Shown: positions 1-64,000 of the stretch, in pieces
Numbering within the stretch: position 1 is the stretch's first letter
Layout of the letters: the number at the start of each line of letters is the position of its first letter
Assembly: GCA_016869765.1 (NCBI GenBank)
Contig: VGES01000006.1
Span: 1-64,000 of the forward strand
Length of the DNA stretch: 64,000 bases
Reading direction: 5' to 3'
DNA from: Alphaproteobacteria bacterium
GTDB taxonomy: Bacteria > Pseudomonadota > Alphaproteobacteria > SHVP01
Position numbers and translations under genes: made by a program
The notes under the pieces: model-generated
Seen by the model: only the letters and a program-made list of their open reading frames with translations
The model's database searches: none
What the model was told of the DNA's origin: nothing

Positions 1-176
1 GCGCCATCGCTGCTGGCCTCCAATCCAGCCAGCATCTTGAATCACGACTCCCCGACCAAGGGAATCCCCGCCGATTCAACCTTTCAGAAACGCGCTCTAA
101 AGCGGGAATTGGCCATAGAACGTCCCTCCCGCGAAAGACATGGGGGTGGTTCGTGGCAAAACCATGACCCTGCGGA

Positions 177-1436
177 TCATGCGGTGGTCGCGCCCGGCAT
201 GGGCGGAGGCGCCGGCCGGGGCGGTGGCTCTGGGAGGGCCTTGGGCGCCAGCACCTCGCGCCCGCCCTCGATGCCTTTGAGAGGAAACGTCCCGAGCGTC
301 TCGAATCCTTCGATCCCGGCAAGATCGGCGAAGGCGCGCGAGACCAGCACCGGGCGCCTCAGTTCCTTGGTCAGGGCCTCGATGCGGGTCACCATGTTGA
401 CGGCCGGTCCGATGACGGTGAAATCCAGTCGTTTCGGCGCCCCGATGTTGCCGTAGATGATATCCCCGACGTGGAGCGAGATGCCGAAGTCGAGGGCGGA
501 CTTGTTTTCGCTGCGACGACGCTCGTTCAACGCCTGCATACGTTGACGTGCGCCGCTCACCGCCTTGAGCGCGCGGGCGGCCACCTGGGCGGGAGTGTCC
601 TCGCTGCCGAGCGGGAAGATCGCCAGGATGGCATCGCCGATGAACTTGAGGATCTCGCCGCCCAGCTCCTCGATCGGTTCACCGACCGCCTCGAAATAGT
701 CGTTGAGGACGGCAATCGTCCAGTCGGTGCGCAATCGCTCGGATAGGTCGGTGAAGTTACGCAAATCACAGAACCACACGACGGCGTTGATGGTTTCGCC
801 CGAGCCACGCTCGATCACGCCTTCGAGTACGCGATGTCCGGTGTTGCGACCGAGATAGACGTCGAGCAGCGTTCGCGACAACTCCCGCATCTGCATCACT
901 TCGAGCGGTCCAGCGAGCGCCCGGACCGCTCGGCGCAGCTCATCGAGATCCCAGTCGCTGAATCCGCCCGGCCGTTTGGTGGCGCAGGCGATTGCGTTCA
1001 CCTGTCCGTCGCTGAAGCGCAGCGGAAACACGACATAGTCGGTGAAGGCCTCATCGACCAGGTCCTTGAGGATCGGAAAGTCGATGACCGCGTCCCCGCC
1101 CTCGAGTCGGCGGCGCAGTTCCTTGCCGGTCTCGAACACCACTTTGAAGGGGCTGGTGGCGAACCGATCGGGGACTTTCCCTTGGTGGTAGCGCGGCGGC
1201 GTGAACGTCCAGACCTTCTGTTCGTCGGCCCGCCAGCGGCAGAGCGCCGCGCGATTGAGCGGGTGCAGCGTCTGCACGATGTAGTTCAAACGCCACAGGG
1301 GAATCCCTGCCTCGCTGATGCGCCGGGAGAAGCCATCGATCAGCGACGCGACGTTGCCACGGGTGAGCCCCTTGCGGATCAACCAATCGGTCACCCATCC
1401 GGACGGTTGCCGCGGTTCGACGTCGTCGATATCCAT
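177..1436 (-). CDS. class III adenylate/guanylate cyclase domain protein (possible longer start at 1505)
   Basis: ORF 177..1505; C-terminal cyclase motifs VVWFCDLRNFTDLSERL, EILKFIGDAILAIFP, LDFTVIGPAVNMVTRIE. Confidence 0.9.
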   Translation of the reverse strand: MDIDDVEPRQPSGWVTDWLIRKGLTRGNVASLIDGFSRRISEAGIPLWRLNYIVQTLHPLNRAALCRWRADEQKVWTFTPPRYHQGKVPDRFATSPFKVVFETGKELRRRLEGGDAVIDFPILKDLVDEAFTDYVVFPLRFSDGQVNAIACATKRPGGFSDWDLDELRRAVRALAGPLEVMQMRELSRTLLDVYLGRNTGHRVLEGVIERGSGETINAVVWFCDLRNFTDLSERLRTDWTIAVLNDYFEAVGEPIEELGGEILKFIGDAILAIFPLGSEDTPAQVAARALKAVSGARQRMQALNERRRSENKSALDFGISLHVGDIIYGNIGAPKRLDFTVIGPAVNMVTRIEALTKELRRPVLVSRAFADLAGIEGFETLGTFPLKGIEGGREVLAPKALPEPPPRPAPPPMPGATTA

Positions 1437-1524
1437 CGCCACAAGATGAGCGTTCGCCGGCCTGCGAACAAGGCCCCACGGCGGCTTGCTCGCAGGGATG
1501 GCCAACGCCTAATGTCGGCGCGCC

Positions 1525-4500
1525 ATGAACCCGGCTGTCACGCCGCGCAAGCTCAAGAAAGTCCTGGTGGCCAACCGGGGCGAGATCGCGATTCGCGTCT
1601 GCCGGGCGGCGACCGAATTGGGCCTGCGCACGGTCGCCATCTATTCCAAAGAAGACCGCTTTGCCCTGCATCGCTTCAAGGCCGATGAGTCCTACCTCGT
1701 CGGCGACGGCCTCGGTCCGGTGCAGGCCTACATGGACGCGGCCGACATCGTGCGCATCGCCCGCGAGGCGCAGGTCGATGCCGTCCATCCCGGCTACGGG
1801 TTTTTGTCGGAGAATCCCGAATTCGCCGAGGCGTGCCGCAAGGCAGGGTTGACCTTTGTCGGCCCGCCGCCCGAGGTCATGCGCCTTCTCGGCAACAAGG
1901 TCGCGGCGCGTGAACTCGCGCAACGGGCGGGCGTGCCGGTGATGCCGGCAACCGGGGCGCTGCCCCACGACGATGCGGCCATCAAGAGACTCGCCCGTGA
2001 CGTGGGCTACCCGGTGATGCTCAAGGCGAGTTGGGGCGGCGGCGGGCGCGGTATGCGCATCGTTCGTCGCGAGGAGGAGCTGCTCGATCTCGTCGCGACC
2101 GGCCGACGCGAAGCCAGGGCGGCCTTCGGCAACGACGAGGTGTTCCTCGAAAAGCTCGTCGAACGCGCTCGCCATGTCGAAGTGCAGATTCTCGGCGATC
2201 GTCACGGGCAGTTGGTGCACCTGTTCGAGCGGGACTGCTCGCTGCAGCGTCGCAACCAGAAGGTGATCGAACGGGCCCCAGCCGACTACCTCCGGCCGCA
2301 GCAGCGAGACGATCTCTGCGCCGCGGCGCTCGCCATCGCGCGGGCCGCCAACTACGTGTGTGCCGGCACGGTCGAGTTCCTGATGGACGCCGATTCGGGG
2401 GCCTTCTACTTCATCGAGGTCAACCCGCGCATTCAGGTCGAGCACACGGTGACCGAGCAGGTCACCGGGATCGATCTCGTCAAAGCCCAGATCCGGGTGA
2501 TCGAAGGGGCGCGAATCGGCTCGCCCGAATCGGGCGTGCCGGCGCAGGCCGACATCCGCCTCAACGGTCACGCGCTCCAGTGCCGCATCACGACCGAAGA
2601 TCCCGAGAACCAGTTCATTCCCGATTACGGCCGCATCACCGCCTATCGCGGGGCCACCGGGTTCGGCATCCGGTTGGACGGCGGGACGGCGTACTCGGGC
2701 GCGGTCATCAACCCGTTCTACGACTCGCTCCTCGAGAAGCTCACCGCCTGGGCGCCGACCGCCGACGAAGCCGCGCGGCGTATGGATCGGGCGCTCCGCG
2801 AGTTCCGCATCCGCGGCGTCAAGACCAATCTCGTCTTTCTCGAAGCGCTGGTGGGCAGTGCACGGTTCACCGCCTGGGACTACACCACGCGTTTCATCGA
2901 CGAGACTCCGGCGTTGTTCGAATTCAAGCCGCGGCGGGACCGCGCGACACGTTTGTTGTCGTTCCTGGGCGAGGTTTTGGTGAACGGCAACCCGGAGGTC
3001 AAAGGCCGGCGCAAACCGGAAGCCTTTGCCGCTCCCCACATGCCCAAGTTGCCAGCCGGGGATCCACCGCCCGGCTCGCGCCAACGCTTCGAACAGCTCG
3101 GACCCAAGGGTTTCGCCGACTGGATGCTCGCGCAGAGGCAACTGCTGATCACGGACACGACCTTCCGTGATGCCCACCAGTCGTTGCTGACCACGCGGCT
3201 TCGCACCGCCGACATGCTGGCGATTGCCCCGTACTACGCCCGGGCGCTGCCGCAGCTCTTGTCGCTCGAATGCTGGGGTGGCGCCACCTTCGATGTGGCC
3301 ATGCGGTTCCTCAAGGAGGACCCGTGGGCTCGGCTCGCGGCGCTACGCGAACGCGTGCCCAACATTCTGACGCAGATGTTGCTGCGTTCGGCCAACGCGG
3401 TGGGCTACACCAACTACCCCGACAACGTCGTGCGGTACTTCGTCAGCCAGGCAGCGACCGCCGGGGTCGACATCTTCCGCGTGTTCGACTCGCTCAACTG
3501 GGTCGAGAACATGCGCGTCGCCATGGATGCCGTACTGGAATCGGGAAAGCTGTGCGAAGCGGCAATTTGTTACACCGGCGATCTCGCCGACCCGAACGAG
3601 TCCAAATACACGCTGCGCTACTACGTCGCGATGGCCAAGGCTCTCGAAAAGGCGGGCGCGCACGTCCTCGGAATCAAAGATATGGCGGGGCTGTGCAAAC
3701 CGGCGGCTGCGCGCACGTTGGTGGCGACCCTGAAACAGGAGATCGGCCTTCCGATCCATTTTCACACGCACGATACGTCGGGCATTTCTGCGGCGAGCGT
3801 GCTGGCCGCGGCCGAGGTCGGGCTCGATGCCGCCGATGGTGCCGTCGACTCGATGAGCGGGCTCACGTCGCAGCCCAACCTCGGGGCGATCTGTGAAGCG
3901 TTGCGCGGCAGCGAGCGGGATCCGGGCTTCGACCGAGCGGCACTACGGAGCGTCGCCACCTACTGGGAAGGGGCGCGACGTTACTACGCGGCCTTCGAGA
4001 GCGATCTCCGCTCGGGCATGGCCGAGGTTTACGAACACGCGATGCCCGGCGGGCAATACACCAATCTGCGGGAACAGGCCCGCGGCCTCGGGATCGACGA
4101 TGCGCGTTGGCCGGAGGTGGCGCAGGCCTACGCCGAGGTCAACACGATGTTCGGCAACATCGTCAAGGTGACGCCCACCTCCAAAGTCGTGGGCGATATG
4201 GCGCTCTACATGGTGACCAACGAGCTCTCGGCCGCCGATGTGCTCGATCCGAAGAAAGACATCGCGTTCCCGGGTTCGGTCGTCGAGTTCTTCCACGGCG
4301 ACATCGGTCAGCCCTACGGCGGTTTCCCCGAAGCGCTGCAGAAGAAGGTCCTCAAGGGCAAAGAACCGCTGCGCGAGCGCCCGGGCAAGGTGCTGCCGCC
4401 GGTCGATCTCGCGGCGAAACGGGCCGAACTCGAAAAGCGCTTGCATCGCCAGGCGTGGGATACCGAACTCGCGTCCTATCTGATGTATCCCAAGGTGTTC

Positions 4501-4995
4501 CTGGAATACGCCGAGCACCGCCGAGCCTACGGCGATGCGGCGGTGCTGCCGACACCGGCGTTCTTCTACGGGCCCCAGGTCGGGGACGAACTCTCCATCG
4601 ACATCGAGCGCGGCAAGACCCTGATCGTCCGCCACCTCGCGATCGGCGAGCCGAACGAGGAGGGGGAGCGCAACGTCTTCTTCGAACTCAACGGTCAACC
4701 GCGGACGGTCAAGGTGCTCGACAAGAGCCTGGCCGCCCACGCACCGGTGCGCCGTCGGGCGGCGGAGGGCGATCGCTCGCATTTGGGCGCGCCGATGCCG
4801 GGGCTCGTGGTGAGCGTGTCGATCGCCAAGGGCCAGAAGGTCGCGGCCGGCGACCGACTGCTCACCATCGAGGCGATGAAGATGGAAACCACGGTATATG
4901 CCGAGTTCGACGGCACGATCAAGGAGATCGCGGCCCCCGCGGGCACACGGGTCGAGACCAAGGACCTGTTGCTGGTGCTGGAGCCGATCGCGTAG
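1525..4995 (+). CDS. pyc: pyruvate carboxylase
   Basis: 1156 aa; biotin carboxylase N-terminus (KVLVANRGEIAIRVCRAA), carboxyltransferase (TDTTFRDAHQSLLTTR), C-terminal biotinyl motif EAMKMETTV. Confidence 0.98.
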   Translation: MNPAVTPRKLKKVLVANRGEIAIRVCRAATELGLRTVAIYSKEDRFALHRFKADESYLVGDGLGPVQAYMDAADIVRIAREAQVDAVHPGYGFLSENPEFAEACRKAGLTFVGPPPEVMRLLGNKVAARELAQRAGVPVMPATGALPHDDAAIKRLARDVGYPVMLKASWGGGGRGMRIVRREEELLDLVATGRREARAAFGNDEVFLEKLVERARHVEVQILGDRHGQLVHLFERDCSLQRRNQKVIERAPADYLRPQQRDDLCAAALAIARAANYVCAGTVEFLMDADSGAFYFIEVNPRIQVEHTVTEQVTGIDLVKAQIRVIEGARIGSPESGVPAQADIRLNGHALQCRITTEDPENQFIPDYGRITAYRGATGFGIRLDGGTAYSGAVINPFYDSLLEKLTAWAPTADEAARRMDRALREFRIRGVKTNLVFLEALVGSARFTAWDYTTRFIDETPALFEFKPRRDRATRLLSFLGEVLVNGNPEVKGRRKPEAFAAPHMPKLPAGDPPPGSRQRFEQLGPKGFADWMLAQRQLLITDTTFRDAHQSLLTTRLRTADMLAIAPYYARALPQLLSLECWGGATFDVAMRFLKEDPWARLAALRERVPNILTQMLLRSANAVGYTNYPDNVVRYFVSQAATAGVDIFRVFDSLNWVENMRVAMDAVLESGKLCEAAICYTGDLADPNESKYTLRYYVAMAKALEKAGAHVLGIKDMAGLCKPAAARTLVATLKQEIGLPIHFHTHDTSGISAASVLAAAEVGLDAADGAVDSMSGLTSQPNLGAICEALRGSERDPGFDRAALRSVATYWEGARRYYAAFESDLRSGMAEVYEHAMPGGQYTNLREQARGLGIDDARWPEVAQAYAEVNTMFGNIVKVTPTSKVVGDMALYMVTNELSAADVLDPKKDIAFPGSVVEFFHGDIGQPYGGFPEALQKKVLKGKEPLRERPGKVLPPVDLAAKRAELEKRLHRQAWDTELASYLMYPKVFLEYAEHRRAYGDAAVLPTPAFFYGPQVGDELSIDIERGKTLIVRHLAIGEPNEEGERNVFFELNGQPRTVKVLDKSLAAHAPVRRRAAEGDRSHLGAPMPGLVVSVSIAKGQKVAAGDRLLTIEAMKMETTVYAEFDGTIKEIAAPAGTRVETKDLLLVLEPIA

Positions 4996-5164
4996 GTAGG
5001 CTCGCCACCGCGAAGAGCCGTCAATCTATTGCAAGAACGGGGCAAGTTCACCGCGCCCCCGCCAGTGCCGGTGTCGCGCGTCCAGCGCCTGTCCTGCACT
5101 CCCAGCTCCCAATTTGGTCGAACCGCCCTTGCGAATCGTGACCTGTAAGATTTATGCTTACAGC

Positions 5165-5383
5165 ATGAGAGAGACGCTGACCGTGAGTCTCCCGCGGCGC
5201 ACCAAGCGCCTCATTGCCCGAGCCGCTGGTGAGGGTGGCATGACGACCAGCGAGTATGTGCGGGTAGCAATTCATAGGAAACTCTGGCAAGACGCGTTGA
5301 TGGAGACACGCCGCGTAGCGGTTCCTCGCGCAAGGGCCAAAGGGGTATTCACAGACGAGGACGTGTTCACGCTCGTTTCGTGA
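5165..5383 (+). CDS. ribbon-helix-helix-like antitoxin candidate
   Basis: MRETLTVSLPRRTKRLIARAAGEGGMTTSEYVRVAIHRKL resembles RHH antitoxins; 4-nt overlap with the PIN gene. Confidence 0.65.
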   Translation: MRETLTVSLPRRTKRLIARAAGEGGMTTSEYVRVAIHRKLWQDALMETRRVAVPRARAKGVFTDEDVFTLVS

Positions 5384-5787
5384 AGGTCGTCTTCGACACC
5401 AATGTCATCGTGGCCGGTATCGTCGCCGAAGGCCTATGTCGAGAAATCCTCGAGACTCATGTTCCCGAGCACAACGTGGTTCTATCGCAGGTGCTCTGGG
5501 ACGAACTCGCGACGACACTCCGAGGCAAGTTTGGTCTCCTCGCCGAGGACTTGCCCATTCTTGCGCTGTATCGTCGGCACGCCATGTGGTGCGAGCCGGC
5601 GCCGCTGGCAGGACCCGTTTGCGACGACGCTGAGGACGATTGGGTACCGGCCACGGCAGTCGCCGGAGCGGTTGAAGCGATCGTGAGCGGCGACGCAGAC
5701 CTCTTGATACTCAAGAGCCACGCGGGCATCGAAATCCTATCCCCTCGTCAATTCCTGGTTCGCCAGTCACCATCGGTACGTCTTTGA
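5380..5787 (+). CDS. PIN-domain toxin (putative TA toxin, PIN family)
   Basis: MKVVFDTNVIVAGI N-terminus, conserved acidic residues DDAEDDWVPATAVAGAVEAIVSGDADLLIL. Confidence 0.85.
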   Translation: MKVVFDTNVIVAGIVAEGLCREILETHVPEHNVVLSQVLWDELATTLRGKFGLLAEDLPILALYRRHAMWCEPAPLAGPVCDDAEDDWVPATAVAGAVEAIVSGDADLLILKSHAGIEILSPRQFLVRQSPSVRL

Positions 5788-5809
5788 GCCACGTGAACTG
5801 ACGCCCGTT

Positions 5810-6350
5810 CTATCCCGAAGGACCTTCCATCGCTCGTAGGAGCGCGGCCACCTCGCCGGGCGTGGTCAGGTGAATGACCGAGCAGCGCGAGCGCTCCACG
5901 GCCGCGGTCACGACCGGCCAATCCGTGCGGTGGTAGCCGACGACGAACCGCAGGAACCCGACATCAAAATGCTCCGGGCACCCGGGCGCCAGATCAGCGC
6001 GCACCCGTCCATAGGATGCCGCGATCCGCCAAAGTGCGCGCCACAGATAGATCGGGCGAAGGAAGGTCGAGCAGGATCGCCGCCTCGGCCCGCGCCAGTC
6101 GATCGCCAACCGTGTTGCGGTAGCTGCCATCGATGATCCAGCGCGGTTGGGCGATCAGCTCCGCGTGGTGGTCACGCCATTCGTCCCGCGGTGTTTGAAT
6201 CCAGCCCGGCCGCCAGAAATGCTGGTCCAAGTGCACCACCGGCAACCCGAGCCGCGGCCCGAGACGACGCGCAAGCGTCGATTTGCCCGAGCCCGGTGGT
6301 CCGAGGACGACGATCCGATCGGCCGATCGAAGAATTTCGGCGCTCACCAA
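5810..6350 (-). pseudogene. P-loop topology-modulation/adenylate-kinase-like ATPase, frameshifted
   Basis: ORF 5994..6350 has Walker A VVLGPPGSGKSTLARRL up to LLDLP; ORF 5810..6130 in another frame continues RPIYLWRALWRIAASYGRVRADLAPGCPEHFD; join at about 6060-6065. Confidence 0.85.
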
Positions 6351-6697
6351 CGGCGAGGCGGCAGGATCTTCACGCCTGAGGGGCTCACGACCGTGCGTGT
6401 GCCGTCCCGTTCGCGCTGAATGACCGTGACACCCTTCGAGTTGACGATGGTCTTCTCGTTGGGCTTGCTGAACACGTAGTTCGTGTCGCCGTTCTTGCCC
6501 GTATAGACGTAGCTTTTTTCGCTAGACGAACTCGACGACGTCGAGCCGCTGGAATAGCTCGACGTGCTCGATGAGCTGCCGCTCGAATACGAGGGCGTAT
6601 AGGACGGCGAATAGCAGCCGTTCTGGCACCAGTTGGCGCAACCGCCGAGGCCCGCCACCAGGCCGGACAACGCCACGATCGTCAGGGTTCTCACCAT
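6344..6697 (-). CDS. Ser-rich lipoprotein-like hypothetical protein
   Basis: signal/lipobox LSGLVAGLGGCAN then Ser/Tyr-rich low-complexity stretch; start at MVRTLTIV. Confidence 0.6.
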   Translation of the reverse strand: MVRTLTIVALSGLVAGLGGCANWCQNGCYSPSYTPSYSSGSSSSTSSYSSGSTSSSSSSEKSYVYTGKNGDTNYVFSKPNEKTIVNSKGVTVIQRERDGTRTVVSPSGVKILPPRRW

Positions 6698-6760
6698 GAG
6701 CACCTCCCCGCGCCTGTAAGGGTTGCGGGCGATCATGGCAAATCTTTGGCGAATGCTAGT

Positions 6761-7027
6761 CTAGCGCGGCGAAACGGCGCGGAGCCCCTGTTTGACTGCC
6801 GCCATGTCATCCTCGAGGTCGCGAACTCGCGTCAACAGCGCCGCGTGGTCCTGGGCCAAATCGAACAGCAAGTCCTGGGTCTGGCGCAGCTCGAGCTCGA
6901 GCTGTACGACCCTGGCTTCGAGGGTCCGCGGCGGACTGAGCCGCAGGGGAAGGGGGTCGGCCGCGTGGCCGACCGTCCATCCCAGGGCGAGCGCCGCCGC
7001 TAGGGCAACCGTCGTCGGCCATTTCAT
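6761..7027 (-). CDS. small secreted coiled-coil hypothetical protein
   Basis: MKWPTTVALAAALALGWTVGHAA signal peptide then heptad-like LEARVVQLELELRQTQDLLFDLAQ. Confidence 0.55.
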   Translation of the reverse strand: MKWPTTVALAAALALGWTVGHAADPLPLRLSPPRTLEARVVQLELELRQTQDLLFDLAQDHAALLTRVRDLEDDMAAVKQGLRAVSPR

Positions 7028-7089
7028 CGGACTCTCCGTGTGATGTCTCCGTAAACGTCTATCTGGCGCCACTCGCGTCGGGCGTCAAT

Positions 7090-8322
7090 TCACTCGTAGC
7101 GGAGCGCGACGATCGGGTCGAGTTGCGCCGCCTTGCGCGCCGGATAGAAACCAAAAAACACCCCGACAGCGCCAGAAAACCCGAACGCCAGGACCAGCGA
7201 CAGGGGCTCGATCAACGTCGGCCATCCGGCCAGATTGGCGATCAGCGCCGAGGCCAGGATGCCGATGCCGATGCCGACGATGCCGCCGATCAACGATAGC
7301 GTCACCGCCTCGACCAGGAACTGGAGCAGAATGTCGCGTCGACGCGCGCCGACGGCCATGCGCAGGCCGATTTCGCGGGTTCGTTCGGTCACCGACACCA
7401 GCATGATGTTCATGATCCCGATCCCCCCGACGAGCAACGATACCGAGGCCACAGCGGCGAGCAGGTAGGACAACACCCGCTGCGAGGCTTCGCGCGCCTC
7501 CATGATCTCGGACAGATTTCGTACGTTGAAGTCGTCCTCTGCGCCGGGCTGGATGTTGTGGCGTTGCCGCAGGCTGCTCGTGACCTGCTCTTCGACGACC
7601 TTGGCGTCGGCTCCGTCCTGCAGTTTGACCAGGATCTGCGCGACGCCGGTGGGTCGGGTCTGCAAATTGGCGCCGATCACACGCTTACGGGCGGTCGACA
7701 GCGGCACGAGCGCGACGTCGTCCTGATCCTGGCCGAAGGAATTTTGTCCCTTCTTCGCCAGGACGCCGACGACGTCGAATGGCACGTTCTTGATCCGCAC
7801 CATGCTACCGACGGGGTCACTGTTGACGAACACGGCTTTGGCGACGGTCTCACCCAGGACGACAACCTTGGCGCCTGCCCGGATGTCCTCCTCGGTGATG
7901 GCGCGGCCGGCGACCAGTTCCCAGTCGCGGGCCGCCATGAAATCCGTCGTGACGCCCTGGATCGCGGTCCACCAATTGTCGGCGCCATTGACCACTTGCG
8001 CACCGCCCCGCACGGTCGGCGCGGTCAGCACGACTCCGTCGATCAGCGTCAACGCTTCGGCGTCTTCCTCGGTCAGGTTGTACGTGGTTCCGGCCCCGAG
8101 GCGGGCCCGCCCGTCTCGACTTGAAGCGTTGAACACGATGATCAGATTGGCGCCGAGGCTGCGAATTTGCGCCGATACGCGATCCTGGGCGCCGGAGCCG
8201 ACGGCGACCATGGTGATGACCGCGCCGACGCCGATGATGATGCCCAGCATGGTGAGCGCGCTGCGCAGCACGTTGATGCGGAGCGCGCGGAGGGCCACGA
8301 GGAGGTTCGCAAGAACGTTCAT
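7090..8322 (-). CDS. MacB-like ABC transporter permease
   Basis: 410 aa; LRSALTMLGIIIGVGAVITMVAVGSGA and C-terminal FtsX domain (NIMLVSVTERTREIGLRMAVGARRRDIL). Confidence 0.93.
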   Translation of the reverse strand: MNVLANLLVALRALRINVLRSALTMLGIIIGVGAVITMVAVGSGAQDRVSAQIRSLGANLIIVFNASSRDGRARLGAGTTYNLTEEDAEALTLIDGVVLTAPTVRGGAQVVNGADNWWTAIQGVTTDFMAARDWELVAGRAITEEDIRAGAKVVVLGETVAKAVFVNSDPVGSMVRIKNVPFDVVGVLAKKGQNSFGQDQDDVALVPLSTARKRVIGANLQTRPTGVAQILVKLQDGADAKVVEEQVTSSLRQRHNIQPGAEDDFNVRNLSEIMEAREASQRVLSYLLAAVASVSLLVGGIGIMNIMLVSVTERTREIGLRMAVGARRRDILLQFLVEAVTLSLIGGIVGIGIGILASALIANLAGWPTLIEPLSLVLAFGFSGAVGVFFGFYPARKAAQLDPIVALRYE

Positions 8323-9062
8323 GCCGCCTCCCCGGGAAACGCGCTGAGCTGGGCTGCCGCGTCGTGACGCTCGGCCACGCGGTCGTCGGCCCGGACTTCG
8401 CCATCGCGGAAGGCGATGACACGGCGTGCGAAACGCGCGATGTCGGACTCGTGCGTGACCAACACGACCGTGGTGCCGCGCGCGTTCAACTCCTGAAGGA
8501 TCGCCATGATCTCGACGCCGGTACGGGTGTCGAGTGCCCCGGTCGGCTCATCGGCCAGGATCAACAGCGGGTCGTTCACGAGGGCACGCGCGATGGCCAC
8601 GCGCTGCTGTTGGCCGCCCGACAACTGGCTGGGGTGGTGGTGAGCGCGTTCGGCCAAGCCGACGCGGGCCAACCGCTCCGATGCCCGCTGCCGCCGCGTG
8701 TCAGGCGCCAGACCCGAGTACAGCAGTGGCATTTCCACGTTGTCGATGGCGCTCGTCCGGGGCAGCAGATTGAAGCTCTGGAACACGAAGCCGATCTTGG
8801 CGTTTCGCACCCGGGCAAGTTGATCGGTGTCGAGTGTCGCCACGTCGACGCCGTCGAACCAATGCTCACCCGCGGTCGGGCGATCGAGGCAACCCAGCAG
8901 GTTCATGAACGTCGACTTGCCCGAGCCCGAGGGTCCCATGATCGCCACGAACTCACCGCGCCCGATCTCGAGCGATACGTTGCGCAACGCCCGAACGACC
9001 GAATCGCCCATGTGATATTCGCGGGCCAGGTTTCGCGTGCGAATGAGGGCCTCGTCGCTCAT
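8319..9062 (-). CDS. MacB-type ABC transporter ATP-binding protein
   Basis: Walker [10 protein letters not shown], signature [15 protein letters not shown], Walker [13 protein letters not shown]; start at MSDEALI. Confidence 0.95.
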
Positions 9063-10699
9063 AGCCGGAACCCGGTGATGCCCGTCGTACGTCGTACGGC
9101 TTGATTGTTGCCGACAATTAGCGATGCGCCCGGTTCGATCTCGCCGCCCAGCAATTCGGTGTGATTGCCGTTGGTGATGCCGAGGCGCACGGTGAGGGCC
9201 TTGGGCTTGCCGTTTTCGCCGACCACCCACACCCGGCCAGGCGCACCGGACCCGCCCTGTCGCTGGGCCAGGATTTCGGCGAACTTTGCCCGCTGTCCTT
9301 CGGTCAGGATGGTCCGGAGTTGTTCATTGAAGCGCTCTCCGGCGCGACGCAGTTCGGTTTGCATTTCTTCGCGGGACGCGCCGCTCGTCCGCAACCGCTG
9401 CAAGACGTCGCGGGTCTCGCCACCGAAGGCCTGGGCCCGGCGCTGCTGATCCTGGGTCAACTGCAACTGCTCGGTCAGGCGCTGCAGCAGCTCGCCGGGG
9501 GCTGGCGCGTTGCCCGGCGGCCGTCCCGCCCCCGGGGGAGCCCCTGGCGGCGGCGTCGGGCTGGCGGCTTGCGCCCCCGGACCGGCTGCCGCTTGATCGG
9601 GGGGCCGGTAGCGCAGTGCCAGGTTGGGTACGCGCACGACGTCGGTTCGGCGATCGAGGATGATCTGGACGTTGGCGGTCAAGCCTGGGAGCAGCACCTG
9701 ATCACGGTTGTCCGCCGAAACCACCACCGTGTAGGTCGTGACGTTCGAAGCCACGATCGGTAGCTGTCGAATCTGCTCGACCTTGCCCGCGAACGTACGG
9801 CCGGTGAAGGCATCGACCGTGAAATTGACCGGCTGGCCGACCCGCACACGCCCGATGTCGGCTTCATCGACGTTGGTTTCGACCTGCATCTCACGCAAGT
9901 CCTGGGCGATCACGAACAACACCGGCGCGTTCAAGCTCGCGGCGACGGTCTGACCCAGGTTCACGGCGCGATTGATTACCGTGCCTTCGACGGGCGCCCG
10001 GATGTGCGTGCGCTCGAGGTCGATCAACGCCTGTTCGAGGGCGGCCTCGGCCTTCTGCACCGCCGCCGTGGCGTTGATCACCTGCGCCTCGGCGACGGCG
10101 ATCTGGGCTTCGGACGAACCCACGGTCGCCTGGGCCGCATTGGTCTGGGCGCTCGTGCTTTCCATGTCCGTGCGGGCGCGTTCGACGTCGCGGGTCGAGG
10201 CGACGCCGCGCTGGATCAATTCCTCGCGGCGGCGCAACTCGCGTTCGGCATCGACGGCGCGCGTTCGGGCGTTGTCGAAGTTGGCGGAGGCCGTGCGCTG
10301 ATCGGCTCGTGCGCGCAACAGGGCCGCCCGTTGCATCGCCAGATTGGCCTTGGTGACGGCGACTTCCGCCTCCGCCTGGCGCACGCGTGCTTCGAACGTC
10401 TGCGGATCGATCCGGGCCAGGAGCTGGTTTTTCTTCACCAGGCTGTTGAAGTCGACGTGGATCTCGGAGACCTGTCCCGAAATCTGCGAGCTGATCTCGA
10501 CCGTAACGACGGCGCCGATCTTGCCCGAGGTCGAGATCGCGCTGACGATCTCTCCGCGATCGACGTTCGCCAGGCGGAATTCGTCTTTGCTGCTGCCACC
10601 ACGGGTCGCCAACCACACGATGGCGAGCGTGAGGACGATCGCCCCACCGATGCCGGCAAGGCGCAACCGCCGATCGAGGCGGCGCCAACGAGCGAGCAT
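9059..10699 (-). CDS. MacA-like efflux periplasmic adaptor subunit with inserted LTxxQ helical domain
   Basis: 546 aa; HlyD/biotinyl-lipoyl architecture (THIRAPVEGTVINRAVNLGQTV); Pro-rich linker then QLTQDQQRR...ILTEGQRAKF insert. Confidence 0.9.
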   Translation of the reverse strand: MLARWRRLDRRLRLAGIGGAIVLTLAIVWLATRGGSSKDEFRLANVDRGEIVSAISTSGKIGAVVTVEISSQISGQVSEIHVDFNSLVKKNQLLARIDPQTFEARVRQAEAEVAVTKANLAMQRAALLRARADQRTASANFDNARTRAVDAERELRRREELIQRGVASTRDVERARTDMESTSAQTNAAQATVGSSEAQIAVAEAQVINATAAVQKAEAALEQALIDLERTHIRAPVEGTVINRAVNLGQTVAASLNAPVLFVIAQDLREMQVETNVDEADIGRVRVGQPVNFTVDAFTGRTFAGKVEQIRQLPIVASNVTTYTVVVSADNRDQVLLPGLTANVQIILDRRTDVVRVPNLALRYRPPDQAAAGPGAQAASPTPPPGAPPGAGRPPGNAPAPGELLQRLTEQLQLTQDQQRRAQAFGGETRDVLQRLRTSGASREEMQTELRRAGERFNEQLRTILTEGQRAKFAEILAQRQGGSGAPGRVWVVGENGKPKALTVRLGITNGNHTELLGGEIEPGASLIVGNNQAVRRTTGITGFRL

Positions 10700-11193
10700 C
10701 AGGTGCCCTTCCCTGGCCGTTCGTGGCGCGGTGGTGGGGCCGAGGCCAACGGCATCTCCGTTCGCGGGGCAAGGAACATATAGCGGATCATACGTTCCCG
10801 ATCAGCCGCGGGCATGCCCTTGGCAGCGGCCAGGATCGCCTCGTGGGTCACGGCTTGCAGATCCTGGGCCCGATCGCGGAGCGCTTTGAACGCGGTCTCG
10901 GCCTTGGTCCGGTCGAACGGTTCCTCGGATACGACCCTACCAGCCTGGCGTTGTGCCTGGCGAAAGGCACGCGTGCGGTCGCGCAATTCACTGCCGCGCG
11001 CGGCAAAGGCCTCACGTGCGACGAGTCGCGAGGCCTCGGGCAGCGCCAGGAACTCTGGCATCGGGCGTTGGCGGGATAGGGCTGGTGGATCACGCAGAAA
11101 CACACCCACAATCAACCCCACCAGGAAGAGATTTGCGATCAACGATATGGTGAGCGCGATCTTCAGTCGCCGACGCGGGCGTTCGGTCATCAA
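10699..11193 (-). CDS. periplasmic heavy-metal-sensor-like membrane protein (CnrX/ZraP-type)
   Basis: single N-terminal TM (ALTISLIANLFLVGLIVGVFL) followed by Arg/Gln-rich helical periplasmic domain; gene order next to ECF sigma. Confidence 0.65.
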   Translation of the reverse strand: MMTERPRRRLKIALTISLIANLFLVGLIVGVFLRDPPALSRQRPMPEFLALPEASRLVAREAFAARGSELRDRTRAFRQAQRQAGRVVSEEPFDRTKAETAFKALRDRAQDLQAVTHEAILAAAKGMPAADRERMIRYMFLAPRTEMPLASAPPPRHERPGKGT

Positions 11194-11633
11194 TCGATCT
11201 CCAGGAACTCGTCCATGGTGTCAGGGGCGCCGCTCATCCAACCGGCGATTTCCTGATCGTCGTAAATTTGGGTACTGCGCCGCTCGACTTCGAGTCCGAC
11301 GTAGACGCCGAGCACGGCGACGAGCGCCATGGCCGCGACCCGCCACGCCGGGCCGAGAATGACCCAAAGAAGGAGCGGCGGGCGTTCAACCGGTGCCGCC
11401 AGGCGGACGGCGAGACGGGCGGCGAAATCCGACGATAGCGCCGGGGGCACCAACCGATCGAGCGTCCGATCCAGCCGGCGAGCCTCGTCGAGCGCGCGCC
11501 GGGCATCGAGTGAGCGACCGGCCAGCGCTTGTGCCGCGTCGCGTTCGGCATCCGGCCAGCGTTCGGGATCGGCCCCATAAGCGGCGACGATGCTGCGAAA
11601 GCGATCGAGAGACATGGGGGTCTGCATGGTCAT
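11190..11633 (-). CDS. probable anti-sigma factor / membrane regulatory protein
   Basis: 147 aa, single TM (LLLWVILGPAWRVAAMALVAVLGVYVGL) directly downstream of ECF sigma; family not recognised. Confidence 0.5.
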   Translation of the reverse strand: MTMQTPMSLDRFRSIVAAYGADPERWPDAERDAAQALAGRSLDARRALDEARRLDRTLDRLVPPALSSDFAARLAVRLAAPVERPPLLLWVILGPAWRVAAMALVAVLGVYVGLEVERRSTQIYDDQEIAGWMSGAPDTMDEFLEID

Positions 11634-11652
11634 CCTCCGGTGGTGAGCCCGG

Positions 11653-12228
11653 TCATTCGTCCATCAGGTCGGCGGCGACGTCCGCCAATCGTTCACGCAG
11701 ACGCCGCCGGCCACGGGCGAGCAGCGATTCGAGGGCGTCGACGGTGAGCGCCAGGACGGCCGCGGCCTCCTGTTGGCTCATCCCCTCGTAGTGTACCAAC
11801 ACCAGCGCCAAGCGTTGGCGTTCCGGCAAGTCGTCCAACGCGTCCCGCACCCGCCGGCGCTGATCGAGGCGCCGATCGGCGCCGAGCGCACCGCGTCCTT
11901 CGTCGGTCGGCTCGGCGACATCGTCGAGCGAGCGGGTGCGCCGGGCCCGCTTGCGATCGATGCTCAAATTGACGGCGACACGGTAGAGCCACGTCTTCAA
12001 CGGTGCGCCATCTGGTTGCCAACCGGCGGCCTTGCCCATCAACCGGACGAAACACTCCTGGGCCACGTCCTCCGCTTCGCTGCGATCGCCGAGCACGCGC
12101 CAAGCGCAACGCATGAGCATCGTCGCGTAGCGTTCGACCAACGCCGGCCAGGCGGACGAATCGCCGTCCGCGATCCGCCGAATCAGCGCATCGTCGTTGT
12201 CCGCGCGGTCGAATGCCAAGCGTTCCAC
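11653..12228 (-). CDS. ECF RNA polymerase sigma factor
   Basis: sigma2 ERYATMLMRCAWRVLGDRSEAEDVAQECFVRLM; sigma4 LPERQRLALVLVHYEGMSQQEAAAVLALTVDALESLLARGRRRLRE. Confidence 0.93.
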   Translation of the reverse strand: MERLAFDRADNDDALIRRIADGDSSAWPALVERYATMLMRCAWRVLGDRSEAEDVAQECFVRLMGKAAGWQPDGAPLKTWLYRVAVNLSIDRKRARRTRSLDDVAEPTDEGRGALGADRRLDQRRRVRDALDDLPERQRLALVLVHYEGMSQQEAAAVLALTVDALESLLARGRRRLRERLADVAADLMDE

Positions 12229-12237
12229 GGTGCCCTT

Positions 12238-12269
12238 CGACGGGCGGTTCCGGAGGGAACCGCCCGTCG
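12238..12269. other. perfect 14-bp hairpin between EF-hand gene and sigma gene
   Basis: CGACGGGCGGTTCC-GGAG-GGAACCGCCCGTCG; no adjacent T-tract. Confidence 0.8.
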
Positions 12270-12276
12270 GCCTAGC

Positions 12277-12735
12277 TTATCGACGCCGACCGCGGCTAGG
12301 AACCTCTGTGGCCTCAATGCCACCGTCGCTGTTGGCGTCGTAGCGTTTGAACCAGCGCCGCGACGGCGCGGTGATCTCCTCCGCCGTCAACTGGCCATCG
12401 CCGTTGGCGTCCAGCATGTCGAACAGGCTGGTCGCGCCGAGCATCTGGAAGAACTGGCCGCGCCGACGAAACTCATCGACCGAGAGTTGGCCATTGCTAT
12501 CGACGTCGGCCGCACCGAACAGGCGACGATGTTCGGCGGCGATTTCCTCGATCGACACCTTGCCGTCTTTGTTGGTGTCGAACAGTTCGACGAAGCGTTC
12601 GCTGAAGTCGCCGCCCCGATCGTGCGGCGGGCCGCCCGGACCGCCACCGGGTCCCCCCGAACGGGGCTGGGCCAAGCTGACGCCGGCGGCCAGCAAAACC
12701 GCGGCAATGGCGAGGGGCGACAGTACGGAGCGCAT
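12277..12735 (-). CDS. secreted EF-hand calcium-binding protein
   Basis: signal peptide; loops DTNKDGKVSIEE, DVDSNGQLSVDE, DANGDGQLTAEE, DANSDGGIEATE. Confidence 0.9.
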   Translation of the reverse strand: MRSVLSPLAIAAVLLAAGVSLAQPRSGGPGGGPGGPPHDRGGDFSERFVELFDTNKDGKVSIEEIAAEHRRLFGAADVDSNGQLSVDEFRRRGQFFQMLGATSLFDMLDANGDGQLTAEEITAPSRRWFKRYDANSDGGIEATEVPSRGRRR

Positions 12736-12851
12736 GGGGATTTCCTTCGTTCGAGCGTTTCGGGTTCTCTGCTCCTAACCACGGGGATCTGCGGCCTTTT
12801 CCGTCGCCGCCTTGGGGCCCATACTTGCAGAAACAACCGGGAGGACCCGCG

Positions 12852-13697
12852 ATGGCGCGCGATCATATCGAGTTCATTCAAGCGCAACTCATTCCTTGGC
12901 GGGTGTTGCCGCCCACCACCGCGCGGCCCGGCGTCGAAATGCGGATGCTGTCGCGCGATCCCGAGATCGGCGCCTCCAGCCTTCTGTTGCGGTATCCCAA
13001 GGGATTCGCGATCAACGAACCCCATTACCTCGACAACGACGAGGAATTCTTCGTCCTCGATGGAGAACTCGAGATCGGACGAACCCGATACGGCAAGGGC
13101 AGCTACGCCTACCTTCCCGACGGTTACCCGAGGCCGCGGATGGCGACGCCCGATGGGGCGCTCGTGCTCACGTTCTTCGAGGGCAAACACAAGAACGTCT
13201 TCGGCGGGGCCAAGGACTTCCGCAAGGATTTGCTCGTCGAAAAGATCGACACCACGACAGCGGCCTGGGCGGGCATCGTCGATCCCAAGGTGAAAGGTGG
13301 TGGGTTGCGCAAGATCATGTTGCGCGAGGATGCCAAGACGGGAGAGCGCACCTGGATCCTGCGCATGGGAGCGAACGACCCCAAGAAGGTGACGCACTCG
13401 CAGCTCGAAATTCACCCGTTCGTCGAAGAGATGCTGCTGCTCGACGGCTCGATCTCGATGTCGATCGGGGTGCTGCATCAGGGCGCCTATTTCTGGCGGC
13501 CGGGCGGTGTTCAGCACGGCCCGGTCGGAACGATCCCGGGCTGCACGTGCTTCTTCCGCTGCAAGGGCGGTCCGTTCTCGACCGACTGGACCAAGGAGTC
13601 CTACCCGATCGACTACAACGCACCCTATGACCCGACTCTGCCGCCCGATCTCAAGGCCATCGCCCGGCCCTTGGGCGCACCACAGCCGATCGCCTAA
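12852..13697 (+). CDS. cupin-domain protein (ChrR-like cupin)
   Basis: MARDHIEFIQAQLIPW; two cupin-like halves with EEFFVLDGELEIG and EEMLLLDGSISMS motifs. Confidence 0.75.
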   Translation: MARDHIEFIQAQLIPWRVLPPTTARPGVEMRMLSRDPEIGASSLLLRYPKGFAINEPHYLDNDEEFFVLDGELEIGRTRYGKGSYAYLPDGYPRPRMATPDGALVLTFFEGKHKNVFGGAKDFRKDLLVEKIDTTTAAWAGIVDPKVKGGGLRKIMLREDAKTGERTWILRMGANDPKKVTHSQLEIHPFVEEMLLLDGSISMSIGVLHQGAYFWRPGGVQHGPVGTIPGCTCFFRCKGGPFSTDWTKESYPIDYNAPYDPTLPPDLKAIARPLGAPQPIA

Positions 13698-14530
13698 TGC
13701 CCCGCCCGCACGTCGAATACGTCCAGTGTCAGGCCCTGCGCTGGAAGGACTTGGTGGCGGGGCACCCGCGCGCCGGTGCTCGGGCCAAGACGCTGAGTGC
13801 CGACTCGAAGACCGGGGCCTGCTCGCTCCTGATCGAGTATCCCGCGGGCTGGCAACGACGCGGTCCCCAGATGCTCGCCTGCGACGAGGAGTTCCTCGTC
13901 GTCGCCGGCGACCTGGTCGTCAATGGACGGGCCTTCGGCCCACGCGCTTATGGGTATTTTCCGGCAGGCCTTGCGCGGCGCGGGATGGCGTCTCAGACCG
14001 GGGCGATCGTGCTCACGTTTTTTGAAGCCGAGCCGTGTCCCGCGCCCAAGCGAACGAAATTCGACCGGCGGGCGTTGGTCGAATTCTGCGACAGCGATCT
14101 GATGCCCTGGGATACCGGCTTCGATCACCGGCTGTCGGGCTCGGGCATCGGCATCAAATTCCTGCGCAAGATTCCGAATGGCGATCGCACATGGCTTCTC
14201 CACAAGTCGGCGGATCGGCGGGAGGATCTGCCGAAGCGCGGCCGGCTCGAGAAGCACCCCTGCGTCGAGGAGTTCTTTCTCCTCGAGGGCCAATTGAACT
14301 GGCCGATGGGCCCGATGAAGCGTGGCGCCTACTTCTGGCGCCCGCCGGGCATCGTCCACGGGCCGGGAGCCTCGCTCCAGGGGTATGTCGCGCTGTTTCG
14401 CTCGAAGGATGGGCCGTTCGTGACCGATTGGCAGGTCGAAACCCGACCGCGGCCGCTGCGCGACCCGCCCTATCGGCCCGTTCTGCCCCTGGGATATCCA
14501 CGCGCTCGTGGTGCGCTGGGCGGCTGGTGA
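13697..14530 (+). CDS. cupin-domain protein, tandem paralog of the preceding gene
   Basis: MPRPHVEYVQCQALRWKDL...KTLSADSKTGACSLLIEYPAGW parallels 12852..13697; TAATG overlap. Confidence 0.75.
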   Translation: MPRPHVEYVQCQALRWKDLVAGHPRAGARAKTLSADSKTGACSLLIEYPAGWQRRGPQMLACDEEFLVVAGDLVVNGRAFGPRAYGYFPAGLARRGMASQTGAIVLTFFEAEPCPAPKRTKFDRRALVEFCDSDLMPWDTGFDHRLSGSGIGIKFLRKIPNGDRTWLLHKSADRREDLPKRGRLEKHPCVEEFFLLEGQLNWPMGPMKRGAYFWRPPGIVHGPGASLQGYVALFRSKDGPFVTDWQVETRPRPLRDPPYRPVLPLGYPRARGALGGW

Positions 14531-14562
14531 AAAAAAGGGCCGCCGACACGCGTCGGTGGCCC
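14530..14562 (-). terminator. intrinsic terminator of the minus-strand substrate-binding protein gene
   Basis: minus strand GGGCCACCGACGCGTGTCGGCGGCCCTTTTTTT. Confidence 0.75.
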
Positions 14563-14581
14563 TTCGATCGGTCCGCCTGAA

Positions 14582-16135
14582 CTAGCGGACGAACTCGATC
14601 TCTTCGTAGGTGAACGTCCGCACGCGGTTACGGAAGCCCTTGAGGTTGCGCGACACCGCCGTCATGTCGACGATCTCGTGCAGGAAGATGTGCGGCGCCT
14701 CGACGTTGTACTTCTCCTGGATCTGGGCCAGGAGCGCGTTGCGCTTCGCCGGATCGAGTTCCGTGTCCGATTGATCGAAGGTCGCGCGTAGACTCTCATC
14801 GCAGTAGAACGGCTTCGACGGGTTGCGGCAGCTGCCATACACCAACCCCTGGATCGTGTCGTTCAGTGGCGAGATCGCATTGATCGCGACGTAACCATGG
14901 CCCTCCCATTTCGGCGTATCGAGCAGCTTGCCGAGGTAGTTGGCGAAGGCGGTCGGACGGACGCTCATCTTCACGCCGACCTTGCCCAGATCCTGGACGA
15001 CGTTCTGGTAGATCTCGCTGTCGCCTGGAACACCACCGATGACGGCTTCGATCAGCAGTTCCGGAATGCCCTGACCGTTGGGATGGCCGGCTTCGGCGAG
15101 CAACGCTTTGGCTTTGTCGGGATTGTGGCCGTAGTGCTTGGTCGGATGATAACCCTGGGCCGTGGACGGAATGATCATGCCGGTCACCCGCCCGCCAAAC
15201 CCGCGCAAGTACGCATCGACGTAGCCCTGGGTGTTGACAGCGTAGTTGAGCGCCTGGCGAACGCGGCGGTCCGCCAACGGTTTGACGTTGGCCTGCACGT
15301 TTTCGGTGAATAGGCCCATCGACACCGTCTGCGGCGAATACGAAATATCGATCAAGCCACCCGCGGCCTCGATCTGCGGGAAGTTGTCGGGGGTGCCGCC
15401 CTGCATGATCTCGACCTGTCCCGACAGGAACGCCGCCAAGCGTGCCGGGCGCTCCTCCAGCTTGAAGAGCTCGAGCCGACGGATCTTGGGTGGACGGTAA
15501 GAGCCTTCCCAGGCCTCCATGTTGGCGCGGTTGTCGGCGATCCAATCCAGATGCTTGTAGGGCCCTGTGCCGATCGGTTTGCGCGTGAACCCGGCGATGC
15601 CCACGTCCTTGAAGTACTTCGGCGGCACGAGGTAGAGGCCGGAGATGCGCGCCGGCACGATCGGGTCGGGTTTGGCCGTCGTGACCTCGAAGGTGAGGTC
15701 GTCGACCTTGGTCAACTTGCCGAGCGGTCGGACGATGACCGAGGCGTTCTGTCCGTCCCTGCGGCCGTCTTCCGAGTTCAGCCAATCGAAGCTGGCGATG
15801 ATCGAATCGGCGTCGACCTTTTCGCCGTTCGAATAGGTCGTGTTCGGACGAACCTTGAAGCGCCAGGTTGTCGGGGCGGTGTTCTGCCAGGAGAGCGCGA
15901 TCGCTGGCTGTGGCTTGCCTTTTTCGTCGACCCAGGTCGGAGCATCGAAGATGGCCGCCCAGTGGTAGACGCCGGGCGAACCCGAACCGCGGTAAGGATT
16001 GCCGAGCGCGAGGGGAAATTGGTTGATGGCGACGCGCAGCGTGCGATCCTGCGTTGCGGCCTCGGCGGCCACGGCGCCGGCGAGTAGCGCACCGGTGGCT
16101 GCCCCGGCCAGCCAAGCGATAGCGGAACGTTTCAT
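14582..16135 (-). CDS. ABC transporter substrate-binding protein, family 5 (peptide/nickel/opine type)
   Basis: signal peptide MKRSAIAWLAGAATGALLAGAVAAEA; SBP_bac_5 features (PIGTGPYKHLDW, KALLAEAGHPNGQG). Confidence 0.92.
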   Translation of the reverse strand: MKRSAIAWLAGAATGALLAGAVAAEAATQDRTLRVAINQFPLALGNPYRGSGSPGVYHWAAIFDAPTWVDEKGKPQPAIALSWQNTAPTTWRFKVRPNTTYSNGEKVDADSIIASFDWLNSEDGRRDGQNASVIVRPLGKLTKVDDLTFEVTTAKPDPIVPARISGLYLVPPKYFKDVGIAGFTRKPIGTGPYKHLDWIADNRANMEAWEGSYRPPKIRRLELFKLEERPARLAAFLSGQVEIMQGGTPDNFPQIEAAGGLIDISYSPQTVSMGLFTENVQANVKPLADRRVRQALNYAVNTQGYVDAYLRGFGGRVTGMIIPSTAQGYHPTKHYGHNPDKAKALLAEAGHPNGQGIPELLIEAVIGGVPGDSEIYQNVVQDLGKVGVKMSVRPTAFANYLGKLLDTPKWEGHGYVAINAISPLNDTIQGLVYGSCRNPSKPFYCDESLRATFDQSDTELDPAKRNALLAQIQEKYNVEAPHIFLHEIVDMTAVSRNLKGFRNRVRTFTYEEIEFVR

Positions 16136-16308
16136 CGACCCCTCCTGAAAGAACGGTTGGCTTGGTGCGACTCTAGACGAAGCACCAATCCGGTCCAGTG
16201 CCGGTAGGTCGCGTGTCCACCCGTCGGACGGCAACAGGGTGGCGCCGAGCGCCACTTTGCGGCTGCCGCAACGGGCGGGCTATGCTCGGTCACAAATTGG
16301 GGAGGACC

Positions 16309-16782
16309 ATGGCGAAGAAGAAAACCAGCCGCCCGAAGGCGGCCGCTAAGAACCGTGTCGCGAGACCGGCGGGACCGGATCGGAACGCCTACCGCATCAG
16401 GACCAGGCCGGACACCTACGACAAGTTTCGTATCGCGCTCGGCTACCGGGTCGGGGATCTCGTATTCCTGTCGGGTCAGGCTTCCCTCGACAAGGCTGGC
16501 AACATCGTTGGCACGGGGGACTTCGACCGTCAGCTCAAGCAGACCTTCGCCAACCTCGAGCGCGCGCTCAAGGCGGCCGGTTCGTCGATGCGCCAGATCG
16601 TCAAGGTCAATATCTACCTCACCGACATGGCCAACTTTCCGAAGATCGTCGAAGCTCGCGGCAAGTATTTCCGGCAGCCCTGGCCAGCCGACACGATCGT
16701 CGAGGTCGGCGCCCTCGGCCTCCCCGAGCTGATGATCGAGATCGAGGCGATCGCCCTCGTCGGCGGCAAACTCGTCAACTGA
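16309..16782 (+). CDS. RidA family protein with Lys/Arg-rich N-terminal extension
   Basis: GDLVFLSGQASLDKAGNIVGTGDFDRQLKQTFANLERALKAAGSSMRQIVKVNIYLTD. Confidence 0.9.
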   Translation: MAKKKTSRPKAAAKNRVARPAGPDRNAYRIRTRPDTYDKFRIALGYRVGDLVFLSGQASLDKAGNIVGTGDFDRQLKQTFANLERALKAAGSSMRQIVKVNIYLTDMANFPKIVEARGKYFRQPWPADTIVEVGALGLPELMIEIEAIALVGGKLVN

Positions 16783-16793
16783 AGGAAACTTCC

Positions 16794-18581
16794 ATGGCAC
16801 GATCGACGAGTCTGCGCGGCGGCTTCTGGGACTCGATGCCCAAGCGCAAGTCCAACCAGCTCACCGGCGGCATGGTGATCAGCCGTACGTTGCAGAAGCT
16901 GGGCATCAATACGGTGTTCTCGCTTGCCGGCGCCTCGCATACCCATTCCCTGGATGCGCTCGATCGCGACGGCTTCAAGATTATTTCCGGGCGCCATGAG
17001 ACGGCGACGGTGGCCGCAGCCGATGGCTTCGCGCGAGTCACGGGCAAACTGGGCGTCGCGCTGATCATTTCCGATCAGGGCGTGCCCAACGCCGTCTCCG
17101 GCGTGCTCACCGCCTATGAAGCCTGCTCGCCCGTGCTGGTCATCGTGGCGCGACTCTCGACGGCCTCGATCGAGCCGCAGAGCCAGGTCGACCACGATGC
17201 TCAGGCGCTGTTGCGGCCAATCAGCAAGTGGACGCGCACCGTGCACGCGCCCGAGCGGTTGCGCGAGTACGTCGAGGTGGCAGCGCGTCACGCGATGAGC
17301 GGTCGGCCCGGCCCCGTGGTGCTACAGGTGCCACAGGAGTTCCTTTCGGCCGCCGTCGAGGTGGCCAACGAACTCGACCTCCCGCTGACGGCAACGCCCA
17401 AACCGCAGGCCAATCCCCATGCCGTCACCGCTGCCGCGGAACTGCTGATGGGGGCCAAGCGGCCGCTGGTGATCGCCGGCGGTGGAGCGATGTTTGCCAA
17501 TGCCGGGGCGGCATTGCGTGCATTGTCCTCCGAGTTCGGGATCCCGGTGATGGGCAATGCTCTCGGACGCGGCCTGGTTCCCGAAGACGATGACCTCAGT
17601 TGGTCGTGGCCGCTCGCTCAACCCGCCGCGCGTGAGGCCGACGTCGTGCTCTGGGTCGGTTCTCGCATGACCCAGCGGCTGGGCTACGGCATGGCCCCCC
17701 GGTTCTCGACCGATGCGCGCATGATTCAGATCGATGTGCTCGGCGAAGAGATCGGCCGCAACCGTCCGATCGACGTGCCCATCGTTGCCGATGCGGCCGT
17801 TGCCACGGCGGCGATCGTGGCCGAGCTCAAGCGACGCAAGGCCAAGACGAAACCCGCCCCGAAGTGGATCAAAGATGCCCTCAAGGAGCGCCTGACGTTC
17901 ATCGATTCGATCGGACGCGGCGACAAGGGCCCGATTCACCCCTATCGGCTGGCGCGCGAGCTGATGAAACGGATGCCCGCGGACGCGATCTACGTCGGCG
18001 ACGGCGCCGACATCCAAAACTGGATGCATGCGATCCTGCGCATCCGCCACGAACGCGGGTTCATGGACCATTACCCGTTGGGATCGATGGGCATCGGCAC
18101 GCCTTTGGCCCTGGGCGCAGCAGCTGGGGCGCGGGAGATCGCAGAAGAGCAGGGCGAGAAGCCGCGTCCCGTGGTGCACGTCACCGGCGACGGGGCGTTC
18201 GGTTTCTACCCCAGCGAATACAACGGCGCTGTGCTCGCCGGCCTCAAGATCACGACCTTCATCTCGAACGACGGCGCCTGGGGCACCGAAAAACACGGCC
18301 AGATGAAAGTGATCGAGCGGCCGGTCAACACGACCTTCGGCGACGTGCGCTACGACCTGATCGGCAAGGCCTTCGGCTGTCACGCCGAACAGGTCACCAA
18401 GCCGAAAGACGTTGGCCCGGCGATCGAACGTGCGTTCAAGTCCGACAAACCCGCGGTCGTCGACGTGGTCACGGACCCGATGGCCGGCAAGCTGCGCAAG
18501 GATGATCCGCGCGTGATGACGATCGCGTTCTCCGACTTGCCGCTGTCGCGCAAGTCGCAGTACACCCCCGACGTGCGCTGA
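16794..18581 (+). CDS. thiamine pyrophosphate-dependent enzyme (acetolactate-synthase-like)
   Basis: 595 aa; TPP_enzyme N/M/C domains; GDGAFGFYPSEYNGAVLAGLKITTFISNDGAWG. Confidence 0.92.
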   Translation: MARSTSLRGGFWDSMPKRKSNQLTGGMVISRTLQKLGINTVFSLAGASHTHSLDALDRDGFKIISGRHETATVAAADGFARVTGKLGVALIISDQGVPNAVSGVLTAYEACSPVLVIVARLSTASIEPQSQVDHDAQALLRPISKWTRTVHAPERLREYVEVAARHAMSGRPGPVVLQVPQEFLSAAVEVANELDLPLTATPKPQANPHAVTAAAELLMGAKRPLVIAGGGAMFANAGAALRALSSEFGIPVMGNALGRGLVPEDDDLSWSWPLAQPAAREADVVLWVGSRMTQRLGYGMAPRFSTDARMIQIDVLGEEIGRNRPIDVPIVADAAVATAAIVAELKRRKAKTKPAPKWIKDALKERLTFIDSIGRGDKGPIHPYRLARELMKRMPADAIYVGDGADIQNWMHAILRIRHERGFMDHYPLGSMGIGTPLALGAAAGAREIAEEQGEKPRPVVHVTGDGAFGFYPSEYNGAVLAGLKITTFISNDGAWGTEKHGQMKVIERPVNTTFGDVRYDLIGKAFGCHAEQVTKPKDVGPAIERAFKSDKPAVVDVVTDPMAGKLRKDDPRVMTIAFSDLPLSRKSQYTPDVR

Positions 18582-18584
18582 GTC

Positions 18585-19448
18585 TCAGCCGAAAGCGTTC
18601 AGCGGGATCTTGAGGTAGGAGACGCCGTTGTTCTCGGCCGGCGGGAATCGGCCGCCGTTCATGTTGACCTGAACCGACGGCAACAGCAGCACCGGGACCG
18701 CAAGTTTGCGATCGCGTTCCGTGCGCATGGCCACATATTGATCCTCGCCGATGCCGTCCTTGACGTGGATATTGCCGGCGCGTTCTTCAGCGACGGTTGT
18801 GAGCCACGCATAGGGACGACCGTTGGGGCCGTAGTCGTGGCACATGAACAGGCGCGTCTCCCGAGGTAGATCGAGGATCCGGCGCAGCGAACGGTACAAC
18901 TGGCGGGCGTCGCCGCCCGGGAAATCGGCCCGCGCCGTCCCGTAGTCGGGCATGAAGATCGTATCGCCGACGAATGCCGCATCGCCGATCGCATAGGTCA
19001 CACAGGCCGGGGTGTGGCCGGGCGTATGAATCACGCGGCCGGTCAAGGGTCCGCACGAGAACGTCTCGCCGTCGGCGAACAACTTGTCGAACTGTCGTCC
19101 GTCGCTCGCCAGCCAATCGCCGAAGTTGTAGATCGCCTTGAACGTGCGCTGGACCGTAGCGATCCCCGTACCGATGCCGGTGCGCGCACCGGTCTTGGTC
19201 TTGAGGTACGGTGCAGCCATCAGGTGATCGGCGTGGACGTGGGTCTCGAGAATCCAATCGACCGCGAGGTTCTTCTCGGCGAGGTAGGCGAGGATCTTGT
19301 CGGGGGGAGCGGTCGAGGTCCGGCCCGATTTGGGGTCGTAGCCGAGTACCGAATCGATGATGACCGCCCGGTTGCCCCCCGGCGCATGGACGACATAGCT
19401 GACCGTAAACGTCGCTTCGTCGAAGAACGCTTGGACTTCCGGATTCAT
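18585..19448 (-). CDS. MBL-fold metallo-hydrolase (persulfide-dioxygenase/BLH-like)
   Basis: ETHVHADHLMAAPYLKTKTGA, HTPGHTPACVTY, FVGDTIFMPDYGTARADFPGGDA. Confidence 0.9.
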   Translation of the reverse strand: MNPEVQAFFDEATFTVSYVVHAPGGNRAVIIDSVLGYDPKSGRTSTAPPDKILAYLAEKNLAVDWILETHVHADHLMAAPYLKTKTGARTGIGTGIATVQRTFKAIYNFGDWLASDGRQFDKLFADGETFSCGPLTGRVIHTPGHTPACVTYAIGDAAFVGDTIFMPDYGTARADFPGGDARQLYRSLRRILDLPRETRLFMCHDYGPNGRPYAWLTTVAEERAGNIHVKDGIGEDQYVAMRTERDRKLAVPVLLLPSVQVNMNGGRFPPAENNGVSYLKIPLNAFG

Positions 19449-19475
19449 GAATCAACCCCCTCGCGACGCGCCACC

Positions 19476-21821
19476 CTAGCGGGCCGGGGGCAACAGCCGC
19501 AACCGGCCACGCGCGTCTCTCACCGCCTCGTCGAACGCGGGGATCGTGACGTAACGCCCGTTCCGCCAGTCCTCGACGTGATCGGCAAAGTAGCGGCTCC
19601 AGGGGTTTCCTGATTGCCCCGGGACGACGCGGAACAGCGAACGACTGGGATCACCGAGATCGTAGACCGCGCGATAGCCGGCGGCGTGGCCGTTGCGGAA
19701 GTCGCGGCCGTGGCCACCGCGGTTCAACGTGTAGCCGTCGCCGTCGGTGGCGACGCCGATTCCCAGCAAGCGGTCGACGCCGGGCACGAATAACAGCGGG
19801 TGCGTCAGGCGTAGTCGGTGCGCCCGGCCCCACCGCCAATCCTCGACATCGCGCCCGAAGTCTCGGGTCAGTCGCGCGATCGCCGCATCGAACGCGCGGG
19901 TTACCGTGGCCCGGCACGTCGGGTCCGGATCGTTCGGCCGGGCGCACCAGGATCGATCGCGGTCGAACACGGCCAAGATCCTGTTGACGGGATCGCCTCA
20001 GAGGGAGCTCACGAGTTCGCCGAGGTCGTCGGCGAAGATCTCGCGGGTCAGTTCCGGGAGCCAGGCGGCAAACACGAGGGCCGCCCGGCTGTCACGATCC
20101 ATGTGGAAGTTCCAGGCGCGCAGATCCGCGACCAGGTCCGCCGCCGGGCGGGCGGTCATCGTTTCGAGGCGCTGCAGGAGCGCGGGGAGCAGTGTTGCCG
20201 CCGCGGCCGAGTAGGTGTCGTTTTGAAATGCGGCATGACTCGCGACATCGAGGGGAACCGATGGCGCCAGCAGCACCCGAAGCCGTTCGGCGCGAAACGC
20301 TGGTTCCCAGTCGAGCGAGATCAGATAGGGGTAGTCATCCGCGACGACGCGGTTGTTGGCGTTGAACAGGACGCCCGAATCGGGATTGGTCTTCTGCGGC
20401 AGGGCGTCGAACGGGACATAACCGGTCCACGCCGCACCACGGGCCCCGTCGGCCGGGATCGAACCGTCGCCCGAGGCTCGAATCGGCGCGCGCCCCGCCG
20501 CGATGAAACCGATGGCGCCTTGGCGATCGGCGTAAAGCACGTTCTGCATCGGCGCGTGATAGAGACGCAAGGCTTCGCGGAAGGAAGCGGCATCGCTCGC
20601 GGTTTGCAAGCGATACAACGCCTCGGGCGTCGTATCGTCGGGTTGGAGTGCGACGGCCTGAAGGGCCGCAACACGTCCAGCCCCAGCGGTCGCTGCCGCC
20701 CGATCGATCACGTCCGACACGATCGGACCATGGCGACTTTCCCGGATCCGAAGCACGACGTCGCGACCGAAACGCACGCGGATCGTTTCTTCCCGGCTGC
20801 GGAAGGCCTCGCTCCCCTCGGGCGTACGATAATGGTCATCGTCGAGTGTCGTCTCGACGACGAGGTCGGACACATCGCCATATGTGGTGGTCAGGCCCCA
20901 GGCGACGTGTTCGTTCTGCCCCAGCAAATGGAAGGGCAAGCCCGGGATGGTCGCGCCGCTGATCGAGCGCGTCGGAGTCTCGAGCCGCACCAGATACCAA
21001 ATGCCCGGAGCGGTCATGCCGAGGTGTGGGTCGGAGGCTAGGATCGGAGCACCTTGGCTCGTTCGCTCGGCCGTGACGGCCCAGGCATTCGATGCGCGCC
21101 GCGGTTGGGTCCAGGACGGTAACGCGCTCAGCAGCCGTTGGGCGTCGAACCCCGGCAGCGCGGACAGCATCGCCCGGTGCGGCCCCTCCCGGGGGTTCAG
21201 AACGTCCAACTTGTCGGGCCCCACCCGTTCGATCAGCGCGGCGCGGCGCATCTCATCGAACCAGTTGCCCCCCAGCATGAGGGCCAGCAATTTTCCGAGG
21301 ACCGCCGAGTCGGCCGGGCGCCAGGGCTCAGGCCGATAGCCGAGCAACGTAAACTCGGGCGGCCAGGGGCCCTGGTGGCGTTCGAGGTAAGCGTTGACGC
21401 CGGCGGCGTAGGCCGTGATCGCCTCGCGCACCTCGGGGGAGGCGTGCTCGATTTGACGCTCGGCCAGTCGGTAGACGCCGAGGGTGCGCATCAGTCGATC
21501 GACGAAGAGGCCAGGCGAACCGACGACTTCGGCCGCGCGTCCTGCACCGATACGCCGGTAGGTGTCCATTTGCCATAGGCGGTCCTGGGCATGGGCGAAC
21601 CCCAGGGCGACATAGGCGTCACGGTCGCTTGCCGCCCGGATGTGCGTGACGCCATGGCGATCGCGCACGATGTCGACGGAAGCGGCAACCGGCAGGTCGG
21701 TTTGCACCCCATCCCAGACGGGCAGGCTCGTGGTCAGCCACAGTGCCACGACCACGAGGGCCACGAGCAACGTGCCGATCAGGATAGCGAGGGTGCGGCC
21801 GGCGATACGAAGAAAACGCAT
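19476..21821 (-). pseudogene. penicillin acylase family protein interrupted by an in-frame TGA
   Basis: ORFs 19998..21896 and 19476..19976 lie in the same frame, separated only by TGA at 19998..20000; N-part has SNAWAVTAERTSQGAPILASDPHLGMTAPGIWY, C-part has LTHPLLFVPGVDRLLGIGVATDGDGYTLN and VVPGQSGNPWSRYFADHVEDWRNGRY. Confidence 0.88.
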
Positions 21822-21879
21822 GATCACGACGGGTTCGGATGATAAATCCTGACCGACCAAGACGACAGGTGAATACTCC

Positions 21880-22440
21880 TTGAACGTTCTTTCCACTGGC
21901 CTGCCCGGGGTCTTGCTGATCGAGCCCAGGGTCTATGGCGATGAGCGCGGGTTCTTCGTCGAGACCTATCGGCGCGAGCGTTATGCCGCCGCGGGAATCG
22001 GCATAGAGTTCGTGCAAGACAACCTGTCGTCGTCGCGCGTGGGCGTGCTGCGCGGGCTGCACTTCCAGCACCCCAAGGGGCAGGCGAAACTGATTCAGGT
22101 GATTCAAGGCGAAATCTACGACGTCGTCGTCGATGTGCGTTCTGGGTCGCCCACGATCGGCCGCTGGTATGGCGTTGCGCTGTCCTCGGCCAACAAACGC
22201 CAACTGTTCGTTCCAGCGGGTTTTGCCCACGGGTTCTGCACGACGAGCGACAGCGCCATCGTCAGTTACAAGGCGAGCGAGGTATACGCGCCGGACTGCG
22301 AGACGGCCGTGCAATGGGACGACCCGGACCTCGGGATTTCCTGGCCGATCGAGAATCCGACGGTGTCGGATCGCGACCTGCTGGCCGTTCGACTCCGGGA
22401 TGTTCCAGCCGATCGTCTGCCGCCGTTCGACGGGCCATGA
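21880..22440 (+). CDS. rfbC: dTDP-4-dehydrorhamnose 3,5-epimerase
   Basis: GVLLIEPRVYGDERGFFVETYRRERY, GVLRGLHFQHPKGQAKLIQVIQGEIYDVVVDVR; TTG start. Confidence 0.95.
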   Translation: MNVLSTGLPGVLLIEPRVYGDERGFFVETYRRERYAAAGIGIEFVQDNLSSSRVGVLRGLHFQHPKGQAKLIQVIQGEIYDVVVDVRSGSPTIGRWYGVALSSANKRQLFVPAGFAHGFCTTSDSAIVSYKASEVYAPDCETAVQWDDPDLGISWPIENPTVSDRDLLAVRLRDVPADRLPPFDGP

Positions 22441-23378
22441 GCGATCGTCCGATCCTCCTGTTCGGGGTGACCGGACAAGTGGGAATGGACCTTCGTGTGC
22501 AGCTCGCACATTGGCGCGACGTGCTGTGCCCGCCGCGCACGGTCGTCAATCTGCTGTGGCCCGACGAGGTGCGCACCTACATCCGGGTATCGCGGCCGAG
22601 CTTGATCGTGAATGCCGCCGCCTACACTGCGGTCGACGCCGCCGAAGACAATGCCGACGAGGCCGCGGCGCTCAACGCCGATCTGCCACTATTGCTCGCC
22701 GAAGAGTGCCTTCAGCGCGGCATCGGCCTCGTGCACTTTTCGACCGACTACGTGTTCGATGGGCGCGGCGGTTCGGGTGCGCCTACGCCCTCCGGGCGGC
22801 GGGCCTATCGCGAGGACGATCGGCCGGAGCCCCTCAATGTCTATGGGCGCACGAAGCTGCGCGGCGAATCGGCCGTACAACAGTCGGGTGCCGCCTATCT
22901 CCTGTTTCGTTGCTGTTGGGTCTATTCCTTGATGGGCCGAAACTTCCTTCTGACGATGCAGCGCCTGGCTCGCGAGGGGCGCTCGCTCAACATCGTCGAC
23001 GATCAGCTCGGCAGTCCGACCTGGGCGCGTGCCATCGCGGTGGCGGCCGACGAAGCGATCCGCCAACTCGGCGCGGCCGACGGCCTGGGTGGACTCGAGC
23101 GCTTCGGCGGCACGTACCATGTCGCAGCGGGCGGCGAGACCACCTGGTGTGGCTTCGCGCGGGCCATCATGGACAGGGTCGAACAGTGGCCGCTGCCGCG
23201 CTGGCCGCAGGACCGCGAGCGTCCTTCGGTCCGGGCGATCGCCACCAAAGACTATCCGACCAAGGCCGTGCGCCCAGCATTTTCGGTCCTGGATACCGCG
23301 AAGCTTCGCGAGGTATTTGGCATAACGCTCGCCGATTGGTCCCAGCAGTTGGACGAATGTCTACAGAACCCGCCATGA
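22437..23378 (+). CDS. rfbD: dTDP-4-dehydrorhamnose reductase
   Basis: ILLFGVTGQVGMDL, VNAAAYTAVDAAEDN, FSTDYVFDGRGG, LNVYGRTKLRGE; ATGA overlap with rfbC. Confidence 0.95.
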   Translation: MSDRPILLFGVTGQVGMDLRVQLAHWRDVLCPPRTVVNLLWPDEVRTYIRVSRPSLIVNAAAYTAVDAAEDNADEAAALNADLPLLLAEECLQRGIGLVHFSTDYVFDGRGGSGAPTPSGRRAYREDDRPEPLNVYGRTKLRGESAVQQSGAAYLLFRCCWVYSLMGRNFLLTMQRLAREGRSLNIVDDQLGSPTWARAIAVAADEAIRQLGAADGLGGLERFGGTYHVAAGGETTWCGFARAIMDRVEQWPLPRWPQDRERPSVRAIATKDYPTKAVRPAFSVLDTAKLREVFGITLADWSQQLDECLQNPP

Positions 23379-23501
23379 GCAGGGCGCCACTGCGGAAGCG
23401 CGAAATGCGCTTCTCCGGTTTCCCGAGGCCCCTGGGGCGGTTGTCCTAGCGCAACCGATGGAGCCCGCGCCAGAGTACAATCCGGTATTGCGGAGGTGCC
23501 A

Positions 23502-23945
23502 ATGTCGTCCTTCGTTCCACTCCGGTTGGTGTTTGCGGCGGTGCTTGTGTCTCCGCTTCTCGGATCAGGGTCGGTGCTGGCCAACCCCGACCTGGTCGGC
23601 TGCTATTCCGATCTCGGGCCGAGGGGCGCCGTGAGAGCGATCGTCGCTGCATCGGAATCACGCTACACCATCACCCATCCGCGAACCCGCGACGCCAAAC
23701 CGAATCCGCTGGCGCCTGCGTCGGCGAAAGATCTCGATACCGTCAAGCGGGGGCTTCAAGCGCTCGGCGTCGTCGCCGACCCGGCTCAAGGTTTGATGCA
23801 CGACGACGGTTTCGATGTGGAGGTCGTCGTCATATTCGCCGAACCGGCCGTCCATCCGTGGCGCACGGGGTTTGGCCAGACCCGCTACGCCATCTCCACC
23901 CGGGACGAAACCTACCTCGTGTATCGCGTTCCCTGCCCGCGTTAG
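23502..23945 (+). CDS. secreted hypothetical protein
   Basis: signal peptide MSSFVPLRLVFAAVLVSPLLGSGSVLA; no recognised domain. Confidence 0.55.
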   Translation: MSSFVPLRLVFAAVLVSPLLGSGSVLANPDLVGCYSDLGPRGAVRAIVAASESRYTITHPRTRDAKPNPLAPASAKDLDTVKRGLQALGVVADPAQGLMHDDGFDVEVVVIFAEPAVHPWRTGFGQTRYAISTRDETYLVYRVPCPR

Positions 23946-23971
23946 CCGAGCCAGCCCGATCGGATGAGCCC

Positions 23972-24856
23972 TCAGCGGGCGCTGACGCCAAGGACGAACG
24001 CCAACGTGCCGACAAACCGGGCGGCATCGCGCCAGCACTTCGTGCTGTTGGCGCTGACGAGATAGAGGAGCGCCTTGGCGCCGAATTTGGCCAGGCGTCC
24101 GAAGGCCAACGCGTGCGCCGCGGCGAAACCCACATGCTTGCGCTCGAAATAGAGCCGCGACCACGCCATGTGCCAATGCTTGCGCCACAGGAGTCCTGGG
24201 CTCGGGCGGGACGCGGCGCCTCCGAGATGGCGCACGACAGCCTCCGGCACGTAGACCATCGGCATTCCCGCACGCCACAGCCTCAGGCAAAGGTCATCGT
24301 CCTCGAAGTAGAGAAACAGGCGCTCGTCGAACGCCGGCTTCGGCAACGCGGACCGCCGGGCAAACAGTGCGGCGCCCGAGAGAAAGCCAGAGCAGCACGG
24401 CCCGTCGGGCAGGGTCGCAGGATAGGCCTCGCGGGCCGCACCCATGCGCCGTCGCGTCAACAGGTCTGCGTCATGGCTGACGATCGGCCGGCCATCACGA
24501 TTTTCGATCCTTGGGCCAAGCAGCACGGCCTCTGGGAAACTCGCGGCCGTCGTTGTCAGGGCGGTGAGGGCGCCATCGGCGAGCACAGCGTCGGGGTTGA
24601 GAAACAGGACATAGTCGCCGCGTGCGGCGGCTGCCCCGCGGTTGTTGGCGACACCAAAACCGAGATTCGTGTCGCTGGCGATCACGTGCACATCCGGTCG
24701 TGTCTGCCGCGCCCGAGCCAGCGTGTCGTCGCGACTGGCATTGTCGACAACGATCACTTCCTCGACGCCGCGAAGCGAGGCGAGGCAAGGCTCGATGACC
24801 GCCGCGCTGTTGTAGGTGACCGTGACCACGGACACGCGCGGAGCAGAGTCGCTCAT
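23972..24856 (-). CDS. glycosyltransferase family 2 (rhamnosyltransferase-like)
   Basis: PRVSVVTVTYNSAAVIEPCLASL, VIVVDNASRDDTL, DYVLFLNPDAVL. Confidence 0.92.
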   Translation of the reverse strand: MSDSAPRVSVVTVTYNSAAVIEPCLASLRGVEEVIVVDNASRDDTLARARQTRPDVHVIASDTNLGFGVANNRGAAAARGDYVLFLNPDAVLADGALTALTTTAASFPEAVLLGPRIENRDGRPIVSHDADLLTRRRMGAAREAYPATLPDGPCCSGFLSGAALFARRSALPKPAFDERLFLYFEDDDLCLRLWRAGMPMVYVPEAVVRHLGGAASRPSPGLLWRKHWHMAWSRLYFERKHVGFAAAHALAFGRLAKFGAKALLYLVSANSTKCWRDAARFVGTLAFVLGVSAR

Positions 24857-24915
24857 GGCTGAATATTCGACACCGGTGGGATAGTCTCAGGGCCCACTAT
24901 AGAGCCGATCTGGCG

Positions 24916-25551
24916 ATGGAGGATGCTGTGAAGACGGAAGCCGATACCGTTGCCGACCTCGAGGCGTTGCGACGGATTTATCCGGAGCCACGGGAGGCGG
25001 CGCTCAAGAAAGTTCTGCATCGCTTCGATGCCCATGCCAGGCGTTTCGTAGGCCGTAGCCCGTTCCTGGTGCTCTCGACCAGCGACGGACTAGGGCGCGT
25101 CGATGCCTCGCCGCGCGGGGGCGAACCCGGTTTCGTTCATGTCCTGGACGATGAGACGTGCCTGGTTCCCGATTGGCCGGGCAACAACCGTCTCGATAGC
25201 TTGGAAAACATCGTCGTGAGCGGTGGTGTCGGGTTGCTGTTCTTGATCCCGGGTTTGGACGAAACCCTCCGGATCAACGGACGGGCGACGTTGTCGGTCT
25301 CGACCCTCCTGCGGCAACGCTTCGCGCGCCCGGACGGGCGTCTGCCGGCCACGGTCATCGTGGTGGCGGTCGAGGAGGTCTATCTCCACTGCGCCCGGGC
25401 GCTGCGCCGCTCGGAGCTGTGGAATCCCGCGCGCCATCTCGCGAAGGCTGAGTTTCCGACCATGGGGCAAATGCTGGCCGATCAGATCAAGGGCTACGAT
25501 GGCGCTGCATCGGATCGCCTTGCCCAGGAGAACCGCCACAACCTTTACTAG
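24916..25551 (+). CDS. pyridoxamine 5'-phosphate oxidase-like FMN-binding protein
   Basis: PFLVLSTSDGLGRVDASPRGGEPGFVHVLDDETCLVPDWPGNNRLDSLENIV. Confidence 0.88.
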   Translation: MEDAVKTEADTVADLEALRRIYPEPREAALKKVLHRFDAHARRFVGRSPFLVLSTSDGLGRVDASPRGGEPGFVHVLDDETCLVPDWPGNNRLDSLENIVVSGGVGLLFLIPGLDETLRINGRATLSVSTLLRQRFARPDGRLPATVIVVAVEEVYLHCARALRRSELWNPARHLAKAEFPTMGQMLADQIKGYDGAASDRLAQENRHNLY

Positions 25552-25631
25552 CGTTCGGAAAAGATTCGCGATGGTCGCGGTGCGGCGTTAGCCTGAACAC
25601 CACCGTCCGATCAGTCGACAGGGAGGAAGCC

Positions 25632-26309
25632 ATGGCCACGGTCGAAATCTTCAGCGCCGAAGTGTGCCCCTACGCCCACCGCACACGCCTGGCGCTGCTC
25701 GAAAAGGGGGTCGACTTCACGCTCACCGAGATCGATCTCAAGAACAAGCCGTCGTGGTTTCCGAGCGTGTCGCCCTACGGCAAGGTGCCGGCGATCCGTC
25801 ACAACGGCCAGATCGTGTATGAGTCGGCGATCATCAACGAATATCTGGACGAGGTGTTTCCCAATCCGCCGTTGATGCCCAAGGACCCGGTTCGCCGTGC
25901 CCAGGCGCGCATCTGGGTCGACTACTTCAACACCCGCTACAACGTGATCTCCTTTCGGCTCATCCGCGAGATCGACGAATCGAAGCACCCGGCCCTCATC
26001 AAAGAGTACTACGACGCGCTGCGTTTCATGGAAAACGAGGGTCTCAAGAAACTCGGCTCCGGTCCGTTCTGGATGGCAGAGGGGCTCACTCTGGTCGATC
26101 TCGCGCTCTACCCCTCGTTCGAACGCTTCGCCACGCTCGAGCACTATCGCGGGGTGCGAATTCCCGAGGACTGCGCCCGGTTGCGTCGTTGGGTCGAGAC
26201 CATGAGGGAACGGCCCTCGGTCAAGAAGATCGCGCACCCGGGCAGCTTCTACGTCGAGCGTTCTGCGGCCTACGCCGGTCGACCGACGCGCGCCCAAGCA
26301 GCGGAGTGA
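25632..26309 (+). CDS. glutathione S-transferase family protein
   Basis: VEIFSAEVCPYAHRTRLALLEKGVDFTLTEIDLKNKPSWF, VYESAIINEYLDE. Confidence 0.93.
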   Translation: MATVEIFSAEVCPYAHRTRLALLEKGVDFTLTEIDLKNKPSWFPSVSPYGKVPAIRHNGQIVYESAIINEYLDEVFPNPPLMPKDPVRRAQARIWVDYFNTRYNVISFRLIREIDESKHPALIKEYYDALRFMENEGLKKLGSGPFWMAEGLTLVDLALYPSFERFATLEHYRGVRIPEDCARLRRWVETMRERPSVKKIAHPGSFYVERSAAYAGRPTRAQAAE

Positions 26310-26310
26310 C

Positions 26311-26336
26311 AAAAAGGCCCCGTCCGAGGACGGGGC
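26311..26336 (-). terminator. intrinsic terminator oriented on the minus strand
   Basis: minus strand GCCCCGTCCTCGGACGGGGCCTTTTT. Confidence 0.75.
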
Positions 26337-26361
26337 AAGGTCAAGAGAGACCAGAACGGGT

Positions 26362-26456
26362 GTCGGCCCGGGGGAATGGAAGACCCGGCCGCCTCGTTGA
26401 TCGAAGGGTTCTGGGGGAGGGCTCCTTCGATCGGCGGCCGGGTCTGGAGGGCCGAC
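26362..26456 (-). ncRNA. candidate structured RNA element (rod-like hairpin), strand tentative
   Basis: paired arms 26362-26369/26449-26456, 26381-26393/26433-26445, 26399-26407/26424-26432 (30 bp total); terminator with U-tract downstream on the minus strand. Confidence 0.5.
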
Positions 26457-26529
26457 GCTGCAGAAGCTAGGGGCCTATTGCGGCGCACCAAGGGCTGAAA
26501 CAAGGCTTTTTTATGATTGGAGCACGAGC

Positions 26530-27195
26530 ATGTCGAGCCGCAGCATTGGGCTGAACGAACGCCTGGGCGAATACCTGTTCAGCGTCGCGGTGCGCGATAG
26601 CGACGTGTTGCAGCGCCTGCGCCAGGAGACGGCCAAGGAGAAGGCCGCCCGGATGCAGATATCGCCCGAGCAGGGCGCATTCATGGCGGTGCTGGTCAAG
26701 GCGATCGGTGCGCGACGCTGCGTCGAAGTGGGTGTGTTCACCGGCTACTCCTCGTTGGTCGTGGCTCAGGCGTTGCCGGCCGACGGGCGCTTGATCGCGT
26801 GCGATATCAACGAACAGTGGACCTCGGTCGCGCGCCGCTACTGGCAGGAGGCGGGCGTCGCCCACAAGATCGACCTTCGGCTTGCGCCGGCGATCGAGAC
26901 GCTCGATGGCGTGTTGCGGCAGGGTGGCGCCGGGACGTTCGATTTTGCCTTCATCGATGCCGACAAGGCCAACTACGACGCCTACTACGAGCGGGTCCTG
27001 AAGCTGCTCCGCCCTGGCGGAATCGTCACGATTGACAACGTCCTGTGGGGCGGCTCGGTCGCAGATCCCACCAAGTCCGATCCCGACGTCGACGCGATCC
27101 GGGCGCTCAACTCCAAGCTTCGCCACGACGATCGCATCGACGTTTCGATGCTGCCGGTGGGGGATGGCCTCACCGTGGCCCGCAAGCGCGAGTAG
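26530..27195 (+). CDS. O-methyltransferase (class I SAM-dependent, CCoAOMT-like)
   Basis: RCVEVGVFTGYSSLVVAQALPADGRLIACDI, FDFAFIDADKANYDAYYERVLKLLRPGGIVTIDNVLWGG. Confidence 0.95.
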   Translation: MSSRSIGLNERLGEYLFSVAVRDSDVLQRLRQETAKEKAARMQISPEQGAFMAVLVKAIGARRCVEVGVFTGYSSLVVAQALPADGRLIACDINEQWTSVARRYWQEAGVAHKIDLRLAPAIETLDGVLRQGGAGTFDFAFIDADKANYDAYYERVLKLLRPGGIVTIDNVLWGGSVADPTKSDPDVDAIRALNSKLRHDDRIDVSMLPVGDGLTVARKRE

Positions 27196-27209
27196 ACCCT
27201 TCGGGCGGG

Positions 27210-27238
27210 TTGTCCAAATCCTTCCCAGGGCCTATCAT
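27210..27238 (+). promoter_or_regulatory. candidate sigma70-type promoter for the DUF2794 gene
   Basis: TTGTCC-N17-TATCAT, 145 nt upstream of the DUF2794 start codon. Confidence 0.45.
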
Positions 27239-27382
27239 TTTTTCATCCCAGGGGAGGGAGGCCGTAGCACCCGGGAGGGGCTGCGGGGGTGACAATGATA
27301 AGAAACGTGTTGCCGCCGCTGCGGCACAAGCGCCAGGCCCGGGCGGGCAACCGCCCTCGGTGCTAGGCGACGGGGCCTCGGC

Positions 27383-27745
27383 ATGAGCGAGGTCCTGCAC
27401 CTTGCCAAACGGGAGCCGAGGACTTTCCCTCGCTCCCGTTTTTCGTCTCTGGTGGCCTTTCACCGCAACGAGCTGAACCAGATCCTGGCGATCTATTCCC
27501 GCATGGTGATTGCCGGCGAATGGTGCGACTACGCGCTCAACATCGGCGAGCAGGAGGCGGCGTTTGCCATCTACCGCCGGCGCTCGCCGGTCCCGGCCTA
27601 CCGCGTGGTCAAGCGGGTACGCTCGGGCGCCGAGGGCCGGCGCTACCGCGTGGTCGAGGCCGGCGGACGCGTCCTCAAGGAGGGGGCCAACCTGGGCGAG
27701 GTGCTGCCCGTGCTCCTGAGCAAGCGCCTGCGCCTCGCGAGCTGA
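27383..27745 (+). CDS. DUF2794 domain protein
   Basis: VAFHRNELNQILAIYSRMVIAGEWCDYALNIGEQEAAFAIYRRRS. Confidence 0.85.
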   Translation: MSEVLHLAKREPRTFPRSRFSSLVAFHRNELNQILAIYSRMVIAGEWCDYALNIGEQEAAFAIYRRRSPVPAYRVVKRVRSGAEGRRYRVVEAGGRVLKEGANLGEVLPVLLSKRLRLAS

Positions 27746-27751
27746 CCTCCC

Positions 27752-27784
27752 AAAAAGAAAAAGCCCGGCCGAAGCCGGGCTTTT
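27752..27784. terminator. bidirectional intrinsic terminator between convergent genes
   Basis: AAAAAGAAAAAGCCCGGCCGAAGCCGGGCTTTT. Confidence 0.9.
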
Positions 27785-27803
27785 CCACCAATCGTTTCGT
27801 GCG

Positions 27804-28532
27804 CTATTCGCGATTGCCGAACAGTGACAGCAACGCCTGGAATAGGCCCATGAACAGAATGTAGAGGTTGAGCGCACCAAACACCGCTCCCTTGGTCACC
27901 CACGTAGCATCGTGCCCGACATAGTCATAGCTCTGACGAATCTGCTGGGTCGAGTAGGCGGTAAAGCCGGTGAACACAAGCACCGTGACGACCGAGATGA
28001 CGAACGACATCATCGCGCTCTCTAAAATCAAGTTGACGAGCCCGGCGATGATCAGACCGACTGCCCCCATGATTAAGAAGCCAGCGTACTTGCTGAGATC
28101 AGCCTTAGTAACGTATCCCCAGAGGCTCACCGAGCCAAACATCGCTGCGGTAATGAAGAATACTTTGGCGATACTCGTCGCCGTGTAGGCGTGAAAGATG
28201 TAGCCGAGCGATAGGCCGTCGACCGCTACAAACGCCCAGTAAAACGCCTGCGTAGAGAAAGCACTCATCCGCTCCAGGCGCGCCGCCACGAGGAATAGCA
28301 TCCCGAGGGGAGCCAACATGACCACCCACTTGAGCGGCGTGGCGGCAATCGCCTGCCACAGGCCGGTGGTCGCCGCGAGATACGCGACGATTCCCGAAAG
28401 GGCCAAGCCGGAGCCCATGTAGTTGTAAACGCGCAGCATATAGCTGCGCAGACCCTGATCGATCGCGATGTCCTGGGTCTGGGCGCGGGTATCCGTAGTA
28501 ACGCCCCAGCGGTTATTGGTCGGTTCAGCCAT
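27804..28532 (-). CDS. Bax inhibitor-1/YccA family membrane protein
   Basis: multi-TM; YNYMGSGLALSGIVAYLA, MGLFQALLSLFGNRE C-terminus. Confidence 0.95.
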   Translation of the reverse strand: MAEPTNNRWGVTTDTRAQTQDIAIDQGLRSYMLRVYNYMGSGLALSGIVAYLAATTGLWQAIAATPLKWVVMLAPLGMLFLVAARLERMSAFSTQAFYWAFVAVDGLSLGYIFHAYTATSIAKVFFITAAMFGSVSLWGYVTKADLSKYAGFLIMGAVGLIIAGLVNLILESAMMSFVISVVTVLVFTGFTAYSTQQIRQSYDYVGHDATWVTKGAVFGALNLYILFMGLFQALLSLFGNRE

Positions 28533-28652
28533 GGCACTCCCCTGGTTGGTCCGAAAGCAGACGAACGAAGGGAAATATGGCCGTTTCTGCACGACTTTCA
28601 AGGGTGCTCGACTCGGAAAGGCGCCAATTCCCTAAGAAAACAGGGGCTTTGC

Positions 28653-31181
28653 CTAGACGTGGCGCAACACAGGCGCCGGTCGCTGCCGAAGCGCGAACCA
28701 GGTGCCGATGAGGCCGAAGGCGAGGGTCGCCAGCACCCCGACGCCGGCGGTCCCAACGGCCAGTTCCGGAAGAAAACGCCACTCGGCCTCCATGAGCCGG
28801 GTGATCACGAGGTGGGCGCCCAATGTGCCGAGCACGATGGCAATCACACCGGTGATCGCACCGAGCAGCGTGAATTCGACGAGGTAGGCGGCGAGCACAT
28901 TGGACCGGGTGGCGCCGATTACCTTCAAGATGACCGCGTCATAAACCCGTCGACGGTGCCCGGCTGCGATGGCGCCGGCGAGTACGAAGACGCCCGCCAA
29001 GATCGTGATGGATGCGGAGCCGGCAGCGGCGGCGGCAATGCGGTTGAGAACCTTGGTCGCCGCTTCGATGACGTCACGGACACGCACCACCGAGACGTTG
29101 GGGAATCCCTGCGTGATGGAGCGATAGGCGGCGGCTTCGGCCTCGCGAGCTACGGCGGCGGTCGCCAAATGGGTCTGCGGCGCGCCCTCGAGCGCGCCTG
29201 GTCCAAACACCACCGTGTAGTTGATACCGAAATCCGACCAGTCGATGCGACGAAGGTTATGGACGCGGGCCGTGATTTCGCGGCCCAGAATGCTCAGCGT
29301 GATGGTGTCACCAACCGCCACCCGCAGGCCCTGGGCCAGCACCTCGTCGAGCGAGACGATTGGTTCGCCGCGATAGTCGGCCGGCCACCAGGTTCCCTGG
29401 CTGACACTCGTTCGCCGCGGTTGGGCTGCGCTGTAGGTGAGCGCGAGTTCGCCTTGGCGAACCCACTGCTGGGGTGGCGCGATCGATACCTCCGCGACGG
29501 CCATGCCCTTGATGGCCACGAGACGACCGCGCAGGTTTGGGCTTCGTTCGAAGTCGTGAAACCCCGGGGTCGTTCGCACGCGCGATTCCAAGGTCGTCAC
29601 CTGATCGGGTTGGACGTCGATGAAAAAGAAACTCGGCGCGCGGTCGGGGAGACGATCCTGGACCTGCTGGTCGAGGTTGCCCTGTACGAGCGCCGTCGCG
29701 ACCAGGACCGTGATGCCGACCCCGAGCGAGACGACCACACCGGCCGTGGGCGCACCGGGTCGCACGAGATTGGCGAGCGCGAGGCGCAGCGTCGTCTGGC
29801 GCAGCCGCGGCAACCGTCGCACCCCGGCAAGAATGCCGCTCGCCATGGCGCGAAACAGAACGAGCGTCCCAGCCGCAGCAACGACGAACCAGCCGGCGAT
29901 GAAAGGCTGCCCTACGCCGAACACGGCGAGGGCCGCAAGAGCGGTGAAGGCCACCGCGGTCAACGCGATGAATGGCCAGCGTGGCCAGGTGCGTTCGGGC
30001 GCCACCAGATCGCGGAACAAACCGGCGGCGGGAATTTCCCGCGCGCGGGCCAGCGGCCAAACGGCAAACGCGAAGGCGGTCAGCAATCCGAACGCCGCAG
30101 CCAGCAATAGGGGCCCCGGGAACAGGACCCCCTGGGTCGGCAGTGGCAGGGCGGAGCCGAAGAAATGGAGCCCGACATGGGGTGCTGCTGCGCCACCGAT
30201 GATACCGATCACGACGCCGAGTAGCGCCAGGGCCAGCACCTGTCCCAGGTAGGTGAGGAACACGAGGTTCGAGGAGGCGCCGAGGCACTTGAAGGTGGCG
30301 ATGGTCGCCGTCTTGCCCCCGAGGTAGGCCTGGATCGCGTTGCCCACGCCGATCCCGCCGACGACCAGAGCGGTAACGCCGGCCAGCGTCAGGAACACGC
30401 TCAACCGGTCGATGAAGCGCCGGACCGAGGGTTGCGCCTCCCGCGCGTGGCGTAGTCGCCAAAGTGATTCGGGGAATTGCCGGCGAAGGTCCCGTTCCCA
30501 CGCCAGTTCATCCGATCCGGGCGCGAGTTTCACGCGGTGGCGAAACCGTACCAGGCTGCCCTCCTGGACGAGATCGGCGGCGGCAAGCCCGGCTTCGTTC
30601 ACCATCAGCCGTGGTCCCAAGGAAAAGGCGTTGGCCACCCGGTCGGGCTCCTCGGTCACGACTCCGCGTAGTTCGAAGACGGCTTCGCCGACCAGGAGCG
30701 TGGCGCCGACCTCGAGGCCGAGTTTGATCAGGAGTGCCTCTTCGGCAACCGCGCCATGACGCCCGCCCCGCAGCGCCAATGCCGTGCCGAGGGCTTCCCC
30801 GCTCGACAGGCGAACCTCACCGTAAAGCGGGTAGGCCTGATCCACCGCTTTGAGCTCGACCAGGGTGCGCGGCCCGTCGCCATCCGTTCGTGCCATGGCT
30901 CGCATCTCGGTCGTGCGCGAGGCTTGAGACCCGCCCGCCCGGACGTAGCCGAGGACCGCTTCGTCGATGTCCTGTCCCGATTGCGAAATCTCGGCGTCGC
31001 CACCCAACAGCACACGGGCGTTTTCGACCAGGCCCGCGACGATCATCGCCGAGAGCGAGCCGACGGCGGCGATCGCGAAGACCCCGAGCGCCAGACTGGC
31101 AAGGAACACGCGAAAGCCGCGCAGGCCGCCGCGCAACTCGCGACGCGCGAGCCGCCAGGCCATAGCGGTTTCGCCGATCAT
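28653..31181 (-). CDS. FtsX-like ABC transporter permease (YbbP-type)
   Basis: 842 aa, MAWRLARRELRGGLRGFRVFLASLALGVFAIAAVGSL and duplicated FtsX domains. Confidence 0.93.
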   Translation of the reverse strand: MIGETAMAWRLARRELRGGLRGFRVFLASLALGVFAIAAVGSLSAMIVAGLVENARVLLGGDAEISQSGQDIDEAVLGYVRAGGSQASRTTEMRAMARTDGDGPRTLVELKAVDQAYPLYGEVRLSSGEALGTALALRGGRHGAVAEEALLIKLGLEVGATLLVGEAVFELRGVVTEEPDRVANAFSLGPRLMVNEAGLAAADLVQEGSLVRFRHRVKLAPGSDELAWERDLRRQFPESLWRLRHAREAQPSVRRFIDRLSVFLTLAGVTALVVGGIGVGNAIQAYLGGKTATIATFKCLGASSNLVFLTYLGQVLALALLGVVIGIIGGAAAPHVGLHFFGSALPLPTQGVLFPGPLLLAAAFGLLTAFAFAVWPLARAREIPAAGLFRDLVAPERTWPRWPFIALTAVAFTALAALAVFGVGQPFIAGWFVVAAAGTLVLFRAMASGILAGVRRLPRLRQTTLRLALANLVRPGAPTAGVVVSLGVGITVLVATALVQGNLDQQVQDRLPDRAPSFFFIDVQPDQVTTLESRVRTTPGFHDFERSPNLRGRLVAIKGMAVAEVSIAPPQQWVRQGELALTYSAAQPRRTSVSQGTWWPADYRGEPIVSLDEVLAQGLRVAVGDTITLSILGREITARVHNLRRIDWSDFGINYTVVFGPGALEGAPQTHLATAAVAREAEAAAYRSITQGFPNVSVVRVRDVIEAATKVLNRIAAAAAGSASITILAGVFVLAGAIAAGHRRRVYDAVILKVIGATRSNVLAAYLVEFTLLGAITGVIAIVLGTLGAHLVITRLMEAEWRFLPELAVGTAGVGVLATLAFGLIGTWFALRQRPAPVLRHV

Positions 31182-31900
31182 TGTGCGGCCGCCACGTTAT
31201 TGCGATCGATCAGGCCGTCACGCATGCGGACGATACGGTCGCAACGCCGCGCCAACCGCTCCTCGTGCGTGATCAGCACCAGGGTCGTGCGGTGGCGGTC
31301 GCGTAGCGAGAACAAAGTATCGATGATCGCCCGCCCAGTGTCGCTATCGAGGTTGCCGGTCGGTTCGTCGGCGAGCAGCAGTTTCGGATCGGCCACGAAC
31401 GCTCGGGCCAACGCGACGCGTTGTTGCTCGCCGCCCGACATCTGTGCCGGATAGTGGGTCAGTCGGTGGCCGAGCCCGACGCCGGCCAGAGTCTGCTCGG
31501 CCTTGTCGAAGGCCGCCGGGTCGCGCGCGAGTTCGAGGGGGATGGCGACGTTTTCGATGGCTGTCATCGTCGGGATCAGGTGGAACGATTGGAACACGAT
31601 GCCGATCGTGCGGCGTCGGAACAGCGCGAGCGCATCTTCGTCCATGGCCGTGAGGTCGGCGCCGTCGACGCGGACTGTGCCGCGGGTCGGTCGTTCCAAC
31701 CCTGCCATGATCGCCATCATCGTCGATTTGCCCGATCCCGAAGGGCCCAGGACACCGACGGCCTCGCCTTCGTGCACGGCAAAGTCGATGCCGCGCAGAA
31801 TGTGCACGAGGCCTGCCGCGCTCGGCAGGCTCAAGTGAACGTCACGGAGGGCAACCAGGTCTTTACGACCTACCGGGAGGGTGGCAGTGTCCGCGCTCAT
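31178..31900 (-). CDS. ABC transporter ATP-binding protein (YbbA-type)
   Basis: [52 protein letters not shown]. Confidence 0.95.
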   Translation of the reverse strand: MSADTATLPVGRKDLVALRDVHLSLPSAAGLVHILRGIDFAVHEGEAVGVLGPSGSGKSTMMAIMAGLERPTRGTVRVDGADLTAMDEDALALFRRRTIGIVFQSFHLIPTMTAIENVAIPLELARDPAAFDKAEQTLAGVGLGHRLTHYPAQMSGGEQQRVALARAFVADPKLLLADEPTGNLDSDTGRAIIDTLFSLRDRHRTTLVLITHEERLARRCDRIVRMRDGLIDRNNVAAAQ

Positions 31901-31913
31901 GAACGATCCTCGC

Positions 31914-32621
31914 ATGCACGTCGGTATCGCTCATTCCGAACGCGGCGCAAAAGCTGGTTCCCCATATCGCCTTTCGCGTCGGGTTTTCAACTCACTCGCG
32001 CTTTTTCTATGTATCACGTTCGCGTGGAACGATGGCCGAACCGTGGCGGCAGAGCGCGACGCGGTCGTGGCGATTCTTGGCGACAGCCTGACCGCGGGAT
32101 ACGGGCTGCCGACGGATCAGGCCTTCCCGGCCCGCCTGGAGGCGGCGCTCCGGCGGGCGGGCCACCGGGTCCGGATCGTCAATGCCGGTGTGTCGGGCGA
32201 CACCACCGCCGGCGGGCTGGCACGTCTCGATTGGGTGTTGGCCGACAAGCCTGATCTCGTCGTGATCGAGCTCGGCGCCAACGATGCACTCCGCGGTCTG
32301 AGCCCGGTCGAAGCGGAGCGCAACTTGGACCGCATCCTGGCGCGGCTGTCGGAACGGAAGATCGCCGCCGCCCTTGCGGGAATGCAGGCGCCACGCAACC
32401 TCGGTCGCGACTACGTGGAGGCCTTCGACGGCCTCTACGCGCGGTTGGCGCAGAAATACCGCGTGCCGCTCTACCCGTTCTTTCTCGATGGGGTGGCGCT
32501 CCGCAACGAACTCAATCAACCGGACCTCATTCACCCGAACGCCGCTGGCGTCATGGTGATCGTCGAGCGATTCGTGCCCTTCATCACCCAAGTCCTGGCG
32601 ACATTGACGCGAGGCTCTTGA
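31914..32621 (+). CDS. arylesterase / SGNH hydrolase (TesA-like)
   Basis: VVAILGDSLTAGYGLPTDQAFPARLE, VVIELGANDALRG, DLIHPNAAG. Confidence 0.93.
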   Translation: MHVGIAHSERGAKAGSPYRLSRRVFNSLALFLCITFAWNDGRTVAAERDAVVAILGDSLTAGYGLPTDQAFPARLEAALRRAGHRVRIVNAGVSGDTTAGGLARLDWVLADKPDLVVIELGANDALRGLSPVEAERNLDRILARLSERKIAAALAGMQAPRNLGRDYVEAFDGLYARLAQKYRVPLYPFFLDGVALRNELNQPDLIHPNAAGVMVIVERFVPFITQVLATLTRGS

Positions 32622-32622
32622 G

Positions 32623-33171
32623 GTGCGGCTGTTCACCGGCATCGCTTTGCCGTCTCACGTTCTCGATCGGTTGTTGACCCTCTGTAGCGGCGTGCCGGGG
32701 GCGCGCTGGCAAGATCGCGAACAGATGCACCTCACGCTGCGCTTCATCGGTGAGGTCGACGGCAAGTCTTTCGACGACATGCGGCTGGCGCTGGCGCAGG
32801 TGCGGTCTTCCCAGTTTTCGCTGACGCTCGATTCGGTCGGACACTTCGGCGAGCGTAAGCGCGTGCATGCCCTGTGGGTGGGTGTTCCGATGGTGCGGGA
32901 ACTGATCGCGCTGCGCGACCGCATCGAATCGGTCCTGGTGCGTTACGGCCAGGAGCCCGAGTCGCGGAAGTACAAACCCCACGTGACGCTGGCGCGTCTG
33001 CGCGATGCGCCGCTCGACCGTGTTGTGTCCTTCCTCAGCGCCAACGCGTTGTTCCTGGCGGGGCCCTTTGCAGTTGAGGAATTTCACCTATATTCAAGTC
33101 ATCCCGGTGGTGGCGGCTCGCTCTATCGTATCGAAGAGAGCTACCCGCTGAACGTTGTCGGAGCCTCATGA
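32623..33171 (+). CDS. thpR: RNA 2',3'-cyclic phosphodiesterase
   Basis: two HxTx motifs: MHLTLRFIGEVD and PHVTLARLRD. Confidence 0.95.
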   Translation: MRLFTGIALPSHVLDRLLTLCSGVPGARWQDREQMHLTLRFIGEVDGKSFDDMRLALAQVRSSQFSLTLDSVGHFGERKRVHALWVGVPMVRELIALRDRIESVLVRYGQEPESRKYKPHVTLARLRDAPLDRVVSFLSANALFLAGPFAVEEFHLYSSHPGGGGSLYRIEESYPLNVVGAS

Positions 33172-33440
33172 GCGACGATTTCGCTGACGTGAAGTTGAGT
33201 TTCGGCGAACGTCTCGGCCGTTGGCTCGAATCGCACATGCTCGGGTTCGAGTTCCTCTGCCACGAATGCAACGCCCAATCGCGCCACGGGCAGGTCTCTC
33301 CCGATGGCACCGGGTGTTTTGGTCGTTGTGGGCTCACGAACAAGCAGCGCGCAGCGGAATATCGCCGCGGCTCGGACGCTTACACGCCACGGATCGCCGG
33401 CAAGGTCCGCGATCGTCTCGGGATCGGTATCACCGAGTAG
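33168..33440 (+). CDS. small Cys-containing (zinc-ribbon-like) hypothetical protein
   Basis: FLCHECNAQSRHGQVSPDGTGCFGRCG; ATGA overlap with thpR. Confidence 0.6.
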   Translation: MSDDFADVKLSFGERLGRWLESHMLGFEFLCHECNAQSRHGQVSPDGTGCFGRCGLTNKQRAAEYRRGSDAYTPRIAGKVRDRLGIGITE

Positions 33441-33936
33441 CCTGCGCGCCATCGGAGGATAGGCGCCCACGCACGTGCTGGATCAGGCCTTCGGCCGCCG
33501 GGGCGATGAGCTCGAGCACGTGCTCGAACCCGTCGGGGCCACCGTCGTAGGGGTCGGGCACTTCGTCGACGCCCAAGTCTCGGGCGAACGGTAGGAACAA
33601 CGACACCCGGGCCGCCGATCGCGTGGGGGCCATGGCTGACAGCGCCGCCAAGTTGGCGCGATCCATCGCCAGGATGTAGTCGAAGCGTACGAAATCCTGG
33701 TCGGCGACCTGACGAGCGCGTCGGCGCGACAGGTCGATCCCGCGGCGGAGTGCCGCAGCCTGTGATCGTCGATCGGGCGGCGATCCGATGTGCCAGGCCC
33801 CGGTGCCGGCTGAATCGATCTCGAGTCGCGAGATCAATCCGTGGCGAGTGGCAACCTGACGGAACACGCCCTCGGCGGTGGGCGACCGACAGATGTTGCC
33901 GAGACAGACGAACAGGACACCCAGGCGCGCGATCAT
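33430..33936 (-). CDS. low-molecular-weight protein-tyrosine phosphatase
   Basis: VLFVCLGNICRSPTAEGVF P-loop and VPDPYDGGPDGFEHVLELI. Confidence 0.95.
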   Translation of the reverse strand: MIARLGVLFVCLGNICRSPTAEGVFRQVATRHGLISRLEIDSAGTGAWHIGSPPDRRSQAAALRRGIDLSRRRARQVADQDFVRFDYILAMDRANLAALSAMAPTRSAARVSLFLPFARDLGVDEVPDPYDGGPDGFEHVLELIAPAAEGLIQHVRGRLSSDGAQATR

Positions 33937-33981
33937 CACGGCAGCTTGCCATGTCCCGGCTGGTCGGCCTACTGGAGGGGC

Positions 33982-34698
33982 GTGGGCAGGTTTCAACGCA
34001 TAGTCATCCTGACGGGCGCCGGGATCTCGGCCGATTCCGGCGTGGCGACGTTTCGCGATCCCGACGGCATCTGGGCGCAGTACAACGTCGACGACGTTGC
34101 GACCCCAGAGGGGTTCGCGCGCAACCCCGGGCTCGTCCACGACTTCTACAATGCCCGTCGCCGGGCGCTGCCGGGAGTCGTCCCCAATGCTGCCCATCGG
34201 GCGTTGGTTCGCCTGGAGAACGCCGGGTTCGCCGAAGTGCTGCTCGTAACCCAGAACGTCGATGACCTGCACGAGCGGGCGGGCTCGCGACAGGTCATTC
34301 ATATGCACGGTGATCTCACTAGGGTTCGTTGCCGCTGCCCGCGAGCGGTGGTGTTTGCCTGGTCCGGGGACTTGAACGAAGCGACGGCCTGCCCGCAATG
34401 CGGCGATCTCGGTCGGCTTCGGCCGCATGTCGTGTGGTTCGGAGAGATGCCCTTTGCCCTCGGTCGCATCGGCGAGGCACTGTAGCGCTGCGATCTCTTC
34501 GTCTCGATCGGGACCTCGGGCAACGTCTATCCCGCGGCGGGTTTCGTGCAGACTGTCCGCGATGTCGGACGGGCCCACACCGTCGAACTCAACTTGGAAC
34601 CATCGATCGGGGCGTCGTCATTCGCCGAACAGGTCTATGGCCGCGCCGTGGACGTCGTGCCGCAGTTTGTGGATCGCCTGATCCAAGGCCCGGCGTAA
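33982..34698 (+). pseudogene. cobB: Sir2/CobB-type NAD-dependent deacylase interrupted by in-frame TAG
   Basis: GTG start; VILTGAGISADSGVATFRD, TQNVDDLHERAG, RPHVVWFGEMP, then [28 protein letters not shown]...[10 protein letters not shown] in the same frame to TAA at 34696. Confidence 0.9.
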
Positions 34699-34699
34699 C

Positions 34700-35560
34700 T
34701 CAGGCCTGATCGACGACCAGCACAGGGGAGTGCAGGCGCTCGAGGAGATCGGCGAGCGACTCCGCGCCCAGGACCGGAGAGCCCGCGCCGATCACCAGGA
34801 GGTTGCCCTGGTGCGACAGGGTGGCGTTGACCAGAGCCGTGCAGCCGGCGCCGGTACAGATCCGGTGGTAGACCCGGAGCGGCCGCCCAGACAGGGATGC
34901 CCCGGCCTCATCGTGCAGGCGTTGGGCGTCATGCTCGTCCTTGGCGGGGGTCAGGATGATCAGTTCGCCGCTTCCGGCCTGGGCGAGGTCCGCGGCCAGC
35001 GCCAGGGCCCGCGGCGCATTGGCGCTGCCATCGAAGACCACGACGATCGCGCCTCCCTCGCCGAGCACGCGTTGCAGCCGCGGGTCGGAAAACAGAATGG
35101 CCCCGCGTGGCCGCTCCGCCACGACGCGGGCCGTCGCCCCGAGGCTGCCGCGACGGGTGACCGACGGGGTGGTCTTGCCGAGGATGACGAGGTCGCTGTG
35201 GCTCGCCGAAGCGAGGATCTCGGCCGAGGCCCGTCCGCGGGCGGTCTGGAAGGACCACGACAGGTGATGCGACTGCGCCACGGTTTCGAGCGTCCGGCGC
35301 ATCACTCCGGCCTGGGCGCGCAAGCTGCGCTCGATCGACTCGACGTCCGGCGCGGGGCTCGGCTCGCCGGTGAAGGACACCTGGCGCACCATCGACAGTT
35401 GCGCAATGTCAAACAGCTTGGCGTCTTCGATGAACAGTCCGACGAGTTGCACGTGCAGTCGCGCCGCCAGGTTCGCGGCGGCGGCCAGTGCCGCGTGACT
35501 CTCCGTGGAGGCGTCCAGCGCGACCAGGACCCGCTCGATGGTGCGTCCCAGTTCGGTCAT
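34700..35560 (-). CDS. universal stress protein family
   Basis: two Usp-like halves: VLVALDASTESHAALAAAANLA and IVVVFDGSANAPRALALAADLA, C-terminal GNLLVIGAGSPVLG. Confidence 0.85.
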   Translation of the reverse strand: MTELGRTIERVLVALDASTESHAALAAAANLAARLHVQLVGLFIEDAKLFDIAQLSMVRQVSFTGEPSPAPDVESIERSLRAQAGVMRRTLETVAQSHHLSWSFQTARGRASAEILASASHSDLVILGKTTPSVTRRGSLGATARVVAERPRGAILFSDPRLQRVLGEGGAIVVVFDGSANAPRALALAADLAQAGSGELIILTPAKDEHDAQRLHDEAGASLSGRPLRVYHRICTGAGCTALVNATLSHQGNLLVIGAGSPVLGAESLADLLERLHSPVLVVDQA

Positions 35561-37992
35561 GGCCGTGCCCCATCGCCTGGTTCGGCGAAGTGGCGGCGGG
35601 CCTCGGCCAACGCGATCAGGCGATCCTCGACCAGTCGGTTGATCGTGCCCTCGGAGAATCGCCCGTCAGCTCCACGTTCGCCGGCCGGCTTGCCCGTGAG
35701 GATCTCGATGCCCTGGTCGATGTTCACCACCGGGTAGATCGAAAAACGGCCGGCGCGACCGGCTTCGACGATATCTTCACGGAGCATCAAGTGTTTGACG
35801 TTGGCCTCAGGCACCATCACGCCCTGTGCGCCGGTCAGTCCACGTTGACGGCAGACGTCGAAGAAGCCTTCGATTTTCTCGTTGACCCCACCGATCGCCT
35901 GTACTTCGCCGTTCTGGTTGACCGAACCGGTGACCGCAATGCCCTGTCGGATCGGGACGTCGGCCAACGCCGAAAGGATGGCGTAGAGCTCGGTCGAGGA
36001 CGCCGAATCGCCATCGACTCCGCCGTAGGACTGTTCGAACACCAGGCTTGCCCGCAGGCTCAATGGTCGGTCCGGGGCATAACGCGCGCCGAGGTAGGAC
36101 GACAGGATCAGGACGCCCTTCGAATGGGTCGGTCCGCCGAGATCCACTTCGCGCTCGATATCGACGACCTCGCCGCGCCCCAACCGAACCCGCGCTGTGA
36201 TGCGCGTCGGCCGGCCGAAGGCGAAGCCCCCGACCTGCATCACCGACAGGCCGTTAATCGTTCCGACTTTGGCGCCATCGGTGTCGATCAACACCGTGCC
36301 GCGATGGATTTGTTCGAGCGAGCGTTCACGGATGCGGTCGGCTCGGCGGATTCGCAACTCCACGGCCTTGCGAACGTCTTCGGCGGCGACCGTGTCGCGT
36401 TTGGCGAGGCCAGCGAGGTGGTTGGCTTCGAGCAGCAGGTCGCGCACCTGGCCGATACGCGCCGTCAGGCGTTCGGCGTCGCCCGCCGCGCGTGAGCTTT
36501 CTTCGATCAGGCGTTCGACCGCAGCCCGTTCGACAGGCCGCACCTTGGCGTTGGTCGCGAGCGAGGCGATCAAGCCGGCGTACCGCTCCACCGTCGCGGA
36601 ATCACGTGGCAATTCGTCCTCGAAGTCCGCAGCCACCTTGAACAGGTTCTCGAACTCGGGGTCGAGTTGGGCCAGCAGGTAATACGTTCGACGATCGCCA
36701 ACGAGAATAATCTTGGCATCGAGCGCGATCGGTTCCGGTTCCAATGTCACGGTTGCGAAATAGCCCTGCATCGGCGCCTCGATCCGGATCTCGCGCGCGA
36801 ACAGGGTCCGCTTCAGTTGTTCCCATGAGTAGGGCTGCATGAGCAACTTCTCGGCGTCGAGAATCAGGTACCCGCCATTGGCCCGATGCAGCGCACCCGA
36901 GCGGAGCAACGTGAAATCGGTGAGGAGCGCCCCGAGTTCGGCCTGATGCTCGGCACGCCCGACCAGGTTGGGAACGGTCGGGTTGTCTTCGTGGACGACC
37001 GGCGCACCTTTGAGGTGCTGGTTGTCGACCAGCAGGTTGACCTCGTAGCGGCGAAACTGGAGGTGCCGCGCCCGACCACCCTCCTCACCGCCATGACGCC
37101 CCAACATGGCCTGCAGGGCGGCGGCAGGACCCTCGGCTTCGGACTCGAGGAACATCGGTGCGCTGTGCTCGATGATGTCGGCCTCGACCGAGTCGAGATA
37201 GGAGACCACGTCGGCAAACTCCATATGGGAGGCTCGCAACGCCATGATCTGATAGGTCACGGCATACTTGGTGACCTCGCGATTGAGCCCACGGATGCGC
37301 TCACGCCGCTCTTTGTCCCATTGCGGCATGTGGCGAAGGCTCTCCTGCAAGCGTCGCTGCAGTTCCTCGAGGTCACCCTCGATGCGTTTGCGTTCCTCCT
37401 CGGGCAGTCGTTGGAACTCCTCGGGCGTGATGATCTCCTGGCCGCGTCGGGGCGCGAGCGCAAGGCCGTTCGGGGTACGCACCAACGCGATTTGGCGGGT
37501 CGCGGCCTCCTGTTCCACTTGCTGCAACGCGGCGTCGTGGCGTTCGCGGAACTCCTGGTCGATCAGTTGGCGACGATTGCGGTAGTCGTCCGATTCGAAG
37601 ATCGCCGGAATGCCGGTTCGCAGGTCTTCGATGAGCTGCGCCACGTCGCGCTTGAGGCGGGTGCCCATGCGACAGGGCAATTCGATGACCCGCGGTCGGT
37701 GGGATTGATCGAAATTGTGGACATAGACCCAGTCCGATGGCGCCCGTTCGCCGGCAGCCCGCGCTTCGACCAATCGCAGCACATGCCGATGGCGCCCGGC
37801 TGACGTCGGGCCGAGCACGAACACGTTGTATCCGCGTTCGCGCATGCCGATGCCGAACTCGATCGCCTCGAAGGCGCGATCCTGGCCGAGCACGTCGCTC
37901 GTGCCACTCAGTTCGGCGGTGGTGGTGAAGCCCATCGCCGAAAGATCGCAGCGGGGGCGCAGCACGTCGGGCGGTAGCGGTCGGGTGGGCAT
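35557..37992 (-). CDS. Lon-family ATP-dependent protease (AAA, LonB-like)
   Basis: TSDVLGQDRAFEAIEFGIGMRERGYNVFVLGPTSAGR; Lon proteolytic domain SYGGVDGDSASSTELYAILSALADVPIRQGIAVTGSVNQNGEVQAIGGVNEKIEGFF. Confidence 0.93.
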   Translation of the reverse strand: MPTRPLPPDVLRPRCDLSAMGFTTTAELSGTSDVLGQDRAFEAIEFGIGMRERGYNVFVLGPTSAGRHRHVLRLVEARAAGERAPSDWVYVHNFDQSHRPRVIELPCRMGTRLKRDVAQLIEDLRTGIPAIFESDDYRNRRQLIDQEFRERHDAALQQVEQEAATRQIALVRTPNGLALAPRRGQEIITPEEFQRLPEEERKRIEGDLEELQRRLQESLRHMPQWDKERRERIRGLNREVTKYAVTYQIMALRASHMEFADVVSYLDSVEADIIEHSAPMFLESEAEGPAAALQAMLGRHGGEEGGRARHLQFRRYEVNLLVDNQHLKGAPVVHEDNPTVPNLVGRAEHQAELGALLTDFTLLRSGALHRANGGYLILDAEKLLMQPYSWEQLKRTLFAREIRIEAPMQGYFATVTLEPEPIALDAKIILVGDRRTYYLLAQLDPEFENLFKVAADFEDELPRDSATVERYAGLIASLATNAKVRPVERAAVERLIEESSRAAGDAERLTARIGQVRDLLLEANHLAGLAKRDTVAAEDVRKAVELRIRRADRIRERSLEQIHRGTVLIDTDGAKVGTINGLSVMQVGGFAFGRPTRITARVRLGRGEVVDIEREVDLGGPTHSKGVLILSSYLGARYAPDRPLSLRASLVFEQSYGGVDGDSASSTELYAILSALADVPIRQGIAVTGSVNQNGEVQAIGGVNEKIEGFFDVCRQRGLTGAQGVMVPEANVKHLMLREDIVEAGRAGRFSIYPVVNIDQGIEILTGKPAGERGADGRFSEGTINRLVEDRLIALAEARRHFAEPGDGARP

Positions 37993-38038
37993 GATCTGCA
38001 ATCCTCGTGATCGTCTCAGGCGTTGGCCCTGCGCTAGA

Positions 38039-38455
38039 TCAGTTCTGACGCTCGAGGGCGTCCATATCTGCGTCAGAGAACCCAAAATGGTGGCCGATCT
38101 CGTGAATGAGCACATGGCGAACCAGTTCGCCCAGGGTCATTTCGTTCTCGGCCCAGAAGTCGATCATCGGCCGCCGATAAAGGAAGATCACGTCGGGTTC
38201 GCGCGGCGGGTCGCTGATGCTGCGATGGGGCAGGTCGACGCCCTGGTAGAGCCCGAGAAGATCGAACGGCGTCTCCAGGCCCATGTCCCGGCAGGTGTCG
38301 TCGTCCGGAAAGTCGACGACCTGGATGGCGACGTTGTCGATCCGCGCCCGCAACACCGTCGGGATCGTCTCATAGGCGACGGCGGCGATCGCCTCGATTT
38401 CGGTAATCGTAGGCGATCGGTCGTTGGCGCGAGGAGGGGAGGCGGCCGAATCCAT
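38039..38455 (-). CDS. zincin-like metallopeptidase family protein
   Basis: HVLIHEIGHHFGFSDADMDALE. Confidence 0.92.
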   Translation of the reverse strand: MDSAASPPRANDRSPTITEIEAIAAVAYETIPTVLRARIDNVAIQVVDFPDDDTCRDMGLETPFDLLGLYQGVDLPHRSISDPPREPDVIFLYRRPMIDFWAENEMTLGELVRHVLIHEIGHHFGFSDADMDALERQN

Positions 38456-38496
38456 CGCATGAGCCTAGCGCCGGGGACGGCGGCCGCAAGGCCACC

Positions 38497-39243
38497 TCAC
38501 TTCGGCGCCAACCGAATCCCGCCGTCGAGCCGCACCACCTCGCCGTTCAGCATCGTATTGGTCACGGCGTGAAGGGCGAGAGCCGCGAACTCCTTGGGCT
38601 GGCCGAGCCGTTTGGGAAAGGGCACGTCGGCGGCGAGGGCCTGTTGGACCTCGGTGGGGAGACCCTGCAGCATGGGCGTCGAGAATATCCCCGGCGCGAT
38701 GGTCACGACGCGGATGCCGAATCCGGCGAACTCGCGCGCGAGCGGCAGCGTGAGCGCGGCCACGCCCCCCTTCGAGGCGGCATAGGCCGGTTGCCCGATC
38801 TGGCCGTCGAAGGCGGCGACGGAGGCCGTGTTGACGATGACGCCGCGTTCGCCGTCGGGCGAAACCGGGGCGAGCTTCTGCATCGCCGCTGCCGCCAACC
38901 GCACGGCGTTGAACGTACCGATCAGGTTGACACGAACGACCTGCACGAAGCGATCGAGCGCGAGCGGTCCGTCCCGCCCCACGGCGCGCCCAGGGGTCGC
39001 GATGCCGGCGCAGCAGACGAGGATGCGCGCCGGTCCCAGACCTTCGGCGACGCGAGCAAATGCGGCCTCGAGGCTCGGACCGTCCCCCACGTCGGCGGCA
39101 ATCGAGAGGAGGCCCGAGTTCTCGGCGGGCTTGAGGTCGATGATGGCGACACGGGCTCCGGCGCCGACCAACGCCGCGGCCGTCGCCGCCCCCAACCCTG
39201 AGGCGCCGCCTGTGACCACGGCGGTGTGGCCTTGGATTTCCAT
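38497..39243 (-). CDS. SDR family oxidoreductase (3-hydroxyacyl-CoA dehydrogenase type 2-like)
   Basis: AVVTGGASGLGAATAAALVGAGARVAIIDL, YAASKGGVAALTLPLARE. Confidence 0.95.
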   Translation of the reverse strand: MEIQGHTAVVTGGASGLGAATAAALVGAGARVAIIDLKPAENSGLLSIAADVGDGPSLEAAFARVAEGLGPARILVCCAGIATPGRAVGRDGPLALDRFVQVVRVNLIGTFNAVRLAAAAMQKLAPVSPDGERGVIVNTASVAAFDGQIGQPAYAASKGGVAALTLPLAREFAGFGIRVVTIAPGIFSTPMLQGLPTEVQQALAADVPFPKRLGQPKEFAALALHAVTNTMLNGEVVRLDGGIRLAPK

Positions 39244-39292
39244 CGTTTTCCTCCACCTTGGACCCAGCCCAGCGCGCTACCATATCGTGGTC

Positions 39293-39667
39293 ATGAGCGA
39301 GAGAGCCACGGATCAACGCGATACCGCGCCGTCCGATGCGAGCGAGCGGAACTTGCGCGATCGCCTGTGGCGCAAGCTGCGCGCGACCCTCGGCAAGGTG
39401 CCCTTCGCCGACGAGGTGTTGGCGGCCTACTACTGTGCCGTCGACCCCACGACGCCAGCACGCGTCAAGGTGGCGATTTTCGGGGCGCTCGCCTACTTCA
39501 TCACGCCAATCGACGCGATTCCGGACTTCCTGGTTGGCCTCGGCTTCACGGACGACGCCACGGTGCTGATGGCGACGATCGCCGTTGTGCGCGGCGCCAT
39601 CCGCAGCGCCCATCGCGACCGTGCCCGCCAGGCTCTCGAAGCGCTGGCCGCCGACGACCGTCGCTAA
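39293..39667 (+). CDS. YkvA/DUF1232 family protein
   Basis: VKVAIFGALAYFITPIDAIPDFLVGLGFTDDATVL. Confidence 0.92.
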   Translation: MSERATDQRDTAPSDASERNLRDRLWRKLRATLGKVPFADEVLAAYYCAVDPTTPARVKVAIFGALAYFITPIDAIPDFLVGLGFTDDATVLMATIAVVRGAIRSAHRDRARQALEALAADDRR

Positions 39668-40615
39668 TCAGGACGGCGGTTCTTCGGGCGGCGGCCGCTG
39701 CCGGCCGAGGCGGGCTTCCCGCCACGTGATGTAGCCCGTCGAAGCGACGATGATCGCGGCGCCAGCGGCGGTCCACCATGTCGGCACTTCGCTGAAGAAC
39801 ACGAACCCGAAGAACGCCGCCGTGATGATGCGGAGATACTCGATCGGGCCGACCAAAGTCGCTTCTCCCGCTTGCAGGGAGCGAATCATGCAGGAGTTTC
39901 CAATCGCGCCGACGGCCGCCATGCTGCAGAGCAACGCGAATTGCTCGAGCGTCGGCCATTGCCAGACGTAGAACGCCGGCCCCGAGGCAATCAGGCACGC
40001 AAACAGGCCATTGTAGAAAATCATGGTTCGCGGATGCTCGGTCGTCGTCAGTTGTTTGGTGACGATCATCGCGAGCGCAGTCGTGAAGGCGCTGAAAATG
40101 CCGGCCCAGGCAGCGACCGGAATGTCGTCGGTCGGGCGCACGACGACGAGGACCCCGAGAAATCCGACGAGCGTCGCGCTCCAGCGTCGCCCGCGAACGA
40201 CTTCGTTCAACATCAGGATCGCCAGCGGCACCATGAACAATGGACGGCAGAAGCCGAGCGCCGTCGCAGTCGCCAGCGGCAGGTGGGCGACCGAATAGAA
40301 CCCCGAGAGGATCGAGGCTCCCGCGATCAGGCCACGCACGACGTGCTTGGGAAAGCGCCGGGTGTAAAGGGCCGAAACACCCCCCGCTCGCCATAGGAAC
40401 GGCAGGATCATCACCAAGCCGAGCGAAGAGCGGAACCACGCCACCTCGAAGGAGTCGAGCTCGTTGCCGAGATATTTGATGTGGACCGACATGAGCGACA
40501 TGAACACGACGGCGCCGAGCGCCCAAACCGCGCCGCGCGCGTTGGGACTGACGGCCTGCCAGCGTGTCGTGGCCCGCACGAGATGGGCGGCCAGCCATGG
40601 GGGCGGGAACGTCAT
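39668..40615 (-). CDS. DMT/EamA family transporter
   Basis: about 10 TM helices, two EamA repeats. Confidence 0.92.
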   Translation of the reverse strand: MTFPPPWLAAHLVRATTRWQAVSPNARGAVWALGAVVFMSLMSVHIKYLGNELDSFEVAWFRSSLGLVMILPFLWRAGGVSALYTRRFPKHVVRGLIAGASILSGFYSVAHLPLATATALGFCRPLFMVPLAILMLNEVVRGRRWSATLVGFLGVLVVVRPTDDIPVAAWAGIFSAFTTALAMIVTKQLTTTEHPRTMIFYNGLFACLIASGPAFYVWQWPTLEQFALLCSMAAVGAIGNSCMIRSLQAGEATLVGPIEYLRIITAAFFGFVFFSEVPTWWTAAGAAIIVASTGYITWREARLGRQRPPPEEPPS

Positions 40616-41607
40616 GACCCGGGGCCGCCGGACGGAGGCTTCTGGTCACGCTTTGACTCGTCGCGGGCGATGAACACCGAACTCGCGAAGATGACGATCG
40701 CGCCCCCCAACGTCCACAGATCGGGGTACTCGGCGAAGGCCACGATGCCGATCCCGGTCGCGAACACCAGGCGCACGAAATCGAGCGGCATCAGCGCCGC
40801 GACATCGGCAATGCCCATGGCCTTGGTCATCATGACGTGGGCCAAGGTGCCGCTGCCGCCGAGCACCGCCAACCACCACAGCTGTTCCAGGTTCGGCCAT
40901 TGCCAAACGAACAGGGCCGGAATCAACGCCAGCGGCGTGAACAGGATGGTCATGAATGCCACGATGCGCTCGGCCGGTTCGGTGCGCGCGAGAATCTTGA
41001 TGATGATCATCGAGGCGGCGTTGAACACCGACGAGATGAGGAGCCAGATGTGTCCCGTGGTGACGTCGACGAATCCTGGACGGACGATCAGGACGACTCC
41101 GGCAAATCCGCCCAGGGTTGCCGCCCAACGCATCGCGCCTGCGTTCTCCCGCAGCAGGACGATCGCGAGGACCGTGACGAAAATCGGGGTCATGAACGAA
41201 AGCGCCACCGTCTCCGACAGCGGCGTCATGGCCACCGCCTGGAACCACAGGAACATCGAGGCGAGGCCTAGGATCGTTCGCAGGCCGAAAAACATCAGGC
41301 GATCGGTACGCAGCAGCGAGAACCCTTCGCGCCACAGCACGGGACCGATCACGAGGAACCCGAACAGGTTGCGGAAAAACACGATCTCGAGGGGATGAAT
41401 CCCGAGGTCGGCGGTGTGGCGGATGCCAGCCACCATGACGGCGAACAGCAGGGCCGCCAGTACCATGTAGCCGGCGGCGTGGAGGTAGGGTTTTTGTCCG
41501 GGGGGACCGAGGACCATCGACGATTCAAAAAGAGGCCCGCCGGATGGATGCGCCGGCAGGGCCTCGATGGCACAGGTTACGCCGCCCGCCTTCATCAGAC
41601 CACCCAC
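40612..41607 (-). CDS. DMT/EamA family transporter (start probably internal, at MVLGPPGQ)
   Basis: two EamA repeats; adjacent paralog of 39668..40615 with 4-nt overlap. Confidence 0.92.
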   Translation of the reverse strand: MGGLMKAGGVTCAIEALPAHPSGGPLFESSMVLGPPGQKPYLHAAGYMVLAALLFAVMVAGIRHTADLGIHPLEIVFFRNLFGFLVIGPVLWREGFSLLRTDRLMFFGLRTILGLASMFLWFQAVAMTPLSETVALSFMTPIFVTVLAIVLLRENAGAMRWAATLGGFAGVVLIVRPGFVDVTTGHIWLLISSVFNAASMIIIKILARTEPAERIVAFMTILFTPLALIPALFVWQWPNLEQLWWLAVLGGSGTLAHVMMTKAMGIADVAALMPLDFVRLVFATGIGIVAFAEYPDLWTLGGAIVIFASSVFIARDESKRDQKPPSGGPGS

Positions 41608-41681
41608 GCCGAGGAATGGCTGCGTTGCAAGCGTCGAAGGCCGCCGCTACGGTCACGCCGTCCAAGCCCCCGAGGAACACC

Positions 41682-43649
41682 ATGGTCGAACCTGTCGCCG
41701 CCGATCGCCCGCTTTGGTCGCCGTCGCCCGAGGCGGTCGCTGCGGCCAACGTCACGGTGTTCGCCCGCCAAGTGGCCCGCGACTGGGGCGCCGCGTTGCC
41801 CGACTTCATGGCCCTCAGCGCTTGGGCGCGCGAGAACCCTCCGCAATTCTTCAGGTCGTTGTGGACGTTCGGGGGCGTGATCGCCGACCTCCAGGGCGAG
41901 GTGATCGTCGAGAACTTCGATCGTCTGCCAGGGGCCAGGTGGTTCCCTGGGGCGCGATTGAATTTCGCCGAGAACCTGTTGCGCCGTCGTGACGCAAGCC
42001 CTGCGCTGATCTTCCAAGGCGAGGACCGTGTCCATCGCCAGCTCAGTCATGCCGAACTCTATGATCGTGTCTCGCAGCTGGCGCAGGCGTTGGCAGCCGA
42101 GGGCATACAGCCCGGCGATCGCGTTGTCGGGTTCATGCCCAACATGCCGGAAACCGTCGTGGCCATGCTCGCTGCGACCAGCTTGGGGGCGGTGTGGTCG
42201 TCGTGTTCCCCCGACTTCGGCGTCCAGGGGGTGATGGATCGCTTCGGCCAGATCGCCCCCAAGGTGCTGATCGGCGCCAACGGCTACTACTACAACGGCA
42301 AGGAACACGATTCGCTCGCGCGCCTGCGCCAGATCACGGCGCAGTTGCCCTCGCTCAAGCGTCTGATCGTCGTGCCCTACACGGTCGCCCGCCCCGAACT
42401 CACGGGTCTCGGCAATGCCGTGCATTGGGAAGACTACTTGGCGCCCCATCGTCCGGGACCGATCGCCTTCCGGCGGCTGCCGTTCAATCATCCGCTCTAC
42501 ATCATGTATTCCTCGGGGACGACGGGGCTGCCCAAGTGCATGGTGCACGGCGCTGGCGGCACGCTACTGCAGCACCTGAAAGAACACCTGTTGCATACCG
42601 ACGTGAAGCCCGGGGACCGCCTGTTCTACTTCACGACCTGTGGCTGGATGATGTGGAACTGGTTGGCCTCGGGCCTCGCCTCACAGGCCACACTCGTGCT
42701 CTACGACGGTTCGCCTTTCTATCCCACGGGGAACGCGCTGTTCGACCTGGCCGATCGCGCTCAGGTCGACATCTTCGGCACGTCGGCCAAGTTCCTCGAT
42801 GCCGCCAACAAGGCCGAGGTCCATCCGATCAGGACCCACAAACTTCCGCGTGTCAGGACCATTTTGTCGACCGGCTCGCCGCTCGCCCCAGCGAGTTTCG
42901 ACTACGTCTATAGCAGCGTGAAAAGCGACGTTCGGCTGTCGTCGATCTCGGGCGGTACCGATATCCTCGGCTGCTTTGCCGCGGGTGTTCCGGTGCTTCC
43001 CGTGTGGCGGGGCGAGATCCAGACGCTCGCCCTCGGGATGCGCGTCGAAGTCTTCGATGACACGGGCAAACCGACGAAGGACAAGGGCGAACTCGTCTGT
43101 GCCTCGGCGTTTCCCTCGGTGCCGCTCGAATTCTGGAACGATCCAGACGGCAAGAAGTTCCACGCCGCGTACTTCGACGTCTACCCAAACGTCTGGCGGC
43201 ACGGCGACTGGTGCGAGATCACGCCGCACGGTGGCATGATCATTTATGGGCGCTCGGATGCGGTGCTGAATCCGGGCGGCGTTCGAATCGGCACGGCCGA
43301 AATCTACCGCCAGGTCGAGCAACTCGAGGAAATCGAAGAGGCGCTGTGCATCGGCCAGGACTGGGAGAGCGACGTGCGCGTCATTCTGTTCGTACGTCTA
43401 CGCGGCGGCCGAACGCTCGACGATGCTTTGCGTGATCGCATCAAGAAACGGATTCGCGACAACACGACCCCGCGACATGTCCCGGCTAGAGTGATTCAAG
43501 TGAGCGACATTCCGCGCACTATCAGCGGCAAGATCACGGAACTTGCCGTGCGCGACATCGTCCATGGCCGCCCGGTCAAGAACCGTGATGCGTTGGCCAA
43601 CCCCGAGGCCCTCAAGCTGTTCGAAAGCCTTCCCGAACTGCAGAGTTAG
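41682..43649 (+). CDS. acetoacetate-CoA ligase
   Basis: AMP-binding motif [37 protein letters not shown]-terminal [28 protein letters not shown]. Confidence 0.95.
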
Positions 43650-44959
43650 GGGGTGGCCTCCCGGCGGAGCCGCGGGTAGGCGGCGACGAGAACGACGGCG
43701 CGCGTCGCCAGGAACAGTACCAACGCGAGCCATAGCGCGTGATTGCCCCAGAACGGGGCCAACCCGAAGTACGTCGCGGCGAACACCCCGAGCGCCAGGA
43801 TCATGCCGTTGCGCATGGGTTTGGGCCGAATGGCGCCCAGGAACACGCCGTCGAACTGGTAGGCGGTCATGGCGATCGGCGGCAATACGATCATCCAGGG
43901 CAAGAACTCGCGGGCCGTCGCCCGAACGTCGTTCAAGCTCGTGAGCGCGTCGATCAAGAGCCAGCCTAGCGAGGCGTAGAGCAGGGAGAACCCCACCGCA
44001 ACGAGGCCCGACCACCACGTCGCCGTGGTGACGGCCCGGTGCAAGGCCTCGCGGTCGCGCGCCCCGATGGCGTGCCCGACGAGCGCCTCGGTGGCGTGCG
44101 CAAATCCATCGAGGCCGTGCGACACCACCATCAGGAACTGCACCAACACCGCGTTTGCCGCGAGCACGGCGTCGCCCTGGGCAGCCCCGTTCGCCGTGAA
44201 CAGCGCGAAGGTCGTTACCAGGCACAACGTGCGGAGGAAGATGTCGCCGTTGACCGAGACGAGGGCGCGGATCTTTGCTGCGTCGAGTGTGGCCGACCAC
44301 GACCAGGGGCCGTGGATTCGGACGAGCCGTCGACCAACCACGACGAGACCGATCACTGCGGCCAGATACTCGGCGATGATGGTGCCCGCGGCCACGCCCT
44401 CGACGCCCCATCCGAAGCCGACGACGAAGGCGAAGTCGAGGGCCGCGTTTGTCGCGTTCATCAGCAGTTGCAGCCACAGAGTCGTGGTGGCGCGTTGCCG
44501 GCCGAGGAGCCAGCCGATGATCACGTAGTTCGCGAAGGTCGCCGGCGCTCCCCAGATCCGCACCGCGAAATAGGCCCCAGCGAGCCGCTCGACCTCGGGG
44601 CTGCCGTCGAGCAGCGCCAAAGCCGTCCTGAGGATCGGTCCTTGCAACGCGATTGCGAGGATTCCGACAATGAGCCCAAGCAGCAGTGAACGCGCGAACA
44701 CGAGACGCAACTCGGCGTCGTCGCCTCGGCCTGCCGCCTGGGCGGTGAAGCCGGTGGTCGTCATGCGGAGGAAGCCGAAGCCCCAATAGAGGTAGGAAAG
44801 AACCACCGCGCCGAGGGCGACCGCTCCGATGTAGGCCGGCGCCTCGAGGTGGCCCATGATTCCGGTGTCTACCGCCCCGAGGAGCGGCAGCGACAGGTTC
44901 GAGACGATGATCGGCCCGGCGAGCCGCCAGACCCGGCCGTGCCAACCCGGCGCGCTCAC
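43646..44959 (-). CDS. MATE family efflux transporter
   Basis: VWRLAGPIIVSNLSLPLLGAVDTGIMGHL; GTG start overlapping upstream TGA. Confidence 0.95.
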   Translation of the reverse strand: MSAPGWHGRVWRLAGPIIVSNLSLPLLGAVDTGIMGHLEAPAYIGAVALGAVVLSYLYWGFGFLRMTTTGFTAQAAGRGDDAELRLVFARSLLLGLIVGILAIALQGPILRTALALLDGSPEVERLAGAYFAVRIWGAPATFANYVIIGWLLGRQRATTTLWLQLLMNATNAALDFAFVVGFGWGVEGVAAGTIIAEYLAAVIGLVVVGRRLVRIHGPWSWSATLDAAKIRALVSVNGDIFLRTLCLVTTFALFTANGAAQGDAVLAANAVLVQFLMVVSHGLDGFAHATEALVGHAIGARDREALHRAVTTATWWSGLVAVGFSLLYASLGWLLIDALTSLNDVRATAREFLPWMIVLPPIAMTAYQFDGVFLGAIRPKPMRNGMILALGVFAATYFGLAPFWGNHALWLALVLFLATRAVVLVAAYPRLRREATP

Positions 44960-46164
44960 GCCCCGGCCCGACGCAGAAGCATGAGATTTAGGGCGTTCAA
45001 GGGCTGATAGATGTCGGCCAAGCGACAGCCTGGCATCGATTCTTCGATCGCGGCCACCGAGCGCGTACCGTCGCAGGCGGCGATGGCCTGCGCCGCCCAA
45101 CCGGGCAACGGAGTTTCTACGACGTGCCCGTCGAAGTTGGCGCGCACGACCGGACGGGTCTCCAGACTGCGCGCGAGGGCGCTACGTTCGACCCTGTGCA
45201 CGATCGGCACCATGGTTGGTCCAAGCTGGGCTGGTCCCCGAGCCGAGGCTGTGATCGCGTAGGCGACATGGCTTTTGATGCTGCCCGCCAGTTGTTCAGC
45301 GAGTGCCGCCGCCCCGCCGGGTTCGAGGTTCGATGCCGCCGTTCGTAGGGACGGATCGCGCAGGTACGTTGCCGGGTCATAACGAGCGGGTTCGATCCAA
45401 CTCGCCAACCGCAGCCCGCCACCGTCGATGAGGTCGAGGAACGCGGGGACGTCGTACGCACGATCGATCGGGACCAGAAGCAGATCGGCCAAGGCGGCAT
45501 CGTCATCGATGGAAGTCGACAGGAAGTGGTTGCTCTTGAGCCAGTGGGCCGCGGGGAGGTCGCGATAGAGCGCCCGCGCGGCGGCGAGTTGATCCGCCAT
45601 CGGCGTGTCGCGGGGAATCAGCGTTCGGAGCGCGGCTTGGACGGGGTAGACCCCGGTGCGGCCGAGGGGGGCGTACACCATCAGTCCCATGCCACCGTCG
45701 GGTCGGAGCACGCGGGCGAGGGCGTCGAGTCCCGCTTCGGTGCTGGGGAGGTGATGCAGAACACCACAGCAGTCGATGTAGTCGAAGATCCCGATCGTGC
45801 TGCGGTCGATATCGAGGAGCGAGCCGTGCTCGAAGCGAAGGTTCGTGAGCCCGCGAACGGCAGCGCGCGCCTTGGCAACGGCGAGCGAGGGTTCGCTCAC
45901 GTCGAGGTGGACGATCTCGGCATCGGTTCCGCGGTCGGTGAGCTGTTGGGCCAACATGATCGCCGCATCGCCCGTGCCGCCGCCGGCGATCAGGGCGCGA
46001 AAGCCGCGGCCCGCAGGTGTCCCCCCGCGGACGTAGTGCACGATCTCGTCGAGATGACTCGGCGAGCCGGTGATCAGGCGGCGCCGCTCGTCCGCCGGAT
46101 CGCGCGGCGGATAGGGTTGGTCGGCGTAGTGGCGGGCGATCGAGGACGCGGGCGGATCAGCCAT
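44956..46164 (-). CDS. class I SAM-dependent methyltransferase
   Basis: FRALIAGGGTGDAAIMLAQQL, FDYIDCCGVLHHLPSTEAGLDALARVLRPDGGMGLMVYA. Confidence 0.9.
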   Translation of the reverse strand: MADPPASSIARHYADQPYPPRDPADERRRLITGSPSHLDEIVHYVRGGTPAGRGFRALIAGGGTGDAAIMLAQQLTDRGTDAEIVHLDVSEPSLAVAKARAAVRGLTNLRFEHGSLLDIDRSTIGIFDYIDCCGVLHHLPSTEAGLDALARVLRPDGGMGLMVYAPLGRTGVYPVQAALRTLIPRDTPMADQLAAARALYRDLPAAHWLKSNHFLSTSIDDDAALADLLLVPIDRAYDVPAFLDLIDGGGLRLASWIEPARYDPATYLRDPSLRTAASNLEPGGAAALAEQLAGSIKSHVAYAITASARGPAQLGPTMVPIVHRVERSALARSLETRPVVRANFDGHVVETPLPGWAAQAIAACDGTRSVAAIEESMPGCRLADIYQPLNALNLMLLRRAGA

Positions 46165-46202
46165 CGGTGGTGAGGGGCAGTTGCCTGCGATAGGGTAGGG
46201 CC

Positions 46203-46730
46203 ATGCGCGGATATTTTGGCATCGGCGTCGAACGAGTCAGCAAGCCGATGAATGTCGGCAACCTGTTTCGCACGGCCCATGCCTTCGGCGCGAGCTTCGT
46301 CTTCGCGATCGACGCCGATTTTCGTGTCCGTCAGGCGTTGTCCGACACCTCGCGCTCGACGTTCCAAGTGCCGCTCTACCAGTTCGAATCGGTCGAAACC
46401 ATGGTGTTACCCGAGGACTGTACGTTGGTCGGGATCGAACTGTTGGATGAGGCGGTGGCATTGCCGTCGTTCCGGCACCCGCGACGGGCGGCGTATGTGC
46501 TCGGTCCGGAGCGCGGCGGTTTGTCCGCCGCCCTCCAGGCGCAGTGCGCCCACATTGCCAAAATTCCGACCAGTTTCTCGCTCAATGTTGCGACCGCGGG
46601 CGCTATCGTCCTCTATGACCGCATGATCACCACGGGGCGCTTCGGTGAGCGGCCCGTTGCCGTCGGTGGCAAGGTCGAGCCGGTGAGCGCCCATGTTCAC
46701 GGCCTCCCCAAGGCGCGGCGGGTGCGTTAG
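46203..46730 (+). CDS. TrmH/SpoU family RNA methyltransferase
   Basis: NVGNLFRTAHAFGASFVFAI, YVLGPERGGLSAALQ, SLNVATAGAIVLYDRM. Confidence 0.93.
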   Translation: MRGYFGIGVERVSKPMNVGNLFRTAHAFGASFVFAIDADFRVRQALSDTSRSTFQVPLYQFESVETMVLPEDCTLVGIELLDEAVALPSFRHPRRAAYVLGPERGGLSAALQAQCAHIAKIPTSFSLNVATAGAIVLYDRMITTGRFGERPVAVGGKVEPVSAHVHGLPKARRVR

Positions 46731-46778
46731 GCCGGGAAAGCAGTGGAAAACCCGAATAGCCGCCGCTATCTAGGAATC

Positions 46779-47294
46779 ATGAGACGGACCCTATCGATCG
46801 CCTTGGCGATGACGTTCCTGGCCAGCGCGACGCTGGCGCAGCAGAAGCCGACTCTGCTCGGACAGCACAAGGATTGGGACGCCTTCACGCTACGCGAAGG
46901 CGGGAAGCTCGTGTGCTACATCGCCAGCGATCCCGCCGAGTGGAGCTCCCAGCCGCGCGGGGCCAACCGGGGTGCGATCAGTCTTCTCGTCACCCATCGC
47001 CCCGCCAGCAATGTCCGCGACGAGGTGAGCGTGCACATGGGTTACAGACTGAAGGAGAACTCCGAGGTCATCGCCGAGGTCGACGGCCAGAAGTTCACCC
47101 TGTTCACCAAGGACGAAGGTGCCTGGGCGGCCGACCCTAAGACCGACAAGGCGCTGTCCGACGCCATGGCCCGCGGCAACACGCTGCTCGTCAAGGGCAC
47201 GTCGGTGCGTGGCACGGCGACGACCGACCGCTATTCGTTGGCCGGTTACGCGGCGGCGCGAGAGGCCGCCAACAAGGCGTGCAATATCCGATGA
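46779..47294 (+). CDS. invasion-associated locus B family protein
   Basis: signal peptide; [45 protein letters not shown]. Confidence 0.8.
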
Positions 47295-48394
47295 AACGTT
47301 CGCTGATCGGCTTGACGCGCGAGGAGATCGCCGAGGAGTTGCGCCTCGTCGGTGTTCCCGATCGTGCGCTCCGCATGCGCGCCAACCAGCTTTGGCATTG
47401 GATCTACTACCGCGGCACCACGTCGTTTGCCGCGATGACGACGATTGCCAAGGGACTTCAGGCGGACCTCGACGCCGTGTTTACGCTCGAGCGGCCGGCG
47501 GTCGCGGCGGCGCAGTGTTCGGTCGATGGCACCCGCAAGTGGTTGCTGGCACTGGCGCCCGGTCAGGAGGTCGAAAGCGTCTACATCCCGGAGGCCGATC
47601 GCGGCGCGCTGTGCGTTTCCTCCCAAGTGGGCTGCACCCTCAATTGCCGGTTCTGCCACACCGGGACCCAGGATTGGGTGCGCAACCTGACGGCGGCCGA
47701 AATCGTGGCCCAGGTCCTGAACGCACGCGATGCGATCGGCGAGTGGCCTTCGCCCAAGGAGGGCCGCATGCTCTCCAACATCGTCATGATGGGCATGGGT
47801 GAGCCGCTCTACAACTACGACAACGTCAAGAAGGCCCTCGCCATCGTCATGGACAACGAGGGGATCGGCATCTCGCGCCGCCGCATCACGCTGTCCACCG
47901 CCGGTGTCGCACCGATGATCGAGCATGTCGGCCGAGACCTGGGTTGCGAGCTCGCGATCTCGTTGCATGCCGTGCGTGATGATCTGCGCAACGAGTTGGT
48001 GCCGCTCAACAAGAAATACCCGATCCAGGAATTGCTCGCCGCCTGTCGGTCCTATCCCGGCGCGGCCAACTCGCGACGCATCACCTTCGAATACGTCATG
48101 CTCAGGGGCGTGAACGATTCGGTGACCGAGGCCAAGGAACTCGTGCGCCTGATCGCCGGTATCCACGCCAAGGTGAACTTGATCCCGTTCAATCCCTGGC
48201 CGGGGGCGCCGTACGCCTGCTCCGACGACGAGGCGATTGCCGCCTTCGCCGAGGTCGTGAACCGCGCGGGGTATTCCTCGCCGGTGCGCACTCCGCGTGG
48301 CCGCGACATCATGGCGGCCTGCGGGCAGTTGAAGTCGGCGTCGATCAAACAGCGCGCCAGTGCGCGCGCCGCTGAAGCGGGTGCCGCGGCCTAA
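47291..48394 (+). CDS. rlmN: 23S rRNA/tRNA adenine C2 methyltransferase RlmN
   Basis: radical [37 protein letters not shown] overlap with upstream gene. Confidence 0.97.
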
Positions 48395-48460
48395 TCCACC
48401 GCGCTTGCCCCCGAAGTCAGGCTCCCTATACTCCGCGGCCATTCGAAAACGGGGGCCGGC

Positions 48461-49675
48461 ATGGCCAAGCGCGACATCAAGAAAGTGGTCCTCGCCTACT
48501 CGGGCGGGCTCGATACCTCGGTCATCCTCAAGTGGCTGCAGACGGAATACGGCTGCGAGGTCGTGACGTTCACGGCCGACCTGGGCCAGGGCGAGGAGCT
48601 GGGACCGGCCCGCACCAAGGCCGAGATGTTCGGGGTTCGCCAGATCTACATCGAGGATCTGCGCGAGACCTTCGTGCGCGACTACGTGTTCCCGATGTTC
48701 CGGGCCAACGCGCTTTATGAGGGAATGTATCTCCTGGGTACCTCGATCGCCCGGCCGCTGATCGCCAAGCGCCAGATCGAGATCGCCGCCGAAACGGGCG
48801 CCGATGCCGTGGCGCACGGCGCGACCGGAAAGGGCAACGACCAGGTCAGGTTCGAGCTCACCTATTACGCGCTGAACCCGAACATCAAGGTGATCGCACC
48901 GTGGCGGGAGTGGACGCTCACCTCGCGCACGACGCTGCTCGCGTTCGCCGAGCAACACCAGATCCCGATCGCCAAGGACAAGCGCGGCGAGGCGCCGTTC
49001 TCGGTCGATGCCAACCTGTTGCACTCCTCGAGCGAAGGCAAAGCGTTGGAAGACCCGTGGCACGAGCCGGAAGAGTTCGTCTATCAGCGGACGATCGCTC
49101 CGGAGCAGGCGCCCGACCGTGCGACCTACGTCGAGGTGTCGTTCAAGCGCGGCGATGCGGTGGCGGTCGACGGCAAGCCGCTGTCGCCGGCGGCGTTGCT
49201 CACGCGGCTCAACGAACTCGGCCGCGCCAACGGCATCGGCCGCGTCGATCTGGTCGAGAACCGCTTCGTCGGCATGAAGTCCCGCGGCGTCTACGAGACG
49301 CCGGGCGGAACGATCCTCTATGCGGCGCACCGCGGCATCGAACAGATCACCCTCGATCGCGGCGCCGGGCACCTCAAGGACGAATTGATGCCGCGTTACG
49401 CCGAGCTCGTGTACAACGGCTTCTGGTTTGCGCCTGAGCGCGAAATGCTGCAGGCGGCCATCGACAAGTCCCAGGAGCACGTCGAGGGCACCGTCCGGCT
49501 CAAACTTTACAAGGGCAACGTCGCGGTGGTCGGGCGCAAGTCCGACAAGAGCCTCTATTCGCTCTCGCACGTGACGTTCGAAGAGGACGCGGGCGCCTAC
49601 GACCAGCGCGATGCCACGGGCTTTATCCGGCTCAACGCCCTGCGGCTGCGACTCTTGAAGCGGGGCGGACGCTAG
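48461..49675 (+). CDS. argG: argininosuccinate synthase
   Basis: [40 protein letters not shown]. Confidence 0.98.
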
Positions 49676-50548
49676 TCAGTCCGGCAGAGGGACGCCGCGC
49701 CGCCGGCAGGCGGCGGTCAGCGTGTTCTGCAACAGACACGCGATGGTCATCGGGCCGACGCCACCAGGGACGGGCGTGATGGCGCGGGCGATCGCGGCCG
49801 CTTCCGCGTAGGCCACGTCACCCACCAGCCGGCCTTTGCCGTCGGCCGTCGGGAGGCGATTGATTCCGACGTCGATCACGGTCGCGCCCGGTTTGATCCA
49901 GTCGCCACGCACCATCTCGGGCTTGCCCACGGCGGCGATGACGACGTCGGCGCGCCGGCACGCCGCGGCGAGATCGCGCGTCCGCGAGTGCGCCACGGTG
50001 ACCGTGGCGTTGGCGTTGAGGAGCAGTTGCACCATCGGCTTGCCGACGAGCTTGGAGCGGCCGATGACGATCGCGTCCGCGCCGGCGACCGTTGCCCCGC
50101 TCTTGGCCAGGAGGATCATGCAGCCCAATGGCGTGCACGGCACCAGGCCGCCCTGGCCCAGGGACAGCCGACCGGCGTTCATCGGATGCAGGCCATCCAC
50201 GTCCTTGGCCGGATCGATCGCCTCGACGACCGTGCTCTCCGAGATCGTTTTCGGCAGCGGCATCTGGACCAGGATGCCGTCGACCGCCGGATCGGCATTG
50301 AGATCGCGCACCTTGGTCAAGAGCGTGGCTTCGTCGATCGAAGCGGGCAGCTTGAACTCGAAGGAGGCCATGCCGGCCTCCATCGTCTGTTTGCCCTTGT
50401 TGCGGACGTAGATTTGGCTCGCGGGGTCTTCGCCCACCAGTACGACGGCAAGCCCGGGGGTGATGCCATGCCGGGACTTGAGGGTCGCAACGCGTCGCGC
50501 GACCTCCGCCCGAACCTCGGCTGCGATCGCTTTGCCGTCGATGATCAT
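49676..50548 (-). CDS. folD: bifunctional methylenetetrahydrofolate dehydrogenase/cyclohydrolase
   Basis: [52 protein letters not shown]. Confidence 0.98.
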
Positions 50549-50569
50549 TGGTGCCTCCCGGCGCTGGTT

Positions 50570-50728
50570 CTAGTCGAGCACGGTCAGCGCATCAACGTCG
50601 AGGTTCGCGCACCAGCGCTCGACCGTTTCCGCCGCGTCGACGCCCACCGCGACGATCTTGCGACGATTCTTGGCGCCGCTCACGAGAACGACGGACGACG
50701 GCGCCAGGTTCGACGGCTTCGCCAGCAC
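50570..50728 (-). pseudogene. DUF167-family remnant (C-terminal half only)
   Basis: not in ORF track; VLAKPSNLAPSSVVLVSGAKNRRKIVAVGVDAAETVERWCANLDVDALTVLD from GTG at 50728. Confidence 0.6.
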
Positions 50729-50744
50729 GGCGCCGCAGCCGCCT

Positions 50745-51023
50745 CTAGAGGAGGTACTCGCTGAGCAGGCTGCGCAGGAAATAGATCGCCAGGATCAGGA
50801 TCACCGGCGAGAGATCGATGCCGCCGATCGAGGGAATGACCCGCCGGATTCGTGACAGCACCGGCTCGGTGAGGCGGTAGGTGACGTCGCCGATGGTATT
50901 GACGACGCGATTGCGCGGGTTGACGACGTTGAAATGGACGAGCCAGAACAACACGATTTGGACGAACACGATCCAAACGTAAATGTTGAGGATCGCGTCG
51001 ATCAGGAGAACCAAGGAGACCAT
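50745..51023 (-). CDS. YggT family membrane protein
   Basis: FNVVNPRNRVVNTIGDVTYRLTEPVLSRIRRVIPSIGGIDLSPVILILAIYFLRSLL; start may be 51050. Confidence 0.93.
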   Translation of the reverse strand: MVSLVLLIDAILNIYVWIVFVQIVLFWLVHFNVVNPRNRVVNTIGDVTYRLTEPVLSRIRRVIPSIGGIDLSPVILILAIYFLRSLLSEYLL

Positions 51024-51198
51024 CGAACCACCGGCTGGCAGGGTGGCCATTAAATCCGATGGTCCCTGGCGCGGCAAGAAAAGGCCCACGCGTGGGGAAT
51101 TTCCGCCGGCTTGCGCGCCTCGGCCGGGCCACCGGCTGCCTTGACACCCCGGGAGGTCGCAACCATTATCCGCCCCGTTCTCCGCCTGCGGCGGCTGT

Positions 51199-51274
<76 letters not shown>

Positions 51275-51464
51275 ATTTTTCCCTTGTCCGGCCCGTCACG
51301 TCCGCCACGGTCGTTCATGCCGTTCACAACGCCGCAACGCGGGGCGACCCGTCTTCTTGCCTGAGCGTCGGTCGCTTGGGGGGCCGCAGGCCGAACGCGG
51401 CATCGGTTGAGAGAAGATCATAAAAGGACCAAATCTGGTCTCTCCCAATACCTGGAACAGTCCG

Positions 51465-51740
51465 ATGCGATATTCCGCCCAGGTCAAACCGATCAGTTAC
51501 CTCAAAGCGAACGCTGCGGAGGTACTCGCCCGTCTGACTGCGGAACGAGAGCCGCTCGTCATTACCCAGAATGGAGAAGCCAAGGCCGTTATCCAGGATG
51601 TCGCTTCCTATGAGGAGACGCAGCAGACGCTGGCGCTGCTGAAAATACTCGCGCTCGGCCAAGCGGAGATCGACGCCGGCCATGTCACGCCGGCAAGCAG
51701 GGTCGTTGCAAGGTTGAGAGCCAAACGGGCCACAAGGTAG
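51465..51740 (+). CDS. Phd/YefM-family antitoxin
   Basis: VKPISYLKANAAEVLARLTAEREPLVITQNGEAKAVIQDVASYEE. Confidence 0.9.
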   Translation: MRYSAQVKPISYLKANAAEVLARLTAEREPLVITQNGEAKAVIQDVASYEETQQTLALLKILALGQAEIDAGHVTPASRVVARLRAKRATR

Positions 51741-52075
51741 TGGCTCGCGCCCGATACCGGGTACTCCTCACGCTTGGGGCGGAACGGGACCTCGCGGCGA
51801 TCTACGACTACGGCGCTAAGTCCGATGGTCCGGCGAGGGCCGACATCGTGCCGGGAGACCTGATGGGTGTGGTCGGGCGTCTGTCAGAATTCCCAGAGCG
51901 TGGCCCCCACCCCGCCGAACTGGCGGTCCTAGGCATCCGAGACTTCCGGCAGACGGTATTCACACCCTACCGAGTGATTTATCGGGTGATCGCCCGCAAG
52001 GTCTACTTCTTCGTGATTGCTGATGGTCGGAGAGACATGCAGTCTCTTCTGGCGCAGCGCCTGCTCAAGAGTTGA
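51740..52075 (+). CDS. RelE/ParE-family toxin
   Basis: YRVLLTLGAERDLAAIYDYGA..., FTPYRVIYRVIARKVYFFVIADGRRDMQSLLAQRLL. Confidence 0.9.
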   Translation: MARARYRVLLTLGAERDLAAIYDYGAKSDGPARADIVPGDLMGVVGRLSEFPERGPHPAELAVLGIRDFRQTVFTPYRVIYRVIARKVYFFVIADGRRDMQSLLAQRLLKS

Positions 52076-52129
52076 TAGCGGGTGCAGCCGAGCACGATCA
52101 TGGGCTACAGGATGGATCGGAAGCCCGGA

Positions 52130-52882
52130 TCAATCGGAAGCCGCCGGGTGGCTCCAGTACCGATAGGTCCACAGATCCGCGAAACCAAGCCGCCGGTAAA
52201 GGCGCACGGCGTCCGTGTTGGCGACTTCGACCTGCAGAAACACGCGACTGAAGGCGCGCTTGATGCCGTCGGCGAGAATCGCGGCGACAATCGCCGAAGC
52301 AAGCCCTCGGTTGCGGTGCGCAGGATCGGTGCGCAGGCCATGAATGCTAACCCATTCTCGGCTAAAGCTGCCCGCGCCGACGGCAACCGTAGCGCCCGAC
52401 TGAGCGACGCTCGCGAAGCGCGCATGCTTGGCACGACGAAGGATCGTGAGTCGGCTGCGACCATCGACCTTGTCGGACCCTGTGCCCAGGAAGGCCGCGC
52501 ACCAGCCGTCATCAGCGGTGTTACTGAGCGTTACGGGCGACGACTCGATCGGCAGTAGGGTGCATGGCCGTGTCATGACAAGTGAGGCTGGGCCACTGCG
52601 GTAGCCAAGGGCGCACAAGCGCGTCTGCAAACGCGTAAGAGGCTCGGTTTCCGGTATCCGAAATCGCGGCATCGCACCAGCACGGCAATAGCGGGTGATG
52701 ATCCGGTCGATGTCGGCGGCCAAATCGACGTCATGACGCAACGGTACGGCGCTGCGGGAGCGGGACACGGTGCCCTCATCGATAGGGACCAACCAACCGC
52801 CGATCTCGTCGAGTTCCGTGGACGGCATCGCATCGAGCGTGGCCCTTTCCATGGCCGCGATCTGATCGGCGTTCAACGCCAT
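52130..52882 (-). CDS. GNAT family N-acetyltransferase
   Basis: GLRTDPAHRNRGLASAIVAAILADGIKRAFSRVFLQVEVANTDAVRLYRRLGFAD. Confidence 0.9.
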   Translation of the reverse strand: MALNADQIAAMERATLDAMPSTELDEIGGWLVPIDEGTVSRSRSAVPLRHDVDLAADIDRIITRYCRAGAMPRFRIPETEPLTRLQTRLCALGYRSGPASLVMTRPCTLLPIESSPVTLSNTADDGWCAAFLGTGSDKVDGRSRLTILRRAKHARFASVAQSGATVAVGAGSFSREWVSIHGLRTDPAHRNRGLASAIVAAILADGIKRAFSRVFLQVEVANTDAVRLYRRLGFADLWTYRYWSHPAASD

Positions 52883-52892
52883 TCGTTCGCCA

Positions 52893-53510
52893 CTACGCCT
52901 GGTCGCTGTAGCGCGCGAAGGCTGGGCGTTCCCTCAGGCGGGCGTAGTAGGCGGCGACCGCCGTCAATTGCGGGCGGGTGATCGGCGTTGCGTACCAGCG
53001 GTGCGTCGACAGCCCGACGACGATGTCGGCAAGCGTGAATGCCTCGCCGGTGACGAAGGCCCCGGTCCTGCCCAGCGTGCGATCGAGAATTGCCATCTGG
53101 TGGTTCCACTGCGTGACACTGTCGGCGATCGCCGACGCGTCCCGATGCTTCGGGCTGTGTCGGACCAGGCCCATGAAGGCATATCGCCAAGCGTTGTTGA
53201 TCTCGGTGAGTTGCCAGTCCATCCACTGTTCGACGATGGCCCGCTCAGCCGGGCCCTCGGGGAGAAGGTCAAAGCGCCGGTGTTTGTGTGCGAGATACCG
53301 GCAGATCGCGTTCGACTCCCACAGCACGAACCCGCCGTCCTTGACCACTGGAACGAGTCCGTTGGGATTGAGCGCAAGGAACTCGGGTGCCTGCAGGGAT
53401 CGCGAGCCCGAACCCCACTCGGTCAACGAGGGTTCGAAACCGAGTTCGAGGCAGGTCCACAAGACCTTGCGGACGTTGATCGAGGACAAGCGGCCGAGCA
53501 ATTCGAGCAT
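52893..53510 (-). CDS. glutathione S-transferase family protein
   Basis: RKVLWTCLELGFEPSLTEWGSGSR, PEFLALNPNGLVPVVKDGGFVLWESNAICRYLA. Confidence 0.93.
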   Translation of the reverse strand: MLELLGRLSSINVRKVLWTCLELGFEPSLTEWGSGSRSLQAPEFLALNPNGLVPVVKDGGFVLWESNAICRYLAHKHRRFDLLPEGPAERAIVEQWMDWQLTEINNAWRYAFMGLVRHSPKHRDASAIADSVTQWNHQMAILDRTLGRTGAFVTGEAFTLADIVVGLSTHRWYATPITRPQLTAVAAYYARLRERPAFARYSDQA

Positions 53511-53543
53511 CGGGCGATACCAGACGCCGGCCCGAGCGGCCGG

Positions 53544-54089
53544 TCAAGCCTGTGGCCGCATCATCCGACGGAGCGTGCCGTCCCGATCGAATAGACTGCG
53601 TTTCAGGGCACCGGTGACATGCAGGGCCAAGACGGCGACCAGTGCATGAGAAAAGACCGCGTGCCACGCTTCCGACGGGCCGTGCCAGGAACGATCGAGC
53701 CCGAGGGTCGGTGCCAGGAAGATGCCGTAGATGCTCGCCAGCCGTGGGCTGGTCGCCGCGGCGAGATAGCCGCTCAAGAGCGTCGCAAGCAGGAGCGCGA
53801 GCAGCGCGACGTGAACCAGTCGGGCCAGCCGGTTCTCCCAAGCCCGACCGGACGTGAGCGACGGCCAAGGGTTCATCAGGCGCCAGCCGACCCTGAGGAA
53901 GCCGACGATCACGGAGATCCAACCGATCATGAGGTGGACGTTCACGATATCGCGAAACAGCGGTCCGCGCGGCAGGAGCAGCAGTGCATAGCCGCTCACC
54001 ATCAGGGCCAGCACCGCCAGTGCACCGATCCAATGCAGCGAAATCGACCCTCGGCCATAACCACGACCACTGTCGAGCAACGCCATCAT
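53544..54089 (-). CDS. cytochrome b561-like protein
   Basis: ISLHWIGALAVLALMVSGY, NVHLMIGWISVIVGFLRVGWRL, WHAVFSHALVAVLALHVTGALKR. Confidence 0.88.
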   Translation of the reverse strand: MMALLDSGRGYGRGSISLHWIGALAVLALMVSGYALLLLPRGPLFRDIVNVHLMIGWISVIVGFLRVGWRLMNPWPSLTSGRAWENRLARLVHVALLALLLATLLSGYLAAATSPRLASIYGIFLAPTLGLDRSWHGPSEAWHAVFSHALVAVLALHVTGALKRSLFDRDGTLRRMMRPQA

Positions 54090-54203
54090 CACGGCTCCTC
54101 CGTCTCCGTAGACACGCCGATTCTCGGGCAATTCCGTCGGCGACGCGCCCGCTTTTCGCCTACGATCACGAAGTTGTTCACGCCCGGGAGTCCACGCTGC
54201 GCC

Positions 54204-54740
54204 ATGACCGCCGTCGTCGTTCGACCCGCCCGCGTCGAGGATTTCCCTGCCATCCAGGCGATCTATGCCGATCACGTCCGAACCGGCCTCGCATCGTTCG
54301 AAGAAGAGCCGCCCGATGTCGATGAAATGATCCGGCGGTGGCGCGGTGTCGACGTTCTTGGGCTGCCCTACGTCGTCGCAAATGTGGCCGGGGCCGTCGC
54401 CGGCTACGCCTATGCTCATCCCTACCATGCGCGCAGTGCTTACCGATTTACGGTCGAGGATTCGATCTACGTCGCCGCCGATCGACACCGACGCGGTGTC
54501 GGTGCGGCGCTGCTTGATCGCATCATCGCGGACTGCACCGCCGGCGGTTATCGCCAGATGATGGCGATCATCGGCAACTCGGCCAACGCTGGTTCTATTG
54601 GCCTGCATCGCTCACGCGGCTTCACCCACGTCGGCGTCCTGCGCTCGGTCGGCTACAAGTTCGGTCGCTGGGTCGATTCGGTATTTATGCAGCGGGCGCT
54701 GGGACCCGGGGATTCGGTGCTGCCGAACGCGGTGCCATGA
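54204..54740 (+). CDS. GNAT N-acetyltransferase (phosphinothricin acetyltransferase-like)
   Basis: VRPARVEDFPAIQAIYADHVRTGLASFEEEPPDVDEM, SIYVAADRHRRGVGAALL, GSIGLHRSRGF. Confidence 0.93.
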   Translation: MTAVVVRPARVEDFPAIQAIYADHVRTGLASFEEEPPDVDEMIRRWRGVDVLGLPYVVANVAGAVAGYAYAHPYHARSAYRFTVEDSIYVAADRHRRGVGAALLDRIIADCTAGGYRQMMAIIGNSANAGSIGLHRSRGFTHVGVLRSVGYKFGRWVDSVFMQRALGPGDSVLPNAVP

Positions 54741-55164
54741 TGTCCTCGCGCGGCGACGTCATCAGGGCCGCGAGCAGGTCGTGGTCGCTGGCCGTGATCT
54801 CGAACAGGCTGCGGCGGAACACGAAGCCCCACGGTTCGTAGCCGCGGGTCATCGACAGACGCTCGAGCAACGGGCGCACGGGAACTTCGCTCACCTCGCG
54901 ATAGTGCATCGATCGCCGATAGACCGACGACCCGTCCAAGCTGATGCGATAGATGGAGCCATCCGAGACCTCGCCGAGCGCGACGAATGCCTGGACGCGG
55001 TCGCCGGACCGCAGCCCGACGCGGGGCGCGTAATAGACCACCCGGTCGCCGGCACTCAGCCGCCGCAGCGGCGTCAATTTGCCGTGAGCCGCCTGACAAA
55101 AACTGCCCGCCACGGCGAGCGAAACATGCTCGCGCGAGGCGACGACAACCCAGAAGCGCATCAT
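54685..55164 (-). CDS. EVE domain protein
   Basis: WVVVASREHVSLAVAGSFCQAAHGKLTPLRRLSAGDRVVYYAPRVGLRSGDRVQAFVALGEV. Confidence 0.88.
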   Translation of the reverse strand: MMRFWVVVASREHVSLAVAGSFCQAAHGKLTPLRRLSAGDRVVYYAPRVGLRSGDRVQAFVALGEVSDGSIYRISLDGSSVYRRSMHYREVSEVPVRPLLERLSMTRGYEPWGFVFRRSLFEITASDHDLLAALMTSPREDIMAPRSAAPNPRVPAPAA

Positions 55165-55204
55165 AATCTCTTGGAGACGGGTCCCTCGCCGATCATAGGA
55201 TGTG

Positions 55205-55216
55205 TCAGGCGCCTGA
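55205..55216. promoter_or_regulatory. candidate MarR operator, perfect palindrome
   Basis: TCAGGCGCCTGA immediately upstream of the MarR ATG in the divergent EVE/MarR intergenic region. Confidence 0.5.
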
Positions 55217-55218
55217 TA

Positions 55219-55740
55219 ATGTCAACGGTTGTTCTACCGCCCTGGGTGGTTGCTCCCACGGCTTATTTGATTGCCACCACGCAACGTGCGGCGCAGGCGC
55301 ATCTCGATCAACGCTTGCGCAGTCGTGGCCTCAACGTGTCGCAACTGCGCATGCTGGCCGCGATCTTCCGGTCTCCCGGAACGTCGAACGCGGCACTCGC
55401 CCGGGCCGTCGCCATGACCCCACAGACCACCCAAGCCCTCATCGCGCGGCTCGAGGATCTCGGCCTCGTCGAGCGTCAGGGCGACCCCGATCACGGCCGT
55501 GTCCTGCGGACGCAACTCACCGCCAAAGGCACGGCGTTCTGGCAATGGGGACAAGGCCAAGTGAAACAGACCGAACGCCAGATGATACGCAACCTGTCCG
55601 ATGGCGAGCGCAAGATCTTCCATGAATTGATCTGGCGGGTTCTCGGTAACGTACGGTCGCCGACGCGAATGGCGCGAACGGGCCAATCCAAGCGAGCGAC
55701 CAAGTCGTTGCCCGTTGATCGAGCACGACCGACCCGGTAG
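55219..55740 (+). CDS. MarR family transcriptional regulator
   Basis: SQLRMLAAIFRSPGTSNAALARAVAMTPQTTQALIARLEDLGLVERQGDPDHGRVLRTQLTAKG. Confidence 0.92.
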   Translation: MSTVVLPPWVVAPTAYLIATTQRAAQAHLDQRLRSRGLNVSQLRMLAAIFRSPGTSNAALARAVAMTPQTTQALIARLEDLGLVERQGDPDHGRVLRTQLTAKGTAFWQWGQGQVKQTERQMIRNLSDGERKIFHELIWRVLGNVRSPTRMARTGQSKRATKSLPVDRARPTR

Positions 55741-55753
55741 CCTCCCGCCGCGC

Positions 55754-56464
55754 ATGGCTGGCAGGATCCTCGCGATCGTCCATCAAAAGCACTCTCGCAC
55801 CCGGCGAGTGGGGCGTGTGCTGCGTCGGCTGGGCTACGAGGTCGACATCCGCCGTCCGTGCGTCGGACATTCCCTGCCCGTAACCATGGAACAGCACGAT
55901 GCTGTGGTGGTGTTCGGCGGTCCGATGAGCGCCTACGAGGAAGACAAATACGACTTCATCAAGCGCGAACTCGACTGGATCCCGATGGCGGTCGAGTCGG
56001 GGAAGCCTTACCTCGGCATCTGCCTCGGGGCGCAGCTTCTTGCGCACGCCCTCGGAGCGCGCGTTGCCACCCACCGTGACGGCCTGTTCGAGGTCGGCTA
56101 TTTCGCTTTCTACCCAACGACCGAAGGCGCCGCGGTGTTCGGGGAGCCCGTCATGCATGCCTACCAGTGGCACAAAGACGGGTTCGAGATTCCCAAGGGG
56201 GCCGTCCTCCTGGCGCGCGGGGAACGGTTCGAGAATCAGGCGTTTCGCTACGGCGAAAATGCCTTCGCGGTGCAGTTCCATCCCGAACTGACGCCCAAGA
56301 CCATGGAACGGTGGTCGGGCTTCGCGCACAAGCGCAACGTGCCCGGTGCGCAGCCGCTCGAGGAACTGATTGCCACGCGGGATCGCCACGAGCCGACCGT
56401 CCGTCGCTGGCTCAATCGTTTCCTGCCGCGTTGGTTGGCCTCGGTTCGGCCCAAGGGAGTGTGA
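55754..56464 (+). CDS. class I glutamine amidotransferase-like protein
   Basis: AVVVFGGPMSAYEEDKYDFIKRELDWI, GKPYLGICLGAQLLAHALGA, AVQFHPEL. Confidence 0.93.
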   Translation: MAGRILAIVHQKHSRTRRVGRVLRRLGYEVDIRRPCVGHSLPVTMEQHDAVVVFGGPMSAYEEDKYDFIKRELDWIPMAVESGKPYLGICLGAQLLAHALGARVATHRDGLFEVGYFAFYPTTEGAAVFGEPVMHAYQWHKDGFEIPKGAVLLARGERFENQAFRYGENAFAVQFHPELTPKTMERWSGFAHKRNVPGAQPLEELIATRDRHEPTVRRWLNRFLPRWLASVRPKGV

Positions 56465-57033
56465 ACACCCCGTCCCACATCCTCTATGGGGCGGCCATGT
56501 TCGGGCGCCACGGGCGCGGGCCGGCGGTTGCCGCCGCCGCCGGTGGCCTCCTGCCCGACGTCCCGGCATTTCTGTTTGTAAGTTGGGCTACCTGGATCGA
56601 GCACATCGAGCGCCGGGTCATTTTTCGCGAACTCTATTTCTCGCCCGAATGGCAGGCCTGGATTGGGCCGTCGCATTCGATCGTCGTTTGGCTCGGCGTT
56701 CTCGGACTGGCCTTGTGGCAACGCTGGCCGCTGTTGCGCATCGCCGCGCTCGCAGGCCTATTGCACTTGGCCTTCGATTTTCCGGTTCATGCCTCCGACC
56801 CGCATCGACACTTCTGGCCGCTCAGCGATTGGCGGTTCCACAGTCCGTTGTCGTACTGGGAACCCGGCCACTTCCGGGACTACGTTCAGGGCGCCGAGAT
56901 CGCGTTGGCCCTCGCCTCGGCCGTGGCGATCTTTCGCCACCATCGCGATTGGCTAGTTCGGAGTGCGGCGCTCACGCTGCTCCTCGCCTACGTCGGGCAA
57001 ATGGCGCTTTTTGCTCTGTGGTTTGGCCGCTAG
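56461..57033 (+). CDS. multi-TM hypothetical protein (metal-dependent hydrolase-like membrane protein)
   Basis: GTG start; NTPSHILYGAAMF, GGLLPDVPAFLF, HSIVVWLGVLGLAL, HLAFDFPVHASDPHRHFWPL. Confidence 0.6.
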   Translation: MNTPSHILYGAAMFGRHGRGPAVAAAAGGLLPDVPAFLFVSWATWIEHIERRVIFRELYFSPEWQAWIGPSHSIVVWLGVLGLALWQRWPLLRIAALAGLLHLAFDFPVHASDPHRHFWPLSDWRFHSPLSYWEPGHFRDYVQGAEIALALASAVAIFRHHRDWLVRSAALTLLLAYVGQMALFALWFGR

Positions 57034-57350
57034 TTGGGGCGGCAGGGCCAAAGAGCAAAATGAGCGTCGACGATGACGCCTTCGGCGTCGAGTTCGTAGG
57101 TATGCGGCCGATCTCCGATCCAGCGCCGGATCGCCAACGCTTGCGTTTCCGTCGTCCAGTCGGGCAGGCAAAGGCTGCGACGCGCCGGCGATAGCTGGAT
57201 CGCGAGCGTTGTCGCCGCGATTCGGACGTGGCAGGTGAGCTCGTCGCGATTGCAATCGGCCAAGAAGTCGAGCACGCGTTCGCTCTGGGCCGATGCAGCA
57301 CCGGCGGCGAGCGTGACCGCAACAGCGGTCGCCAGGCTAACGCGTCGAAT
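57030..57350 (-). CDS. small secreted hypothetical protein, proposed ATT start
   Basis: in-frame extension of ORF 57030..57275 gives (M)RRVSLATAVAVTLAAGAASAQSERVLDFLADCNRDELTCHV. Confidence 0.5.
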   Translation of the reverse strand: MRRVSLATAVAVTLAAGAASAQSERVLDFLADCNRDELTCHVRIAATTLAIQLSPARRSLCLPDWTTETQALAIRRWIGDRPHTYELDAEGVIVDAHFALWPCRPN

Positions 57351-57729
57351 ATTGCGCCTGCTGGACGAGGACGTTGACCTTGCCCGGGGTCAACAACGAG
57401 TCGGCCTGACGCTTGATCTCGACCATCAGCGCCTCGAGTTGGAGCGGCGTCTGCAACGAATCGAGCGTGCCAGCGTAGCGGGCGACGGACGAGAGGTAGG
57501 CCGCCTGGAGTTTCGGCAGGTTGCGTTTGACGTTGTCGAGCGCTGTCGGATCCAGGACTTCCATGGTCAGCTCGATCGTCAGCCGCCCAAGCGGCCGGTT
57601 GTCACGCGAAATCGGTGCCAACGGCACATAACGTTCGACCTTCGCAGGGGTCGAGCTCGCCGCGATCGCGACGTTGGCTCCAGCCACGATCATGGCGACC
57701 AGCGCGATGAGGAGGAACAAACGGTTCAT
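57337..57729 (-). CDS. small membrane/periplasmic hypothetical protein (FliL-like organisation)
   Basis: MNRLFLLIALVAMIVAGANVAIA TM then VPLAPISRDNRPLGRLTIELTMEV. Confidence 0.5.
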   Translation of the reverse strand: MNRLFLLIALVAMIVAGANVAIAASSTPAKVERYVPLAPISRDNRPLGRLTIELTMEVLDPTALDNVKRNLPKLQAAYLSSVARYAGTLDSLQTPLQLEALMVEIKRQADSLLTPGKVNVLVQQAQYSTR

Positions 57730-58133
57730 CGGGGCAACTCGATCACAGGGTGAATCTCCAGCATCGCACCATCGAGGGCAAGGGCCGCCACCTGGACTGC
57801 GGTCGAGGCCGGTTTCGAGGCCTGCGCTCGGCGATAGAAATCGCTGCGAACGTGCGAAGCCTCGGTGAGCGCCTTGAGGTCGGTCGTGAACAGGATCTCG
57901 CTCACCACGTTCTGCAGCGTGGCATCGAGATGCTTCAAGTACGCCTCGAAGCGCGTGTAGATGCGGTGCACTTGGGCCGACATATCGCCGCGCCCGACCA
58001 GATTGAAGCTCTCGTCGGCCGAAAGGATTCCCGACATGTGAACCGTGACGCCAGCGGATCGCACGAAACGCGGAAACCCGAGCTTCTCTTCGAGTGCCCG
58101 ATCGGCATAGACCACTTGATCGAAGCGAGCCAT
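57726..58133 (-). CDS. RidA family protein
   Basis: RSAGVTVHMSGILSADESFNLVGRGDMSAQVHRIYTRFEAYLKHLDATLQNVVSEILFTTD. Confidence 0.88.
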   Translation of the reverse strand: MARFDQVVYADRALEEKLGFPRFVRSAGVTVHMSGILSADESFNLVGRGDMSAQVHRIYTRFEAYLKHLDATLQNVVSEILFTTDLKALTEASHVRSDFYRRAQASKPASTAVQVAALALDGAMLEIHPVIELPR

Positions 58134-58134
58134 C

Positions 58135-59343
58135 TCAGCCTACCTTCTTGCGATCCTTCGGAACGACTCCCTTGGCGACCAGATCGGTGATCGCCGAGGC
58201 AGAATATCCATGCTGACGCAGCACTTCTTCACTGTGCTGACCGAACAGTGGCGGTCGGGCGCGCACGGTACCCGAAGTTCGGCTGAACTTGATCGGGACG
58301 CCGGTGCCCGTGTAGCCGTCCTTCTCGACCACCATCTTGCGATGGATCGTGTGCGGATGACCGAGAATGCCCTTGAGATCGAGGATGGGGCCGGCAGGAA
58401 CCCCTTCTTCGAGCAAGGTTCCGGCAAGTTGTGCGCCGTCCTTCTTCTTGAGCAGCTTGATCAATTCCTCGCGCAGGGCCGGGCGGTTGGCGACACGATC
58501 CGAGTTGTTGATGAAGCGTGGGTCCTTGGCGAGTTCGGGCGCGCCGAGCTCGCCGCAAAGCCGCGCAAACTGTCGGTTGTTGCCGATCGCCATGTAGACC
58601 GGGACGGTGCCCGTTGGAAACGCGTCGTAGGGCGCGATGTTGCTGTGGGCATTGCCCGTGCGCGACGCCGCCTTGCCCAAGAACCAGTTGGCCGCGTGGG
58701 GATGCTGCAAAGCGACCCCGGTGTCGAACAGGCTCGCCTCTACCAGTTGCCCCTTGCCCGAGCGGGTGCGCTCGATACCGGCCGCCAGGATCGCGTTCGC
58801 GGCAAACAGGGCGGTGCCGAGGTCGACGAGCGGAATTCCCATGCGTACGCCCTCGGCCTCGGGCTGGCCGTTGACCGAGAACCAAGCGCACATCGCCTGA
58901 ATGACGGCGTCATAGCCCGGGTAACCGCCGAGGGGGCCGTCCGCTCCGAAGCCCGTGACGCGACAATGGATGAGTCGCGGGAAACGCTTGGAGAGCACCT
59001 CGTCATAACCGAGGTTCCACTTCTCGAGGGTCCCGGTTTTGAAGTTCTCCGTGAGAACGTCGGCACGCTCGAGCAGGCGCAACAGCACCTCGCGTCCCTC
59101 GGGCTTGCTCACGTCGAGCGCGATGCTCTTCTTGTTGCGGTTGGCGCCCATGAAATAGGCGGCTTCGCCGTCGCGGAACGGTGGACCCCAATCGCGAGTC
59201 TCGTCGCCCTGCGGCGGTTCGACCTTGATGACCTCGGCACCGAGGTCGCCCAGGAGTTGCGTGCAGTAGGGCCCGCCCAGGACGCGGGTCAGGTCGATGA
59301 TCTTCCAGCCGGCCAACGGGCCGGCGGCAGTGCTGTCAGCCAT
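58135..59343 (-). CDS. CaiB/BaiF CoA-transferase family protein
   Basis: WKIIDLTRVLGGPYCTQLLGDLGAEVIKVEPPQGDETRDWGPPF, ADVLTENFKTG, GYDAVIQAM. Confidence 0.96.
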   Translation of the reverse strand: MADSTAAGPLAGWKIIDLTRVLGGPYCTQLLGDLGAEVIKVEPPQGDETRDWGPPFRDGEAAYFMGANRNKKSIALDVSKPEGREVLLRLLERADVLTENFKTGTLEKWNLGYDEVLSKRFPRLIHCRVTGFGADGPLGGYPGYDAVIQAMCAWFSVNGQPEAEGVRMGIPLVDLGTALFAANAILAAGIERTRSGKGQLVEASLFDTGVALQHPHAANWFLGKAASRTGNAHSNIAPYDAFPTGTVPVYMAIGNNRQFARLCGELGAPELAKDPRFINNSDRVANRPALREELIKLLKKKDGAQLAGTLLEEGVPAGPILDLKGILGHPHTIHRKMVVEKDGYTGTGVPIKFSRTSGTVRARPPLFGQHSEEVLRQHGYSASAITDLVAKGVVPKDRKKVG

Positions 59344-59354
59344 GATGTTCTCGT

Positions 59355-59978
59355 CTATGCGGGGACTTTCATGCCGCGCTGGACCGCGGGCCGAAGGCCC
59401 ACCTTATCGACCCAACGCTGCAAATTTGGAAACGCCTTGATGCCCTCGTCGAGGCGCGAGGCCGAAGACGTGGCACTCGGATAGGTCAGCACGTCGGCCA
59501 CGGTGTAGTCCTGGCCGGCGATGAAGGGTGACGCTGCGAGGCGCTGGTCGAGTACGGCAAGAAACCGTTTGGCGCGCCCCTCCATCAGGTCGATTGCGTA
59601 CGGATTCTTCTCGGGCGCCGCGATCTTGAAATAGAACTGACCGGCGAAGGCGCTAGCGAGATCGGCGATCACCATCGCCGACCACTTGTAGACTTCCGCT
59701 CGCGCTCCGAGATCTTTGGGCATCAGCTTGCCGGTTTTCTCCGCCAGGTAGAACGCGATCGCCATGGTCTCGAAGACCGCATAGGGCTTGCCACCCGGTC
59801 CCTCGCGATCGACGATCGCCGGGGCCATGCCGCACGGATTGATCGCCAGGAACTCCCTGCTCAGGTGCTGCTTGGTCTTGAAGTCGATGACGTGAACGGT
59901 GTAGGGCAACGCCAACTCCTCGAGCATGATCGAGGCGCGTTGGCCATTGGCCGTCGGGACGGTGTAGAGATCGATCAC
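59355..59978 (-). CDS. glutathione S-transferase family protein
   Basis: VIDLYTVPTANGQRASIMLEELALPYTVHVIDFKTKQHLSREFLAINPCGMAPAIVD; GTG start. Confidence 0.93.
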   Translation of the reverse strand: MIDLYTVPTANGQRASIMLEELALPYTVHVIDFKTKQHLSREFLAINPCGMAPAIVDREGPGGKPYAVFETMAIAFYLAEKTGKLMPKDLGARAEVYKWSAMVIADLASAFAGQFYFKIAAPEKNPYAIDLMEGRAKRFLAVLDQRLAASPFIAGQDYTVADVLTYPSATSSASRLDEGIKAFPNLQRWVDKVGLRPAVQRGMKVPA

Positions 59979-60003
59979 GGGATTTCCTTCTTGGCGGGCG
60001 CGA

Positions 60004-60636
60004 CTAGAACAATCCCGGCAGGACGGCCTCGCCGCGCTTGACCGCCGGGCGCTGCGAGACCCGGTCGCGCCAGCCCAAGATGTGTTTGTATGGCGCAAGG
60101 CCGTTTTCGCCCAGCCGTTTTCCGGACACGGTGATCACCGGGTAGAGCTGGACGTCGGCATAGCTGTACTCCGCCCCGGCGAGATAAGGCGCGGCCGCAA
60201 GGCGTTCATCGAGCACTCTTAGGAAGCGGTGAACCAGTTGGACGTAATAGTCGACGGCCGCCGTGGTGTCGGCCTTCAGGTTCTTCAGGTTGAATTGCGC
60301 GCTGAACGCGGGCCCGAGATCGGACAACACGACGCAGGACCATTCGTAGGCCAATGCCCGCTCGGCCAGGCCAACCGGGATCAGTTTTCCCGATTTCTCC
60401 CCGAGATAGAGACAAATGGCCAGCGTCTCGAACACCTTGAGCGGCTTCCCTCCCGGGCCGTCGTGATCGACAATCGCCGGCATCTTGCCCACCGGGTTGA
60501 CGGCTAGGTACTCCGGGCTTTTGTGGGCGCCCTTCATCATGTCCAGCGGCTTCAAGGTATAGGGCAGGCCCGTCTCCTCGAGCATGATGGCAACCTTCTG
60601 CCCGTTGGCCGTGCCAAATCCGAAAAAATCGATCAT
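60004..60636 (-). CDS. glutathione S-transferase family protein
   Basis: MIDFFGFGTANGQKVAIMLEETGLPYTLKPLDMMKGAHKSPEYLAVNPVGKMPAIVD. Confidence 0.93.
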   Translation of the reverse strand: MIDFFGFGTANGQKVAIMLEETGLPYTLKPLDMMKGAHKSPEYLAVNPVGKMPAIVDHDGPGGKPLKVFETLAICLYLGEKSGKLIPVGLAERALAYEWSCVVLSDLGPAFSAQFNLKNLKADTTAAVDYYVQLVHRFLRVLDERLAAAPYLAGAEYSYADVQLYPVITVSGKRLGENGLAPYKHILGWRDRVSQRPAVKRGEAVLPGLF

Positions 60637-60706
60637 TGTCCCTCCCCTGGTGAGCGCACGGCATCCGCGCCGGCTGCTCCGACGTTCGGTCGCATGCCAA
60701 ATTCCG

Positions 60707-61399
60707 CTACGCCGCGAGTGCGGGCAGCGTGGTCAAGCGGCTGATCAGATCGGCCGTCGGCATGACGTCGGCGTACTTCTCCGACATATCGAAGAGATTG
60801 ACCGCGTGTGACACCTTGCTGCGGTCGTACACCGCGTCTTGCGGCACGGCGATCCGAAAGTTGAAGGCGAAGGCATCGATCACCGAAGAGCGCACGCAGC
60901 CCGACGTCGTGCACCCGGTCGCCACAAGGGTGTCCGCGCCCAGGTCGATCAGGTAGGAGCACAGCGAAGTGCCAAAGAATGCGCTGGGATGGCGCTTCGG
61001 CACCAGAATGTCGCCCTCTCGCGGCGCCACCTCGGCGACGAACTCGTAGCCCTTGTCGCTGATGGTCATGATCGCCGGCACCTTTGCGGCGAGACGCCCC
61101 GCGTCATAGGCCTTCTTGGGCGCCACGTGGGGGTAGAGCACCGGCCATTTCTTGTCGCGGAACACCTTGAGCAGTTTCTCGATGTTGTGCACCGCATCCC
61201 AGGCGACGTCGCCGCAGCTCGTCGGAAATTCTTTGATCGACTCCCAGAACGGACGAGACACGGTTCCCGTCGTTCGGTACTGGACGTCGATGATGAGCAG
61301 TGCCGGCTTCTTGCCGAGCCCGGTCGGCCGGCCAAATCCGGCCGCGCGATAGGCGCGTTGTTCGTCTTCGCTGATGATTCCGTCCCAGGGGCGAGCCAT
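60707..61399 (-). CDS. isochorismatase/cysteine hydrolase family protein
   Basis: KKPALLIIDVQYRTTG, LGADTLVATGCTTSGCVRSSVIDAFAFNFRIAVPQDAVYDRS. Confidence 0.93.
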   Translation of the reverse strand: MARPWDGIISEDEQRAYRAAGFGRPTGLGKKPALLIIDVQYRTTGTVSRPFWESIKEFPTSCGDVAWDAVHNIEKLLKVFRDKKWPVLYPHVAPKKAYDAGRLAAKVPAIMTISDKGYEFVAEVAPREGDILVPKRHPSAFFGTSLCSYLIDLGADTLVATGCTTSGCVRSSVIDAFAFNFRIAVPQDAVYDRSKVSHAVNLFDMSEKYADVMPTADLISRLTTLPALAA

Positions 61400-61474
61400 A
61401 GCGTCCTCCTTGCGAGCGGCCGACTCTAGCGTCCCCGATGCCGCGGCGGGAGACCCCGGCGGGCCCACCGGCGA

Positions 61475-62347
61475 CTATTTTCGGACGGCATAGCGCTTCT
61501 CGAGCGAGTCAAAGCGCGCCTTGTCCACGACGGCTTGGCGTTCGGCGAACGGCAGCAGATCCTTCTCCCAGCCCGTCGTGGAACCCTTCTCCTTGAGGTT
61601 TTTGAACGCCTTGCGCAGGGCCAACATCATCGCTTGCAGTCCCGCGTTGGCGTAGAGCACGACGCCGTAGCCCATGCGGGCGAGCTCGGCCTGCTCGATG
61701 ATCGGCGTCTTGCCGCCGAAGACGAGGTTGATCAACTGCGGCACCGGAAGCTTGGCGATCTTCTCGATCTCTTCGCGACTTTCGGGGGCCTCGACGAAGG
61801 TGACATCGGCGCCGGCCGCAATGAACGCGTGGGCACGGTCGAGGGCGGCTTCCAGGCCGAGCACCGTGCGCGCATCCGTGCGAGCGATGATCACGAAGTC
61901 CTTGTCACGGCGAGCCTCGGCGGCGGCTTTGATCTTGAGGGCCGCCTCGTCCTTGTCGATCACGTCCTTGCCGGCGAAGTGGCCACACTTCTTGGGAAAC
62001 ACTTGGTCTTCGAGTTGAATGCCGTTGGCGCCCGCTTGCTCGAGGACGCGGATCGTGTGCGTTACGTTGACCGCGTTGCCGAACCCGGTATCGGCATCGA
62101 CGATAATCGGCAGATCCATCACGTTGCGCATACGCATCACGTTGTCGGCAAGCTCGGCCAGACTGATCAACGCCAAGTCCGGCACGCCGAGATAGGCGTT
62201 GGTGACCCCCGCCCCGGAGACGTAGACCGCGTCGAAGCCGGCATCGGCGATCATCTTGGCCGACAGCGCATTGAAGGCGCCCGGGACGATGGTCGCCGCC
62301 CGGCGAGCGAAAATCCGTTTCAGACGCGCGTTTTGGCTTTCCGCCAT
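61475..62347 (-). CDS. isocitrate lyase/PEP mutase superfamily protein
   Basis: VPGAFNALSAKMIADAGFDAVYVSGAGVTNAYLGVPD, IVDADTGFGNAVNVTHTIRVLEQAGANGIQLEDQVFPKKCGHFAGK. Confidence 0.95.
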   Translation of the reverse strand: MAESQNARLKRIFARRAATIVPGAFNALSAKMIADAGFDAVYVSGAGVTNAYLGVPDLALISLAELADNVMRMRNVMDLPIIVDADTGFGNAVNVTHTIRVLEQAGANGIQLEDQVFPKKCGHFAGKDVIDKDEAALKIKAAAEARRDKDFVIIARTDARTVLGLEAALDRAHAFIAAGADVTFVEAPESREEIEKIAKLPVPQLINLVFGGKTPIIEQAELARMGYGVVLYANAGLQAMMLALRKAFKNLKEKGSTTGWEKDLLPFAERQAVVDKARFDSLEKRYAVRK

Positions 62348-62425
62348 GCATGTGCTCCGAGTCCCTGGGGTTCACCCGTGACCTTACGGTCTTCGGGGGG
62401 ATCGGCTCAAGTTCGGGCTCGGGCG

Positions 62426-63094
62426 TCAGACGTGGGCGGCGACCGGTCGGGCAAATCGATGACGGCCGATTGCTCCAAAGACGAGAACGACCAGCGCCAC
62501 GCTGCCGAGATGCCAGACCAGCACCATCACGGCGGCGCTGAGGCCGTGGAACAGATCGAGCGCCGCCGAGGCAAGGGATGCGACGGCAAGAGCGCCGGTC
62601 AAGGCCGTGGCCCAAGGCCGAATCGACGCGCCATGGCGGACCATAGCGTAGAGCAGCCCGCTCAAGGGAATGCTGGTCAGAACGATCGTCGCGAGACACA
62701 TGAAGCTCGTCCCGAGCGCGAGGCCGTCTGGACCCAGACGCAGCCAATCGCTGTAGCAACTGGCGCCAAGGGCCAGGAGCCAAAGCGCCAGGGTGGGCAA
62801 CGGCACCAAGCGCCACGCCTCGCCGCGGTCGGGAAGGGTCAGGTGGAACGCGGCCACGGTCGCGAGCACGCCGGTCGTGATCGACGCGAGCCACGGGACG
62901 AGCACGTCGATCCGGCTCAGGTGGTCGGCCAGATCGGGGCGGGGGCCCATGACCAGGACGATGGTCGCCAACAATACCAGCGCCGCGCCGAGCCAAATCG
63001 CACTTCGCAGGAGTGGCGGGGCCAGCGGCCGTACGGGAACGGCCTCGGCGGCCAGGCGGGCGATCAGGTCCTCGGTTGGTCGAGGGTCAGCCAT
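62426..63094 (-). CDS. nrsF: NrsF/DUF1109-type negative regulator of ECF sigma factor
   Basis: six-TM protein (MADPRPTEDLIARLAAEAVPVRPLAPP...) overlapping/adjacent to ECF sigma. Confidence 0.82.
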   Translation of the reverse strand: MADPRPTEDLIARLAAEAVPVRPLAPPLLRSAIWLGAALVLLATIVLVMGPRPDLADHLSRIDVLVPWLASITTGVLATVAAFHLTLPDRGEAWRLVPLPTLALWLLALGASCYSDWLRLGPDGLALGTSFMCLATIVLTSIPLSGLLYAMVRHGASIRPWATALTGALAVASLASAALDLFHGLSAAVMVLVWHLGSVALVVLVFGAIGRHRFARPVAAHV

Positions 63095-63659
63095 GACCAC
63101 CCCCCAGACGCTTGCGTAGGGACTTGACGGCGCGATGCGTCGCCACTTTGAGGGCCGTCGTCGACATGCCGGTCATCGTCGAAGCCTCTTTCAATGACCA
63201 TCCCTGAACCTTGAGCAACTCGATCGCCTGTCTCTGGCCCTGTGGCAGGGATGCCACCGCAGCCGCCACGTCGCGGCGGCGAAACACGTTCTCTTCGGTG
63301 TTCGGCACTTCGCCCCACAAGGTTTCGTCGTCCAGAACCAGTTCGGACTCCCGCACTGAACGCCGACCAAGCAACTGCAAACGATCGGCGATCCGACGTC
63401 GCGCGATGGTCGCCAGCCAGGGCCGGAATGGCCGAGTCGGATCATAGGTCCGCCGCGCCTGGTGCAACGATAGGAGGATGTCCTGGACGGCGTCCTCGAT
63501 CTCCTCCGGCGCGCGTAGCTGACGCCCGGCGAACCGTCGAAGGTAGGGTAGAAGCTCGCCGAGCAGCGCGGCGTAGGCGCCACGGTCGCCCGACTGGCCG
63601 GCGGCCATCAGCTGCGCCCAGCGCCGATCCAAACCCTCTCTCGAGACTGGGTCCGTCAT
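63087..63659 (-). CDS. ECF RNA polymerase sigma factor (SigF-like by context)
   Basis: QLRAPEEIEDAVQDILLSLHQARRTYDPTRPFRPWLATIARRRIAD; sigma4 ASLPQGQRQAIELLKVQGWSLKEASTMTGMSTTALKVATHRAVKSLR. Confidence 0.93.
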   Translation of the reverse strand: MTDPVSREGLDRRWAQLMAAGQSGDRGAYAALLGELLPYLRRFAGRQLRAPEEIEDAVQDILLSLHQARRTYDPTRPFRPWLATIARRRIADRLQLLGRRSVRESELVLDDETLWGEVPNTEENVFRRRDVAAAVASLPQGQRQAIELLKVQGWSLKEASTMTGMSTTALKVATHRAVKSLRKRLGGGHG

Positions 63660-63711
63660 CACGAGTTGGTGTTCCTCCCGGAAAAGCGTGCCCAGGTTCG
63701 CGAGCGGCAGC

Positions 63712-63737
63712 GTAACCCGTCGCGCGTCACAACTGAA
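63712..63737 (+). promoter_or_regulatory. candidate ECF-sigma promoter for the DUF2282 gene
   Basis: GTAACC-N16-TGAA in the divergent region between the ECF sigma gene and the DUF2282 gene. Confidence 0.45.
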
Positions 63738-63801
63738 CAGTAAGGCGAGGGACTGCCCGCGAGGGCGGCCATCCTCGTCCCATAGGCAAAGGAGAGACCT
63801 C

Positions 63802-64000
63802 ATGAATGCTCGTCTTCTGGTGGTGGCGGCAGTTGCCGCGGCAATCGCGACCCCGGCGCTGGCCCAAGCGCCGGTCAAGGCCCCGGAGTACAAGGTCGAG
63901 AAGTGCTACGGCATTTCGAAGGCCGGAAAGAACGATTGCGCGTCGGCAGGGAACCCGCACGTCGACGCGGTGCGCCGCTACCTGGAAGGGCTTCCAGGCG
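63802..64000 (+). CDS. DUF2282 (bufferin-like, BufA1-type) precursor, truncated by window edge
   Basis: absent from ORF track; MNARLLVVAAVAAAIATPALAQAPVKAPEYKVEKCYGISKAGKNDCASAG: signal peptide plus KCYGxxKAGKNDC motif. Confidence 0.8.
   Translation, partial: MNARLLVVAAVAAAIATPALAQAPVKAPEYKVEKCYGISKAGKNDCASAGNPHVDAVRRYLEGLPG

Follow-up and report, generated by a model that had tools for sequence, protein, structure and literature searches.

The right-hand edge of this stretch of DNA raises the question whether the bufferin operon that begins there can still make a bufferin. The window, 64,000 nucleotides long, corresponds to positions 1-64000 of contig C6 (104,718 bases in total), from a draft assembly that totals 3.99 Mb over 164 contigs and is 99.6% complete and 2.3% contaminated. 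The first-pass annotation had described a bufferin-type metallophore locus at the edge, with a signal peptide and a DUF2282 N-terminus divergent from an ECF sigma factor gene and an NrsF gene, and it proposed to extend the contig to the right and to search for the rest of the operon. Contig C6 goes on past the window edge, and therefore this check could be run. Much of what follows is a comparison with the MAG Alphaproteobacteria RH-23may17-1251 (G002, contig CANJEJ010000001), which belongs to the same family as the source genome.

The kind of locus had been recognised correctly. DUF2282, sigma/NrsF, DUF2063 and DoxX are all present, and a complete collinear cluster is found in the same-family genome. 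On the minus strand, a sigF-like ECF sigma gene of 190 aa (63087..63659; Sigma70_r2 4e-15, Sigma70_r4_2 1e-10) is followed by and overlaps nrsF (62426..63094), the only NrsF gene in the genome, which encodes a full-length six-TM anti-sigma factor (PF06532 positions 1-198/204, 2.3e-25); both are divergent from the DUF2282 ORF, as annotated. The sigma start, ATG 63659, was chosen by homology with the divergent sigma gene of G002, and with this start there is no overlap with bufA. The longest ORF begins at TTG 63893 and would overlap bufA, but this start was rejected since the homologous one is at 63659. Counted from ATG 63094, NrsF has cysteines at residues 113 and 133, shared in 5/7 and 7/7 aligned sequences, respectively. 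They are 20 residues apart, as compared to 50 in Caulobacter (C131, C181), and the two pairs are not necessarily equivalent.

A sigmaF-type promoter motif, GTAACC-N16-TGAA, is located at 63712..63737 on the plus strand, 64 nt upstream of where bufA starts. It differs at one position from the sigmaF motif of Caulobacter, GTAACC-N16-CGAA (PMC3511200), the -10 element being TGAA instead of CGAA, and G002 has GTAACC-N16-AGAA at the corresponding place upstream of bufA. A looser sigmaF pattern gave 12 matches genome-wide and the reversed control 7, nearly all inside long ORFs, which means that the motif alone is not significant and that its position and conservation carry the argument. When the motif was used to look for other sigmaF targets, the matches across the genome were at about chance level.

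To the right of the window, the operon continues with bufC (DUF2063, PME-type 1, contig 64241-65020) and doxX (contig 65025-65495), both complete (PF09836 1.8e-19 and PF07681 2.6e-13). DUF2063 and DoxX thus occur in the same operon, as is characteristic of bufferin clusters, and the neighbours of the bufferin ORF carry full-length domains. The regulator, the promoter, bufC and doxX all look intact.

The genes bufA and bufB, on the other hand, are one short ORF here, in which the start of the first is joined to the end of the second. This ORF of 151 aa runs on the plus strand from 63802 to the window edge at 64000 and on to contig position 64257, and it has partial matches to both PF10048 and PF05114. 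It starts with ATG at 63802 and begins MNARLLVVAAVAAAIATPALA, directly followed by QAPVKAPEYKVEKCYGISKAGKNDCASAGN. The first of these segments (63802..63864, plus strand) is the Sec signal peptide of a bufferin precursor, as seen by inspection and by alignment with the signal of the G002 precursor, and residues 1-55 are 73% identical to G002 bufA. Then comes a residual bufferin core, EKCYGISKAGKNDCASAGN (63898..63954, plus strand), with the first two of the four cysteines. The in-window part of the ORF matches PF10048 (DUF2282) with E 9e-8 and 32.4 bits, above the cut-off of 22.4, but the match, at residues 33-50, covers only profile positions 2-19/53. It had also been assumed that the window ends inside the precursor; the ORF does run off the edge, but its bufferin sequence stops after codon 51. 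What follows, from 63955 to 64000 and on to contig 64257 on the same strand, is the C-terminal remnant of the DUF692 protein BufB. Residues 47-140 of the fused ORF correspond to positions 173-261/263 of PF05114 (MbnB_TglH_ChrH, DUF692), E 6e-25. Extending the contig has consequently given a divided answer, with DUF2063 and DoxX intact but DUF692 reduced to its last third. By chance, one such fusion in three would keep the reading frame. The frame is kept here and the start of bufC (64241) still overlaps the end of the fused ORF (64257), so that some residual use of the fusion is conceivable. A profile search of this genome found no second PF05114 or PF10048 match elsewhere.

The locus in G002 shows how the complete arrangement looks in a relative. 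There, nrsF-sigF is divergent from bufA (90 aa, full DUF2282), bufB (295 aa, PF05114 positions 2-262/263), bufC and doxX, and to the left and right of the divergent promoter the genes come in the same order as here. The sigma factors are 61% identical over 191 aa, the NrsF proteins 51% and the DoxX proteins 66%. Unlike here, bufA and bufB are complete and separate in G002, and compared with that locus about 712 nt are missing. Where 35 other loci have 719-1372 nt between the end of CYGxxxAGxNDC and xxEIHLAG, the gap here is 66 nt. The position of the junction (63940..63954, plus strand) is ambiguous within the S-A-x-N codons common to bufA and bufB. The corresponding G002 stretches, GCCTCGGCCGGCAAC in bufA and GTCTCGGCGCACAAC in bufB, are identical at 11/15 nt. 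Each codes for S-A-x-N, which is S-A-G-N in the fusion, and such a junction fits a deletion of the microhomology type. The same fusion was not found in 96 relatives, in about 110 loci or in 385 genomes of the class; in these 385 genomes there was also no DNA match across the junction, and no ORF holding both halves was seen among the other loci compared. One genome (G034, contig C12, 23346-24050) has two tandem bufferin precursor genes ahead of one bufB. Tandem bufferin precursors have already been described in the literature.

The claim of a functional bufferin fails on the parts that have been lost. Buf1 precursors have four conserved cysteines, the central two being modified and the outer two forming a disulphide (PMC12452194). 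The precursor ends here after the second cysteine, and only the first two of the four are kept in the fusion, while the relatives go on with ...SCxG...GxC past the junction. The DUF692/MNIO barrel is also incomplete, being represented by the C-terminal third that is fused in frame. MNIO enzymes fold as TIM barrels and hold a multi-iron site (PMC13097082), and therefore this third would not be expected to work by itself. When 35 BufB proteins are aligned, 17 of the 27 polar columns that are conserved to at least 95% fall in the part that is lost here; of the other conserved polar columns, eight are unchanged in the remnant. The cluster lacks a complete precursor gene and a complete MNIO gene, having the fused remnant only, and no other copy exists in the genome. 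Judged from its sequence, the locus should not make a bufferin, and the fusion gene is probably useless.

Apart from these two genes, the operon is much like known systems. In Caulobacter crescentus, sigF-nrsF and CC3254-CC3257 (PMC3511200) have the same divergent ECF sigma and NrsF genes, an operon with genes for the bufferin precursor, DUF692, DUF2063 and DoxX, and a GTAACC-N16 promoter; in contrast to Caulobacter, deletion has fused the precursor gene to the DUF692 gene here. The SigF/NrsF link to bufferin clusters is already published, for Caulobacter in that study and more generally for Buf1 clusters (PMC12452194). Bufferin-1 clusters (DUF2282/MNIO/PME-type 1/DoxX; PMC12452194) have the same gene set and order and the same sigma and NrsF partners, but here the precursor (2/4 Cys) and the MNIO enzyme are incomplete. 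It is likely that the operon is of the Buf1 (DUF2282) bufferin type with its own sigmaF/NrsF, like Caulobacter CC3252-CC3257, and that an internal deletion of about 700 nt has put it out of action. The locus can be regarded as a degenerate representative of a known operon type, and mostly as a case of ordinary gene decay.

In the intact system, as established in Caulobacter and presumed in its relatives, metal stress relieves NrsF, and the sigma factor then transcribes bufA-bufB-bufC-doxX. BufB together with BufC converts the two central cysteines of the exported BufA to thiooxazoles, and the modified BufA binds periplasmic copper. The deletion probably took place at the short similar stretch formed by the S-A-x-N codons of both genes, removing about 700 nt from just past the second bufA Cys codon to the last third of bufB. 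The switch, the promoter, bufC and doxX remain and regulation would be retained, but all that the operon should now give is a short, exported fusion protein that lacks a complete metal-binding core and a catalytic barrel.

Further along contig C6, to the right of the window, a hybrid PAS histidine-kinase gene (66538-68608, minus strand) also has an internal junction, near 67047. The PAS domains continue to about contig position 67048, and then, in another frame, come the last residues of the ATPase domain, IESTPGHGASVQLLLPE, followed by a receiver domain. The gene has thus changed frame and lost its kinase core, with HisKA and most of HATPase, in another gene-internal deletion. HATPase_c matches were also found in short frames at C43:6145-6450 and C75:6038-6259 (121 and 227 aa), one of them starting at profile position 39; these are possibly further truncated kinase genes, or effects of the contig ends.

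The fusion could also be explained if the dominant genome lacks the junction and the organism has a normal bufferin operon; the junction would then come from a chimera formed during amplification, from a strain variant that the assembler picked, or from a local misassembly. We consider this unlikely, though it deserves to be weighed. The assembly is a contaminated draft (164 contigs, 2.3% contamination), the missing 700 nt may have ended up in a short contig left out of the bin, and the kinase junction, only 3.1 kb away, makes a local technical cause more thinkable. Against this, there are no Ns, and the sequence on either side of it resembles the same G002 operon. The two genes share no more than about 12-15 nt at this point, which would be below the usual assembly k-mers. 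The ancestral perfect match can hardly have been longer than 12-15 nt, because the bufA relatives continue with NSC/HSC after the junction codon and the BufB relatives do not. So short a shared sequence makes a collapse by a k-mer assembler unlikely; an amplification chimera or a strain variant would still be compatible with it. We also considered an assembly ridden with frameshifts throughout, and rejected it after plotting codon usage by frame over 405 kb of this genome and over a 276-kb control genome. The paired frameshift signature appeared within the 405 kb only in the kinase, and 14/371 segments were flagged as compared to 11/248 in the control, a similar rate, which implies that the damage is local and not general.

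It is very improbable that the fusion is instead a functional new exported protein, a two-Cys bufferin stub with the C-terminal third of an enzyme serving for example in metal binding or substrate recognition under the same sigma factor: it is in frame, its signal peptide, promoter and translational overlap with bufC are kept, and Buf1 domains occur in other fusions (Buf1/Cytochrom_C/FGE-sulfatase, MerC/Buf1 and Buf1/Buf1 in the available text of PMC12452194), where the bufferin domain likewise lies within a larger ORF, but two of the four cysteines are gone, two-thirds of the barrel are missing, no other genome compared has it, and export would place the BufB remnant in the periplasm, apart from its partner BufC. 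The Buf1 fusions given in that text include none of Buf1 with MNIO, and neither domain is complete here. That such a protein would be retained and expressed from the sigmaF promoter with bufC and doxX, as a metal-stress protein without MNIO chemistry, is scarcely credible.

The probable inactivation of the operon by an internal deletion can be seen together with the rest of the copper defence. We found no match in this genome to PF00122 or to the Cu-ATPase model TIGR01511, for both of which 14/14 controls were positive, and three genomes of the same family have 1-4 PF00122 matches each. No P-type ATPase, and therefore no CopA-type copper exporter, was thus detected. Missing P-type ATPases and a broken bufferin operon suggest weak selection for copper defence, or else gaps in the assembly. 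The locus also shows that a reading at the level of keywords (signal peptide, DUF2282 motif, sigma/NrsF) can find the right operon and yet overlook its death. If the deletion is real, it would be a natural loss of a bufferin in which the sigma switch, the promoter, bufC and doxX were left in place, and it would offer a small natural case for the role of the regulator and of DoxX without the peptide.
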